From: Gammaproteobacteria bacterium
Lineage (GTDB): Bacteria; Pseudomonadota; Gammaproteobacteria; Enterobacterales; Kangiellaceae
DNA: 48,259 bases
NCBI GenBank assembly: GCA_013373375.1
Contig: JABXHY010000064.1
Span: 1-48,259, forward strand
Direction of reading: 5' to 3'
Below are positions 1 through 48,259 of this stretch, one piece after another. Numbering within the stretch: position 1 is the stretch's first letter; the number at the start of each line of letters is the position of its first letter. The notes below the pieces were generated by a model. It was not told the DNA's origin and ran no database searches. It was given only the letters and a program-made list of their open reading frames with translations. The translations under genes and the position numbers were made by a program.

Positions 1-1063
1 TACAGCTACACATGGGGCTTTTGGAGCGCTGGCGTTTGGCATAGGAACGTCAGAAGTTGAGCATGTATTGGCAACTCAAACATTACGCCAACGTAAGTCA
101 AAAAATATGCTGATTCGGTATTTGGGAATTCCTCCTAAAGGTGTGAGCGCAAAAGATGTGATACTTGCAACCATTGCGCACATTGGAACGGATGGTGGAT
201 CGGGCCACGCTATAGAGTTTGCGGGAGAGTTTGTTTCGAGTCTTTCAATGGAAGGACGCATGACGATTTGTAATATGGCGATAGAAGCTGGTGCGAGAGT
301 TGGATTAATCGCAGTCGACAAAACAACTGTCGACTATTTGCAAGGGCGTCCATTTGCGCCGCCATTGGATTATTGGGCGCAAGCCAGTGAGCATTGGTAT
401 TCATTAACCTCCGACGACGATGCACAATTCGATAAGGTCATTGAACTTGATGTTTCTAATTTCGAGCCTCAAATCAGTTGGGGCACTTCACCAGAAATGG
501 TCATCGGCGTTTCACAAACAATTCCTTCACCGCTAACTCACAATCAAAAAGTCAAACAGGATGGATTACAACGTGCTCAAGATTATATGGGGTTAAGTTC
601 AGACCAACCTTGGTATGAAGTCGCGTTAGATAAAATTTTTATTGGTTCCTGCACCAATTCAAGAATTGAAGATTTGCGCAATGCTGCGGAAATTGTAAAG
701 GGTAAAAAGGTATCTGCCACCATTAAACAAGCGTTGGTGGTTCCGGGCTCAGGATTGGTAAAACGACAAGCAGAAGCAGAAGGCCTGGATCAAGTCTTTG
801 TTAACGCAGGATTTGAATGGCGCGAACCAGGATGCTCAATGTGTTTGGCTATGAATGCTGACAAATTAAAACCGACAGAGCGTTGCGCTTCCACCTCCAA
901 CCGAAACTTTGAAGGGCGTCAAGGTCCTGGTGGACGAACGCATTTAGTGAGTCCTCAAATGGCAGCGGCTGCTGCATTGTTTGGGTATTTTGTTGACGTG
1001 CGAAAACTACAGTTTGACGAAACGACTAAAGAAAATAAAAATCAAAACAAGGAGGTGGCATAA
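1..1063 (+). CDS. leuC: 3-isopropylmalate dehydratase large subunit, 5' end outside window
   Basis: Isomerises 2-isopropylmalate to 3-isopropylmalate in leucine synthesis, together with LeuD; cytoplasmic 4Fe-4S enzyme. The reading frame is open from base 2 and begins with [20 protein letters not shown], which is LeuC sequence, so the gene runs off the left edge and the TTG at 68 is not the real start. About 353 of the usual ~470 residues are present. The three cluster cysteines are visible: GSCTNS (Cys codon at 650) and GCSMC (codons at 833 and 842). The stop overlaps the leuD start (TAATG), and a strong AAGGAGG ribosome binding site for leuD sits inside its last codons. Identification is certain; only the start is missing. 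Confidence 0.97.
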
Positions 1064-1740
1064 TGCAATCACTAAAGCAATTTACTTCAAGTGTGGCGCC
1101 TTTAAATAGAGCTAATATTGATACCGATGCCATCATTCCTAAGCAATTTTTAAAATCAATCAAGCGCACCGGTTTCGAAGACTTTTTGTTTTACGAATGG
1201 CGTTACTTATTAGATCAATCGACGGCAGATTTGCTCGTTCCTAATCCAGACTTTGTATTGAACCGACCCGAGTATCGTGATGCTAGAATATTGTTGGCCC
1301 AAGATAACTTTGGCTGTGGGTCCAGTCGAGAACATGCTCCATGGGCGTTAAGTGATTACGGATTTCGCGTGATTATTGCGCCGAGTTTTGCGGATATTTT
1401 TTATAATAATTGTTTTAAAAACGGCATTTTACCTATTGTACTCGCTCCTGAAAAGGCGTCTCACTTGTTCACACTATCGGAGCAAACACTATCTGAACAA
1501 ACAATTTCTGAGCAAACGGCTTTAACGCTTGAGGTGGATTTAGAAAAGCAATGCATCAGTTCAAGTCAACTGGACTCAGCTATTACATTTGAAATAGAAC
1601 CGAATAGAAAAGAAGCACTGTTGCTTGGTTTGGATGATATTGATCAAACATTACAGCTGAAATCAAAAATAGAAAATTTTGAGCAAGCTTATCAAGCAAA
1701 ATATCCCTGGTTATTTTTATCTGCTGGAGCACGAGTATGA
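1063..1740 (+). CDS. leuD: 3-isopropylmalate dehydratase small subunit
   Basis: Swivelling small subunit of isopropylmalate isomerase, partner of LeuC. Recognised by [20 protein letters not shown] near the N terminus and [14 protein letters not shown], the substrate-binding loop, near residue 85. It is 225 aa against about 200 for the E. coli protein. Part of the excess is a three-fold repeat of a pentapeptide, [15 protein letters not shown], around residues 138-152, encoded by a 15-bp tandem repeat. The start overlaps the leuC stop and the stop overlaps the leuB start (ATGA), so the three genes should be translationally coupled in one operon. Confidence 0.97.
1471..1515 (+). repeat. 15-bp tandem repeat, three copies, inside leuD
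   Basis: Three adjacent 15-bp units (1471-1485, 1486-1500, 1501-1515) follow the pattern ACACTATCKGARCAA, with a few substitutions in the third. They encode a repeated L/I-S-E-Q-T and keep the frame, so the expansion lengthens a loop of LeuD without breaking it. In E. coli LeuD the corresponding segment (around ELFALVKANPG) has no such repeat. The units have already diverged from one another, so the expansion is not brand new. Confidence 0.9.
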
Positions 1741-2906
1741 ATGCACAGAATGAGAGTCGAAAAAAGAAACTTTTGTTTTTACCGGGAGATGGAGTCGGGC
1801 CTGAAATTGTTGAGCAAGCTGAGCGTATTTTAAATGTTGTGAAAGAGCAGTTCGAACTTGATATCGAGGTTGAGCACGATGATGTTGGTGGTGTTGCGAT
1901 AGATAAATTCGGCCTTCCACTGACTGAAGAAATTTTAAATAAAGCTCAGCGTGCAGATGCGGTTCTATTAGGGGCAGTTGGTGGACCCCAGTGGGAACAT
2001 TTGGATATTTCTGTGCGCCCAGAGAAAGCTCTACTAACGTTGAGATCGCAATTAAGTTTATTTGCTAATTTTCGTCCTGCAATTTTAAGCAAACACCTTA
2101 AACAAGCGTCGAGTTTAAAGCCGGAGTTAGTTGAAAACCTTGATATTCTTATTTTGAGAGAGCTGACGGGTGGTATTTATTTCGGTCAACCGAGAGGAGT
2201 GTCTAAAGTTAATGGGCTGCGAGAAGGTATTAATACTTATCGTTACAACGAGTCAGAAATAAAGCGAATTGCTCATGTCGCTTTTAAAGCTGCTCGGCAG
2301 AGAAATAAAAAGTTATGCTCCGTTGATAAAGCAAATGTATTAGAAGTTACAGAGTTATGGCGAGAGGTTGTTAATGAAGTATCAGTTGATTATCCCGATG
2401 TTGAGTTGTCACATATGTACGTTGATAACGCGGCAATGCAGCTTGTCCGAAACCCGAAACAGTTTGATGTGATCGTTACAGGCAATATGTTTGGCGATAT
2501 TCTGTCGGATATTGCTGCTATGTTAACGGGGTCCATTGGTATGTTGCCGTCAGCAAGTTTAAATTCAAAACAGCAGGGAATGTATGAGCCTGTGCATGGC
2601 TCAGCACCCGACATTGCAGGTAAAAATATTGCTAATCCAATTGCGACTGTATTGTCATTGGCCATGTTATTTCGATTTAGTTTGAATCGTGAAGACATTG
2701 CTCTATTGATTGAGTCTGCGGTCAACAAGACTTTGTCAAAAGGCTATAGAACGCAAGATATCGCATCAGAAGCTACCGATAAAAATAAAGTCGTTGGTAC
2801 AAAAGAAATGGGCGATGCCATTTTGCAATCATTAAATGGCCTTTTAGGAGAACATCCGCTAACTGTAAATCACCATTCAAATAACAAAGTTGTTGGCTTC
2901 AAGTAG
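1737..2906 (+). CDS. leuB: 3-isopropylmalate dehydrogenase
   Basis: Oxidatively decarboxylates 3-isopropylmalate to 2-oxoisocaproate with NAD+, the last step before transamination to leucine. Family features in order: [11 protein letters not shown] at the N terminus, [23 protein letters not shown] with the substrate-binding arginines, [23 protein letters not shown], the metal-site segment [15 protein letters not shown], and [19 protein letters not shown], the NAD-binding region. At 389 aa it is somewhat longer than the usual ~360, with extra residues at both ends. It overlaps leuD by four bases. The order here is leuC-leuD-leuB; leuA, if linked, must lie to the left of the window. Confidence 0.97.
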
Positions 2907-2984
2907 GTTAAGTTTGCGGCTGGCATTGTTGTCAGCTGCACAGTTTTCTTTAAGTTGATGTTATTAATTTTTGAGTTTAAAAGC

Positions 2985-3698
2985 TCAACCTTTAAATTGC
3001 CGATAAGGTTGTTTTGTACAGTCAGGCAGTTTGTTTTCAAGCCGCCATTGCATGTCATTTAGAATATTTTCTCGGAATTGTTCTGTAGTATTAGCTGACA
3101 ACTGTTGTTTATACTCAGCAATATCAATAATTTCTAGATTAACTTTTATTGTTTGAAAAATCTTTGGTAATGTTTGTCCTGGTATTTGTACATGGTGCAG
3201 GCCGCCACTGTAAACAAATAATAAGTCACCCTGGTTTAATTTATTAAGGATATCGGCAACACCTCCACGTACAGTCATAGGTTTGCCAAACTTGTCGTTG
3301 CCGTCTTTTCTTCGCATACGTCCTTCGGGGAGTATTGCAACAAAAGAATCTGAATCAATTTTTTTTAGAAAGTTATTCCACGAATCATCTCTTTTACGCG
3401 AGATTGGAATGATGCCTGGTAATAAGCTGCGAAAAAGCTTGCCCACAATTGGTCGCTGAATGGTAATGTCTGCTCCCGGTGCAATCAGGTTCGTACTTAT
3501 ATCTTTAATCATCGAGTGAGGAGCAAGTCGTACAAATAGTGGTTCGAAAAGACTGGTGTGGTTGAGAAGTACCATAAGTCGAACATTGGCGTTTTTATAC
3601 ACCGTTTTTTCACTCAACCAGTTCACATCAAAACGATAGAATATGAGTGCCAATAGTTTAATGGTGTAAAGCAAAGTAAAACTGAACAGAAATGCCAT
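2985..3698 (-). CDS. PlsC-like (LPLAT) acyltransferase
   Basis: Probably transfers an acyl chain to a glycerophospholipid or related lipid at the inner membrane. A hydrophobic N-terminal segment (about residues 1-20) is followed by NHTSLFEP, an H-x4-E form of the usual H-x4-D motif, then VAILPEGRMRRKDG in the position of the FPEGTR phosphate-binding motif. It is 237 aa, normal for the family. Glu for Asp in motif I and Arg for Thr in motif III are departures from textbook LPAATs, so the substrate is unknown. It converges with leuB, and its stop lies within a weak inverted repeat (TTGAG...CTCAA, 2971-2988). A second PlsC-type gene lies at 6.3 kb. Confidence 0.82.
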   Translation of the reverse strand: MAFLFSFTLLYTIKLLALIFYRFDVNWLSEKTVYKNANVRLMVLLNHTSLFEPLFVRLAPHSMIKDISTNLIAPGADITIQRPIVGKLFRSLLPGIIPISRKRDDSWNNFLKKIDSDSFVAILPEGRMRRKDGNDKFGKPMTVRGGVADILNKLNQGDLLFVYSGGLHHVQIPGQTLPKIFQTIKVNLEIIDIAEYKQQLSANTTEQFRENILNDMQWRLENKLPDCTKQPYRQFKG

Positions 3699-3785
3699 TC
3701 AATCGATTCCGAATAATTTAGTATTATTTAATTTTAAAGTTGACGTTTAATACTTTTAATTTGCAAGGAATAGATAGCATCGAAA

Positions 3786-4646
3786 TTAACGAGATGCAAT
3801 GGCGCCTTTTTGCACTCCCTCAAATGCTTTCACCAAAACGTCGTCATTAGGAAACTTCTGTTTGATTTTATCTGCTAAGTGTTCAGCAATTAACTCTACC
3901 GTACTATCGGTATCGATAATGTCGCATACCGATTCTGGAAGGGTTAATGAAAAGCGGCCTTGATTGGCGGAATAATTGAGAGTCATTTGACCGTTGGATT
4001 GCTCTACCAAATCTTCCTGAGTAATCAAGTAAATGTCTTTCCATTGTTCAGCGATGTCTTTTTCAATAGACTCGTCACGTTGCCCATTTTTGTAGACCAT
4101 AATTTTAGAACGATGACCATGTGCAATACGTTGACAATCCCCAAAGTGTCTTTTGAGTCCATGAGAATAGTGGTAAAAGGCGCCATCAATAGCTTCTTCT
4201 CTTAACGTCACTTTCACCTGTTCCACATTACTCGGAAGTATGCTTTGCAAACTCTGCTGAATAAATGGAGTAGCCGATTTAATATCGACGCGTTCAGAGG
4301 GAATAAAGGTTACTGCTTGAATAGGTGATGTGTGAACATAAGTTTTGTTGTCTGAAGTGCTCAGGTGCAGAGTAAGGTGCTCTTTGTCTAACTCTGTCTT
4401 AAGCTTACTGTAGTCACTTGGCACCACAAACTTGTGATCGATTAGCTGATCGACGTGTGCTTTTATTTGCTTTTTGACATGCGCGAAATCGAAAACCATT
4501 CCATTGGCGTCGAGGCTGCCACCGAGTTCGACATCCATTATCCAGCTCTCACCCACAATACCTCTTTCAGGATCAAAGTAAGAAAAGTCAATAACCGTCA
4601 GTTGTTCAACAAATAATGTCGTCATAGCTTGAAATTGTGTCGTCAT
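3786..4646 (-). CDS. two-domain 6-pyruvoyl-tetrahydropterin synthase / QueD-like protein
   Basis: PTPS/6-carboxytetrahydropterin synthase superfamily (T-fold). The 286 aa are about twice the length of QueD. The N-terminal half carries the second part of the QueD signature, GMVFDFAHVKKQI with LIDHKF (about residues 49-74), but has no Cys or HGH. The C-terminal half carries the first part, HYSHGL, then DCQRIAHGHRSKIMVYKNG (about residues 160-190: catalytic-type Cys and zinc-type His), but has no DF...DHK. Each half also keeps a Glu segment (VTLREE; VKAFEG). It may act in queuosine or another pterin-derived pathway; no other que gene is nearby. A second in-frame ATG at 4625 gives MTTLFVEQ, closer to the usual QueD start; both starts are preceded by poor ribosome binding sites. 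Confidence 0.8.
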   Translation of the reverse strand: MTTQFQAMTTLFVEQLTVIDFSYFDPERGIVGESWIMDVELGGSLDANGMVFDFAHVKKQIKAHVDQLIDHKFVVPSDYSKLKTELDKEHLTLHLSTSDNKTYVHTSPIQAVTFIPSERVDIKSATPFIQQSLQSILPSNVEQVKVTLREEAIDGAFYHYSHGLKRHFGDCQRIAHGHRSKIMVYKNGQRDESIEKDIAEQWKDIYLITQEDLVEQSNGQMTLNYSANQGRFSLTLPESVCDIIDTDSTVELIAEHLADKIKQKFPNDDVLVKAFEGVQKGAIASR

Positions 4647-4700
4647 GCTTGTTTAATGGCGTTGATTTTAACATAGGCGTTCAACAACAAGGCAAAATTC

Positions 4701-5699
4701 ATGAAAAAATACCACATTTATGGCATCGGAAATGCGTTAGTGGATATTGAGATCGAAGTAACCGATCAAGAACTAAAAGATTTAAATATAGAAAAAGGAT
4801 TGATGACCCTGGTTGATGAAGAGCGTCAAAATCATCTGTTAGAAGTTTTACCCGGCACACATCATAACCGAGCCTGCGGTGGATCCGCTGCAAATACGGT
4901 TATTGGTGCGGCGAAGTTAGGTGCCAATTGCTATTACAGTTGTAAAATTGCCAACGACGAAATGGGTGAGTTTTATACTCAAGATCTCGAAAATGAAGGG
5001 GTTACGTCTAACTTATCCAATCAACCCTTAGAGTCTGGACACACCGGCCGCTGTTTGGTGATGGTCACCCCAGATGCAGATAGAACCATGAATACTCATT
5101 TAGGTATCACGGGAGACTTATGCTACTCAGAGGTGAGTGAATCTGCTTTATTAGACTCCGAATGGTTGTACATTGAAGGCTACTTAGTGAGTACTGATCC
5201 TGCCAGAGCCGCGGCTACTCAAGCGAAAAAGTTTGCAGAAGACAACGGCATAAAAACGGCAATGTCGTTTTCTGATCCGAGTATGGTTAAATTTTTTAAA
5301 GACGGCCTTGTCACTATGGTTGGTGAAGGTGTTGATTTATTATTTTGTAACGAAGAAGAAGCTTTGTTGTATACCGACCAGCCTGATATCCAGCGAGCCT
5401 TTGACAGTCTCAAAAAGATTGCAAAGCAATTTGCGGTAACATTAGGGCCAAACGGTGCTTTGCTTTGGGACGGCGAGCAACAAATCGAAATCGCCGCTCA
5501 TGAAGTTGAGGCGGTTGATACCAATGGTGCTGGTGACCTGTTTGCTGGCGCATTTATGTATGGTGTGACTCATGGCTTTTCATTTGATAAAGCAGGGCGT
5601 CTTGCCAGCTTTGCATCAGCTCGGTTGGTAAAAGAGTTTGGCCCCAGGTTGTCGGCCGAAGGATTAGATTTAGTGAACAACTTTTTACAAGAGCTGTAA
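4701..5699 (+). CDS. PfkB-family carbohydrate/nucleoside kinase (adenosine-kinase-like)
   Basis: ATP-dependent kinase of the ribokinase/PfkB family, 332 aa. The first PfkB signature is the glycine-rich ACGGSAANTVIGAAKLG (about residues 58-74). The second is DTNGAGDLFAGAF (residues 273-285), with Asp279 as the catalytic base. The N terminus, GIGNALVDIEIEV, is like proteins annotated as adenosine kinase in marine Gammaproteobacteria, but the sugar or nucleoside cannot be read from the sequence. It is transcribed divergently from the QueD-like gene, 54 bases apart, with AAGG about 7 bases before its ATG. sixA follows after about 60 bases. Confidence 0.88.
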   Translation: MKKYHIYGIGNALVDIEIEVTDQELKDLNIEKGLMTLVDEERQNHLLEVLPGTHHNRACGGSAANTVIGAAKLGANCYYSCKIANDEMGEFYTQDLENEGVTSNLSNQPLESGHTGRCLVMVTPDADRTMNTHLGITGDLCYSEVSESALLDSEWLYIEGYLVSTDPARAAATQAKKFAEDNGIKTAMSFSDPSMVKFFKDGLVTMVGEGVDLLFCNEEEALLYTDQPDIQRAFDSLKKIAKQFAVTLGPNGALLWDGEQQIEIAAHEVEAVDTNGAGDLFAGAFMYGVTHGFSFDKAGRLASFASARLVKEFGPRLSAEGLDLVNNFLQEL

Positions 5700-5759
5700 T
5701 AACCAGCTTTTAAATTACAATAGCTTTCATTAAGTGATTATTCGATAAAGGTGGCTGTT

Positions 5760-6221
5760 ATGCCAAAACTTTGGATTATGCGTCACGGCGAAGCCGAGTG
5801 GCACGCCAGCAGTGACTTAGAGCGCGCTCTTTCGGCCAATGGTGTTCGAGAGGTTCAATCGGTCGCCAAAAAGCTTGATTTGCCGACGTCGATACAGGTT
5901 TGGCACAGTCCTTATCTAAGAGCAAAACAGACCTGTTCGGAACTGACTAATATCGCTTCAGTGCCGCAAGAGCAAGTGCGTGAAGAACCCATGATCACGC
6001 CTGAAGGCGACGTTAAAAACGTAGCGTCTTTAATCGAAGCAGTGGAGCTTTCCGAATTAATGTTGGTCAGCCATATGCCTCTAGTTGCCAAACTGGTTCG
6101 GGAATTGAGTGGCGACGATAGAATCGGCGGATTTCAGACAGCCCAAATTGTTGAGCTGTCGTTTGATGCAGAAGCAAAAAAATGGGCGTTATCGGCAATT
6201 TACGCCCCTTCAAAAGATTAG
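5760..6221 (+). CDS. sixA: phosphohistidine phosphatase SixA
   Basis: Small histidine-phosphatase-superfamily enzyme (153 aa). In E. coli SixA dephosphorylates His-phosphorylated signalling or PTS proteins. The RHG motif lies at residues 8-10 (IMRHGEAEW), with the phospho-accepting His at 9. HSPYLRAKQT carries the second arginine and LVSHMPLV the second catalytic His, as in E. coli SixA. I chose ATG 5760 over the in-frame GTG at 5751, because AAAGGTGG lies immediately upstream at correct spacing and family members begin just before the RHG motif. Confidence 0.9.
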   Translation: MPKLWIMRHGEAEWHASSDLERALSANGVREVQSVAKKLDLPTSIQVWHSPYLRAKQTCSELTNIASVPQEQVREEPMITPEGDVKNVASLIEAVELSELMLVSHMPLVAKLVRELSGDDRIGGFQTAQIVELSFDAEAKKWALSAIYAPSKD

Positions 6222-6301
6222 TTCTTAGCTGACTTATCATAGATATTTCTGACCAAAATCAGTACACTAGCCGCACTTCAGTATTGGGAAGCGGCTAAGT
6301 T

Positions 6302-7093
6302 TTGAGTTCATCGATTTCTTCTGATTTGAGAGTGAATGAGCAGCGTGCAGGGTTACTTAAAACGCTGGTTTTTTCTCTATTTTCCTGGTTAATCACCTTT
6401 TACTACTGTGGCAAAGTGATTGTTGTTACTTTGACCAATAAGCAGCCGAGAGCAAAAGTCGATAAGGTCATTCGACAGTGGTCTTTGGCCTTGGTTAAAG
6501 TAATCGGCCTGAACATTAATGTTAAAGGCACACTCGACTCGGTTCCTGGCCGGCCCTGTATCATTATGTGCAGCCACTCCAGCGCATACGATATCCCAGT
6601 TAGTTTTGTTGCCTTACCTGGTAGCATTCGAATGCTTGCAAAAAAAGAACTGTTCCGAATTCCATTATTTGGTCGAGCAATGAGAATGAGTGAGTTTGTA
6701 TCGATTGATCGTCAGGATAAAGAACGGGCGCGTCAGGATTTAGCTCTGGCGAAAAGCAAAATGGAAAGCGGCATAACCGTTTGGATAGCACCAGAAGGTA
6801 CTCGTTCGAAAGATGGTAACTTATTGCCGTTTAAAAAAGGCGGAATGCACCTAGCCATTCAAACCGGTGCGATTGTTATTCCGGTGGTTATCAAAGACAT
6901 TAACCGAGTGTTACCTGTGAGCCACTTTCGAATGAATTTTAATCAAACAGTAGAAGTAAGAGTTGGCGCAGCGATTGATGCTGCAAAGTACACAATTGAA
7001 GAGCGCAATATTTTGTCGGATAAAGTTCGAAGCGAAATGGAAAATATGTTGGCTCAGCCTCTTGCTCATTCTGCGGAGCACAATAATGAATGA
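6302..7093 (+). CDS. plsC: 1-acyl-sn-glycerol-3-phosphate acyltransferase
   Basis: Acylates lysophosphatidic acid to phosphatidic acid at the inner membrane. A hydrophobic helix near residues 20-45 is followed by the complete motifs: CSHSSAYDIP (H-x4-D), IDRQDKERAR, APEGTRSKDG (EGTR) and IPVVI. 263 aa is a normal length. An in-frame TAA ends just before the TTG at 6302, making that TTG the earliest possible start; GGGAAG about 10 bases upstream supports it. A GTG at about 6332 is an alternative. Its end overlaps the prmB start by 8 bases, so the two are coupled. Confidence 0.9.
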   Translation: MSSSISSDLRVNEQRAGLLKTLVFSLFSWLITFYYCGKVIVVTLTNKQPRAKVDKVIRQWSLALVKVIGLNINVKGTLDSVPGRPCIIMCSHSSAYDIPVSFVALPGSIRMLAKKELFRIPLFGRAMRMSEFVSIDRQDKERARQDLALAKSKMESGITVWIAPEGTRSKDGNLLPFKKGGMHLAIQTGAIVIPVVIKDINRVLPVSHFRMNFNQTVEVRVGAAIDAAKYTIEERNILSDKVRSEMENMLAQPLAHSAEHNNE

Positions 7094-8024
7094 AGTAGAG
7101 CGGTCAATAGACCAGACAGTTGATATTGATACATCGCTGGACGATTTGAGTTCAATTCTTGATTGGGTGCGATGGTGCACTTCACAAATGTCGGAGCACC
7201 AAGTTTATTTTGGACATGGTACGGATAATCCATGGGATGAATCGGTCGCGCTTGTATTGCAGTCATTGCAATTACCGTTTGATTACCCGAGTGAACTTTA
7301 TTCCGCAAGGCTTACAAAAAGCGAAAAAACACGCATTATTGATTTCTTAAAACAGCGCATTGAGCAACGAAAACCACTTGCTTACATTACCAATCAAGCT
7401 TACTTTCACGGCTTGCCATTTTATGTTGATGATCGAGTTTTGGTACCTCGGTCTCCCATTTCCGAATTAATAGAAGCTCGATTTGAACCTTTTATCGATG
7501 CGCAACAAGTCGACAGTATTTTAGATCTCTGTACCGGTAGTGGGTGCATTGCAATAGCTTGTGCAACAGAGTTTGAAGAAGCTTTTGTACTGGCGAGTGA
7601 CATATCGATTGAAGCGCTCGAAGTGGCGCAAATCAATGTTGAGCAGCACGAGCTGGAAGAACGAGTCGGCTTGATCCAAAGTGATGTATTCGCCGGCATA
7701 CCGAATCAGCAGTTTGATATTATTGTTTCGAATCCTCCTTATGTAGATGCAGAAGACTTGGCCGATATGCCTTTGGAGTATCATTCTGAGCCAGAAATTG
7801 GTTTAGGTTCGGGCTTAGATGGACTTGATATCACGCGCCAAATTTTAAGGGAAGCCAGCGAGTTTTTAACAGAAAACGGTGTCTTAATAGTCGAGGTCGG
7901 TAACAGTTGGCCCGCATTACAAGAGGCTTATCCAGATGTCGATTTTCAATGGCTTGAGTTTGAACGAGGAGGGGACGGAGTTTTCTTACTGACGCGCGAT
8001 CAGTTGCTGGAGCATTCGTTCTAA
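7086..8024 (+). CDS. prmB: ribosomal protein uL3 glutamine methyltransferase PrmB
   Basis: SAM-dependent N5-methyltransferase acting on a glutamine of ribosomal protein L3; 312 aa, the usual size. SAM-binding motif I is LDLCTGSGCIAIA (about residues 142-154). The catalytic SNPPYVDAEDL follows about 75 residues later, the NPPY that binds the target glutamine. The N-terminal helical domain and PLAYITNQAYFHG match PrmB better than PrmC. The frame is open from 6963, but ATG 7086 has GGAG seven bases upstream and gives the normal length. It overlaps the end of plsC. Confidence 0.93.
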   Translation: MNEVERSIDQTVDIDTSLDDLSSILDWVRWCTSQMSEHQVYFGHGTDNPWDESVALVLQSLQLPFDYPSELYSARLTKSEKTRIIDFLKQRIEQRKPLAYITNQAYFHGLPFYVDDRVLVPRSPISELIEARFEPFIDAQQVDSILDLCTGSGCIAIACATEFEEAFVLASDISIEALEVAQINVEQHELEERVGLIQSDVFAGIPNQQFDIIVSNPPYVDAEDLADMPLEYHSEPEIGLGSGLDGLDITRQILREASEFLTENGVLIVEVGNSWPALQEAYPDVDFQWLEFERGGDGVFLLTRDQLLEHSF

Positions 8025-8066
8025 CAGTTTTCTAACCGAGAGTGGCTGTGCCTGATGGTTGTTCTG

Positions 8067-8339
8067 CTAGCTGGCGCGGCGACCGTTGAGTTTGAACTGA
8101 TATTGAATGTGCCGGAATTCCCATCCACGATAAATAGATTTTAAGAATCGTGCGAGTTTGGTTGGGGCTGGTGTAAAACAAGGATATTTATACCAGTCGT
8201 TGCCTTGTCCTTTGTATATTTCTATAGCTTCTCGTTTGCCAAGTAACTGTTCCAATTTACTGGGTAACATTCTAAGCGTTACTTCCATGCACTCTGGGTC
8301 TATTTTTCCTGGACTGACTTTAACTATTTGCGCGGGCAT
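8067..8339 (-). CDS. small hypothetical protein
   Basis: A 90-residue ORF, converging with prmB. I do not recognise it. The protein is basic, with no signal peptide or membrane segment. It starts MPAQIVKVSPGK and ends in a cluster of aromatic and basic residues (SIYRGWEFRHIQYQFKLNG). The amino-acid mix looks like a real protein, and AGAAG lies before the ATG. The opposite-strand ORF over the same bases (8158-8376) reads as less protein-like. Whether it is expressed is uncertain. Confidence 0.5.
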   Translation of the reverse strand: MPAQIVKVSPGKIDPECMEVTLRMLPSKLEQLLGKREAIEIYKGQGNDWYKYPCFTPAPTKLARFLKSIYRGWEFRHIQYQFKLNGRRAS

Positions 8340-8645
8340 ACTACTTCTGGCTCGAACTAACTTGGTGTTTCTTTAAAAATAGCGCATCAAAAATATTTCA
8401 TCATCTTCACAAAAAAAGAGTATTGCTGACTCGCTACTGCATCGATTTTCGCAGATTTTCTGAGAAAAACCTTTATCTCGAGATATTATAGCTTATTTTT
8501 TGATCAAGTCGAATGGGATTTTTGCCCAGCTTTTCTTGAGGAGGGGACTAAAGAGTCCAAATAAAAAAGCTGCATGCTCTTTTATGAGACACACAGCTTG
8601 AATGTTTATTTGCCGTAGTACACGGAATGTTTTAAATTTTTACCT
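8340..8645. other. intergenic region with nrdJ terminator and small hairpins
   Basis: 306 bases without a convincing ORF. The right end holds the nrdJab terminator (listed separately). A perfect 5-bp hairpin with a 4-base loop, GGACT-AAAG-AGTCC, is at 8545-8558. Short inverted repeats (CTGC...GCAG, CAG-ATTTT-CTG) lie around 8440-8465. It must also carry the promoter of the small minus-strand ORF, which I could not place with confidence. Confidence 0.5.
8561..8599 (-). terminator. rho-independent terminator of nrdJa-nrdJb
   Basis: Read on the minus strand: a stem AAGCTG/CAGCTT, then TGTG/CATG with G-U pairs, then CTC/GAG around the loop ATAAAA, followed by TTTTTTAT. It starts about 47 bases after the nrdJb stop. 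Confidence 0.85.
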
Positions 8646-9338
8646 TTAACCGCACTTACTGTCACCGCAGTTTAAGCAGGTCATACAGCCATCCATCAAG
8701 ATAGAGGCTTTTACCATACACTTGTTGCAAAGTTGAGCGCCGTCAGGAAAGTCAGAGCTGGATGCTTCAGCTGCGACTGCCTGGGCTGCCTCAAACTGCT
8801 CGCGTTTTTCAGCGATAAGTTTTTGCTGATGCTCATCCAATCCGTCATCTTTAAGTAAACCGATCATTTTCAAGTGAGACTCAATAGCTTCACCAATTTC
8901 AGCAACCAATGATGGCATAAAGCGACCACCACGTTTGAAGTAACCGCCTTTCGGGTCAAATACAGCTTTAAGCTCTTCTGCTAAGAAAGTGCAGTCACCG
9001 CCTTTTCTAAATACCGCAGACACAACTCGAGTTAACGCAACGACCCACTGGAAATGATCCATGTTCTTTGAGTTAATAAATATCTCGAAAGGGCGTCGAA
9101 GCTCGTGTTCTGTACCTGGATTCAACACCATGTCATTAATTGTCACGTAAAGTGCGTGTTCTGATAATGGTGTTTTAATTTTGTAAGTTGAGCCGAGTAG
9201 CATTTCTGGTCGCTCAACGCTTTCGTGCATTTGAACGATTTCAGCCGTCTTTTTTTCAACTTCTACTGGAGCTGCAACTTCTTCTTCAGCTTTCTTTACT
9301 TTATAGCCAACAATCGGCTTTTCAATTTTGTGTACCAT
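8646..9338 (-). CDS. nrdJb: class II ribonucleotide reductase, C-terminal part NrdJb
   Basis: Supplies the C-terminal segment of a split adenosylcobalamin-dependent ribonucleotide reductase, as in Pseudomonas aeruginosa NrdJa/NrdJb. The 230 aa end in a cysteine-rich tail, CNKCMVKASILMDGCMTCLN followed by CGDSKCG, resembling the redox-active or zinc-ribbon tails that re-reduce the active-site disulfide. The N-terminal ~50 residues are Glu/Lys-rich and probably flexible. I use ATG 9338 (MVHKIEK), because GGAAGGA lies 7 bases before it; an in-frame TTG at 9356 lacks such a site. It follows nrdJa by 26 bases in the same operon. Confidence 0.92.
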   Translation of the reverse strand: MVHKIEKPIVGYKVKKAEEEVAAPVEVEKKTAEIVQMHESVERPEMLLGSTYKIKTPLSEHALYVTINDMVLNPGTEHELRRPFEIFINSKNMDHFQWVVALTRVVSAVFRKGGDCTFLAEELKAVFDPKGGYFKRGGRFMPSLVAEIGEAIESHLKMIGLLKDDGLDEHQQKLIAEKREQFEAAQAVAAEASSSDFPDGAQLCNKCMVKASILMDGCMTCLNCGDSKCG

Positions 9339-9364
9339 GATAAATTCCTTCCGCAACTGTGGCG

Positions 9365-11512
9365 TTAAAGTTTGCCGTAATAGCCTTCTTTAAGTGCATC
9401 AAATAAATTTGCTGCAGTATGCACTTCACCGTCGTATTCAATTTCTTCGTTACCTTTCACTTCCATAGTGGTGCCATCTTCTAAAGTGAACTGGTAAGTC
9501 GTATTTTCTAAATCTTTTTCTTTAACTAAAACGCCCTGGAATACTTCTGGATTAAAGCGGAAAGTGGTACATCCTTTTAATCCTTGCTCGTAAGCGTATA
9601 AGTAAATGTCTTTAAATTCTTCGTAATCGAAATCTGTTGGAACGTTTGCTGTTTTCGAAATAGATGAATCGATCCATTTTTGCGCCGCAGCCTGAATATC
9701 AACGTGCTGCTTTGGCTTAATATCGTCTGAAGTGATGAAGTATTCTGGTAACTTTTCATCTTCATTTTCAGTAAATGGCATTGCTTTTGGGTTGACCATT
9801 GCACGGTATGCCAAAAGTTCGTAAGAGAATACATCTACCTTTTCTTTCGATTTTTTGCCCGCTCGAATTACATTACGAGAATAGTGGTGAGCGAAACTTG
9901 GCTCGATTCCGTTACTGGCGTTGTTCGCTAGCGACAGTGAGATAGTACCGGTTGGTGCAATTGAAGAGTGATGACTAAAACGCGCACCAACTTCTGCAAG
10001 TTCTGCAACTAACTCTGGCTCTTCTTGTGCAACTTGCTGCATATAACGGCTGTATTTCGCGTGGAGAACTTTACCTTTAATTTTATCGCCAACTTTAATG
10101 CCGTCTTTTTTCATTTCTGGGCGTTTACGAAGCATTTCACCCGTGACTTTAAAGTCTTGTTCCATAACTGGAGCTGGGCCTTTTTCTTTTGCTAAGTCGA
10201 GCGCCGTACGCCAACCTTCAAGAGCAAGTTCTTTGGTTACTTTTTCGGTGAACTCAACGGAATCTTCAGCACCATATTTTTTCTGCAGCATGGTTAAAGT
10301 GGAGCCTAATCCTAGATAACCCATACCGTGTCGACGCTTATTTAAAATTTCATTGCGCTGACCTTCTAACGGCAATCCATTAATTTCAACAACGTTGTCG
10401 AGCATACGAGTAAAAATTCGAACCGCTTTACGGAATTTGTCCCAGTCAAATTCTGCTTTTTCGGTGAAAGGGTTTTTAACAAACTTGGTTAAGTTTACTG
10501 AGCCGAGCAAACAAGAACCATAAGGTGGTAAAGGTTGCTCACCACATGGGTTAGTGGCGCGAATATTTTCACAGAACCAGTTGTTATTCATTTCGTTAAC
10601 TTTATCGATCAAAATAAATCCTGGCTCGGCATAGTCGTAAGTTGCCGACATAATCATATTCCATAAGTTTTTCGCTTTGATTGACTTATGAATGCGACAA
10701 GCGACACGACCTTCTTTGTCTGTGATATAGCCTTCTTTTACTGGCCAGTCACGCCAAATGACTTGATCTTTATTTTTTAAATCTATGTTATCAACTTGAA
10801 CTTCTTTTTCAGTTAACGGGAATCCAAGATGCCAATCTTCATCGTTGATGACAGCCTGCATAAATTCGTTGGTGATCAGCAATGACAAATTAAACTGACG
10901 CAGTCTTCCATTTTCTCGTTTTGCACGAATGAAATCCATTACATCAGGATGACCTACTTCGAAAGTAGCCATTTGTGCACCACGGCGCCCTCCGGCACTG
11001 GATACGGTGAAACACATTTTGTCGTAGATATCCATAAAGGAGAGGGGACCAGAAGTGTAAGCGCCGGCACCTGAAACATAAGCATTTTTAGGACGAAGTG
11101 TTGAGTATTCGTATCCGATACCGCAGCCTGCTTTTAATGTGAGGCCTGCTTCGTGAACTTTTTCCAAGATGTCATCCATTGAATCGTCAATGGTGCCTGA
11201 AACAGTACAGTTGATGGTTGATGTTGCTGGCTTGTGCTCTTGTGCGCCAGCATTCGACATAATACGGCCTGCAGGGATAACACCATTGCGAAGTGCCCAT
11301 AAGAACTGTTTATAACATTCTTCTTGTTTATCTTTCGATTCGACTGTTGCAAGTGCTTGAGCAACACGCTGATAGGTGTCGTCAATAGTTTCATCGACTG
11401 GCGAGCCGTCCTTTGCCTTCAACCGATATTTGGTGTCCCAAATGTCGACTGAAGTGGCTTGCAGCTCAATGTCGAAGTTACTGGCTTCTATTTGTTTTTT
11501 TAAGGCAGTCAT
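9365..11512 (-). CDS. nrdJa: class II (B12-dependent) ribonucleotide reductase catalytic part NrdJa
   Basis: Reduces ribonucleotides to deoxyribonucleotides using adenosylcobalamin, independent of oxygen. 715 aa, close to Pseudomonas NrdJa. Seen in order: NCTVSGTIDDSMDDI with the first active-site Cys; AGCGIGYEYSTLRP; SSAGGRRGAQMA; FNLSLLITNEFM; then the finger-loop NPCGEQPLPPYGSCLLGSVN with the radical Cys. The C terminus lacks the cysteine tail, which is supplied by nrdJb. AAGGGA lies 8 bases before the ATG. Two NrdR-like boxes and a good promoter lie 135-190 bases upstream. I see no cobalamin riboswitch in the leader. Confidence 0.95.
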   Translation of the reverse strand: MTALKKQIEASNFDIELQATSVDIWDTKYRLKAKDGSPVDETIDDTYQRVAQALATVESKDKQEECYKQFLWALRNGVIPAGRIMSNAGAQEHKPATSTINCTVSGTIDDSMDDILEKVHEAGLTLKAGCGIGYEYSTLRPKNAYVSGAGAYTSGPLSFMDIYDKMCFTVSSAGGRRGAQMATFEVGHPDVMDFIRAKRENGRLRQFNLSLLITNEFMQAVINDEDWHLGFPLTEKEVQVDNIDLKNKDQVIWRDWPVKEGYITDKEGRVACRIHKSIKAKNLWNMIMSATYDYAEPGFILIDKVNEMNNNWFCENIRATNPCGEQPLPPYGSCLLGSVNLTKFVKNPFTEKAEFDWDKFRKAVRIFTRMLDNVVEINGLPLEGQRNEILNKRRHGMGYLGLGSTLTMLQKKYGAEDSVEFTEKVTKELALEGWRTALDLAKEKGPAPVMEQDFKVTGEMLRKRPEMKKDGIKVGDKIKGKVLHAKYSRYMQQVAQEEPELVAELAEVGARFSHHSSIAPTGTISLSLANNASNGIEPSFAHHYSRNVIRAGKKSKEKVDVFSYELLAYRAMVNPKAMPFTENEDEKLPEYFITSDDIKPKQHVDIQAAAQKWIDSSISKTANVPTDFDYEEFKDIYLYAYEQGLKGCTTFRFNPEVFQGVLVKEKDLENTTYQFTLEDGTTMEVKGNEEIEYDGEVHTAANLFDALKEGYYGKL

Positions 11513-11646
11513 GGCATTCGTCCCTTCGCTGTTGTTTGTGTCTATTTGTGTATAACTCTGTTGAAAAACTGAACATATTTTGTGGAAGCCCGGTGCACGT
11601 TTTTAGAAGAAACGGCAACTAGATATAGGTGCTTTCCAAAGGATGG

Positions 11647-11704
11647 ACACAATATATAGGATCTGAAATTCACTGACAAACAAATTTATCACCAGATATG
11701 GTGC
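11647..11704 (-). promoter_or_regulatory. nrdJ promoter with two NrdR-box-like operators
   Basis: Box 1, ACACAATATATAGGAT (11647-11662), matches 14 of 16 positions of the NrdR consensus acaCwATATaTwGtgt as I recall it. Box 2, TCACCAGATATGGTGC (11689-11704), keeps the conserved core and is nearly palindromic. Their centres are 42 bp apart, about four helical turns. On the minus strand TTGTCA (11674-11679), 17 bp and TATATT (11651-11656) form a strong promoter whose -10 lies inside box 1, while box 2 is just upstream of the -35. This is the geometry expected for NrdR repression. Confidence 0.8.
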
Positions 11705-11836
11705 AGTATGGAGCAATATTTCGCTATATCTTTGAATATACTGAAAAAATAAAAAAAAAATTAAATTTATTGAGATATTTAAAGATCAGTGCTACCCCTT
11801 TTTGTGGAATTTTTGACGAAGTATAAAAGTAAAAAA

Positions 11837-11846
11837 TTGGTATTCT
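11837..11846 (+). promoter_or_regulatory. extended -10 promoter candidate for epmC
   Basis: TTGGTATTCT contains a TG one base before TATTCT, the extended -10 form, 57 bases before the epmC ATG. The surrounding 13 bases AATTGGTATTCTG recur exactly at 13859-13871, before the small RNA. No good -35 is at the right distance. Confidence 0.45.
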
Positions 11847-11902
11847 GAATTGATTTATTTAGAATATCGCAGCCTTATATTTCACCTTCTTTTAGTTGCA
11901 AA

Positions 11903-12529
11903 ATGAGCATGACGCCAAACGCAGAAAAAAATAAGCTAAAAATTGTACAGCGAGTTTTTAACCAGTTGTTTGAAACGACCTTAAATACTCGCCTGGAATT
12001 TGGTTTTGAAGAACCTTTTTATTTGGCGTCGAATCAAGAAGGCCGCTCGGTTATTCAGTCTCGATACGACTATTTATCCAGCGCCTTGCACGAAATTGCT
12101 CACTGGTGTATTGCTGGAGATGCTCGAAGAGAGGTGGACGACTACGGCTACTGGTACGAACCTGATGGTCGATCCGATCAGCAGCAAGCTTTATTCGAGA
12201 AGGTTGAAGTTGAACCTCAGGCGATGGAATGGATATTGTCCGCGTGTTGTCAGCACGAATTTAATTTTTCGGCCGATAATTTGGAGGGAGACGTTACCTT
12301 GTCTGAAGCGTTTACGGAGGCTGTGACTGCCAAAGTCGCAGAATTTTGGCAAGAGGGTTTATCAAAGCGATCAGACATGCTCGTAAGGGCATTAAGTGAG
12401 CAGTTTTATGATCGAGATTGCCAATTGCCGTTATCTTTAGACATAATTTATGCTTACTTGAAAGATTCAGCGCCGTTATCAAAATCCATTCTACAACTAT
12501 CATCAAATATCGAGGCAAAATTTGTTTAA
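11903..12529 (+). CDS. epmC: elongation factor P hydroxylase EpmC
   Basis: Hydroxylates the beta-lysylated lysine of EF-P, the last step of the EpmA/EpmB/EpmC pathway that helps ribosomes through proline stretches. Recognised by ALHEIAHWCIAGDARR (about residues 62-77, metal-binding HEIAH) and DYGYWYEPDGRSDQQQALFE, hallmarks of the YfcM family. 208 aa, slightly longer than E. coli YfcM. epmA, epmB and efp are not in the window. Its last 8 bases overlap the next gene. Confidence 0.92.
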   Translation: MSMTPNAEKNKLKIVQRVFNQLFETTLNTRLEFGFEEPFYLASNQEGRSVIQSRYDYLSSALHEIAHWCIAGDARREVDDYGYWYEPDGRSDQQQALFEKVEVEPQAMEWILSACCQHEFNFSADNLEGDVTLSEAFTEAVTAKVAEFWQEGLSKRSDMLVRALSEQFYDRDCQLPLSLDIIYAYLKDSAPLSKSILQLSSNIEAKFV

Positions 12530-13649
12530 ACTAGGTTTTCTCGTTAACCCTTATGCTGGTATTGGTGGGAGTGTCGCACTCAAAGGAAGTGATGGGGCTG
12601 AAATTCGTGAAGAAGCGTTGAAGCGAGGAGCAAAACTGCTTGCAGCAACAAAGGCTAAGATTGCTTTGAGTCAATTAAACGATAAGGCAAAAGAACAAAT
12701 TTGCCTGTATGTACCAAGCGGCCCTATGGGCGAAGATATTGCTCGAGAATTAGGTTTTGATTGCAAAATTATTGCGCATACCAATCAACCCAGCGAGTCT
12801 GATGATACCCGCTCGGCTGTTCAGGCGATGGAGCAACAAGGGGTCGATTTAATTTTATTTGCAGGGGGAGATGGTACTGCTCGAGATGTATTTGCAGTGT
12901 TAGAACAGGGTATTCCTGTTTTGGGTATTCCCGCAGGATGTAAAATTCACTCAGGCGTCTATGCCGTCACGCCAAAAGCAGCTGGTGTTTTAATCAGTCA
13001 ATTAGTAGATGGTCACTTGTTAAGTTTACGTGAAGCTTCGGTGATGGATATCGACGAGCAGGCATTTCGGCAAGGAGTAGTGAAAGCTCGTAATTTTGGC
13101 AGCATGACGGTGCCAGATTCTTTGCAATTTGTTCAAGCTACCAAGCAAGGAGGGCGAGAGGTTGAGTCCATGGTGCTCGACGATATTGCTGCAGACGTCG
13201 TCGAATATTTAGAACCTGACACCTATTACGCGATTGGCTCTGGTTCAACTTGTGCTCATATTATGGCCGAGCTTGGGTTGGATAATACCTTGCTTGGAGT
13301 CGATGTTATTAAAAACGGAGCACTTGTTTTACAGGATGTCACGGCGCAACAGTTGCTGGAATTAAGTGAAAAAGAACCGCTTGAAATTTTTATTACGTTA
13401 ATTGGTGGTCAGGGACATATTATTGGTCGCGGTAACCAACAGATTTCGGCTGACGTAATACGATCGGTTGGTTGGGAGCGCATTCATATTATAGCTACCA
13501 AGTCTAAATTAACTGCCCTTGAAGGCAGACCTCTCATAGTCGATTCTGGCGACTCCGATCTGGACGATGCTCTTGTTGGAACTAAGCGAGTAATCACCGG
13601 ATATCATGACTCTGTGATATATCGCGTTGGACTTGATTACGAATCTTAA
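12522..13649 (+). CDS. ATP-NAD/AcoX kinase family protein
   Basis: Member of the ATP-NAD kinase superfamily (COG3199 type), 375 aa, distinct from the housekeeping NadK of about 290 aa. Visible are LGFLVNPYAGIGGSVALKG at the N terminus, LILFAGGDGTARDVF (GGDGT nucleotide-binding motif, about residues 107-121) and GIPAGCKIHSGVYAVTPKAA. The substrate is unknown; an NAD or sugar/lipid kinase role is possible. It starts at a TTG that overlaps the epmC stop by 8 bases, with GAGG about 7 bases upstream, so expression is probably coupled to epmC. Confidence 0.82.
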   Translation: MFKLGFLVNPYAGIGGSVALKGSDGAEIREEALKRGAKLLAATKAKIALSQLNDKAKEQICLYVPSGPMGEDIARELGFDCKIIAHTNQPSESDDTRSAVQAMEQQGVDLILFAGGDGTARDVFAVLEQGIPVLGIPAGCKIHSGVYAVTPKAAGVLISQLVDGHLLSLREASVMDIDEQAFRQGVVKARNFGSMTVPDSLQFVQATKQGGREVESMVLDDIAADVVEYLEPDTYYAIGSGSTCAHIMAELGLDNTLLGVDVIKNGALVLQDVTAQQLLELSEKEPLEIFITLIGGQGHIIGRGNQQISADVIRSVGWERIHIIATKSKLTALEGRPLIVDSGDSDLDDALVGTKRVITGYHDSVIYRVGLDYES

Positions 13650-13812
13650 CTGCCAATCAAATAAGTTAGGTGTCTCGCCTGCGAGCTTGTGAGCATTGTC
13701 TCAACTGGTATAAAGTCATTGTGGGTAGTGCAAATAAGATAAAGCAATTTTGGCTTTGGATAAATTACCTAAGTATCTGTTTATATTGAGAAATGGGTCA
13801 ATTTTAAGAGTC

Positions 13813-13829
13813 TGTATGAAATTCATACA
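13813..13829. promoter_or_regulatory. 17-bp palindrome upstream of the small RNA, possible activator site
   Basis: TGTATGAA-A-TTCATACA is a perfect odd palindrome. It resembles the GacA/UvrY upstream activating sequence (TGTAAG-N6-CTTACA), but with T/A at the fifth arm position and one base shorter. Its centre is about 55 bases before the predicted start of the RNA, the distance typical for that activator. No strong -35 lies between, as expected for an activator-dependent promoter. Confidence 0.5.
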
Positions 13830-13862
13830 AGCAAAAAGTATCTATTTTTTTCTCGGCGAATT

Positions 13863-13870
13863 GGTATTCT
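13863..13870 (+). promoter_or_regulatory. -10 region for the small RNA
   Basis: TATTCT at 13865-13870 lies within TTGGTATTCT, an extended -10 pattern. It would start transcription near 13876-13878, at the base of the first hairpin. Confidence 0.5.
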
Positions 13871-13875
13871 GTATT

Positions 13876-14006
13876 TGTGTTCAGGGAGAACATATCACGG
13901 ATGAGAGCAAAGGATGCAAACCTTAGGGAAAGACGGAACGCTTGATTGAAAGGGATTGACCAAGCACTTTTGATATGAGCACAAGGCGGCAGGATGCCGC
14001 CTTTTT
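13876..14006 (+). ncRNA. probable CsrB/RsmZ-type CsrA-sequestering small RNA
   Basis: About 130 bases in the gap between two convergent genes, with its own -10 region and terminator. Seven GGA motifs occur (near 13884, 13899, 13911, 13925, 13935, 13950 and 13991). Most sit in loops: GTGTTC-AGGGA-GAACAT (6-7 bp stem, 13877-13893), TCA-CGGA-TGA, GCA-AAGGA-TGC, CTT-AGGGA-AAG, a GCTTG...CAAGC stem around AGGGATT, and the terminator loop in the context CAGGATG, the CsrB repeat consensus. Size and arrangement match RsmZ/RsmY/CsrB RNAs, which titrate the translational regulator CsrA/RsmA. The boundaries are predicted. No ORF explains this segment. CsrA itself is not in the window. Confidence 0.75.
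13983..14006 (+). terminator. rho-independent terminator of the small RNA
   Basis: AAGGCGGC-AGGAT-GCCGCCTT followed by a T run. The GC-rich perfect stem has a U tract only on the plus strand. It lies about 335 bases after the nearest plus-strand gene, which argues for a separate short transcript. Confidence 0.93.
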
Positions 14007-14038
14007 CATTTTAAAACCGATAAACTTTCAAACGACGA

Positions 14039-15904
14039 TCACCAGCCGCACTGTCTATTTTTGTTTTGCTCATCTAACCAAGTTTTTAAAGGCGCAAAAT
14101 AATCGAGCACTGCAGTAGCATCCATTTGGCCACTTCCTGTCATTGTTTCTAGAGCTTCCTGCCATGGACGACTTTGTCCCATCTCGAGCATTGCTTTTAG
14201 TTTTTCGCCAGCGGCTTTATTGTTGTAAATAGAACAACGGTGGAGAGGGCCCTGATGACCTGACAACTTACACAATTCGCGATGGAACTGAAACTGTAAT
14301 ACATGAGCCAAAAAGTAACGCGAGTAAGGCGTATTTCCTGGGATATGATATTTAGCGCCTGGATCAAAATCTGCTTCGGTTCTTGCAACAGGAGCTTTCA
14401 CGCCTTGATATTTTTCGCGTAACTGCCACCAACCTTGATTGTACTGATCTGGGCCTAGCTCGCCGCTGAACACTTTCCAACGCCATTGATCAACCATCAA
14501 TCCAAACGGTAGAAAGGCAATTTTATCCATTGCTGTTCGCATTAAAAACGGTAAATCACCAGAGGAATCCGGTTCAGATTCAATCAGTCCAATTTCTTTT
14601 AAATACTTAGGAGTAATCGATAAAGCGATGGTATCGCCAATGGCCTCATGAAAACCATCGTTAGCACTTCCGCGATATAGCATTGGCTGTGTCAGGTTGT
14701 AAGCGCGTTGATAGAAGTTGTGGCCTAATTCATGATGGATGGTTTTAAAGTCTTCTTCATTGACGTTAATGCACATCTTCATCCGATAATCTTCAGTGGT
14801 AATGTCCCATGCACTGGCGTGACATACCACATCTCTGTCTTGCGGCTTTACAAATTGCGAACGAGTCCAGAAAGTATCGGGTAGCGGTTTAAATCCCAGT
14901 GACGTGAAGAATCCTTCGGCTTGTCGCGTCATGCTGATGGCATCATACTTTTTCGCGGTTAACCGTTCAGTAACGTCGATACCTGAACCACCCTCAGGAG
15001 CCACTAACGGATATATGTTACCCCAAGACTGTGCCCACATATTACCTAAAAGGTGAGCTGGGATAGGTTCTTGGTTATTGACAACCTCATTACCGTATTT
15101 ATCGCTCAGCTTTGCTCGAACGTGACAATGCAAAGCCTCATATAAAGGTTTTACCTGACCCCATACACGATCCATTTCTGCTGCGAATTCATCAGGTGAC
15201 ATATCATAGTTTGACCGCCACATTGAACCTAGATCGGTGAAACCTAGGTCTTGCGCACCTTCGTTAGCGATTTCTACCAAGCGTTGATACAGAGGTTTCA
15301 TTTGCGGTGATACTTTTCGCCAGTCCGTCCAAGCTTTGAGAAGAGCTTGAGGATCATCCGACTCAGAAATCGTTTTTGATAGTTCTCCTAGGTCGTATTG
15401 AGCGCCATCTTCTGTTCTTCCTGAACCGTACATTCCGGTGAGCTGACTTTCTATGGAGGCGAGTTCTGCGGCTTTTTGCGGCTGATTCGCTGGTGCTGGC
15501 AAGGTTAGCTTCAAGCGTAATAATTTTAATTTACGCTCAACATCGTAGGGTAGGTCGAGTCCATTAAATTTTGCCGCTTGATTCGCGAGCTCTATACCGA
15601 GCAATTTTGATTCTTTGTTTGCTTTTGACTCTAAATATTGTGAATCGACACTAATATAGGTTTGAGCAATCCACGCTGATTTCGATAAGTACTCATAAAT
15701 GTCATCAATTTGCTGTTCAGCCTTTGTCACGAACTCTTTCGCATCTTGAACACTAGGAGCTGAATTAACTGGTGGCAAAGGTGATGGTTTATCGTTCGAA
15801 GAAGGGGCGTTCTGCTCGCAACCGATTACCAGCAAACTTGCGATAATGGCAGCGTAGCTGGACTTCAAAAATTTTGTATTAAAGTTGTTATGTTTGTTAG
15901 ACAT
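14039..15904 (-). CDS. M2 family (ACE-like) dipeptidyl carboxypeptidase lipoprotein
   Basis: Zinc metallopeptidase related to angiotensin-converting enzyme, 621 aa. The N terminus has a basic start, a hydrophobic stretch and a lipobox ending VIGC (Cys about residue 29), followed by a Pro/Ser-rich linker, so it should be a periplasmic, probably outer-membrane-anchored lipoprotein. The zinc site is TIHHELGHNFYQRAY (HELGH), with the third ligand in FHEAIGDTIALS downstream. HIPGNTPYSRYFLAHVLQFQ near the C terminus matches the chloride- and substrate-binding region of ACE homologues. It probably trims dipeptides from peptides. It stands alone, ending against the small RNA terminator. Confidence 0.93.
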   Translation of the reverse strand: MSNKHNNFNTKFLKSSYAAIIASLLVIGCEQNAPSSNDKPSPLPPVNSAPSVQDAKEFVTKAEQQIDDIYEYLSKSAWIAQTYISVDSQYLESKANKESKLLGIELANQAAKFNGLDLPYDVERKLKLLRLKLTLPAPANQPQKAAELASIESQLTGMYGSGRTEDGAQYDLGELSKTISESDDPQALLKAWTDWRKVSPQMKPLYQRLVEIANEGAQDLGFTDLGSMWRSNYDMSPDEFAAEMDRVWGQVKPLYEALHCHVRAKLSDKYGNEVVNNQEPIPAHLLGNMWAQSWGNIYPLVAPEGGSGIDVTERLTAKKYDAISMTRQAEGFFTSLGFKPLPDTFWTRSQFVKPQDRDVVCHASAWDITTEDYRMKMCINVNEEDFKTIHHELGHNFYQRAYNLTQPMLYRGSANDGFHEAIGDTIALSITPKYLKEIGLIESEPDSSGDLPFLMRTAMDKIAFLPFGLMVDQWRWKVFSGELGPDQYNQGWWQLREKYQGVKAPVARTEADFDPGAKYHIPGNTPYSRYFLAHVLQFQFHRELCKLSGHQGPLHRCSIYNNKAAGEKLKAMLEMGQSRPWQEALETMTGSGQMDATAVLDYFAPLKTWLDEQNKNRQCGW

Positions 15905-16033
15905 GATCGAAGTACCTGCAGTTTTAAGGTGGCATGCAGGTTAAACAGCCTATAAAAAAAGTTCAAGCGCTTTACATACTGGTTGCACCAAAGATTATCA
16001 ATCCGCTAGCATAGCGACTTCGCAAAATGAACC

Positions 16034-17071
16034 ATGGAAAATAGTATGTCGGCACCTGGTCCGGTAATGATCGATTTAAAATCCGCTGAAATTGACAGTG
16101 AAGAGCGGGAAATGCTCAAACATCCAGCTTGTGGCGGTGTAATTCTTTTTTCACGAAATATCGAAAACCCTAAACAAGTGGCCAGTTTAAATGCTCAAAT
16201 TAGGAATATTTCGCCCCATCTTTTACTTGCGGTTGATCAAGAGGGCGGTCGAGTTCAGCGATTGAAAGACGGCTTTACTATTTTGCCACCATTACGAGAA
16301 ATCGATAAATCGGCCACTAACCAAGAAATGCGCGAGCAATTATTAAAAGCGCACGCAACCATAATGGTGTTGGAGACATTATCGGTCGGTTTTGATTTTA
16401 GCTTTACTCCAGTATTGGATATAGCAACTGAGTTGAGTCGTGTGATTGGCGATAGGGCCTTTCATGAATCACCAGAAGAAGTTGCACTGTTAGGCGACAT
16501 TTATATTCAACAGATGTCGAGTTTAGGCATGTCGGCAACGGGTAAGCATTTCCCAGGACACGGTACAGTAGAAGCTGATTCACATGTTGAAGTGCCCGTT
16601 GATCGTAGAGCGTTAAAAGAAATAGAGTCTGCAGATTTAGTCCCTTTTGCTAAGTTGGCAAAAAAGCTCGGTGCGATAATGCCTGCCCATGTTGTTTATC
16701 CTGATGCCGATGAATTACCGGCCGGGTTTAGTCCTTATTGGCTACAAGAAGTTCTCCGAAAAAAATACGCTTTTACCGGCGTTATTTTTAGCGATGATTT
16801 AAGTATGAAAGGCGCTGAACAAGTCGGAAACTTTAAGGCGCGAGCGGATGCGGCTTTACATGCTGGGTGCGACATGGTGTTGGTGTGTAATGATTCATCT
16901 GCAGCGGGTGATACTTTAGAGCATCTTGTGAATTTCAAAAATGATGAATCGGCAAAGCGATTACTGTCGATGAGAGCGAAACCTCATAAGTTACAACATG
17001 ATCTGTTGTCGATTGATACTCGATGGAAAGCATCGAAACAACAATTACAAAAGCATTTTGATATTAATTAA
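16034..17071 (+). CDS. nagZ: beta-N-acetylglucosaminidase NagZ
   Basis: Cytoplasmic GH3 enzyme that removes GlcNAc from anhydromuropeptides in cell-wall recycling. Seen: GGVILFSRNIENPKQ, LLAVDQEGGRVQRLKDG, ATGKHFPGHGTVEADSH with the NagZ-specific catalytic His, and VIFSDDLSMKGA with the nucleophile Asp. 345 aa, standard. ATG 16034 gives MENSMSAPGP; an internal ATG 12 bases on is also possible. The MscS gene follows after about 20 bases, so the two may be co-transcribed. Confidence 0.95.
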   Translation: MENSMSAPGPVMIDLKSAEIDSEEREMLKHPACGGVILFSRNIENPKQVASLNAQIRNISPHLLLAVDQEGGRVQRLKDGFTILPPLREIDKSATNQEMREQLLKAHATIMVLETLSVGFDFSFTPVLDIATELSRVIGDRAFHESPEEVALLGDIYIQQMSSLGMSATGKHFPGHGTVEADSHVEVPVDRRALKEIESADLVPFAKLAKKLGAIMPAHVVYPDADELPAGFSPYWLQEVLRKKYAFTGVIFSDDLSMKGAEQVGNFKARADAALHAGCDMVLVCNDSSAAGDTLEHLVNFKNDESAKRLLSMRAKPHKLQHDLLSIDTRWKASKQQLQKHFDIN

Positions 17072-17092
17072 TAAAAAGTGATTGGAAGTACC

Positions 17093-18235
17093 ATGGATTT
17101 TTTAAAACAGAAACTCTACGACATTCAGGGCGAATCGGCCTGGATGACCGAAATTTTTATAATTGTGTTAGTGACGTTAACCATCAACTTGATTTGGCGT
17201 CAGTTTCATACTCGACTTTTCAGCAAAATAATTAAAACCAATACATTTTGGGATGACGCTTTTTTTTCTGCACTATCTCGACCTGTTAGCTGGGCAATAT
17301 GGGTGGTGGGGATCTCTTTTGCAATTGAAACTTCGCAATCCAATTATTTAATCGACATTATTCAAATAAAAATAGCGGGTTCCAACGAACCGATAATGGT
17401 CACAAATGTGATTTTAATTATTCTATTTGGTTGGTTTTTAACTCGGTTGGTTCATGAGTCGGAACAACATCTGGTTGAAGCTCAGAAAGATAAAGAGCAA
17501 CCGGAAGATCGCGTTGACCAAACGACCATACAAGCTATCAGTAAGTTACTCCGAGTATCGGTGATTATCACAATTACTTTAGTGGTACTGCAAACACTCG
17601 GCGTCAGTATTAGTGCTGTATTAGCCTTTGGTGGTATTGGCGGGATCGCAATTGGCTTTGCAGCGAAAGACTTGTTGGCGAACTTTTTTGGTGGGTTGAT
17701 TATCTATCTTGATCGGCCGTTTGCAGTTGGTGATTGGGTGCGAAGCCCGGATCGTAATATCGAAGGAACGATAGAATATATTGGTTGGCGACAAACTCGA
17801 ATACGAACCTTTGATAAACGTCCTTTGTATGTTCCCAATTCTGTTTTCAATAACATCGCTGTGGAAAACCCGTCTCGCATGCACAACAGACGTATCTATG
17901 AAACCATAGGTATTCGCTACGATGATATCGATAAAATGTCAGGTATTGTTGACGATGTGAAAGCTATGCTTGCCGAGCACTCAGAGATTGAGAACAATGC
18001 AACCATGATTGTGAACTTCAATGCCTTTTCGGCGTCTTCTGTTGACTTTTTTATCTACACATTTACAAAAACAACAAACTGGGTTGAGTTTCACCAAGTG
18101 AAACAAGACGTATTGTTAAAAATCGCCAAGATCATTAGTGAGCATAAAGCTGAAATAGCATTTCCAACATCTACATTGCATGTCAATTTAGAGCAACCGG
18201 AGTTTGCTGGATTGGAAATGAAGAATAAAGTGTAG
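17093..18235 (+). CDS. MscS-family mechanosensitive channel (YnaI-like)
   Basis: Inner-membrane small-conductance channel that opens under membrane tension; 380 aa. Several hydrophobic helices lie in the first 200 residues. The pore-lining TM3 reads AFGGIGGIAIGFAAKDLLAN. The beta domain has WVRSPDRNIEGTIEYIGWR and RPLYVPNSVFNNIAVENPSR, a pattern close to E. coli YnaI rather than MscS. ATG 17093 is preferred over the GTG at 17078 because GGAAG lies about 4 bases before it. Confidence 0.92.
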   Translation: MDFLKQKLYDIQGESAWMTEIFIIVLVTLTINLIWRQFHTRLFSKIIKTNTFWDDAFFSALSRPVSWAIWVVGISFAIETSQSNYLIDIIQIKIAGSNEPIMVTNVILIILFGWFLTRLVHESEQHLVEAQKDKEQPEDRVDQTTIQAISKLLRVSVIITITLVVLQTLGVSISAVLAFGGIGGIAIGFAAKDLLANFFGGLIIYLDRPFAVGDWVRSPDRNIEGTIEYIGWRQTRIRTFDKRPLYVPNSVFNNIAVENPSRMHNRRIYETIGIRYDDIDKMSGIVDDVKAMLAEHSEIENNATMIVNFNAFSASSVDFFIYTFTKTTNWVEFHQVKQDVLLKIAKIISEHKAEIAFPTSTLHVNLEQPEFAGLEMKNKV

Positions 18236-18248
18236 GAGAAATGATTTG

Positions 18249-18275
18249 AAGTGAGCTCAATTGTTGAGCTCACTT
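18249..18275. terminator. 12-bp perfect inverted repeat between convergent genes, possible terminator
   Basis: AAGTGAGCTCAA-TTG-TTGAGCTCACTT, just after the MscS gene and before the small secreted protein gene on the other strand. The stem is very stable with a 3-base loop, but no clean U tract follows on either strand. Confidence 0.55.
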
Positions 18276-18309
18276 ATATAAAAATAAAAACGAATTTAGC
18301 AATAAGAAT

Positions 18310-18573
18310 TTAACTTCGATGTTTTACTGAATGAATAACAATGTCATGCTCGAAGTAAACAGTGAAGCCGTTATAAACCCAACGAGTGATAGGCGGTTCG
18401 CCAACTGCGGGCAACTGCTGTGATGGTTGACCAAATTGCTGACGTACAGCTTCCATATTTTGACCGTGTCGCGGTGTAGTAATGTTGGAACCTTGCTGAC
18501 CCGCGCCCATACTCTCGCTCGCTGCAGCTGTTCCAAAACAGGTAAGTAACCCAACAAATAGCCATATTTTCAT
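18310..18573 (-). CDS. small secreted conserved hypothetical protein
   Basis: 87 aa with a clear signal peptide (KIWLFVGLLTCFGTAAASES, cleavage likely after about residue 19). The mature part contains MEAVRQQFGQPSQQLPAVGE, then PPITRWVYNGFTVYFEHD and VIHSVKH. This pattern recurs in short periplasmic proteins of Pseudomonas and relatives and recalls the SmpA/OmlA style of a 'GxP...W.Y' repeat. Its function is unknown. It lies 10 bases after the PilZ gene on the same strand, so the two probably form an operon. Confidence 0.8.
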   Translation of the reverse strand: MKIWLFVGLLTCFGTAAASESMGAGQQGSNITTPRHGQNMEAVRQQFGQPSQQLPAVGEPPITRWVYNGFTVYFEHDIVIHSVKHRS

Positions 18574-18583
18574 GGTGAACTCC

Positions 18584-19141
18584 TTATTCTCCTAGCCGCT
18601 CTTGTCGCAGCTGCTTCGATTGTAATTTAGTAATGTGTTTAACTAACTCATCTTGGTCGTGAGTATTAATTTCTTCAAACTCTAATCCAATGGTGTATCT
18701 GTCACCATTTTTATCGGACTGAACAACTTTAGTTGTGCAGTAAAATCCGTAGCAATCCGGGTAAAGCATTAACTTTAGGTGCCACATGGAGCCGACTGGG
18801 TATTCCGTTTGACTTTCGAACTTTAAACCACCACCACTTATATTAACCTCTTGGCGCTTAAAGTTTCCGCCAAGTTGGTCAATAAAATGGCGAGCAATAG
18901 TGTCGAGTTTCTCATTTTGACTACGCAAATAGTTGGCGAGGTCTCGATATTTTTCCTGAATGTTAAGCAACAATGCCGCGTTTTCGCCGTCGATTTTTCT
19001 TATTTCGTGCAGCAATTTGAAAGCTGTTGGTAAATCCGCTGCATCAAAATCACCCGACTCAATCGGGCTTAACTCCATGGTAACCACGTCGTCGATCCGA
19101 AAGAAGTCTCTGCGTTCTTGATTGTCCGACTTTTGCGTCAT
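18584..19141 (-). CDS. PilZ-domain protein
   Basis: Probable cyclic-di-GMP receptor, 185 aa. RRDFFRIDD at residues 10-18 provides the RxxxR arm and VNISGGGLKF (about residues 99-108) the N/DxSxxG motif. Between them, roughly 75 residues form a predicted helical, charged segment (LLHEIRKIDGENAALLLNIQ onward) instead of the short link seen in minimal PilZ domains. This long helix may mediate oligomerisation, as in tetrameric Xanthomonas PilZ proteins. It is divergent from lolC and upstream of the small secreted protein. The target is unknown. Confidence 0.88.
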   Translation of the reverse strand: MTQKSDNQERRDFFRIDDVVTMELSPIESGDFDAADLPTAFKLLHEIRKIDGENAALLLNIQEKYRDLANYLRSQNEKLDTIARHFIDQLGGNFKRQEVNISGGGLKFESQTEYPVGSMWHLKLMLYPDCYGFYCTTKVVQSDKNGDRYTIGLEFEEINTHDQDELVKHITKLQSKQLRQERLGE

Positions 19142-19316
19142 TATTCAATAAAACCTTTGCGCTCAGTGGATGCCATGGGTAGCATAGGCTCGCTGATTTC
19201 GACGAGTGAAGCCCAACTTTATTCGAGACCCGACATCGGTACAAGTCATTATTTAATATAATAGCTTAAAAATCTGTGATAAGTTACTAAAATACATTAG
19301 GTTTTTATAAATTAAT

Positions 19317-20567
19317 ATGAAGTTTCCCTACTCTTGGTTTGTTGGCCTTAGGTACACGCGGGCAAAACGAAAAAATCATTTTATTTCTTTTATTGCGTTA
19401 GCGTCGATGCTCGGGATTGCCCTGGGTGTGATGGTGCTGATAACCGTCATGTCGGTGATGAACGGCTTTGAGCGAGAATTGCGCGAACGTATTCTAGGGA
19501 CTGTTCCGCATGTAATAGTCGGTGAACGAGCCGAGGGTTTAAAAGACTGGGAGAGTGTTGCCGAGAGAGTGGAGCAAAATGAAGAAATAGTGGCTTCAGC
19601 GCCTTACATTGACTCGACCGCCATGTTTAAGAGCAGTTTTGGTGGAACCGAATATGGTATTTTGCAGGGCGTGCTTCCTGAAAGAGAAGGCAAAGTATCG
19701 GTAATTGAGCAATACATGGTGTCTGGCAGCTTGCAAGATTTAGTGCCCGGTGACTACGGAATTATTATTGGAACATCGCTCGCCCGTAATCTTGGCTTGT
19801 GGAAAGGCGATAAGTTAACAGTGCTTGTGGTTGAAGGATCAACTGTTTCACCTGCTGGAATTAGTCCTCGATATCGACGATTTACTATTCAAGGATTATT
19901 TGAAACCAAGTCGGAGTTAGACTCGCGAATTGCTATGATCCATATGTCGGACGCTGCCAAGCTGTTACGCAAGGGTGACACGGTAAGTGCTTTACGAATC
20001 AAAGTCGAAAACGTGTTAGAGGCCAACCTTACCAGTAATGCATTGAGAGGGCAGTTAGGTCTCGATTATTGGGTCAGTGACTGGAACAGAACTCAAGGGC
20101 CATTATTCCGCGCCATTCAAATGGAAAAAAACATGATGTTCATCCTGCTCACGCTGATTATTGCGGTCGCTGCCTTTAACATAGTATCGACCATGGTAAT
20201 GGTGGTGACCGACAAACAAGCTGACATCGCAATTATGAGAACGCTTGGAGCGTCGCCTGCGACAGTGATGAAAATATTTATGGTTCAGGGCAGCGTTAAC
20301 GGTGTTTTTGGCACTTTATTAGGGGTCATCGCTGGGATTGCTCTGGCGACTAATTTGCCGGATATCGTCACATGGTTTGAGCAGCAGCTTGGGATATCCA
20401 TGGTTCCTGGTGACGTTTACTTTATTGGATTTTTGCCCAGTGAGTTGCAGACGTCTGACGTAACCAATATTACTATCGCGGCCTTATTAATGAGTGTTTT
20501 GGCAACTTTATATCCTGCCTGGCGAGCATCGCGAACGAAACCAGCGGAGGCATTGAAGTATGAGTAA
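19317..20567 (+). CDS. lolC: lipoprotein-releasing ABC transporter permease LolC/E
   Basis: Inner-membrane subunit of the Lol system that extracts outer-membrane lipoproteins and passes them to LolA; 416 aa. TM1 (about residues 22-48, FISFIALASMLGIALGVMVL) is followed by the periplasmic domain, then three helices from about residue 270, ending in the LolC/E-type YPAWRASRTKPAEALKYE. The periplasmic loop TVSPAGISPRYRRF (about residues 180-193) corresponds to the LolC Hook that docks LolA. lolD overlaps it by 8 bases. No second permease follows, so this may be a single LolF-type permease acting as a homodimer. The ribosome binding site is weak. Confidence 0.93.
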   Translation: MKFPYSWFVGLRYTRAKRKNHFISFIALASMLGIALGVMVLITVMSVMNGFERELRERILGTVPHVIVGERAEGLKDWESVAERVEQNEEIVASAPYIDSTAMFKSSFGGTEYGILQGVLPEREGKVSVIEQYMVSGSLQDLVPGDYGIIIGTSLARNLGLWKGDKLTVLVVEGSTVSPAGISPRYRRFTIQGLFETKSELDSRIAMIHMSDAAKLLRKGDTVSALRIKVENVLEANLTSNALRGQLGLDYWVSDWNRTQGPLFRAIQMEKNMMFILLTLIIAVAAFNIVSTMVMVVTDKQADIAIMRTLGASPATVMKIFMVQGSVNGVFGTLLGVIAGIALATNLPDIVTWFEQQLGISMVPGDVYFIGFLPSELQTSDVTNITIAALLMSVLATLYPAWRASRTKPAEALKYE

Positions 20568-21240
20568 TAATGTTGTTTTACAATGTCAGGATCTTAAGAA
20601 AAGTTATCAGGATGCTGGGAGAAAAGTAGAAGTATTAAAAGGTGTCGACTTTCAAGTAAGCGCCGGTGAAAGTATCTCTATTATTGGTGCTTCAGGGAGC
20701 GGTAAAAGTACTCTATTGCATTTGCTAGGCGGGCTCGACAGTTCTACTTCAGGCGATGTTTTAATTAATGGTAAAAGCATTCAGCGCATGTCAGCGAAAG
20801 AACAGGGACTGTGGCGGAATCAACATTTGGGATTCATTTACCAGTTTCATCATTTGCTGCCAGAATTTACTGCTTTAGAAAATATTGCGATGCCACTGTT
20901 CATTCGTGGAGATAATAAAGCGGCTTCTCTTCAAGCTGCTCGATCCATGATTGAAAAAGTCGGCTTGAGTGATCGTGAAACTCATAAACCAGCAGAGTTA
21001 TCAGGAGGAGAGCGTCAGCGTATTGCGATTGCGCGTGCTTTGGTGACTAACCCATTGTGTATCCTGGCGGATGAACCCACTGGAAATCTTGATGAAGAAA
21101 ACGCTGAAAGAGTGTATCAAATGATGCTCGATCTTAATCAGGAGTTGCAAACTAGTTTAATCGTTGTGACACATGATAAAAAACTGGCGAGTAGAGCAGA
21201 GCGGCAGTTATCGATAGTTGGCGGCGTTTTATCCGAGTAA
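20560..21240 (+). CDS. lolD: lipoprotein-releasing ABC transporter ATPase LolD
   Basis: Cytoplasmic ATPase of the Lol exporter, 226 aa. Walker A IGASGSGKST, Q-loop YQFHHLLPEFTALEN, signature LSGGERQRIAIARAL, Walker B CILADEPTGNLD and the switch His in VVTHD are all intact. It overlaps the permease gene and has no lolE after it; the next gene is on the opposite strand. Confidence 0.96.
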   Translation: MSNNVVLQCQDLKKSYQDAGRKVEVLKGVDFQVSAGESISIIGASGSGKSTLLHLLGGLDSSTSGDVLINGKSIQRMSAKEQGLWRNQHLGFIYQFHHLLPEFTALENIAMPLFIRGDNKAASLQAARSMIEKVGLSDRETHKPAELSGGERQRIAIARALVTNPLCILADEPTGNLDEENAERVYQMMLDLNQELQTSLIVVTHDKKLASRAERQLSIVGGVLSE

Positions 21241-21293
21241 CGCTGACCTCAAAACAATAGGCATTCAAACGACTATTTCAAAGGGAAATTGTT

Positions 21294-21343
21294 TTAAACA
21301 GCTCATTTAAACAGTTCGTATTAAACAGTACTTACTTAAACAG
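21294..21343. repeat. four spaced copies of TTAAACAG
   Basis: TTAAACAG occurs at 21294-21301, 21307-21314, 21321-21328 and 21336-21343, starting every 13, 14 and 15 bases; three of the four continue with T. It lies between the convergent ends of lolD and the DUF2062 gene, where a promoter array is not expected. It could be a decayed tandem duplication or a transcript-end structure. Confidence 0.8.
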
Positions 21344-21365
21344 TGCTTTTGAAAAGTTATGAGGC

Positions 21366-21911
21366 TTAGTTGGCTGAGTCGTCACTTTGCGCAAGATTTT
21401 GCTTTCGTAATGCTCGTATTTTCCATTGGTTTACTACATGGATACGCCAAAAAATACGAATGAAAGCATGCCCAAGGATGGCAAAAACAAGCCCGCATAA
21501 TAAGCAACCCAGCAGGAAAGGTTGCCATATGGAACCAAGGCTATTTGCTAGCCATTCAAAACTGAGTTCGAATTGAAAGTTATCTTGCGATTCGGGAAAA
21601 AACCAGGTGCCGACATAGTAAGAGAAACCAAATATTACCGGCATTGTAAGAGGATTGGTGATCCAAACCAGAGCGACTGACAACAGCAAATTGGCTCTGA
21701 ATAATATTGCTGCTCCGGCCGCGATAACCATTTGGAAAGGCACCGGGATAAACGCACAAAATATACCAAGGGAAAATGCGTGGGCCACCGAATAACGAGT
21801 TAGATGCCATAACTGAGGGTCGTGCATTGCCTTTCCGAAAATTTTCAGAAATCGATTATTTTTGACCGATGCAGGATCCGGCAGATATTTTCTAATTAAT
21901 TTACGAGCCAT
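21366..21911 (-). CDS. DUF2062 family membrane protein
   Basis: Uncharacterised inner-membrane protein, 181 aa. The N terminus (ARKLIRKYLPDPASVKNNRF) and SLGIFCAFIPVPFQMVIAAG with WITNPLTMPVIFGFSYYVG are typical of DUF2062. Three hydrophobic segments lie near residues 45-65, 75-100 and 125-150. I use ATG 21911, because the family begins at M-A/P-R-K. An in-frame TTG at 21926 would add five residues and lacks a ribosome binding site. It is divergent from comEC. Function unknown. Confidence 0.85.
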   Translation of the reverse strand: MARKLIRKYLPDPASVKNNRFLKIFGKAMHDPQLWHLTRYSVAHAFSLGIFCAFIPVPFQMVIAAGAAILFRANLLLSVALVWITNPLTMPVIFGFSYYVGTWFFPESQDNFQFELSFEWLANSLGSIWQPFLLGCLLCGLVFAILGHAFIRIFWRIHVVNQWKIRALRKQNLAQSDDSAN

Positions 21912-22009
21912 AAAGTCAGTAGGCAAAATGTGTTAATACAGTTATTGTAGCTTGTGACTAGCATGAATATCTACCAACAAAGGATTAATATTAAAAAAAG
22001 GGATTATTA

Positions 22010-24688
22010 GTGCGGCTTTTTGCAATAGCTTTACTTACAGGATGTTGTGGACTCTGGTTTGTCGAGGCAATGCCAAGTCGCTTTTTGCTTTTGCTTACCG
22101 GCTCGATAGCAGGCGCTTCATTATTTCTAATATTGCTTGCTGGTCGAGTAAACTTGTTTAACTTTAAAAAACAACTAGAGCAAAAACAAACCGCTGAGAA
22201 GGACATTCTGGTTGGTCAAAAAGCTGCTCGTGACAGTCTTTTGATAACCGGGCATTCGCTAAAAAGCCAGTCGACACTGGCTCATTCGACAAAGAGTCAA
22301 TTTTCACTACTGATACCGATCGTCGATGTTTTTACCGCCAATCGATACCTTATACAACGACTGTTTACTTTTGGGCTAATCGCTATTTGTGGATTTTGTT
22401 ATGCCGCATTGATAGTTTCTGAGCAGTTAAGTCATCGATTGCCAGTGTCTTCTGAAAGACTCTCGATTCAAGTGACCGGTCAAGTTTGCAGCCCTGTTCG
22501 GCAAACGGCTGAAAGTATCAGTTTAATTGTGTGTTCGATTGAACATGAGGCTTCGAAATTCAAGACTTCTCCTCTACGTCGAATTCAATTGTCTGCGTTT
22601 TATCTAGCAGCGATACCAGAGCCGGGAGAAAGGTACGTTTTTGATGTTAGATTAAAAACTCCCTATTCACTTCGAAATCCAGGTGTATTTGATTTCGAAC
22701 GATATGCGTTAATTAATCAAATTGATGCAGTTGGTTATTTCAGGAATTTTCAAGTGCTCGCTGACGCTGGCAATATCTCTAGTGAAAAATCTAATAATCC
22801 TTCCCAAGTAACCTACAATCAGGACAATTTAAGTTTTGAGGACAGGTTCAGCCAATTTCGATTGCAAAAAATGGAAGACTTTTCGAACAAGATATCAATA
22901 ACTCAGTTTCCTGGGTGGCATATGGCGCTAACATTTGGTGAGCGTCATTTGTTGTCCAATTTGCAGCGAGAGTTGTTAATTGAGTCGGGAACCGCTCACT
23001 TAATCGCAATATCGGGATTGCACATTGGATTAGTGTTTTTGTGGACTCTGTTTTTAGTAAGATTGCTCTGGTCTCGATCAGGTTACTTAATATCGTTATT
23101 GCCAAGTCATATAGCAGGTCAAATAGCTGGGCTTTTATTCGCGGCAAGTTTTGCATTTCTGTCGGGATTCGACTTGCCAAGTCAACGCGCTTTAATTGCA
23201 ATTGCGGTTTACTGTTTTGCTCAATACTGGTTATTAAACTGGTCTCCGATTCAACTACTCTCCTGTACAGTTTCTATAATGTTAGTCATCCAGCCTATGA
23301 GTGTCCTCAGTGAAGGTTTTTGGTTATCGGTTATTGCCGTTTGCTTTATTTTCGTAGTGGTGAGTAGTCAGAAAAATCGAACAATAGTTTTTTGGCTAAA
23401 ACTTCAATGTTTATTATCAGCCTGCATGTCATTATTTGGAGGCTTATTTTTTGGCGTGTTGAGTTTAAATGCCTTTTTAACAAATTTATTTGCAATCCCG
23501 ATTATCAGTTTTTGGGTATTACCCTTGGATATTCTTGCGTTGCTTAATCACTTCTTGGAAGGCGTAGGATCTTCGAATCAGCTCACCAGTTTTCTCTTAT
23601 GGTTGAGTGACTTGGGTATAACAATTGTAGAGACCGGGTTGCTATTTTTTACCAATAAAATACCTGCGATTGATATTTCGAGCTTTCATGCTGCCATCGG
23701 TTTACTTGCGATTATGGGGACATATTTAGCTTGGATAGTGAGAAATAAAATTCTCAATGTCGTGTTCGCTTTGCAAATTGTCACCTTGTTAATAGCGCAG
23801 GTAGCTTCAAATCCAGGACACAGCCTAAACTTACAATTTTTAGATGTCGGTCAGGGTAGCAGCATAATTGGTTCGATTAGTCATGATGACGGTGAGTTTA
23901 ACTTTATTTACGATACTGGATTTGCAAATGACAACTACTCTGCAGTCGAAGCCGTTATTAAGCCGGTGTTAACTGGAGAACGTATTAAACAAATCGATTT
24001 ACTCCTGTTAAGTCATAATAATCAAGATCACAGTGGTAACTTCAGCGAGCTTGTGAAGTCGTTTTCAGTTGAGCGGCTTGTTGCAGGAGAGCCTGAAGCG
24101 CATCAAGTTAGACTTGAGTCAGAGTGGATGCACAATTCGTTTTCCCAAGGTTGGTTTGACAGTAAAAAATTGAACAAAGTGGAACCCTGTTTTGGTGAGA
24201 TTGTGATTAATCGCGATATAAAATTAATCTGGTTTTCCGCGAACTCCATTTATAAACAACAGACATCAAGACATTCCGATGAGCGATTATTTGATGGGAA
24301 CAATGCATCCTGTTTACTCCGCTTGGAATATTTTGAGCACAGTGTCTTGTTAACCGGTGACATTGAAAAAGAAGCGGAAAGATATTTAATCGAACATGCT
24401 GCTGAATTACTTCCCGCAGACATAATGTTAATTCCTCATCACGGCAGTTTAACCTCTTCGAGTTGGTCATTTATTGCTCAGATTTTACCTCGATTGTCCA
24501 TCGTAAACTCGGGCTATTTGAATCGGTTTCGACATCCGAGAGATGAAGTGCTTGAGCGCTATTCAGAGTTCAATGCTCAAGTCCTTAATACCGCGGAGCA
24601 CGGACGAATAGAAGTTGTTCTTAAGCCTGATGAATTGCCTTACACCAGCCGTTTTCGCGACACAAATCACCATTTTTGGAATCATTAG
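22010..24688 (+). CDS. comEC: DNA internalization protein ComEC/Rec2
   Basis: Inner-membrane channel for single-stranded DNA in natural transformation; 892 aa. N-terminal helices and a DUF4131-like region (to about residue 230) are followed by the Competence domain, with HLIAISGLHIGLVFLWTLFL and SGFDLPSQRALIAIAVY. The C-terminal metallo-beta-lactamase-like domain starts at about residue 605: LQFLDVGQGSSIIG, LLLSHNNQDHSGNF (H-x3-DH), LLTGDIEKEAERYL and IPHHGSLTSSSWSF. GTG start with AAAGGGA upstream. It is the only competence gene here; uptake pilus genes would have to be elsewhere. Confidence 0.95.
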   Translation: MRLFAIALLTGCCGLWFVEAMPSRFLLLLTGSIAGASLFLILLAGRVNLFNFKKQLEQKQTAEKDILVGQKAARDSLLITGHSLKSQSTLAHSTKSQFSLLIPIVDVFTANRYLIQRLFTFGLIAICGFCYAALIVSEQLSHRLPVSSERLSIQVTGQVCSPVRQTAESISLIVCSIEHEASKFKTSPLRRIQLSAFYLAAIPEPGERYVFDVRLKTPYSLRNPGVFDFERYALINQIDAVGYFRNFQVLADAGNISSEKSNNPSQVTYNQDNLSFEDRFSQFRLQKMEDFSNKISITQFPGWHMALTFGERHLLSNLQRELLIESGTAHLIAISGLHIGLVFLWTLFLVRLLWSRSGYLISLLPSHIAGQIAGLLFAASFAFLSGFDLPSQRALIAIAVYCFAQYWLLNWSPIQLLSCTVSIMLVIQPMSVLSEGFWLSVIAVCFIFVVVSSQKNRTIVFWLKLQCLLSACMSLFGGLFFGVLSLNAFLTNLFAIPIISFWVLPLDILALLNHFLEGVGSSNQLTSFLLWLSDLGITIVETGLLFFTNKIPAIDISSFHAAIGLLAIMGTYLAWIVRNKILNVVFALQIVTLLIAQVASNPGHSLNLQFLDVGQGSSIIGSISHDDGEFNFIYDTGFANDNYSAVEAVIKPVLTGERIKQIDLLLLSHNNQDHSGNFSELVKSFSVERLVAGEPEAHQVRLESEWMHNSFSQGWFDSKKLNKVEPCFGEIVINRDIKLIWFSANSIYKQQTSRHSDERLFDGNNASCLLRLEYFEHSVLLTGDIEKEAERYLIEHAAELLPADIMLIPHHGSLTSSSWSFIAQILPRLSIVNSGYLNRFRHPRDEVLERYSEFNAQVLNTAEHGRIEVVLKPDELPYTSRFRDTNHHFWNH

Positions 24689-24754
24689 CGAAACAGCAGA
24701 ATTTCACACCAGAGTGTGCTAAATTAGCACCACGAAATTTAGGGGAGCTTCACA

Positions 24755-25378
24755 GTGCTTTACGATGTAATTAAAAATGGCGGCTTTGTCATTTGGCCGA
24801 TAGTTTTATGCTCAATTGTTGCTTTGGTGATTTGTATTGAGCGGTTTTGGACACTAAGACGTTCAAGAATTACCCCGCGTCATCTGGTCGCTCAAGTTTG
24901 GAATTGGGTTAAAAATAACCAGCTCGACAAAAAGCGGTTAAAAACTTTAAAAGAATCATCTCCGTTAGGTGAGATCTTGGCGGCCGGAATTGTTAATCAT
25001 TCTTACGGTCGTGAAACCATGAAAGAAGCCATAAGAGATGCTGGTCGACAAGCTGTCGTTGGATTAGAGCGCTTTTTAAACACCTTAGGTACCATTGCGT
25101 TAATTACTCCGCTTTTAGGATTGCTCGGTACTGTTATTGGTATGATAAAAGTTTTTACCGTGATTACCGTTCAAGGTGTTGGCGATGCTAACGCACTTGC
25201 TGGCGGTATTTCAGAAGCACTATTAACAACTGCGGCAGGATTAACAGTTGCGATTCCAGCGCTTATCTTTCATCGATATTTCGAAAGAAAAGTTGATGAA
25301 CTTGTAGTGCTTATGGAAGAAGAAGCATTAAAAATGGTCGAAGTTCTTCACGGTGAACGTGATACGGTTGAAAAGTAA
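24755..25378 (+). CDS. exbB: MotA/TolQ/ExbB proton channel family protein
   Basis: Inner-membrane proton channel subunit that, with ExbD, powers envelope work; 207 aa. Three membrane segments: residues 11-30 (FVIWPIVLCSIVALVICIER), about 110-135 (IALITPLLGLLGTVIGMIKV) and about 150-172 (the GGISEALLTTAAGLTVAIPA region), the last two with the family-specific pattern. GTG start with GGGAGCT upstream. It precedes exbD by 26 bases. There is no tonB or TolA gene beside it; the same exbB-exbD pair precedes lpxK/msbA genes in many Gammaproteobacteria. Confidence 0.93.
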   Translation: MLYDVIKNGGFVIWPIVLCSIVALVICIERFWTLRRSRITPRHLVAQVWNWVKNNQLDKKRLKTLKESSPLGEILAAGIVNHSYGRETMKEAIRDAGRQAVVGLERFLNTLGTIALITPLLGLLGTVIGMIKVFTVITVQGVGDANALAGGISEALLTTAAGLTVAIPALIFHRYFERKVDELVVLMEEEALKMVEVLHGERDTVEK

Positions 25379-25404
25379 TCAAGCGGCAAGAGCGAATTAA
25401 TTAA

Positions 25405-25827
25405 GTGTTCCAATCTCGAAAAAAACAAGATGTAACGATTAACTTAACGCCGTTAATTGATGTGGTGTTTTTGCTACTCATATTTTTTATGGTATCCACA
25501 AGTTTTAATCGTGAAACACAAATAAAATTAGAGCTGCCATCAGCATCCGGTGATCCATTAGAGACCACCCCCGAACTTGTGGAAATAAGTGTCGACAGTG
25601 AAGGGCGATACTTCGTCAATGCTAAACCTCTGGTCAATACGGAGCTGGAAACGTTAGTGAAAGCTATTGGAATAGTCGGTCAAGGTAATCGAGAGCTTCA
25701 AGTTGTAATTAGTGCTGATGCCAGTGCTCCGTATCAATCGGTCATTACTGCAATGGAAGCATCGCGTAAAAGTGGCTATTTTAATTTTACTATGGCGACT
25801 CGAAATCCTAAGGGAAATAATCAGTGA
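25405..25827 (+). CDS. exbD: ExbD/TolR family biopolymer transport protein
   Basis: Partner of ExbB, 140 aa. A short cytoplasmic tail is followed by one membrane helix with the proton-carrying Asp in NLTPLIDVVFLLLIFFMVST (Asp about residue 19), then a periplasmic domain ending in the ATRNPKGNNQ tail. GTG start. Its stop overlaps the msbA GTG start (GTGA), so expression is coupled. Confidence 0.93.
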   Translation: MFQSRKKQDVTINLTPLIDVVFLLLIFFMVSTSFNRETQIKLELPSASGDPLETTPELVEISVDSEGRYFVNAKPLVNTELETLVKAIGIVGQGNRELQVVISADASAPYQSVITAMEASRKSGYFNFTMATRNPKGNNQ

Positions 25828-27569
25828 GCACACCAACTGGTTGGCAAACTTATCGTCGACTGCTTGGATATACCAGTCGTTATAAGATTATTTTCTTTAT
25901 TGGTTTAATTGCGACTGCTATTGCTGCAGTTATTGAAGTGTATCTAATTGCTTCTTTTGAACGACTTATCGATGAATTATTGGGTGATCCTGAAAAGCTA
26001 GGTGTTTTAAAGCTGGTGCCTGTATTCATTGTTATTGTGTTGATTGTACGCGGATTAGCTACTTTTCTGTCGACCTACTGTATGGAATGGATTGGCCGAC
26101 GAATTGTTCACGAGTTACGAATCGATTTATTTAAAAAATATTTATTCCTTCCCATCAACTATTTTGAGAAAAATAATAGCGGCGATTTAATTTCCAGAAT
26201 TACATTCAATACTGAAATGGTGTCGAACGCGACCACTCAAGCCATAACAACATTAGCAAGAAGCATCGCCGGAATTAGTGCGGCTTTGTTTTATATGTTC
26301 AGTGAGAGCGTTTTGCTATCGCTAACATTTTTATTGGCAGCGCCTCTTATTGCTATCGTCGTTAATGTTACATCGAAACGTTTCCGCACCATTAGTTCCA
26401 ACATGCAAACCAGTATGGGAACAGTTACCGACTCGACTCAGGAAATGGTTGAAGGTGTTCGTGTTGTTAAAACCTTTGGTGGCCAAGATTACGAATTAAA
26501 TAAATTTACTGATGCCAGTAATGCCAATCGTCAACAGTTTATGAAAATGGCGGTCGTAAAAGCATTTTCTTCTCCCTTTATACAGTTACTCGCCGGTGTT
26601 GGTATGGCTGTTGTATTTTGGGTTGCTATATCAGAGTTTCAAAAAGGGATTTTAACCTCAGGCTCATTTGTTACCTTTTTCATGCAAATAATGTACATGT
26701 TAAAGCCGTTAAAAGATTTATCGAATGTTAACAGTGTATTGCAAAGGGGCATCGCTGGAGCTTCAAGTATTTTCGATGAAATTGATAAGTCGAGTGAAGA
26801 CGACAAAGGAACTTTAAAGTTGGAACGCTCGAAAGGGAAAATCGAATTTAATCATGTGCAGTTTTCATATGAGTCGGATAAGCCTGTTATTAAAGATTTA
26901 TCGTTAACCATTAATCCCGGTGAAACGATTGCCGTTGTTGGTCCTTCGGGAAGTGGTAAATCTACGCTCACGAATTTGCTATTAAGGTTTTATCAGCCAA
27001 ACGCTGGTGAGATCCTGTTAGATGATGTTCCGCTTAGTAATATCCAGTTAGATTCACTTCGAGAACAGTTTGCTTTGGTATCGCAAAATATCGTTATTTT
27101 TAATGACACAGTTAAAGCGAACATTGCGTATGGTCAACTCGCTGAAAAAAGTGATCAAGAGATCAATAATGCGATAGAGAATGCGTACCTGACTGATGTA
27201 ATTGAAGACATGAAGGACGGAGTTAATACCATCACCGGAAGTTCTGGTAGCAAACTGTCCGGTGGGCAGCGACAACGCCTGGCGATTGCTAGAGCTCTGT
27301 TAAAAAATGCGCCTATTTTAATTCTCGATGAAGCCACCTCGGCGCTCGATAATGAATCAGAAAAGAAAGTGCAACTCGCGTTGGATAATCTGATGAAAGA
27401 TCGTACGACCATGGTCATTGCCCATAGATTATCGACCGTTGAACATGCTGACCGGATACTCGTTTTAAAGCAGGGCGAGATTGTAGAAATTGGTTCGCAT
27501 CAAGATTTACTGGCCAAGCAGGGTGAGTATTATCGTCTTTATCAAATGCAATTTTCTGAAGTCGAATGA
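25824..27569 (+). CDS. msbA: lipid A ABC transporter MsbA
   Basis: Homodimeric flippase moving lipid A-core across the inner membrane; 581 aa, the typical MsbA length. The N-terminal six-helix domain (residues 1 to about 310) is followed by the ATPase: Walker A VVGPSGSGKSTLTNLLLRFY, signature KLSGGQRQRLAIARALL, Walker B ILILDEATSALDNESE and VIAHRLSTVEHAD. ATGA overlap with lpxK and position in a Kdo/lipid A cluster support MsbA over a generic multidrug exporter. Confidence 0.93.
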   Translation: MSTPTGWQTYRRLLGYTSRYKIIFFIGLIATAIAAVIEVYLIASFERLIDELLGDPEKLGVLKLVPVFIVIVLIVRGLATFLSTYCMEWIGRRIVHELRIDLFKKYLFLPINYFEKNNSGDLISRITFNTEMVSNATTQAITTLARSIAGISAALFYMFSESVLLSLTFLLAAPLIAIVVNVTSKRFRTISSNMQTSMGTVTDSTQEMVEGVRVVKTFGGQDYELNKFTDASNANRQQFMKMAVVKAFSSPFIQLLAGVGMAVVFWVAISEFQKGILTSGSFVTFFMQIMYMLKPLKDLSNVNSVLQRGIAGASSIFDEIDKSSEDDKGTLKLERSKGKIEFNHVQFSYESDKPVIKDLSLTINPGETIAVVGPSGSGKSTLTNLLLRFYQPNAGEILLDDVPLSNIQLDSLREQFALVSQNIVIFNDTVKANIAYGQLAEKSDQEINNAIENAYLTDVIEDMKDGVNTITGSSGSKLSGGQRQRLAIARALLKNAPILILDEATSALDNESEKKVQLALDNLMKDRTTMVIAHRLSTVEHADRILVLKQGEIVEIGSHQDLLAKQGEYYRLYQMQFSEVE

Positions 27570-28609
27570 GCAAGTCAATTGAACAGTTCTGGTATCGACC
27601 CAAAGGCATTTTAAGATTTTTTCTATGGCCATTGCATTTGTTGATGCGGCTTCTTGTTCAGACTAGATTTTGGTTGTTTCGATTCAATGTTATTAAAAGT
27701 TATCGCTCAAGTTTGCCGGTGATCGTTGTTGGCAATATATCTGTCGGTGGAACGGGAAAAACTCCTTTCGTTATTTGGTTAGTCAAAAATTTGCAGCAGC
27801 AAGGTTTTAACACGGTTGTTTTATCTCGCGGGTATGGCGTAACCCCTTCAACTTTACCGCTCCTGGTTACGCAAGATACTTCCGTTTCTGAATGCGGAGA
27901 CGAGCCAAAAATGATGATGCAGGCAGGATGTACTATTGTGGTTGATCCTGATCGAACTCGTGCCGCTAAGTGGATAGAGCAGCAATATCCAAACAGCGTA
28001 ATTATATGTGATGACGGCTTGCAGCATTATAAATTGCAGCGTAATTTTGAAATCTGCTTAATTGATGGTTTTCGTGGCCTCGGCAATCGACTATTAATGC
28101 CATTCGGACCGTTAAGAGAACCTAAGTCCAGATTAAACTTTTGCGATTTGATTATTCAAAATTCTGGAGTTGCAGACTCTATAAAACAAGACTCTGAAAT
28201 AAATCAATATGGGACTCAAGACTCCCTAAGTATGATGACGATTCATCCCATATCTTTGGTTAATCTGGTGAGTCATGAAGAGATAGTATTAGAAAAAAAT
28301 AAGCCTTTCCCGTTTGAGAAAGTCACAGCTATCTGTGGTATTGGCAATCCAATGAAGTTTCATCATACGCTTACCGAATTAGGTGCTGAGCCAAAGCTGT
28401 TTGGGTTTCCCGATCACCATAAATTTGTGGCAGATGATCTAACTCAATTAGGACCAAAACCGATTGTTATGACGGAGAAAGATGCAGTGAAGTGTTCTGA
28501 GTTCGCTCGAGAAAACTGGTGGTATTTAAAAATATCTGCATCGGTTGACGATAACGTATTTGCAAAAATTGTTGAACGATTGCCCCAGATTAATGCAAGT
28601 AAATCATGA
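27566..28609 (+). CDS. lpxK: tetraacyldisaccharide 4'-kinase LpxK
   Basis: Phosphorylates the 4' position of the lipid A precursor at the inner membrane; 347 aa. A membrane-associated N-terminal helix (about residues 10-30) precedes the P-loop VVGNISVGGTGKTPFVIWLV. The family motifs LSRGYG, GDEPKMM, IICDDGLQHYKLQRN and LMPFGPLREP follow. It overlaps msbA by four bases. Together with msbA and kdsB it makes this an endotoxin-assembly cluster. Confidence 0.95.
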   Translation: MSKSIEQFWYRPKGILRFFLWPLHLLMRLLVQTRFWLFRFNVIKSYRSSLPVIVVGNISVGGTGKTPFVIWLVKNLQQQGFNTVVLSRGYGVTPSTLPLLVTQDTSVSECGDEPKMMMQAGCTIVVDPDRTRAAKWIEQQYPNSVIICDDGLQHYKLQRNFEICLIDGFRGLGNRLLMPFGPLREPKSRLNFCDLIIQNSGVADSIKQDSEINQYGTQDSLSMMTIHPISLVNLVSHEEIVLEKNKPFPFEKVTAICGIGNPMKFHHTLTELGAEPKLFGFPDHHKFVADDLTQLGPKPIVMTEKDAVKCSEFARENWWYLKISASVDDNVFAKIVERLPQINASKS

Positions 28610-28619
28610 GAATTTATTT

Positions 28620-28814
28620 ATGAAAAAAGCAATTTACGATGTTTTAGTTTGTCCAGCGTGTAACGGTAAATTAAAAATGACGAAAGATGGACATCATTTG
28701 CTGTGTTCTTTCGATAAACTATTATTTGATATTAATGATAATATTCCTAATATGGTGATAGAGCAGGCCAAAAACTTAGGCACAGAAGAAATGGAACAAC
28801 TGGAGTTGCGTTAG
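28620..28814 (+). CDS. Trm112/YcaR family small protein
   Basis: 64 aa. In bacteria this family sits between lpxK and kdsB; homologues of yeast Trm112 activate methyltransferases, but the bacterial role is not firmly known. Seen: YDVLVCPACNGKLKM, a first CxxC, then HHLLCSFDKLLFDINDNIP. The usual second Cys pair is reduced to a single Cys (LLCS), as in many YcaR proteins. The frame is open from 28545, but ATG 28620, just after the lpxK stop, gives the normal family length. Its TAG overlaps the kdsB GTG. Confidence 0.9.
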   Translation: MKKAIYDVLVCPACNGKLKMTKDGHHLLCSFDKLLFDINDNIPNMVIEQAKNLGTEEMEQLELR

Positions 28815-29575
28815 TGAACTTTCATGTCATTATTCCTGCGAGATACGCGTCATCTCGTCTACCGGGCAAACCCCTTGCGTTGATTGGGGATTTGTCAATG
28901 ATACAGCGTGTTTACCAACAGGCAGTAAAGTCTGGTGCGACACAAGTTGCTGTGGCGACAGATGACAATCGAATAATGGAACACGTTCAAGGCTTTGGTG
29001 GCAAAGCTGTACTTACACGTGATGACCACGAGTCAGGAACCGATCGAGTCCTCGAAGCAGCAGAAAAACTTTCAGTACGTGATGAGGACGTGGTGGTGAA
29101 CCTTCAGGGAGACGAACCCTTTGTTCCTCATCAAAATATCACTCAAGTTGCTGCATTGCTTGAACGTCCTGACAGCGTAATGTCGACTCTTTGTACACCG
29201 ATAGTAGACGTTGATGAAGTCGAAAACCCAAATGTGGTAAAAGTTATCTTTTCTCATAATGGAAAAGCCCTTTATTTTTCAAGAGCTCAAATTCCTTATA
29301 TTCGCGATGCAGTGTCCACCGGTAGAGCGCCCGATGATTTAATTTATTATCGTCATATAGGACTTTATGGTTTTAAAAAATCATTTTTGGAAGGATTCAG
29401 TCAGCTAACATCCTCTTATCTAGAACATACTGAAAAACTGGAGCAATTAAGAGTACTCGAAAATGGTTATTCGATTGAAATTGCTGTCGCTGATATCACA
29501 CCTCCACTAGGCGTTGATACACCTGAAGATTTAATTGAAGCTAATCGATTGCTGGACAGTTTTAAGGATTCTTAA
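28814..29575 (+). CDS. kdsB: 3-deoxy-manno-octulosonate cytidylyltransferase
   Basis: Makes CMP-Kdo for attachment to lipid A; cytoplasmic, 253 aa. Family features: VIIPARYASSRLPGKPL at the N terminus, VAVATDDNRI, LTRDDHESGTDRVLEA, VVNLQGDEPFVPHQNI, YFSRAQIPYIRD, YYRHIGLYGFKKSFL and GVDTPEDL at the end. GTG start overlapping the upstream stop; its own TAA overlaps the next ATG. Confidence 0.96.
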   Translation: MNFHVIIPARYASSRLPGKPLALIGDLSMIQRVYQQAVKSGATQVAVATDDNRIMEHVQGFGGKAVLTRDDHESGTDRVLEAAEKLSVRDEDVVVNLQGDEPFVPHQNITQVAALLERPDSVMSTLCTPIVDVDEVENPNVVKVIFSHNGKALYFSRAQIPYIRDAVSTGRAPDDLIYYRHIGLYGFKKSFLEGFSQLTSSYLEHTEKLEQLRVLENGYSIEIAVADITPPLGVDTPEDLIEANRLLDSFKDS

Positions 29576-30039
29576 TGGCGGTTTCGATATTGTTTGTTTG
29601 CTTGGGAAACATTTGTCGCTCACCGACAGCGGAAGGCATTTTTCGACACATGGTTCGTGAGCAAGGTTTACACGATCGAATTCAAACCGATTCGTGCGGC
29701 ACGGCCGGCTATCATATTGGGGCGAAGCCAGACAAACGTTCATTAGCAACAGCACAGAAAAGAGGGTATGACTTTTCTGACTTGCGTGCTCGAAAGCTAG
29801 AAGCGAAGGATTTAGATCGCTTTGATCATATTCTGGTGATGGATAAATCGAATTTAGACGATACTTTGCAATTAGCCAACGAAAGCAATAAGCATAAAGT
29901 TCAGTTGTTTCTCAGTTACCATACTGATAACGATATTGTAGAAGTGCCGGATCCATACTATGGCGGCCCAGACGGATTTGAACATGTTGTCGACTTAATC
30001 GAGGATGCGTCTGCGAATCTACTAAAATCATTGAAGTAA
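29575..30039 (+). CDS. low molecular weight protein-tyrosine phosphatase
   Basis: Cytoplasmic phosphatase, 154 aa. The P-loop FVCLGNICRSPTAEG has Cys9 and Arg15 (C-x5-R), and VPDPYYGGPDGF carries the catalytic aspartate. It overlaps kdsB (TAATG) and is the last tightly coupled gene of the run. In Pseudomonas a phosphatase of this type also follows kdsB, so the position is ancestral, but it is not clear what it dephosphorylates. Confidence 0.93.
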   Translation: MAVSILFVCLGNICRSPTAEGIFRHMVREQGLHDRIQTDSCGTAGYHIGAKPDKRSLATAQKRGYDFSDLRARKLEAKDLDRFDHILVMDKSNLDDTLQLANESNKHKVQLFLSYHTDNDIVEVPDPYYGGPDGFEHVVDLIEDASANLLKSLK

Positions 30040-30154
30040 AACAGTAACAATCTTAACTCTAATACAATGCGTTTGTAATAAAAGCTTTGCTTATTTGACT
30101 GTATCTATTGAAGCCGTTTTTCAGCAATTATTTCAACATTCGAGAATAACTGTC

Positions 30155-30415
30155 ATGCCATTACTCCCTGATATGGACGACTTTGAAAAAGATTTCGAGG
30201 AGCACTACCAAACAATTGAGTGTGGTCGTTGTAATACTCGGTATGAACTATTGAAATACGATCAGTGTCCCCATTGCTCCAATTTAGACGAAGAAGGCTT
30301 GCGTCAACTCGCATTACAAAAACAACTCGACTTTGACGACCGAAGATCATTGGGTGTAACCTTTACTCTTGTGTCCGTCCTTATCCTTTTGCTCTTAATA
30401 ATTTATCTTGTATGA
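30155..30415 (+). CDS. small zinc-ribbon, C-terminally anchored membrane protein
   Basis: 86 aa from ATG 30155 (MPLLPDMDDFEKDF). An acidic N terminus is followed by a zinc ribbon, CGRCNTRYELLKYDQCPHC (about residues 23-41, two CxxC pairs), then a charged helix and one C-terminal membrane helix (about residues 66-85). The frame extends back to 30095, but the later ATG gives a more natural N terminus. I do not recognise a named family. Function unknown. Confidence 0.7.
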   Translation: MPLLPDMDDFEKDFEEHYQTIECGRCNTRYELLKYDQCPHCSNLDEEGLRQLALQKQLDFDDRRSLGVTFTLVSVLILLLLIIYLV

Positions 30416-30441
30416 AAAGTGGAGTGTGAGTGTATGAATAG

Positions 30442-30474
30442 ATGAGCAGTATCATTAACAGAATAACTGCTCAT
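30442..30474. terminator. 9-bp inverted repeat between convergent genes
   Basis: ATGAGCAGT and ACTGCTCAT are separated by 15 bases, placed between the zinc-ribbon gene and the phosphatase gene on the other strand. The plus-strand side is followed by GGCATTTTAATT. A possible bidirectional terminator, with a large loop and a weak U tract. Confidence 0.45.
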
Positions 30475-30484
30475 GGCATTTTAA

Positions 30485-33433
30485 TTAAGAAGCTTTTTGC
30501 TGGCGTTTTCTTCGTAGAAGTGCCAGTAAGAATAATGCGAGCGATAACCCACCACCGCTAGAATCATCGCCATCGCCATCGCCATCGCCATTAGATTCAA
30601 TAGTTATGGTACGAGTTACAGTTGAAGCTGAATTACCTGCTGCGTCGCTAACGTCATAAGCTAAAATGTACTCGCCGACAACACCTGTATTGACGCTACC
30701 CGTGACAATAATATCGTTGCTTAAATCGCCATCTAGGTTATCAGTTGCTGTTGCGCCAGGGTCGACAAACGAGGTGCCTTGTTGAAGGGTAATACTTTCT
30801 GCTCCAACTAAAGTAATAACTGGCGGTGTCGTATCTTCTGAGTCTGAAGAAGGTTCGTATTCGATACGAAGCAATGGCGCATTTCCGGTAGAGCCTTCGA
30901 ATGCTTCTGCAGTTCTTTTACCTTCACCTGAAATTATCAAAGAAATGTTATTGCCTGCACGCCATCCATTTCGGTTAACTATTTCTTGAAAAATACTTTT
31001 AAGTTCTGGTGTGCGCTGTGCGCTATTGGCTTCACCTTCAGTTGACCAAATGTCGGGTTGCCAAGCGACCGTTGCAGAGGTTGTTGAGCGACTCGACACA
31101 TTTTGCGCAGTGTTATTGAATGGGCTGGAGTTGTCGGTATTTTCACCTCTAATCTGCAAAGATGTAGAATCTGTCGATGCCTCGTCTGTTGTAAACTGAA
31201 CTGTTGCAGACACTATGGTACTGTTTTCTGGAATAGTTAAATTAGTAAAACGTAAACCAACAATTTGATTGCCATTATCGTTTACCAGTTCGATATCGGA
31301 ACTGTCGAGGTACATACTGCCATCAGCACGTTGTTCGACATCATCTAATCCATTTGTAATACGTTTTAAGATGACGCCTTCTTCTGGAGGTTCGTTTGTA
31401 CTACCTTGTTTAACAATTAATGAAATAAGTGCATCTTTCGCATTAGGACCACCAGGTCCTCCCGTTGTTTTAACTCCTGTTTCGCCAGTTTGTAAAAGTG
31501 TTTGTCCATAAACATAGCCCGCTTCATCGGAACCAGCGATCCATTGATAAGTTTCCATGCCGTCTGGCGCTAAAAAATCATTCTCGTTCGTCGTATCGTC
31601 AAACGCCATTGATAGCAGTAACAGATCGCCTGCATTTCCTATTACCGATGGAAACTTACTGTCGGGCGAGCCATCGTTGGATTCCGTCGCAACATCGCCA
31701 ATTGGGTCGTTGTTATCGGCACCACGGATAGCGGATAGAATGGCCCAGCTCGGTTTGCTACCTCGTAACGTAAAATCAAAACTGGTTGGATCGTTTGCTT
31801 GAAAAGTTTTGTAAAACACAACCGTTGCTAAATCGCGCCCATTGCCACCTTCGAACTGAAGGCAATAATTACCGTCTTGTTGAAGACAGTCTGGAATTTC
31901 ATGACATTCCGATTGACCATTATCCGTTTTAAAGCATGACGCTCCTGCCGTCCAGCCGTTTAATTGAATGGGTAAAAGATCATCGGTACGACTTAAAAAC
32001 AACAGTAACAAATCATTTTCATTTGCTGCTGAGGGAACATCAATCGAAACATTATTTGCAGCGTCGTAGTCTGAAGTTGAACCAAGGTGTTGAATTGTTT
32101 CTGCATTACCTTCACTTTTTATAATTGTGAAGTCGTCTCTCACTTGACCAGAATCATTTAAATATTTCATATCCAGTCGAAGACCGTCGACATCGATAAT
32201 GACTGAGCCAAGTTCGTTTAAGGCCATGTACATAGCAGGGTGATTACCAACGCCAGAGCGTTTGCCAGAAGCTCCCGCAACACTGTAAACCGTTCCACCA
32301 TTAGAAGCGTTTAAATATTTTTTATAGGCGCCTTCGATTTCAATATTACCGCTGCCGTCGTCAATTTGGTGCTGTGCTCCGAAAGTACTCGAAACACCGT
32401 AATGGCCATCGATTAAATAAGAACGCTCGTAAGAATGACTGTGTCCGGATAAAACGAGATCAACGCCGTATTGTTCTAATATTGGTAGAACTTGCTCTCG
32501 CATCTCAAATGATCGGTATTCATCGGAATCATCCGTATCGTGCGAGCCTTTCGAGTAAGGAGGGTGATGAAAAAATACGATGACCCAAGGCTGCGTTGTT
32601 GCGGCTAAATCGTTTCTAAGCCAAGTTACCATGGCGCCATTGGATGAACGATCGCTATCGTAGGAATCCAAACTAATAAAGTGAATATTGGCATAATCGA
32701 ATGAATAATACGCTTCGGTTCCAGAAGCTAATCCGCCAGCTTCGGCATTTCGGGGAAAACTGAAAATGTTGTAGTAAGGTCCGGATAAATTATCAGAGTT
32801 AGCAGAGTAACCATCGTGATTGCCCAAGGTTGACCAAAGTGTTGATCGACGAAGCATGTCTGGGTACATATCGAACACAGCGTCTTGGTATTCTTGATCG
32901 GTTCCATCGTTGTAAGCGTTGTCGCCTAGCATTATCCATAGGTTGGTATTTTCTTGGCCGGGATAATTAAGGTATGCATTATAAACAGCGCGTTGATTTT
33001 CATTCGCTGTACCGGCGTCACCGATTGCCCAGATTCGAGTTGGTTTTGAGGTGCCTGCTGTGGGTGAAGTTTCGAAACGATAACCGCTGTTACCGCCAGC
33101 AATAGCGCCTGAGCTTTGACCGACTGAATAATAGTATTGTGTATCCGGCTCTAAACCTTGAATGACGACCCTATGATTTTGTGAGGATGTATTAACACTG
33201 GCTTGAAAGTTTAGACTTCCTGGTGAGGTTCCGTATCTTACTACAGAGTCACTGGGCTCATCGGTTCGCCATTTAATGGTGATTTCGTTGGGTGTTGCGC
33301 GTTGCAGATAAGGACCCCGTGTAACTTCAATCGCCAGCAACTGTGATGAGCAAATAAGTGCAGCAATTAACGATGCGCTCAGGTTTATGATTTTTCGCGG
33401 TCGTTTAGTCTGTGCCAATTCTGAAAGTCGCAT
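30485..33433 (-). CDS. secreted purple-acid-phosphatase-like metallophosphoesterase with GlyGly-CTERM
   Basis: 982 aa. Signal peptide (about residues 15-35), then an FN3-like PAP N-terminal domain (residues 37-125). The metallophosphoesterase domain has WAIGDAGTA, MLGDNAYND, TLGNHDGYS, VFFHHPPYS and LSGHSHSYERS, all metal ligands present. Two beta-rich regions follow: roughly 445-690, unassigned, and 695-865, like a carbohydrate-binding DNRLRE-type module. A DUF5011-type Ig-like domain comes next (ITLVGAESITLQQGTSFVDP). The end is an Asp-Gly linker and GGGLSLALFLLALLRRKR, a GlyGly-CTERM signal. Such tails are cut by rhombosortase after type II secretion. Likely surface phosphate scavenging. 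Confidence 0.92.
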   Translation of the reverse strand: MRLSELAQTKRPRKIINLSASLIAALICSSQLLAIEVTRGPYLQRATPNEITIKWRTDEPSDSVVRYGTSPGSLNFQASVNTSSQNHRVVIQGLEPDTQYYYSVGQSSGAIAGGNSGYRFETSPTAGTSKPTRIWAIGDAGTANENQRAVYNAYLNYPGQENTNLWIMLGDNAYNDGTDQEYQDAVFDMYPDMLRRSTLWSTLGNHDGYSANSDNLSGPYYNIFSFPRNAEAGGLASGTEAYYSFDYANIHFISLDSYDSDRSSNGAMVTWLRNDLAATTQPWVIVFFHHPPYSKGSHDTDDSDEYRSFEMREQVLPILEQYGVDLVLSGHSHSYERSYLIDGHYGVSSTFGAQHQIDDGSGNIEIEGAYKKYLNASNGGTVYSVAGASGKRSGVGNHPAMYMALNELGSVIIDVDGLRLDMKYLNDSGQVRDDFTIIKSEGNAETIQHLGSTSDYDAANNVSIDVPSAANENDLLLLFLSRTDDLLPIQLNGWTAGASCFKTDNGQSECHEIPDCLQQDGNYCLQFEGGNGRDLATVVFYKTFQANDPTSFDFTLRGSKPSWAILSAIRGADNNDPIGDVATESNDGSPDSKFPSVIGNAGDLLLLSMAFDDTTNENDFLAPDGMETYQWIAGSDEAGYVYGQTLLQTGETGVKTTGGPGGPNAKDALISLIVKQGSTNEPPEEGVILKRITNGLDDVEQRADGSMYLDSSDIELVNDNGNQIVGLRFTNLTIPENSTIVSATVQFTTDEASTDSTSLQIRGENTDNSSPFNNTAQNVSSRSTTSATVAWQPDIWSTEGEANSAQRTPELKSIFQEIVNRNGWRAGNNISLIISGEGKRTAEAFEGSTGNAPLLRIEYEPSSDSEDTTPPVITLVGAESITLQQGTSFVDPGATATDNLDGDLSNDIIVTGSVNTGVVGEYILAYDVSDAAGNSASTVTRTITIESNGDGDGDGDDSSGGGLSLALFLLALLRRKRQQKAS
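30565..30590 (-). repeat. hexanucleotide repeat in the phosphatase linker
   Basis: Four perfect copies of CATCGC on the plus strand plus a partial fifth, encoding the Gly-Asp-Gly-Asp linker just before the GlyGly-CTERM tail. Slippage here would change linker length without shifting the frame. Confidence 0.9.
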
Positions 33434-33717
33434 AAGTTCCCCAAAACGTTTCCGATAAATTTTTATCCTTTTAATAATGAAAGGTTATAGTTAATTGGGA
33501 TGTTGAAATGAGACTTGAGTTAAAAAAATAAAATACTATTGCTTATTTGAGCCCTAAGTGAATTGTCTAAAAGCCTTAATTTTTAGTGGTTTACGATAGC
33601 TTGTGTAATATTACCAATTAAAATGCGATAAGGTTCTCAAGCTTCTTTAGAAAAGTTAAATCAAAAAGTTTAAATAACAAATAAATATGATTGTTTTAAA
33701 AACTACAGTCTGTACAT

Positions 33718-35181
33718 TCAGGAGTGAATAAAAAATTCTTCCAATTGTGCTGCAACATTTAATAGTAAATCTTCTCTCCCAAAATGACCATAAAGTTGAA
33801 CGCCAATTGGAAGTCCATCTTGACTCATTGCCATCGGCATACTCATAGCGGGCAAGCCTGTGACATTTCCTAAAATAGTAAACGCCATTGTTTCAAGAAC
33901 AGGGCGTGCCATTTGTTCAACAATACCTAGTTTATAAGACAGTTTTCCAATCTTAATAAAACTGCTGAGAGTTAAAATAATTTCTTCTATAGGGTTTTTA
34001 AGTAATGCGCCATGTTTGACTGCTGGTGTCGGAACAGTAGGGCACAGCATGGCATCGTACCCTGATAAATATTCATTGGTTTCGGTTCTGATTGTTTGCC
34101 AGTCGTTGAGTGCCATAATGACGTCTTTCGCACTAAAGGAACGACCTAACATGGCTAAATTTTTGGTTTGAGGTTCGAGCATTCGAGCTGAGTGTTTGCC
34201 AAACCTTTGTTTTACATTTTCTTCGGTCGCTGCGACATGAGAAGCGACTACGATAATAAACGATCGCCACAATTGATCGCGATTAATTGTGGGATCTTTC
34301 CATTCAACACTATGACCTAAGTCCTCTAACTTTTTTGCCGTATTAATGACAGCGTCTTGGATCTCCGAAGTAACATTAGTACTCACAAGCGGCAAATTTG
34401 TCACAACAAATTTAAGGTGTTCTAAAGGACGTTCAATAGAGGATAAATAACTTCTGTCTGGTTGTTGAATGATGAAAGGGCTAGCGACATCGGCTCCCTG
34501 AGTCACGTCCAGTAATGCTGCACTATCTCTTACCGATTTTGTAATGGCATGCTCAACAACAGCACCTGACCAGTCTTCTCCAACTTTTGGGCCAAGTGGT
34601 GTTCGATTTCGCGATGGCTTTAAACCAAAACAACCACACCAGGCTGCAGGGAATCGAATAGAGCCTCCACCATCACCGCCATGCGCCATCGGAACTATTC
34701 CTGCTGCTACTGCCGCTGCACTTCCGCCTGAAGAACCTCCAGCGCTGTATCCGGATTTATGAGGATTGTGAGTCGGGCCATGAGCTTTAGGCTCGGTGGT
34801 AATAATCAGTCCGTACTCAGGCGTATTAGTTTTTCCAAAAATATTCAGCCCGGCTTGTTTATATCTTTGAGCCAATGTTGAATCGGTTTCTGGGATGTAG
34901 TTAATTCCACGGCTTCCCATTGTTAATGGCTCGCCAGCAAACTCACATTGCAGATCTTTTAGTAAAAAGGGTACGCCCGCAAATGGAGTATTGAGATCAA
35001 TGGAGCTTGCATATTTTTCAGCGCGTTCGAAAAAAGTATGAATCACGGCATTTAATTTTGGATTGGCTTGTTGGTAGACTTTTTGAGCGACAGAAAGTAA
35101 TTCTTTCGGCGATAATTGTTTTGTCTTAATTAATTCAGCCAGACTTAAAGCATCATACTTTTGATATTCTTGAGGTGTCAT
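33718..35181 (-). CDS. amidase (amidase signature family)
   Basis: Amide hydrolase with a Ser-cisSer-Lys triad, 487 aa. Lys is in [10 protein letters not shown] (about residue 75); the signature [20 protein letters not shown] gives the cis-Ser, and [12 protein letters not shown] the nucleophile Ser. C-terminal [13 protein letters not shown] and [10 protein letters not shown] are typical of 6-aminohexanoate/fatty-amide-type members. No GatC or GatB gene is nearby and it lacks GatA context, so it is probably a catabolic amidase of unknown substrate. The membrane-protein gene upstream is on the same strand, 34 bases away. Confidence 0.88.
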
Positions 35182-35215
35182 ATTGTCGCTCTCAATTTTT
35201 TGTGAACACTAAAGA

Positions 35216-35881
35216 TTACTGAGTCTTTTGAGTTGATTGAATTTGATCGATATTTTCGATTGATAAAACTAATGAAGTATCGCATGCCGCACTATAGATG
35301 ATTAAAAACTTAGTCGTGCTTCCTAAAATCTGCCATTGATCTGTCGTACCTTGTGAACAGTTAGGGCGAAGTAATGCCTCATTTTGTGCGATGGAATATA
35401 TTTCGTTATCACCTTGTTTTATGTTATTGACTCGATGCGCAATCAATAGCTCAAGAAAAATTGCAAAATATAGAATTAATGACGCAAAAATAGAAAGTCT
35501 AAAAAGGTTAATTCTTTTCTTAGGGACGATAAAGAATATCTTGATAAGAACGGCATACCATTTTTTTAATTGTTCGGGATGTTTGTTTTGATAGTTTTCA
35601 GACCATTGAGTCGACACAATTATAAATGTAATTAACAACAGAGAGCCAACAAAAGCTGTTGAAGCGTGCGGTTCCTGTAAACCCGCTACTAAAATATCAG
35701 ATATTTCCAGTAGTTTTAGTATAGGGACATCAAAATGGCTGTAATAAAGTACCAAATACAAAACACCGATAAACGCCCATACCAAGTAGCCGAGACTCAG
35801 AATTATGCCAGGGTGATCTTTCAGTTGAATAAGACCATTACCAAAGAAGCGTTGAGTGAAGGTATTAGTCGGGGTATTCAT
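35216..35881 (-). CDS. hypothetical membrane protein
   Basis: 221 aa, not recognised. Three strong hydrophobic segments lie around residues 27-47 (IILSLGYLVWAFIGVLYLVL), 75-92 (STAFVGSLLLITFIIVST) and 125-148 (LSIFASLILYFAIFLELLIA). A soluble C-terminal part of about 70 residues contains two cysteines (PNCSQG, SAACDTS). It is encoded just upstream of the amidase on the same strand and may be co-transcribed. Confidence 0.6.
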   Translation of the reverse strand: MNTPTNTFTQRFFGNGLIQLKDHPGIILSLGYLVWAFIGVLYLVLYYSHFDVPILKLLEISDILVAGLQEPHASTAFVGSLLLITFIIVSTQWSENYQNKHPEQLKKWYAVLIKIFFIVPKKRINLFRLSIFASLILYFAIFLELLIAHRVNNIKQGDNEIYSIAQNEALLRPNCSQGTTDQWQILGSTTKFLIIYSAACDTSLVLSIENIDQIQSTQKTQ

Positions 35882-36199
35882 AAATTTATCTAATCTTTTT
35901 CTGCTGGATTAGTTATGGTGAGTCTAACGATATTGAATAAACTTACGCAAGGGAATAATTTTGAGACGATTTTGCGTTCGAGAGTGCAAAAAGTCGATTA
36001 AAGCACGCTGTTTAACTGTAGGGGACGCATGAGTCGTTAACTATTTGTGCTTATTGTTGCTTTATATACCAATTAGCAATAACTTTACTACACTTAATCT
36101 ATCTGTTGATTATCAGTCGACTCTCCCGAGACCCACTACCGCAATGCCTTTGCTCGGGATAGATTAACTGAAGAATATAAAATAGAGAGAGCAAAATTA
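35882..36199. other. divergent intergenic region with several inverted repeats
   Basis: 318 bases without an ORF, between the unknown membrane protein and the GGDEF gene. Three potential structures are visible. At 35965-35995, GAC..TTTTGC...GCAAAA.GTC. At 36001-36052, AAGCAC...GTGCTT encloses GTTTAAC...GTTAAC. At 36124-36159, TCCCGAG...CTCGGGA has a 22-base loop. No known riboswitch consensus (GEMM-type c-di-GMP included) was recognised. Confidence 0.5.
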
Positions 36200-38095
36200 A
36201 TGAGCCAATGTTTTATGTGTAGGCTGTTACTCTGCACGTTATTGGTAATTATCAACCTGCCGCTGGTCTCTGAAGAGCAAGTTACAGAGTCGCAGTCTCT
36301 GGATAGAGAGGCTTTTGCGCAGCAGATTGGAAACTTTGAACAGAAGTTATCAACAGCTTCTCTCGATGATTTAGATTATTTAGACACGTTACGATCAGTT
36401 GCGCAAAACAACGCTTGGGAAGAGGAAGAAATTCTTATTGCGGCTCACAAAGTTGCCATACTAAGACGGTTTAGTCGTCTTGCTGAGGGTAAGGTTTTCG
36501 CTGATAAATATGCAGATCGAGCAAAAGAGCTGACAGATAAATCAGCTTATATTCAATTTCTCTACAATTTATTATCGGTCAGTGATTCAAATGAAGACCA
36601 AGTCTCATCGGAAAAATATCAAAGTGAATTGCTGGGGCTTAGTGAGACTGAAGATACAGTTGTACAAGCATGGATTTTTTTAAACGTATCGCAGTCACAA
36701 GTGGTTTATCATAATTATCAGCAAGCCCTTAATAACCTGGAAAAGGCGCTTGGACTATTCGAGGATTTACAAAATAACAAAGGCACTTTAGCCAGCCTAA
36801 ATTCTATTGCGGTTATTTACAGTCGATTAAACCAGGCAATAAAGGCAATTGATTACTATGAGCAAGCATTAAAAGTCGCAGAAAAATCCGGCGATGAATT
36901 TAGTAAGTCGATCCTGTTGTTTAATATCGGCGAAGCCTATTTTAATTTGAAAGAATATAATGAGGCGATCCCTTATCTTGAAACGGCCCTTACATTAAGT
37001 GAATCTTTTGAGGATGAAATTGGTATTGCGTACATTAGAAAAACGTTAGCCAGTATCGAACTCAGTAAAGGCAATTTTGATGAAGCTTACCTGCAAATAA
37101 GCGAAGCTATTAGACTGTTTAAAAAACTTAAAATGTCAACTATGGCACTCTACTCGAGCGTTACCATGCTCGAAGTACTGACAAAAGCGAATCGACTAGC
37201 TGAAGCAGACGTTATTTTGAAAGAGTTGGCTGATCCTGCGAGTAAACGAACTGAACCACCATTTTTGATTGGTTATTATAAATATACCTATCAAATTAAA
37301 AAGAAATTAGGTGACTATGAAGCTGCTTTGACAGCACTGGAAGAGCAAACGAATTTAAAAGAGCAACAGTTTGAAAACGAGAAGCAACAGTCAATCGACG
37401 AATTAATGATTAAGTTCGATAGCAAGCGCAAAGAAAATGAAAACCGAATTCTTATGCAAGAAAATGAAATTAATGAATTGAAACTTAAAAAGCAAAAGAA
37501 GGAGAATACAATTTGGCTATTGAGCTTTATTTTTGCAGCAACTGCCGGTGTCATTATTGTTGTTATTTTAATTAATCAAGTGAAAAATCGAAATCGCTTT
37601 CGTCGTTTGGCGCTCCGCGATGAGCTAACCAAGGCTCCCAATCGAAGAGCTATTTTAGAACGAGCCAAAACTCATTTTGAGCGATTTAGAGAGGACCATT
37701 ACAGCTTAACCATTGCTATTCTCGACATTGATAATTTTAAACAATTTAATGATAAGTACGGACATGATATTGGAGATGAAGTGCTTAAAGTTATGGCTCA
37801 GGCTTGCCATTCAACACTTAGAAGTCAGGATTCTTACGGACGTTATGGCGGTGAAGAGTGGTTACTGGTAATGGTTGACGCCAAATTACACGACATTCAG
37901 TCAGTATTTGAAAGGCTGTCAAATTTTCTTCGGCAAGCTAATGTACAAGGTTTACCAAACGATATTGTTATAACGTTCAGTCTCGGAGCTGCACAAGCTA
38001 AGTTAGAGGATAAAGATCTTCAAGCAGTTATCAAGCGTGCTGATGAAAAGTTATATCAGGCGAAAGAGCAGGGGCGAAATCAATTCGTTGTTTAG
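36200..38095 (+). CDS. TPR-repeat membrane diguanylate cyclase (GGDEF variant)
   Basis: 631 aa. Signal peptide (residues 1 to about 25), a periplasmic region with several TPR-like helical repeats (about 130-400; e.g. ASLNSIAVIYSRLNQAIKAI, SILLFNIGEAYFNLKEYNEA), a coiled coil rich in Glu/Lys, one membrane helix (about 438-460), and a C-terminal GGDEF domain. The domain has ELTKAPNRRA, LDIDNFKQFNDKYGHDIGDE and GGEEW at residue 550. Glu at the third position is allowed in active enzymes, but Trp replaces the usual Phe. An RxxD I-site (RSQD) lies five residues before, so feedback inhibition or c-di-GMP binding is plausible. Confidence 0.9.
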   Translation: MSQCFMCRLLLCTLLVIINLPLVSEEQVTESQSLDREAFAQQIGNFEQKLSTASLDDLDYLDTLRSVAQNNAWEEEEILIAAHKVAILRRFSRLAEGKVFADKYADRAKELTDKSAYIQFLYNLLSVSDSNEDQVSSEKYQSELLGLSETEDTVVQAWIFLNVSQSQVVYHNYQQALNNLEKALGLFEDLQNNKGTLASLNSIAVIYSRLNQAIKAIDYYEQALKVAEKSGDEFSKSILLFNIGEAYFNLKEYNEAIPYLETALTLSESFEDEIGIAYIRKTLASIELSKGNFDEAYLQISEAIRLFKKLKMSTMALYSSVTMLEVLTKANRLAEADVILKELADPASKRTEPPFLIGYYKYTYQIKKKLGDYEAALTALEEQTNLKEQQFENEKQQSIDELMIKFDSKRKENENRILMQENEINELKLKKQKKENTIWLLSFIFAATAGVIIVVILINQVKNRNRFRRLALRDELTKAPNRRAILERAKTHFERFREDHYSLTIAILDIDNFKQFNDKYGHDIGDEVLKVMAQACHSTLRSQDSYGRYGGEEWLLVMVDAKLHDIQSVFERLSNFLRQANVQGLPNDIVITFSLGAAQAKLEDKDLQAVIKRADEKLYQAKEQGRNQFVV

Positions 38096-38120
38096 TTATT
38101 AATTTACACATAGCGCAAAT

Positions 38121-38153
38121 AAAAAAGCTCTTAGTTTCCTAAGAGCTTTTTTT
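38121..38153. terminator. bidirectional rho-independent terminator
   Basis: AAAAAAGCTCTTAG-TTTC-CTAAGAGCTTTTTTT: an 8-bp GC-containing core stem flanked by A and T runs, so it works on both strands. It separates the convergent GGDEF and E2 genes. Confidence 0.95.
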
Positions 38154-38171
38154 GTTAAATTAACAAACGGA

Positions 38172-39914
38172 CTATTGTGCTTTTGCTAAATCTTCCATTA
38201 TGGCTGCAAGGAAGCGCGCTGCTTCACCACCTGTACAAGCTCGGTGGTCAAATGTTAACGATAAAGGAAGCATTTTTTGATTTACAATGCCTTTGTCGGT
38301 TAATTGAAGCTCGTTTCTAAAACGGCCGGTACCTAAAATCGCTACCTGAGGAGGCGAGACAACTGGCGTTCCATAACGACCTGCAATTGAACCAAAGTTC
38401 GATAGAGTTATCGTCGCATCAGCTAGATCATTTGGCTTAATGCCTTTGTTACTGATCTTATCACGCAGCTCTTGAACTTTTGTTCGTGATTCACCCATGC
38501 TCATTTGATCGGCATTGTGTACCACAGGCACATATAGTCCATCTGGTGTATCGACAGCGATACCAACATTTACGTTTGGATGTAATAAACGCTCCATATT
38601 CTCGCCATCAAACCAAGCGTTTAACGCAGGCTCGACTCTTGATGCAAAACAAAGCGCTCGGATATAACGAGCTAAAGAGTCGGTTCCTTTTGGCCACGCA
38701 CTGATATTTACATCTTCAACTAAAGTGGTTGGAACCACGGTAGCGTGAGAGTGCGCCATGCCCTGAGCCATAGCTCGTCTAACACCACGAACCGCTTGTG
38801 GCTCGCGGGTAACTGAAACAGTCGGTAAACGGTTTCCACTGCTTGTTTTTGCTTGACTGGATGGAGCAGATGCTGACTGGCTTGCTGCGTTCGAAACGCC
38901 GCCTTTGGAGGCTTGCTCAACGTCAGCTTTGGTAACTGTGCCTTTGCGACCAGATGCTGAACATTGGCCTAAGTCGACACCAAGTCGACGCGCCAGTGCA
39001 CGAACGGCTGGTGAGGCTTTGTAACTCAATGGATTGTTTGTGTCAGTACCCACACTTGGCTGTCCGGCTGAAACCGAAGCGGTTGCTGTTTGTCCTGATT
39101 TAGCCGCGTTTTTCACATCATTTTGAGTGATTGCGCCATCTTTTCCAGTGCCTTTTACCTGAGTCAAATCGACTTTTAATTTTCTAGCAAGTGCTTTAAC
39201 TATCGAGTTCGCGGTTTCTGCAACCACTGTGTTACCGACTTCTACTGCACCAACGACAGTGCCTGCATCGGCTGAGCTTTCTTCTTTGGTTTCTGAACTT
39301 GATTCGTCAGATGCTGACTCGGCAGATCCGCCTTGACCACCAAATGATACCAAAGGAGAACCAACTTGAATTACGTCTCCTGGCTGACCATGCAACTTTG
39401 CGATAGTGCCTGCAAAAGGAGAGGGGACTTCAACCACAGCTTTTGCGGTTTCCATTTCCACCATTGGTTGATCGACGGTAACGGTATCACCTTCGCTAAC
39501 TAACCAACGAACGACTTCCGCATCAGGCAAGCCTTCACCAAGGTCAGGAAGCTTAAATACTTCGCCAGTGCCACCAGATGTTGCAGGAGCCGGTTTTTTA
39601 GCTGCGGGCTTCTTTGCTGCTGGCTCTGCTTGTGCAGGTTTGCTATCAGAAGCTTCTGCTTTTGCACTCGAAGAGCTGCCATCGCCATCAAATTCTACTA
39701 ACGCCGAGCCTACCTGAATAACGTCACCAGGTTGACCGTGAAGCTTGGTTATTTTGCCTGCAAAAGGAGAAGGAACTTCAACTACCGCTTTAGCCGTTTC
39801 CATTTCAACCATAGGTTGGTCAACGGAAACGGTATCGCCTTCTTTTACCAGCCAGCGAACTACTTCTGCGTCTGGCAAGCCTTCGCCTAAGTCGGGTAGG
39901 TTGAATATGTTCAT
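38172..39914 (-). CDS. 2-oxo-acid dehydrogenase E2, dihydrolipoamide acyltransferase with two lipoyl and two E3-binding domains
   Basis: Core acyltransferase of a pyruvate or branched-chain 2-oxo-acid dehydrogenase complex, 580 aa. Lipoyl domain 1 (residues 1-76, Lys42 in EMETAKAVVEV), an Ala/Pro/Lys linker, then lipoyl domain 2 (118-192, Lys158), nearly the same in protein but with many silent differences in DNA. Two peripheral-subunit-binding domains follow (about 234-271 with VKGTGKDGAITQNDV, and 300-336 with CSASGRKGTVTKADV), where one is normal. In the catalytic domain (about 360-580) the active-site motif is DHRACTGGEAARF: Thr replaces the Asp of HRxxDG. The ATG lies in the last bases of the E1 beta gene. 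Confidence 0.93.
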   Translation of the reverse strand: MNIFNLPDLGEGLPDAEVVRWLVKEGDTVSVDQPMVEMETAKAVVEVPSPFAGKITKLHGQPGDVIQVGSALVEFDGDGSSSSAKAEASDSKPAQAEPAAKKPAAKKPAPATSGGTGEVFKLPDLGEGLPDAEVVRWLVSEGDTVTVDQPMVEMETAKAVVEVPSPFAGTIAKLHGQPGDVIQVGSPLVSFGGQGGSAESASDESSSETKEESSADAGTVVGAVEVGNTVVAETANSIVKALARKLKVDLTQVKGTGKDGAITQNDVKNAAKSGQTATASVSAGQPSVGTDTNNPLSYKASPAVRALARRLGVDLGQCSASGRKGTVTKADVEQASKGGVSNAASQSASAPSSQAKTSSGNRLPTVSVTREPQAVRGVRRAMAQGMAHSHATVVPTTLVEDVNISAWPKGTDSLARYIRALCFASRVEPALNAWFDGENMERLLHPNVNVGIAVDTPDGLYVPVVHNADQMSMGESRTKVQELRDKISNKGIKPNDLADATITLSNFGSIAGRYGTPVVSPPQVAILGTGRFRNELQLTDKGIVNQKMLPLSLTFDHRACTGGEAARFLAAIMEDLAKAQ

Positions 39915-40891
39915 TTGTACTCCACCGTTTTTCTGACTTCTTCTAAAATGCGGTCAACTGTTGGCATGTACTGCTTCTCCAATCGGTAATAAGGCATGAC
40001 TGTATCATAACCAGAGACGCGACCAATCGGAGCAAGTAAATTAAAAATACCTTTTTCAGCAATTTCTGCTGCTATTTCGGACCCTAGACTACCGGCTTTT
40101 GGCGCTTCCTGAACGATAACCGCTCGGCCGGTTTTTTCAACGGATTCCAAAATGGTATCAATATCGAGAGGACTTACCGTAGCGACATCAATCACTTCAC
40201 AACTGATACCTTCGGCTGCTAATTTCTCAGCTGCTATATTGGTTTCGTGAAGCATAGCACCCCAACTGATTAGCGTAACGTCAGTACCTTCGCGATCAAC
40301 AAAACAGCAACCAATTGGATAATCTTCTCCGGTATCTTCCACTTCGTGTTTTACAATTCGGTAAACACGTTTTGGTTCAAGGAAGATAACTGGGTCAGGA
40401 TCGCGAATTGCTGCAAGCATTAATCCATAAGCTCGAGATGGGTTTGAAGGGATAACCACTTTCAACCCAGGAATGTGAGCGAACAAAGCTTCTGTGCTTT
40501 CTGAGTGATGTTCTGGAGCATGAATGCCACCACCGAAGGGTGCTCGAATTACCATTGGTAAGGTGATTCGACCTCGAGTGCGGTGACGCATTCGAGCCAT
40601 GTGACAAACAATTTGATCAAACGCTGGGAAAATGAATCCCATAAATTGGATTTCAGAAATTGGCTTTATACCTTGTGCGGCCATGCCAATGGAAACACCC
40701 GCAATCATAGATTCTGCAAGCGGTGTATCAATAACACGCTCTTTGCCAAATTTTGCTTGTAAACCATCAGTAGCACGGAAAACACCACCATTGGTTCCTA
40801 CGTCTTCACCGAGTGCGACAACGCTTTCATCGGCTCCCATTTCGTAAGCCATCGCCATATTCACGGCTTCAATTAAAGTAATCGCAGGCAT
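39911..40891 (-). CDS. 2-oxo-acid dehydrogenase E1 component, beta subunit
   Basis: Pairs with E1 alpha to decarboxylate a 2-oxo acid with thiamine diphosphate; 326 aa. MAYEMGADESVVALGEDVGT, ESMIAGVSIGMAAQGIKPIS, HHSESTEALFAHIPGLKVVI and GRAVIVQEAPKAGSLGSEIA are typical of PdhB/BkdB beta subunits. The sequence does not settle pyruvate versus branched-chain substrates. It overlaps E2 by four bases and follows E1 alpha by two. Confidence 0.94.
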   Translation of the reverse strand: MPAITLIEAVNMAMAYEMGADESVVALGEDVGTNGGVFRATDGLQAKFGKERVIDTPLAESMIAGVSIGMAAQGIKPISEIQFMGFIFPAFDQIVCHMARMRHRTRGRITLPMVIRAPFGGGIHAPEHHSESTEALFAHIPGLKVVIPSNPSRAYGLMLAAIRDPDPVIFLEPKRVYRIVKHEVEDTGEDYPIGCCFVDREGTDVTLISWGAMLHETNIAAEKLAAEGISCEVIDVATVSPLDIDTILESVEKTGRAVIVQEAPKAGSLGSEIAAEIAEKGIFNLLAPIGRVSGYDTVMPYYRLEKQYMPTVDRILEEVRKTVEYK

Positions 40892-40893
40892 GA

Positions 40894-41976
40894 CTAGGCT
40901 CCTTTATTCTTTGCAACGTTAATTGCGTATTCTCTTTGCTCCATCGTTCGAGCAGGGAGTTCTTCATAGAGATAATCGAACATCGCTTCCGGTGCTTGCG
41001 GAGCAGTATTAACGTAGTTATCGACGGCTTGCTGAACTTCTGCTGCTAATTCAGCTTGCATTTTCTCTTCGTCTTTTTTCGACCACTGTTTGTTGGCTTC
41101 AAGATATTTTCTTAAACGTAGAATGGGCTCTTCTTCCCAACCCTTATCCAGTTCACCTTCCGGGCGATAACGTCTTGCATCATCAGCGGTGGTGTGGTCA
41201 CACAGACGTAAAGAAACACATTCGATTAAAGTCGGGCCTTTGCCAGCGCGAGCTTTTTCAAATGCTTTTTCTGAGGCTTCGCGAACAGCGATAATATCGT
41301 TACCATCAACCTGAACACATTCAATGCCCGCAGCAATTGCTTTTTGTGCATAAGTTTCACAAGCGGTTTGAATTTCTGACGGAACTGAAATCGCCCATTG
41401 ATTGTTATTGATAAAAAACACAACGCCAAGGTTCCAAATACCAGCAACGTTTATGGCTTCGTAAAAATCACCTTCAGACGTTCCGCCTTCACCTATTTCT
41501 GTTGCAACGCAGCGCTTTTCACCTTTCAATTGCATGGCTTTGGCAACACCAGCAGCATGCAAAAGTTGTGTTGCAATGGGGACCGCAATCGGAAAATCTT
41601 CTCGAGCGTTTTGGTAATCTGAGCCACGTTCATCGCCGCCCCAATATAGAAGGACTTCTTCCATGGTGACGCCGTGTTCAATCATGGCTGCTTGTCCGCG
41701 ATAGTAGGGCACAAGCACGTCTTCTTTGTTTAATGCAGAACCAAAACCAACGCCAATGGCTTCCTGGCCCAACGCCGCAGGGTAAGTACCCATCTTTCCG
41801 GTGCGTTGAAGAGCGTAGGCTTTGGTATCAAGAGTTCGGATTCGGTTCATTGACCGATATAGGGTCTTCAATGTTTTGAAGTCGGTAGCGAGCTTAGGTA
41901 ATTTTTTGCTTACCGGTTTGCCATCTTTATCGATGTATTGAGTGTACTTAATGTCAAACTTTGCAACCGTGGTCAC
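40894..41976 (-). CDS. 2-oxo-acid dehydrogenase E1 component, alpha subunit
   Basis: Thiamine diphosphate-binding subunit, 360 aa. RTGKMGTYPAALGQEAIGVG and VPYYRGQAA precede the cofactor motif GEGGTSEGDFYEAINVAG...NNN, with Glu replacing Asp of the usual GDG; the phosphorylation-loop region reads DHTTADDARRYRP. The frame is open to 42150, but I use GTG 41976, because AAAGGAGGT lies 6 bases before it and the residues further upstream are unlike any E1. First gene of an E1 alpha-E1 beta-E2 operon. The E3 (lipoamide dehydrogenase) is not encoded here. Confidence 0.92.
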   Translation of the reverse strand: MTTVAKFDIKYTQYIDKDGKPVSKKLPKLATDFKTLKTLYRSMNRIRTLDTKAYALQRTGKMGTYPAALGQEAIGVGFGSALNKEDVLVPYYRGQAAMIEHGVTMEEVLLYWGGDERGSDYQNAREDFPIAVPIATQLLHAAGVAKAMQLKGEKRCVATEIGEGGTSEGDFYEAINVAGIWNLGVVFFINNNQWAISVPSEIQTACETYAQKAIAAGIECVQVDGNDIIAVREASEKAFEKARAGKGPTLIECVSLRLCDHTTADDARRYRPEGELDKGWEEEPILRLRKYLEANKQWSKKDEEKMQAELAAEVQQAVDNYVNTAPQAPEAMFDYLYEELPARTMEQREYAINVAKNKGA

Positions 41977-42164
41977 AGTCAACCTCCTTTCGAGGCAGTC
42001 GGAACTCCGACTGAATCTATAGTCAATTATCACGCGGCGCCGATCATAAGGATCTTGAGGCAATTTGTATAGCTCAAAAGAGCAAAACACTTTGTTAAAT
42101 GAGTAAAAATTAGTCAGTTTTATTGAATTTTCGCCTCCTTTTCGCAACAAATCAGACCAGTGCG

Positions 42165-42192
42165 ACTCTAAACCGGTTCAGTTAACTAGAGT
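42165..42192. promoter_or_regulatory. inverted repeat in the E1 alpha/pepN divergent region, possible operator
   Basis: ACTCTA and TAGAGT (42165-42170, 42187-42192) enclose AACCGGTT and GTTAAC, both self-complementary. It is the only dyad cluster noticed in the roughly 295-base gap between the E1 alpha start and the pepN start. No regulator is identified. Confidence 0.3.
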
Positions 42193-42271
42193 TTTGCTTT
42201 AACATGATTAGCCAAGTTTGACGTAAAACAATTAAACAATTTGCCATTCATTAACCATTAATTAGGTGACC

Positions 42272-44890
42272 ATGAAAAACGCATCTGCTCCTATCACACG
42301 ATATCGCAAAGATTACCTTCCTTCGGATTTCCTTATTGATAATGTGTCTATGGTGTTTCAATTAGACAGGAATAAAACGAAAGTGATTTCAAAGTTTGAT
42401 ATTCGGCGCAATCCGGCTGGGGATCAAAAAGCAAACCAGCTGTTTTTTGATGGTGAAGATCTGTCATTAAAACAAATATCATTTAACGCTGAATTGTTAA
42501 CTAACAGTGATTACGAAATAAACGATGAAGGTTTGTTGCTTAAGCGGGTTGCTGATACATTTGAATTAGAAACCATAGTTGAGATTGATCCTGCTAATAA
42601 CTCTTCTCTCGAAGGGCTTTATGTCTCCAATGATAAATTTTGTACTCAATGTGAAGCGGAAGGCTTTCGAAAAATCACTTATTATCTTGATCGTCCCGAT
42701 GTTTTAGCAAAGTTTAATGTGCGAATAGAGGCTGATAAGTCGAGCTATCCGTTGCTACTGTCGAATGGAAATAAAATTGCAGAAGGGAACTTGGGGAATA
42801 ATCAACACTTTGTTGAATGGGAAGACCCATTTCGCAAACCCAGCTATCTTTTCGCTTTAGTGGCAGGCGACCTTGATTTACTTGAAGATTCTTTTACGAC
42901 CCGAAGCGGTAAAGAAATTAAACTGGAACTTTATGTTGATAAAGGAAAGTTGGATCAAAGTGAGTTCGCCATGGAGTCACTCAAAAATGCAATGACGTGG
43001 GATGAGCGTCGTTACGATTTAGAGTACGACCTTGATTTGTATATGATCGTGGCCGTGGGTGATTTCAATATGGGCGCGATGGAAAATAAAGGTCTTAATA
43101 TTTTCAATACAAAATATGTGTTAGCCAATCCTCAAACCGCAACCGATCAAGATTTCGAAAATATAGAAAGTGTAATAGGTCATGAATACTTCCATAACTG
43201 GACGGGAAACCGAGTCACTTGTCGAGATTGGTTTCAGCTCAGTTTAAAAGAGGGGTTAACTGTATTTCGAGATCAGCAATTTACCGAAGATATGCGATCG
43301 AAAGCCGTTAAGCGAATTGATGATGTGAAAGTTATTAGAAGTTATCAGTTTGCAGAAGACGCGGGCCCAATGGCACATCCGATTCGACCCGAATCCTATA
43401 TGGAAATGAATAATTTTTATACGGTGACTGTTTACAACAAAGGCGCTGAAATTATTCGTATGATGCATACGCTGTTGGGAGAAAGCGGTTTCCAAAAAGG
43501 CATGAAGCTTTATTTTGAGCGACACGATGGTTCGGCTTCAACCTGTGACGATTTTGTCGCAGCTATGTCGGATGCTAATGAATTTGATCTTGAACAGTTT
43601 AAATATTGGTACTCTCAAGCGGGAACGCCAACTGTTTCAGTTACTTATTCTTATAATGAGGCAGAACAAGCTATAACACTTGAGTTCGAACAAAATAATA
43701 ATCATCCATCGGCTAAAAAGCCATATCATATCCCGGTAAAAGTGGGGTTGATTGATCATTCGGGTAAAACCTTGTCTTTCTCGTTTAAAGAAGAGGAGCA
43801 AGTAAATGAAACCATCATTCATTTAACTGATGCGAAGCAAACGGTAATACTAAACGATGTTAATCAGGCTTGTGTGCCAAGTTTGCTTAGGGATTTTTCT
43901 GCTCCTGTTAAATTAATAGTTAAATCGACACTTGACGATCTCTCTACACTTTATGCTTTCGATCCAAATACCTTCACTCGGTGGGATGCCGGACAATCGC
44001 TGATGGAGCGCGCTATCGTTGAAGATGATTCAGAAGCATTTGAAGCAGTAATTAAAGGCGTTGCTTCGATTATTAATGATGGTCAAATAGATAATGCATT
44101 TAAAGCTAGAGCTATTCAATTACCTGATTATAAAACTCTGTTTGAATTGGATTCAGGTATTTCGATTGAAGAACTTGTTTCGCGTCGTGAAAAGCTTCAA
44201 GATAAAATTGCTGAATCTTTAGAGACCGAGTGGCTCGAGCTTTATGAGACAGGGCACAAATCAAAGGATAATGATTTATCACCTGATTCTGTAGCGAGAC
44301 GTTCATTCAAAAATACAGCACTTAAATACTTAGCTATTGCTGTTCCAGAAAAGGCCAATGAACTGGTGACTGAACAGTTTGAAAGAGCTGAACTGATGAC
44401 GGACGAGATCGCCGCATTATCGATAGCGGTACATTCTGAACTGGAATGTAAAGACCATTTAGTGCAGTCATTTTATGATAAATGGAAACACGAAGCGTTA
44501 GTGATGGATAAGTGGTTTATGGTGCAAGCGACAGCGGATAATGATCATGTCCCAAATCGAATAATTGAGCTTCGGAAAGATCCTGTTTTCAATATCAAAA
44601 ACCCAAATAAAGTACGGTCACTAATTAGTGCATTTGCATCGCTGAATTTTGTGCAGTTTCATCGACTTGATGCTGCTGGTTATCATTTAGTTGCAGATGC
44701 GATATCTGAGATCGATCAATTTAATGCTCAAGTTGCCGCTAATTTAGCAAAGCAATTTTCCAGTGCACCAAAGCTGGACGATGTGAGAAAGATGCACGTT
44801 AAACAATTACTTGAAAATATTAAGCAGCGCGATTCAATTTCAAAAGATGTCTATGAAGTTGTCAGCAAAACCTTAGAACAAATAGGATAG
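42272..44890 (+). CDS. pepN: aminopeptidase N (M1 family)
   Basis: Zinc aminopeptidase that removes N-terminal residues from peptides; cytoplasmic, 872 aa, as E. coli PepN. GAMENKGLNIFN (about residues 265-276) binds the substrate N terminus. The zinc site is VIGHEYFHNWTGNRVTC, with His304, Glu305, His308 and the third ligand Glu in LKEGLTVFRDQ. The helical C-terminal domain is complete. ATG 42272 is chosen over GTG 42266 because AGGTG lies just before it. A small zinc-ribbon gene follows after 6 bases. Confidence 0.96.
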   Translation: MKNASAPITRYRKDYLPSDFLIDNVSMVFQLDRNKTKVISKFDIRRNPAGDQKANQLFFDGEDLSLKQISFNAELLTNSDYEINDEGLLLKRVADTFELETIVEIDPANNSSLEGLYVSNDKFCTQCEAEGFRKITYYLDRPDVLAKFNVRIEADKSSYPLLLSNGNKIAEGNLGNNQHFVEWEDPFRKPSYLFALVAGDLDLLEDSFTTRSGKEIKLELYVDKGKLDQSEFAMESLKNAMTWDERRYDLEYDLDLYMIVAVGDFNMGAMENKGLNIFNTKYVLANPQTATDQDFENIESVIGHEYFHNWTGNRVTCRDWFQLSLKEGLTVFRDQQFTEDMRSKAVKRIDDVKVIRSYQFAEDAGPMAHPIRPESYMEMNNFYTVTVYNKGAEIIRMMHTLLGESGFQKGMKLYFERHDGSASTCDDFVAAMSDANEFDLEQFKYWYSQAGTPTVSVTYSYNEAEQAITLEFEQNNNHPSAKKPYHIPVKVGLIDHSGKTLSFSFKEEEQVNETIIHLTDAKQTVILNDVNQACVPSLLRDFSAPVKLIVKSTLDDLSTLYAFDPNTFTRWDAGQSLMERAIVEDDSEAFEAVIKGVASIINDGQIDNAFKARAIQLPDYKTLFELDSGISIEELVSRREKLQDKIAESLETEWLELYETGHKSKDNDLSPDSVARRSFKNTALKYLAIAVPEKANELVTEQFERAELMTDEIAALSIAVHSELECKDHLVQSFYDKWKHEALVMDKWFMVQATADNDHVPNRIIELRKDPVFNIKNPNKVRSLISAFASLNFVQFHRLDAAGYHLVADAISEIDQFNAQVAANLAKQFSSAPKLDDVRKMHVKQLLENIKQRDSISKDVYEVVSKTLEQIG

Positions 44891-44896
44891 ATTTAA

Positions 44897-45220
44897 ATGG
44901 CAATTGTAAAGTGTCCTGAGTGTCGAAAACCAATATCGGACAAAGCGAATCTGTGCAGTCATTGTGGCTTTGTAAAAAAAGAAGCGAGTCAGGAAGATAT
45001 TGAACGTGCAGCGAGAATTGCCAGACTAAAAAAACAAAATAGAGTGAATATGCTCGTTTACAGCGCCATGATTGTATTCATTGCTGGTGTGTTAGCGTTC
45101 TATTTTGGGCGAAACATGACAACGGCGACTTATACTATCTTTGGCACTATCGGAATGGTTTTGGGCGGTGCGGGTTATTTGTTTGGTCGGATTTACGCGA
45201 TTGTGGGAAGACGACTTTAA
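44897..45220 (+). CDS. small zinc-ribbon membrane protein
   Basis: 107 aa. The N-terminal zinc ribbon CPECRKPISDKANLCSHCG (residues 6-24, two CxxC pairs) is followed by a basic helix and two membrane helices (about residues 51-69 and 75-100), ending in GRRL. Zinc-ribbon plus two-TM proteins like this are common and uncharacterised. It lies 6 bases behind pepN, so it is probably co-transcribed with it. Confidence 0.8.
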   Translation: MAIVKCPECRKPISDKANLCSHCGFVKKEASQEDIERAARIARLKKQNRVNMLVYSAMIVFIAGVLAFYFGRNMTTATYTIFGTIGMVLGGAGYLFGRIYAIVGRRL

Positions 45221-45251
45221 GTGTTCAAACCTTATATTATCGAGATTTAAT

Positions 45252-45270
45252 ACTTTGAAAGTAAAGTTTT
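45252..45270 (+). terminator. weak terminator candidate after the pepN operon
   Basis: ACTTT-GAAAGT-AAAGT followed by TTT and TATATTT. A short AT-rich stem, placed between convergent genes. Confidence 0.3.
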
Positions 45271-45291
45271 TATATTTCATTGAATACAGTG

Positions 45292-46302
45292 TTATTCCTG
45301 CGAAACGTTTTTATACAGCTCTAAATAGGAGTCGACTGATTTTTCCTCTGTAAAAGAACTCTCCACAGTATCTCTTGCGGCAGCGGAAAGCTGGTTATAG
45401 TGTTCTTGTGATTTGGCTAATTTTCTAACAGATTCCACAAAATCATTAACATTGTCTTTTTTACATAAATAGCCGTTCTTGTCGTTTTGCACTAGTTCTG
45501 GAAGAGATGAACAGTTTGAAGTGATTACCGGACGACCCATTGCCAGCGCCTCTAAAACTGATAATGGAAGGCCTTCTAATCTAGTGGGAAATAAAAGAGC
45601 ATGAGACTCCGAGTAAAGATTTAATAGATCATCTCCTTGAACTTTTCCAACGGAAATCATATTTTTCGGCAATTGCGTATCAAAATATTCAGGTTTTCCT
45701 GTGTATTTTAATAAAAACTCAGGGCCTAACTGTTTCATTATTTTAGGTAATAGATCTGCCCCTTTTCTTATCGATAAATTGCCTACGAATAATAAATTGA
45801 AAGGTAACGTACTAGGAGGGAATTGGGTTGACTTAAATGTTTTTATGTCAACCCAATTAGGAATGGTTTTAATGTCTGATAAGCCGAAGGCTAACTCAGT
45901 TGCTTTTGCCGTGTAGTGACTCACTGCCACTATTGCCTTTGCTTGCGCAAAAGAATAATTTTCACAATACCTAATCCAAATTCTATGATAGAGCTTTTGA
46001 GCAAATGATTTATAAGGTGTTAGGTTTGGATCATGAACGCAGGAATGTAATGTTACGATTAACGGAAGTTGATCAGGAATAAATCTTCTATGAAGCCAAG
46101 AGTTAATGTGTACATGGGTAGCCCAACTGGGTGGCTTTGGCACTTTTGCTGTCCATGGAAAGAACTCAGCCCAACCTGGAATCCAGTCAATTTGAGTTCT
46201 CACTCCTCGTTCTTCTAATAGTTTCGACAAACGTTCGGTATAGACATCCACACCAGTATTTCTTCGAACTAAAGGAAACCAAACACCTAGACTTTTGGGC
46301 AT
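45292..46302 (-). CDS. glycosyltransferase family 4 protein
   Basis: GT-B fold transferase, 336 aa, probably adding a sugar to a surface glycan. N-terminal GVWFPLVRRNTGVDVYTERL is the acceptor-side pattern. In the C-terminal half, LLFVGNLSIRKGADLLPKIM and LLFPTRLEGLPLSVLEALAM (E-x7-E, donor nucleotide binding), then GRPVITSNCSSLPELVQ, are classic GT4. I use ATG 46302, which has GGATAAG in front; a TTG at 46326 lacks a ribosome binding site. No other glycan genes are beside it; pykA is upstream on the same strand, 57 bases away. Confidence 0.9.
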   Translation of the reverse strand: MPKSLGVWFPLVRRNTGVDVYTERLSKLLEERGVRTQIDWIPGWAEFFPWTAKVPKPPSWATHVHINSWLHRRFIPDQLPLIVTLHSCVHDPNLTPYKSFAQKLYHRIWIRYCENYSFAQAKAIVAVSHYTAKATELAFGLSDIKTIPNWVDIKTFKSTQFPPSTLPFNLLFVGNLSIRKGADLLPKIMKQLGPEFLLKYTGKPEYFDTQLPKNMISVGKVQGDDLLNLYSESHALLFPTRLEGLPLSVLEALAMGRPVITSNCSSLPELVQNDKNGYLCKKDNVNDFVESVRKLAKSQEHYNQLSAAARDTVESSFTEEKSVDSYLELYKNVSQE

Positions 46303-46359
46303 AAACTTATCCAAAATTTTGCGCAAATATTTGAAGTGCAGATATTTTGAATTTGAATA

Positions 46360-47805
46360 TTAAACAATCGCGCCTACCTTTAATATTTTCATCGCATTAG
46401 TACTGCCTAAAATTCCCATATTGTCTCCTTTGGTGAGAAGTACCAGATCACCGTCTTCAACAATATTTCTTTTTTTCAATTCCTCGACCGCTAGTCGATT
46501 AATATCGTGTCGAGCCAATTTTTTAGGTTCAAATGGAATTGCTTCTACACCACGGTATAATGCTAATCTTCGTTGCGTATCGACTCGAGGACTTAACGCA
46601 TAAATTGGCATTCCAGAACGAATTCTCGACATCCATAAAGCGGTTGCTCCAGATTCCGTTAAACAACAAATTGCTTTAACGCCTTTTAAGTGGTTGGCCG
46701 TATACATAGTTGCCATCGCAATCGCTTCATCAATTCTTTCGAATTGATCATCCATACGGTGTTTCGAAATTCGAGTAACTTTATGTTTTTCTGCTCCCTG
46801 GCAAACACGAGCCATGGCTTCAACAACTTTAATGGGATGTTCACCGGTTGCAGTTTCTGCTGACAGCATTACCGCATCGGTTCCATCGAGCACAGCGTTT
46901 GCCACATCAAAAACTTCAGCTCGAGTTGGAATTGGATTGGTGATCATGGACTCCATCATTTGAGTTGCGGTTATCACAACTCTATCAAGCGTTCGAGCCC
47001 GAGCAATAATCCGTTTTTGAACGCCAATCAATTCGGCATCCCCAATTTCGACTCCTAGATCGCCACGGGCAACCATGACTGCATCCGAGGCCATTATAAT
47101 TTCATCCAAGACTTTTTCTGAGTCAACAACCTCTGCGCGTTCAATCTTGGCAACCAGTCCTGCGTTACTTCCAGCTTCCCTTAATAGTTTTTTTGCGCGA
47201 TTCATGTCGTCAGCACTTCGTGGGAACGAAACTGCTAAATAATCAACGCCCATACTCGCAGCTAATTTAATATCACGCTCGTCTTTAGCGGTTAATGCTG
47301 GAGCAGACAGGCCACCACCTTTTTTGTTGATACCTTTATTATTGCTTAGCTTTCCACCAAGAATAACTTTGGTGAAAACTTTAGCTTGTTCAATTTTGGT
47401 TACTTCAAGTTCCAAGCGTCCATCATCGAGTAATAATCGATCTCCAGTTTCACAATCTTTTGGAAGTTCTTTATAGTCGATCCCGACAGAGGCTTCAGTA
47501 CCGGACTCCGTGTCCTGTTCTGCATCCAAAATAAACTCTTCGCCATTTTTTAGAATTACGGTACCATCTTTAAAGCGAGCAATTCTTATTTTTGGACCTT
47601 GCAAGTCACCAAGAATCGCAACTTCAATTCCCATTTTTTTCGATACTTCTCTAACACGTTCAGTACGCATTACATGATCGTCGGCATTGCCGTGAGAGAA
47701 GTTCATTCGAACAACATTCGCACCAGCATTGAATAATTGTTCTAATGCAGTTGCGTTATCCGTCGCTGGGCCAAGTGTGGTGACAATTTTTGTACGTTTG
47801 AACAC
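46360..47805 (-). CDS. pykA: pyruvate kinase (PykA type)
   Basis: Converts phosphoenolpyruvate and ADP to pyruvate and ATP. 481 aa, closest to E. coli PykA (480 aa) in reading. [20 protein letters not shown] and [10 protein letters not shown] at the N terminus, [27 protein letters not shown] (catalytic Lys), [14 protein letters not shown] and [20 protein letters not shown] are all intact. It begins at GTG 47803-47805 with AGGAA 9 bases upstream. It should supply pyruvate for the nearby E1/E2 genes if those are pyruvate-specific. Confidence 0.96.
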
Positions 47806-48009
47806 GTTTTTTGTATTCCTGTCGAAACTTTTGATTAGTTAATAAGCAGATTAATTAGAAGCATGACGTTATAGATATAATGCTCGTTTATTCGTTAAGA
47901 CTACCACTAAAATTTTATTCTGCAAAAGAGAACAGGGTTTATATATGATTCGAGTTCGAATATTCGAAAGTGATTATTAAAGCGGTTTTGACATATTATG
48001 AGTTTGCAG

Positions 48010-48038
48010 TTGACAGGGTAGGGCAAGCTCATTAAAAT
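48010..48038 (+). promoter_or_regulatory. sigma-70 promoter of the tRNA genes
   Basis: TTGACA (48010-48015), 17 bp, TAAAAT (48033-48038), starting transcription about 8 bases before the mature tRNA-Ala. A second TTGACA lies near 47987. Confidence 0.85.
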
Positions 48039-48052
48039 TCGCTTCCTCTTTC

Positions 48053-48128
<76 letters not shown>

Positions 48129-48181
48129 TATTAGTTGTACAAATAATCATCCTAGATGTTATCTGTTCAACCGAAGGATTA

Positions 48182-48257
48182 GTCCCCTTCGTCTAGAGGC
48201 CTAGGACACCGCCCTTTCACGGCGGTAACAGGGGTTCGAATCCCCTAGGGGACGCCA
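48182..48257 (+). tRNA. tRNA-Glu (anticodon UUC)
   Basis: A 76-base cloverleaf with encoded CCA, 53 bases after tRNA-Ala and presumably in the same transcript. Acceptor stem GTCCCCT/AGGGGAC, anticodon TTC at 48216-48218 between CCGCC and GGCGG, T-loop TTCGAAT. It reads GAA/GAG codons. The window ends two bases after it. Confidence 0.97.
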
Positions 48258-48259
48258 TA

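Follow-up and report, generated by a model that had tools for sequence, protein, structure and literature searches.

The RNA encoded at positions 13,876 to 14,006 of the forward strand of the window, the 48,259-nucleotide stretch of DNA analysed here, is very probably a genuine small RNA and a sponge for CsrA, to which it is predicted to bind. Just 5′ of its terminator, it carries a block complementary to the csrA leader, and complementarity of this kind recurs with different sequences in related genera, which suggests that the RNA may catch both the CsrA protein and the csrA message. On these comparisons, we consider it quite likely that the locus encodes a small RNA, switched by UvrY/GacA, whose action on CsrA is twofold: titration of the protein and pairing with the csrA mRNA. 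The features of the window on which the argument draws are the following:

12,522 to 13,649, forward strand: upstream gene of the ATP-NAD kinase family (PF01513, 82.1 bits; PF20143, 56 bits)
13,688 to 13,705, forward strand: UvrY/GacA-box-like sequence TGTGAGCATTGTCTCAAC, centred about 176 to 180 bases before the 5′ end of the RNA
13,865 to 13,870, forward strand: candidate −10 element TATTCT, read from the sequence and absent from the output of a simple promoter scan
13,876 to 14,006, forward strand: very probable Csr/Rsm-type sponge RNA with seven GGA (motif count, fold, terminator, relatives)
13,876 to 13,894, forward strand: first hairpin TGTGTTC-AGGGA-GAACATA, with loop AGGGA (sequence, alignment)
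13,963 to 13,979, forward strand: csrA-antisense block AGCACTTTTGATATGAG, predicted from complementarity to pair with the csrA leader sequence CTCATATCAAGTGCT with a 2-nt bulge
13,983 to 14,003, forward strand: intrinsic terminator of nine pairs with GGA in its loop, reported on this strand only
14,039 to 15,904, reverse strand: convergent downstream gene of the M2 peptidase family (PF01401, 720 bits)
174 to 315, forward strand: another place with seven GGA, within an open frame
47,397 to 47,541, reverse strand: another place with seven GGA (GGA window count)

The RNA starts about 226 bases past the end of the upstream gene at 13,649. An earlier sequence-only reading had described seven GGA motifs in about 130 bases, and the count is indeed seven in 131 bases of the forward strand (at 13,885, 13,899, 13,912, 13,927, 13,935, 13,953 and 13,992), with none on the opposite strand across 13,876 to 14,006. 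Counting both strands of the 48-kb stretch, 49 of the 96,256 windows of this length contain at least seven GGA, and they fall in three places, including the sponge RNA. The first hairpin with its AGGGA loop and the terminator with a GGA loop and a U tract on one strand were also read correctly, the terminator beginning 334 bases after 13,649 where about 335 had been stated. The same reading placed most of the GGA motifs in hairpin loops, which overstates the case: only three of the seven (13,885, 13,953 and 13,992) are so located in the minimum-energy fold; of the other four, one falls within an interior loop and three have some or all of their bases paired. The folding energy of the sponge RNA is low relative to shuffled sequences (z = −2.31; 3 of 200 shuffles equally good), and the opposite strand folds well too (z = −3.17), the terminator stem being common to both strands. 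The terminator is identical across four aligned genus members, and its loop GGA is altered in G001.

Rfam matches in the window are limited to two tRNAs, and none of CsrB, CsrC, RsmX and RsmY, which we take to be the names of Rfam Csr/Rsm families, nor PrrB_RsmZ, reaches its gathering cut-off here. The Rfam search, proposed earlier as a check, thus yielded no family at cut-off, the best full-length score being that of PrrB_RsmZ (RF00166; 18.2 bits against a cut-off of 44, positions 1 to 133, E 0.041 for 401 bases searched). A whole-genome search of the own genome (G000) with RF00166 gave no match at E ≤0.001, and a further 20 loci likewise gave no Rfam match; the RNA is present in 19 of these, among them L171, which is the copy from the window itself, and absent from L173. 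RF00195 (RsmY) found two weak places in the own genome and was set aside, two control genomes having given matches too. CsrB and CsrC of E. coli and RsmY and RsmZ of Pseudomonas are likewise GGA-repeat RNAs with a terminator; unlike them, the sponge RNA described here falls below every Rfam cut-off. What is expected of a sponge RNA is nonetheless found: many GGA motifs, three of them in hairpin loops, a conserved stem bearing a GGA loop, a UvrY/GacA box recognised by sequence together with the regulator gene, and a cognate CsrA in the genome.

Conservation of the first hairpin was assessed on 11 distinct sequences chosen from g1 (the own genus, five genomes, G000 to G004), g6 and part of g5; the alignment leaves out another part of g5, g3, g4 and G005, whose 5′ hairpins look different. 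Within this set, 87% of cells are paired, and changes on both sides occur in four of the seven stem pairs, a number reached by 2 of 500 shuffles. None of 500 shuffles attains the covariation score, nor does any slid version; 53 of 500 shuffles attain the number of further pair types. Seven of the 11 sequences have a broken outermost pair, and three pairs are replaced in G009 alone. Stem conservation with compensatory changes in relatives, which had also been proposed as a check, therefore came out favourably, and together with the UvrY/GacA-type box and the presence of csrA and uvrY/gacA genes, it supports the original reading of a CsrB/RsmZ-type RNA.

The box-like sequence TGTGAGCATTGTCTCAAC is the best match to TGTAAGN6CTTACA in the 330 upstream bases, with 10 of 12 positions, a level reached by 5% of base shuffles; across the 48-kb window alone, matches of this type are not rarer than chance. 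A box-like match with 9 to 12 of 12 positions lies upstream in all 30 genomes scored, its centre at −169 to −181 from the estimated RNA start in 22 of them and at −185 to −207 in the other eight, three of which use a default start estimate. The base-shuffle frequency is at most 0.05 in 29 of the 30 genomes and 0.245 in G004. The csrB gene of E. coli similarly has its UvrY box far upstream (TGTGAGAGATCTCTTACA, at −183/−182, as given in PMC4682653). In the own genome, CsrA is matched once (119.6 bits against a cut-off of 73), and UvrY/GacA is matched once above its cut-off (345 versus 280 bits). Another upstream sequence, the perfect 17-base palindrome TGTATGAAATTCATACA at 13,813 to 13,829, about 55 bases 5′ of the RNA start, was rejected as a GacA box since it has 17 and not 18 positions; it was also not seen by eye upstream in G002, G003 and G004, and was dropped in favour of 13,688 to 13,705.

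The own genus is called Pleionea here on the strength of its csrA leaders: G001 has a leader identical to that of P. sediminis, and G002 one identical to that of P. mediterranea. The leader of G009 is identical to that of Pleionea sp. CnH1-48. A DNA search of 149 genomes, the own included, gave matches in 13 at E ≤0.01, namely the own genome, the four other genus members over the RNA (spanning only 56 bases in G001), and eight others by stretches of 25 to 32 bases. A model built from four RNA sequences recovered all five genus members at E ≤1.2e-10 and G009 at 1.1e-5. Some of its weaker matches, which occur in 24 of 40 genomes, fall on the RNA at this locus (as in G031, E 0.0015), and others do not. 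Among them, the match in G005 (E 6.2e-4) was rejected as lying within apparent coding sequence, so that model matches near E 0.001 are unreliable alone; a weak match in the own genome (L126) begins within the final part of a long open frame and was treated as chance. The RNA is present in all five Pleionea genomes, with seven or eight GGA in four of them and as a 332-nt version with 21 GGA in G001, which retains a similar first hairpin and 3′ end.

The ATP-NAD kinase-family gene, matched in 40 of 40 family genomes, served as a locus marker in relatives, whose RNA was sought up to 1.5 kb downstream of it. A GGA-rich RNA was found there in G000, G003, G004, G009 and G005, in six of seven g3 genomes (in G025, the contig stops at this point), in two of the six g4 genomes, and in all 20 genomes of g5, which is probably Kangiella; the g5 count includes G015, which falls below the density count and was identified by direct reading. 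In G020 (g4), the RNA lies beside a second, partial kinase match, and in G001 and G002, it is sited away from the kinase gene. No GGA-rich RNA was found within 1.5 kb downstream of the kinase gene in G007, G011, G014 and G017 (g4).

In the five Pleionea genomes, the sequence CTCATATCAAGTGCTG lies upstream of csrA, directly after a −10-like TATAAT, and its 15-mer CTCATATCAAGTGCT has one exact copy per genome, at the csrA leader, in all five. The complementary block of the RNA is located just 5′ of the terminator; it reads AGCACTTTTGATATGAG in G000 and G003 and AGCACTTTCGATATGAG in G004, with a 2-nt bulge, and AGCATTTGGTATGAG in G002 and AGTATTTGATATGAG in G001, with no bulge. The blocks of G001 and G002 each show two departures from the perfect complement, and all four are G-U pairs. 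With up to two mismatches, CTCATATCAAGTGCT occurs at 4 to 13 places per genome versus 2 to 4 for the reversed control in these five genomes.

In g5, the orthologous RNA and the csrA leader both differ from those of Pleionea, yet they are complementary to each other. The g5 block, ACTATCTACAAAT, ATCTACTACAA or TTCTACTACTAC, directly follows the first hairpin (RNA examples CACTATCTACAAATCGA and CACTATCTACTACAA; leader examples ATTTGTAGATAGT and TTTGTAGTAGATA), and the longest exact complement is 9 to 15 nt in all 20 genomes, reaching at least 11 in 19 and 9 in G026. A third, different sequence in G019 (g3) provides 13 nt of complement to its own csrA leader. Target complementarity is thus kept while sequences change in Pleionea, g5 and G019, as expected of a trans-acting RNA. 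Two g5 features are recorded separately. G029 (L022) and G031 (L029) have two neighbouring csrA genes with the RNA complement kept in each leader (10 to 14 nt; 10 to 11 nt in the second leader), and several leaders (L020, L032 to L036) contain repeated TTTGTAG/GTAGTAG units that offer multiple possible pairing sites, near the ribosome site in some genomes.

Considered one genome at a time, the pairing energies are unremarkable. The G000 duplex between block and csrA (−19.9 kcal/mol) is weaker than those of at least 11 overlapping windows spread over five other places, among 9,032 windows covering 114 kb of the own genome with the RNA's own antisense strand left out, part of the 114 kb being loci chosen for motif resemblance. 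Of 60 shuffled leaders, the number matching the duplex scan was 3 in G000, 5 in G001, 0 in G002, 2 in G003, 0 in G004 and 15 in G009; in six g5 genomes, it was 0 of 40 in three and 3 to 7 of 40 in the other three. The predicted openness of the block is 0.33 to 0.50 in five Pleionea RNAs and 0.25 to 0.86 in eight g5 RNAs. Because single-genome energies are unremarkable, one genome is unconvincing, and it is the recurrence across genera with different sequences that convinces.

This recurrence was evaluated by exact-run and short-window statistics, whole-RNA duplex folding having given long, unnatural pairings. With 300 shuffled leaders for each of 32 RNA-leader pairs, none reached the observed run in 18 pairs, and the frequency was 0.007 to 0.04 in seven further pairs, four of them from Pleionea. 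It exceeded 0.05 in G002 (7 nt), G009, G026 (9 nt), G006, G013, G016 and G022; the exact-run statistic ignores bulges and G-U pairs and hence undercounts G002. In the sense orientation, used as a control, runs are 6 to 9 nt. Among 31 genomes, a set that leaves out G010, G020 and G023 (examined separately), 26 own RNA-leader pairs reach 9 nt (G013 in, G002 out) and 19 reach 12, versus a mean of 6.5 nt for 510 between-genus swaps, of which 13 reach at least 9, one reaches at least 10 (11 nt) and none reaches 12. The sum over own pairs is reached by none of 20,000 permutations; as the test makes no correction for kinship within genera, its weight is that of about three independent seeds and not of 31 genomes. 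Thirteen other GGA-rich RNAs, six from between dapB and carA and seven from RF00166 places, give 5 to 7 nt against csrA leaders, and E. coli CsrB and CsrC give 7 to 8 nt. Of the 13 places given by the RF00166 search, eight were used in this control (L051, which belongs to the dapB-carA set, L048 to L050, L052, L053, L055 and L057); L047, with no csrA to compare, and L054, L056, L058 and L059, with 0 to 3 GGA, were left out.

In several relatives, the RNA is present and no convincing csrA complement was found: G009 (7 nt), G006, G013, G016 and G022 (four of the five g3 genomes compared; 7 to 9 nt), G020 (8 nt), and G023 (9 nt, AT-rich, with a doubtful csrA leader). G010 has 5 to 6 nt in the RNA sequence outside a run of N, and no csrA was found in G005. 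The csrA leader of G009 (L043/L107) retains CATCAAGTGCTG, and its RNA at the kinase locus lacks the complement; a partner sought by a guessed pattern was discarded, the pattern having at least 144 places at one mismatch or fewer and the G009 RNA having no such block. In g3 and g4, csrA leaders (L038, L042, L045, L046, L201 to L205) have GGA in apparent 5′-proximal hairpins, an arrangement that would fit control of csrA by CsrA itself in place of RNA pairing.

An ordinary Csr/Rsm sponge, whose csrA complementarity would be due to chance or without function, is the alternative that survives best, and we regard it as unlikely. It would account for the unremarkable single-genome energies, for the seven other RNA-bearing relatives that lack the complement, and for its absence from E. 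coli CsrB and CsrC; it does not account for three different sequences in different places, each antisense to a csrA leader, nor for complementarity in 20 of 20 g5 genomes and a permutation result of 0 in 20,000. Much less probable still is that a single regulator recognises the shared sequence as a DNA operator, located in the promoter of csrA and, in inverted form, in the gene for the RNA. The Pleionea csrA sites do directly follow a −10-like sequence, and G009 retains the csrA sequence without an RNA partner, as an operator would allow; against this, all three seeds are in inverted orientation, both the sequence and its position differ from genus to genus, and pairing is preserved by G-U at all four changed positions in G001 and G002. 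Nor is the sequence widespread, given its single exact copy per genus genome. The g5 motif has 52 places in 20 genomes (1 to 5 in 19 and none in G021) versus 39 for the reversed control, and the 30 loci examined comprise 5 csrA leaders, 5 RNAs, 19 sites inside open frames and 1 other gap; it is not a dispersed element. That there is no transcript, and that the locus is a terminator next to a GGA-rich spacer, is hardly credible: a simple promoter scan reports no promoter for the RNA on the forward strand, but the hairpin is conserved with compensatory changes, the box lies at a similar distance, and orthologs extend through the family.

A fuller reading, which we consider fairly probable, is a two-layer CsrA switch in which a UvrY-driven RNA removes CsrA through its GGA motifs and at once captures the 5′ end of the csrA mRNA, selection having preserved the pairing even as its sequence and its position in the RNA were replaced at least twice in the family. 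In this mechanism, UvrY would drive the RNA; the GGA motifs would bind and titrate the CsrA protein, as suggested by the anatomy, the conserved stem, the box and the presence of csrA and uvrY; and the 15-nt block beside the terminator would pair with about the first 20 nt of the csrA mRNA, whose start points are guesses from −10-like sequences, as suggested by the recurrent complementarity. We lean towards a pairing that lowers csrA output, so that CsrA synthesis would stop during titration, the sign of this effect being a guess. In Pleionea and most g5 genomes, the csrA site lies about 40 to 70 nt upstream of the start codon, beyond the usual footprint of the ribosome, which makes an effect on mRNA stability or a meeting of CsrA with the sponge more likely than a direct ribosome block. 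In five g5 genomes (G012, G015, G018, G021 and G033), the longest match is nearer the start codon.

Csr sponge RNAs such as CsrB are chiefly viewed as protein traps. A similar view of CsrB-type sponges is found in PMC10729762, which also provides a precedent in E. coli McaS, a single RNA that sequesters CsrA and base-pairs with mRNAs. The targets named there for McaS are csgD and flhD, whereas the target proposed here is the titrated protein's own message. In P. aeruginosa, the small RNA SrbA has been reported to reduce the expression of rsmA, and its pairing is predicted near the ribosome site; the available text of PMC12203948 does not describe it as a GGA sponge, and the pairing proposed here lies near the 5′ end. 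In Pseudoalteromonas fuliginea, according to PMC11882849, Pf1 to Pf3 are Csr sponges, and the csrA mRNA is a predicted target of a distinct antisense RNA, sRNA0654; these are two separate RNAs, whereas here, the sponge itself bears the csrA complement and is encoded away from csrA. No case in which a GGA sponge pairs with csrA or rsmA mRNA was found among the open-licence papers searched, including the accessible parts of PMC11882849, PMC10729762, PMC11332353 and PMC12203948. The csrA-antisense block distinguishes this sponge RNA from E. coli CsrB and CsrC, the two with which it was compared. If true, the proposed mechanism would provide a direct RNA link between a sponge and the supply of its target and would alter models of Csr feedback; the idea is testable, since natural partner pairs with different seeds occur in culturable marine bacteria.

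The sequence-only reading had further supposed that a Csr/Rsm switch is controlled from this locus, which is too strong, as the genome has at least two such RNAs; it made no mention of the second RNA, the UvrY/GacA-type box or the csrA-antisense block. The second GGA-rich RNA of the own genome (contig C22, about 50,803 to 51,311; L165, L169) has seven GGA in 123 nt and lies between two genes that, on reading their proteins, we presume to be dapB and carA. It is found between them in all six genomes examined; the copy in G002 has 14 GGA in 202 nt and that in G001 has 21 in 266 nt, and none of the six copies shows csrA complementarity. A similar upstream box is seen by eye. In G010, the ortholog downstream of the kinase gene (L181) contains head-to-tail copies of a GGA-bearing unit, with the run of N inside, an arrangement that, as read from the sequence, is sponge growth by tandem duplication.
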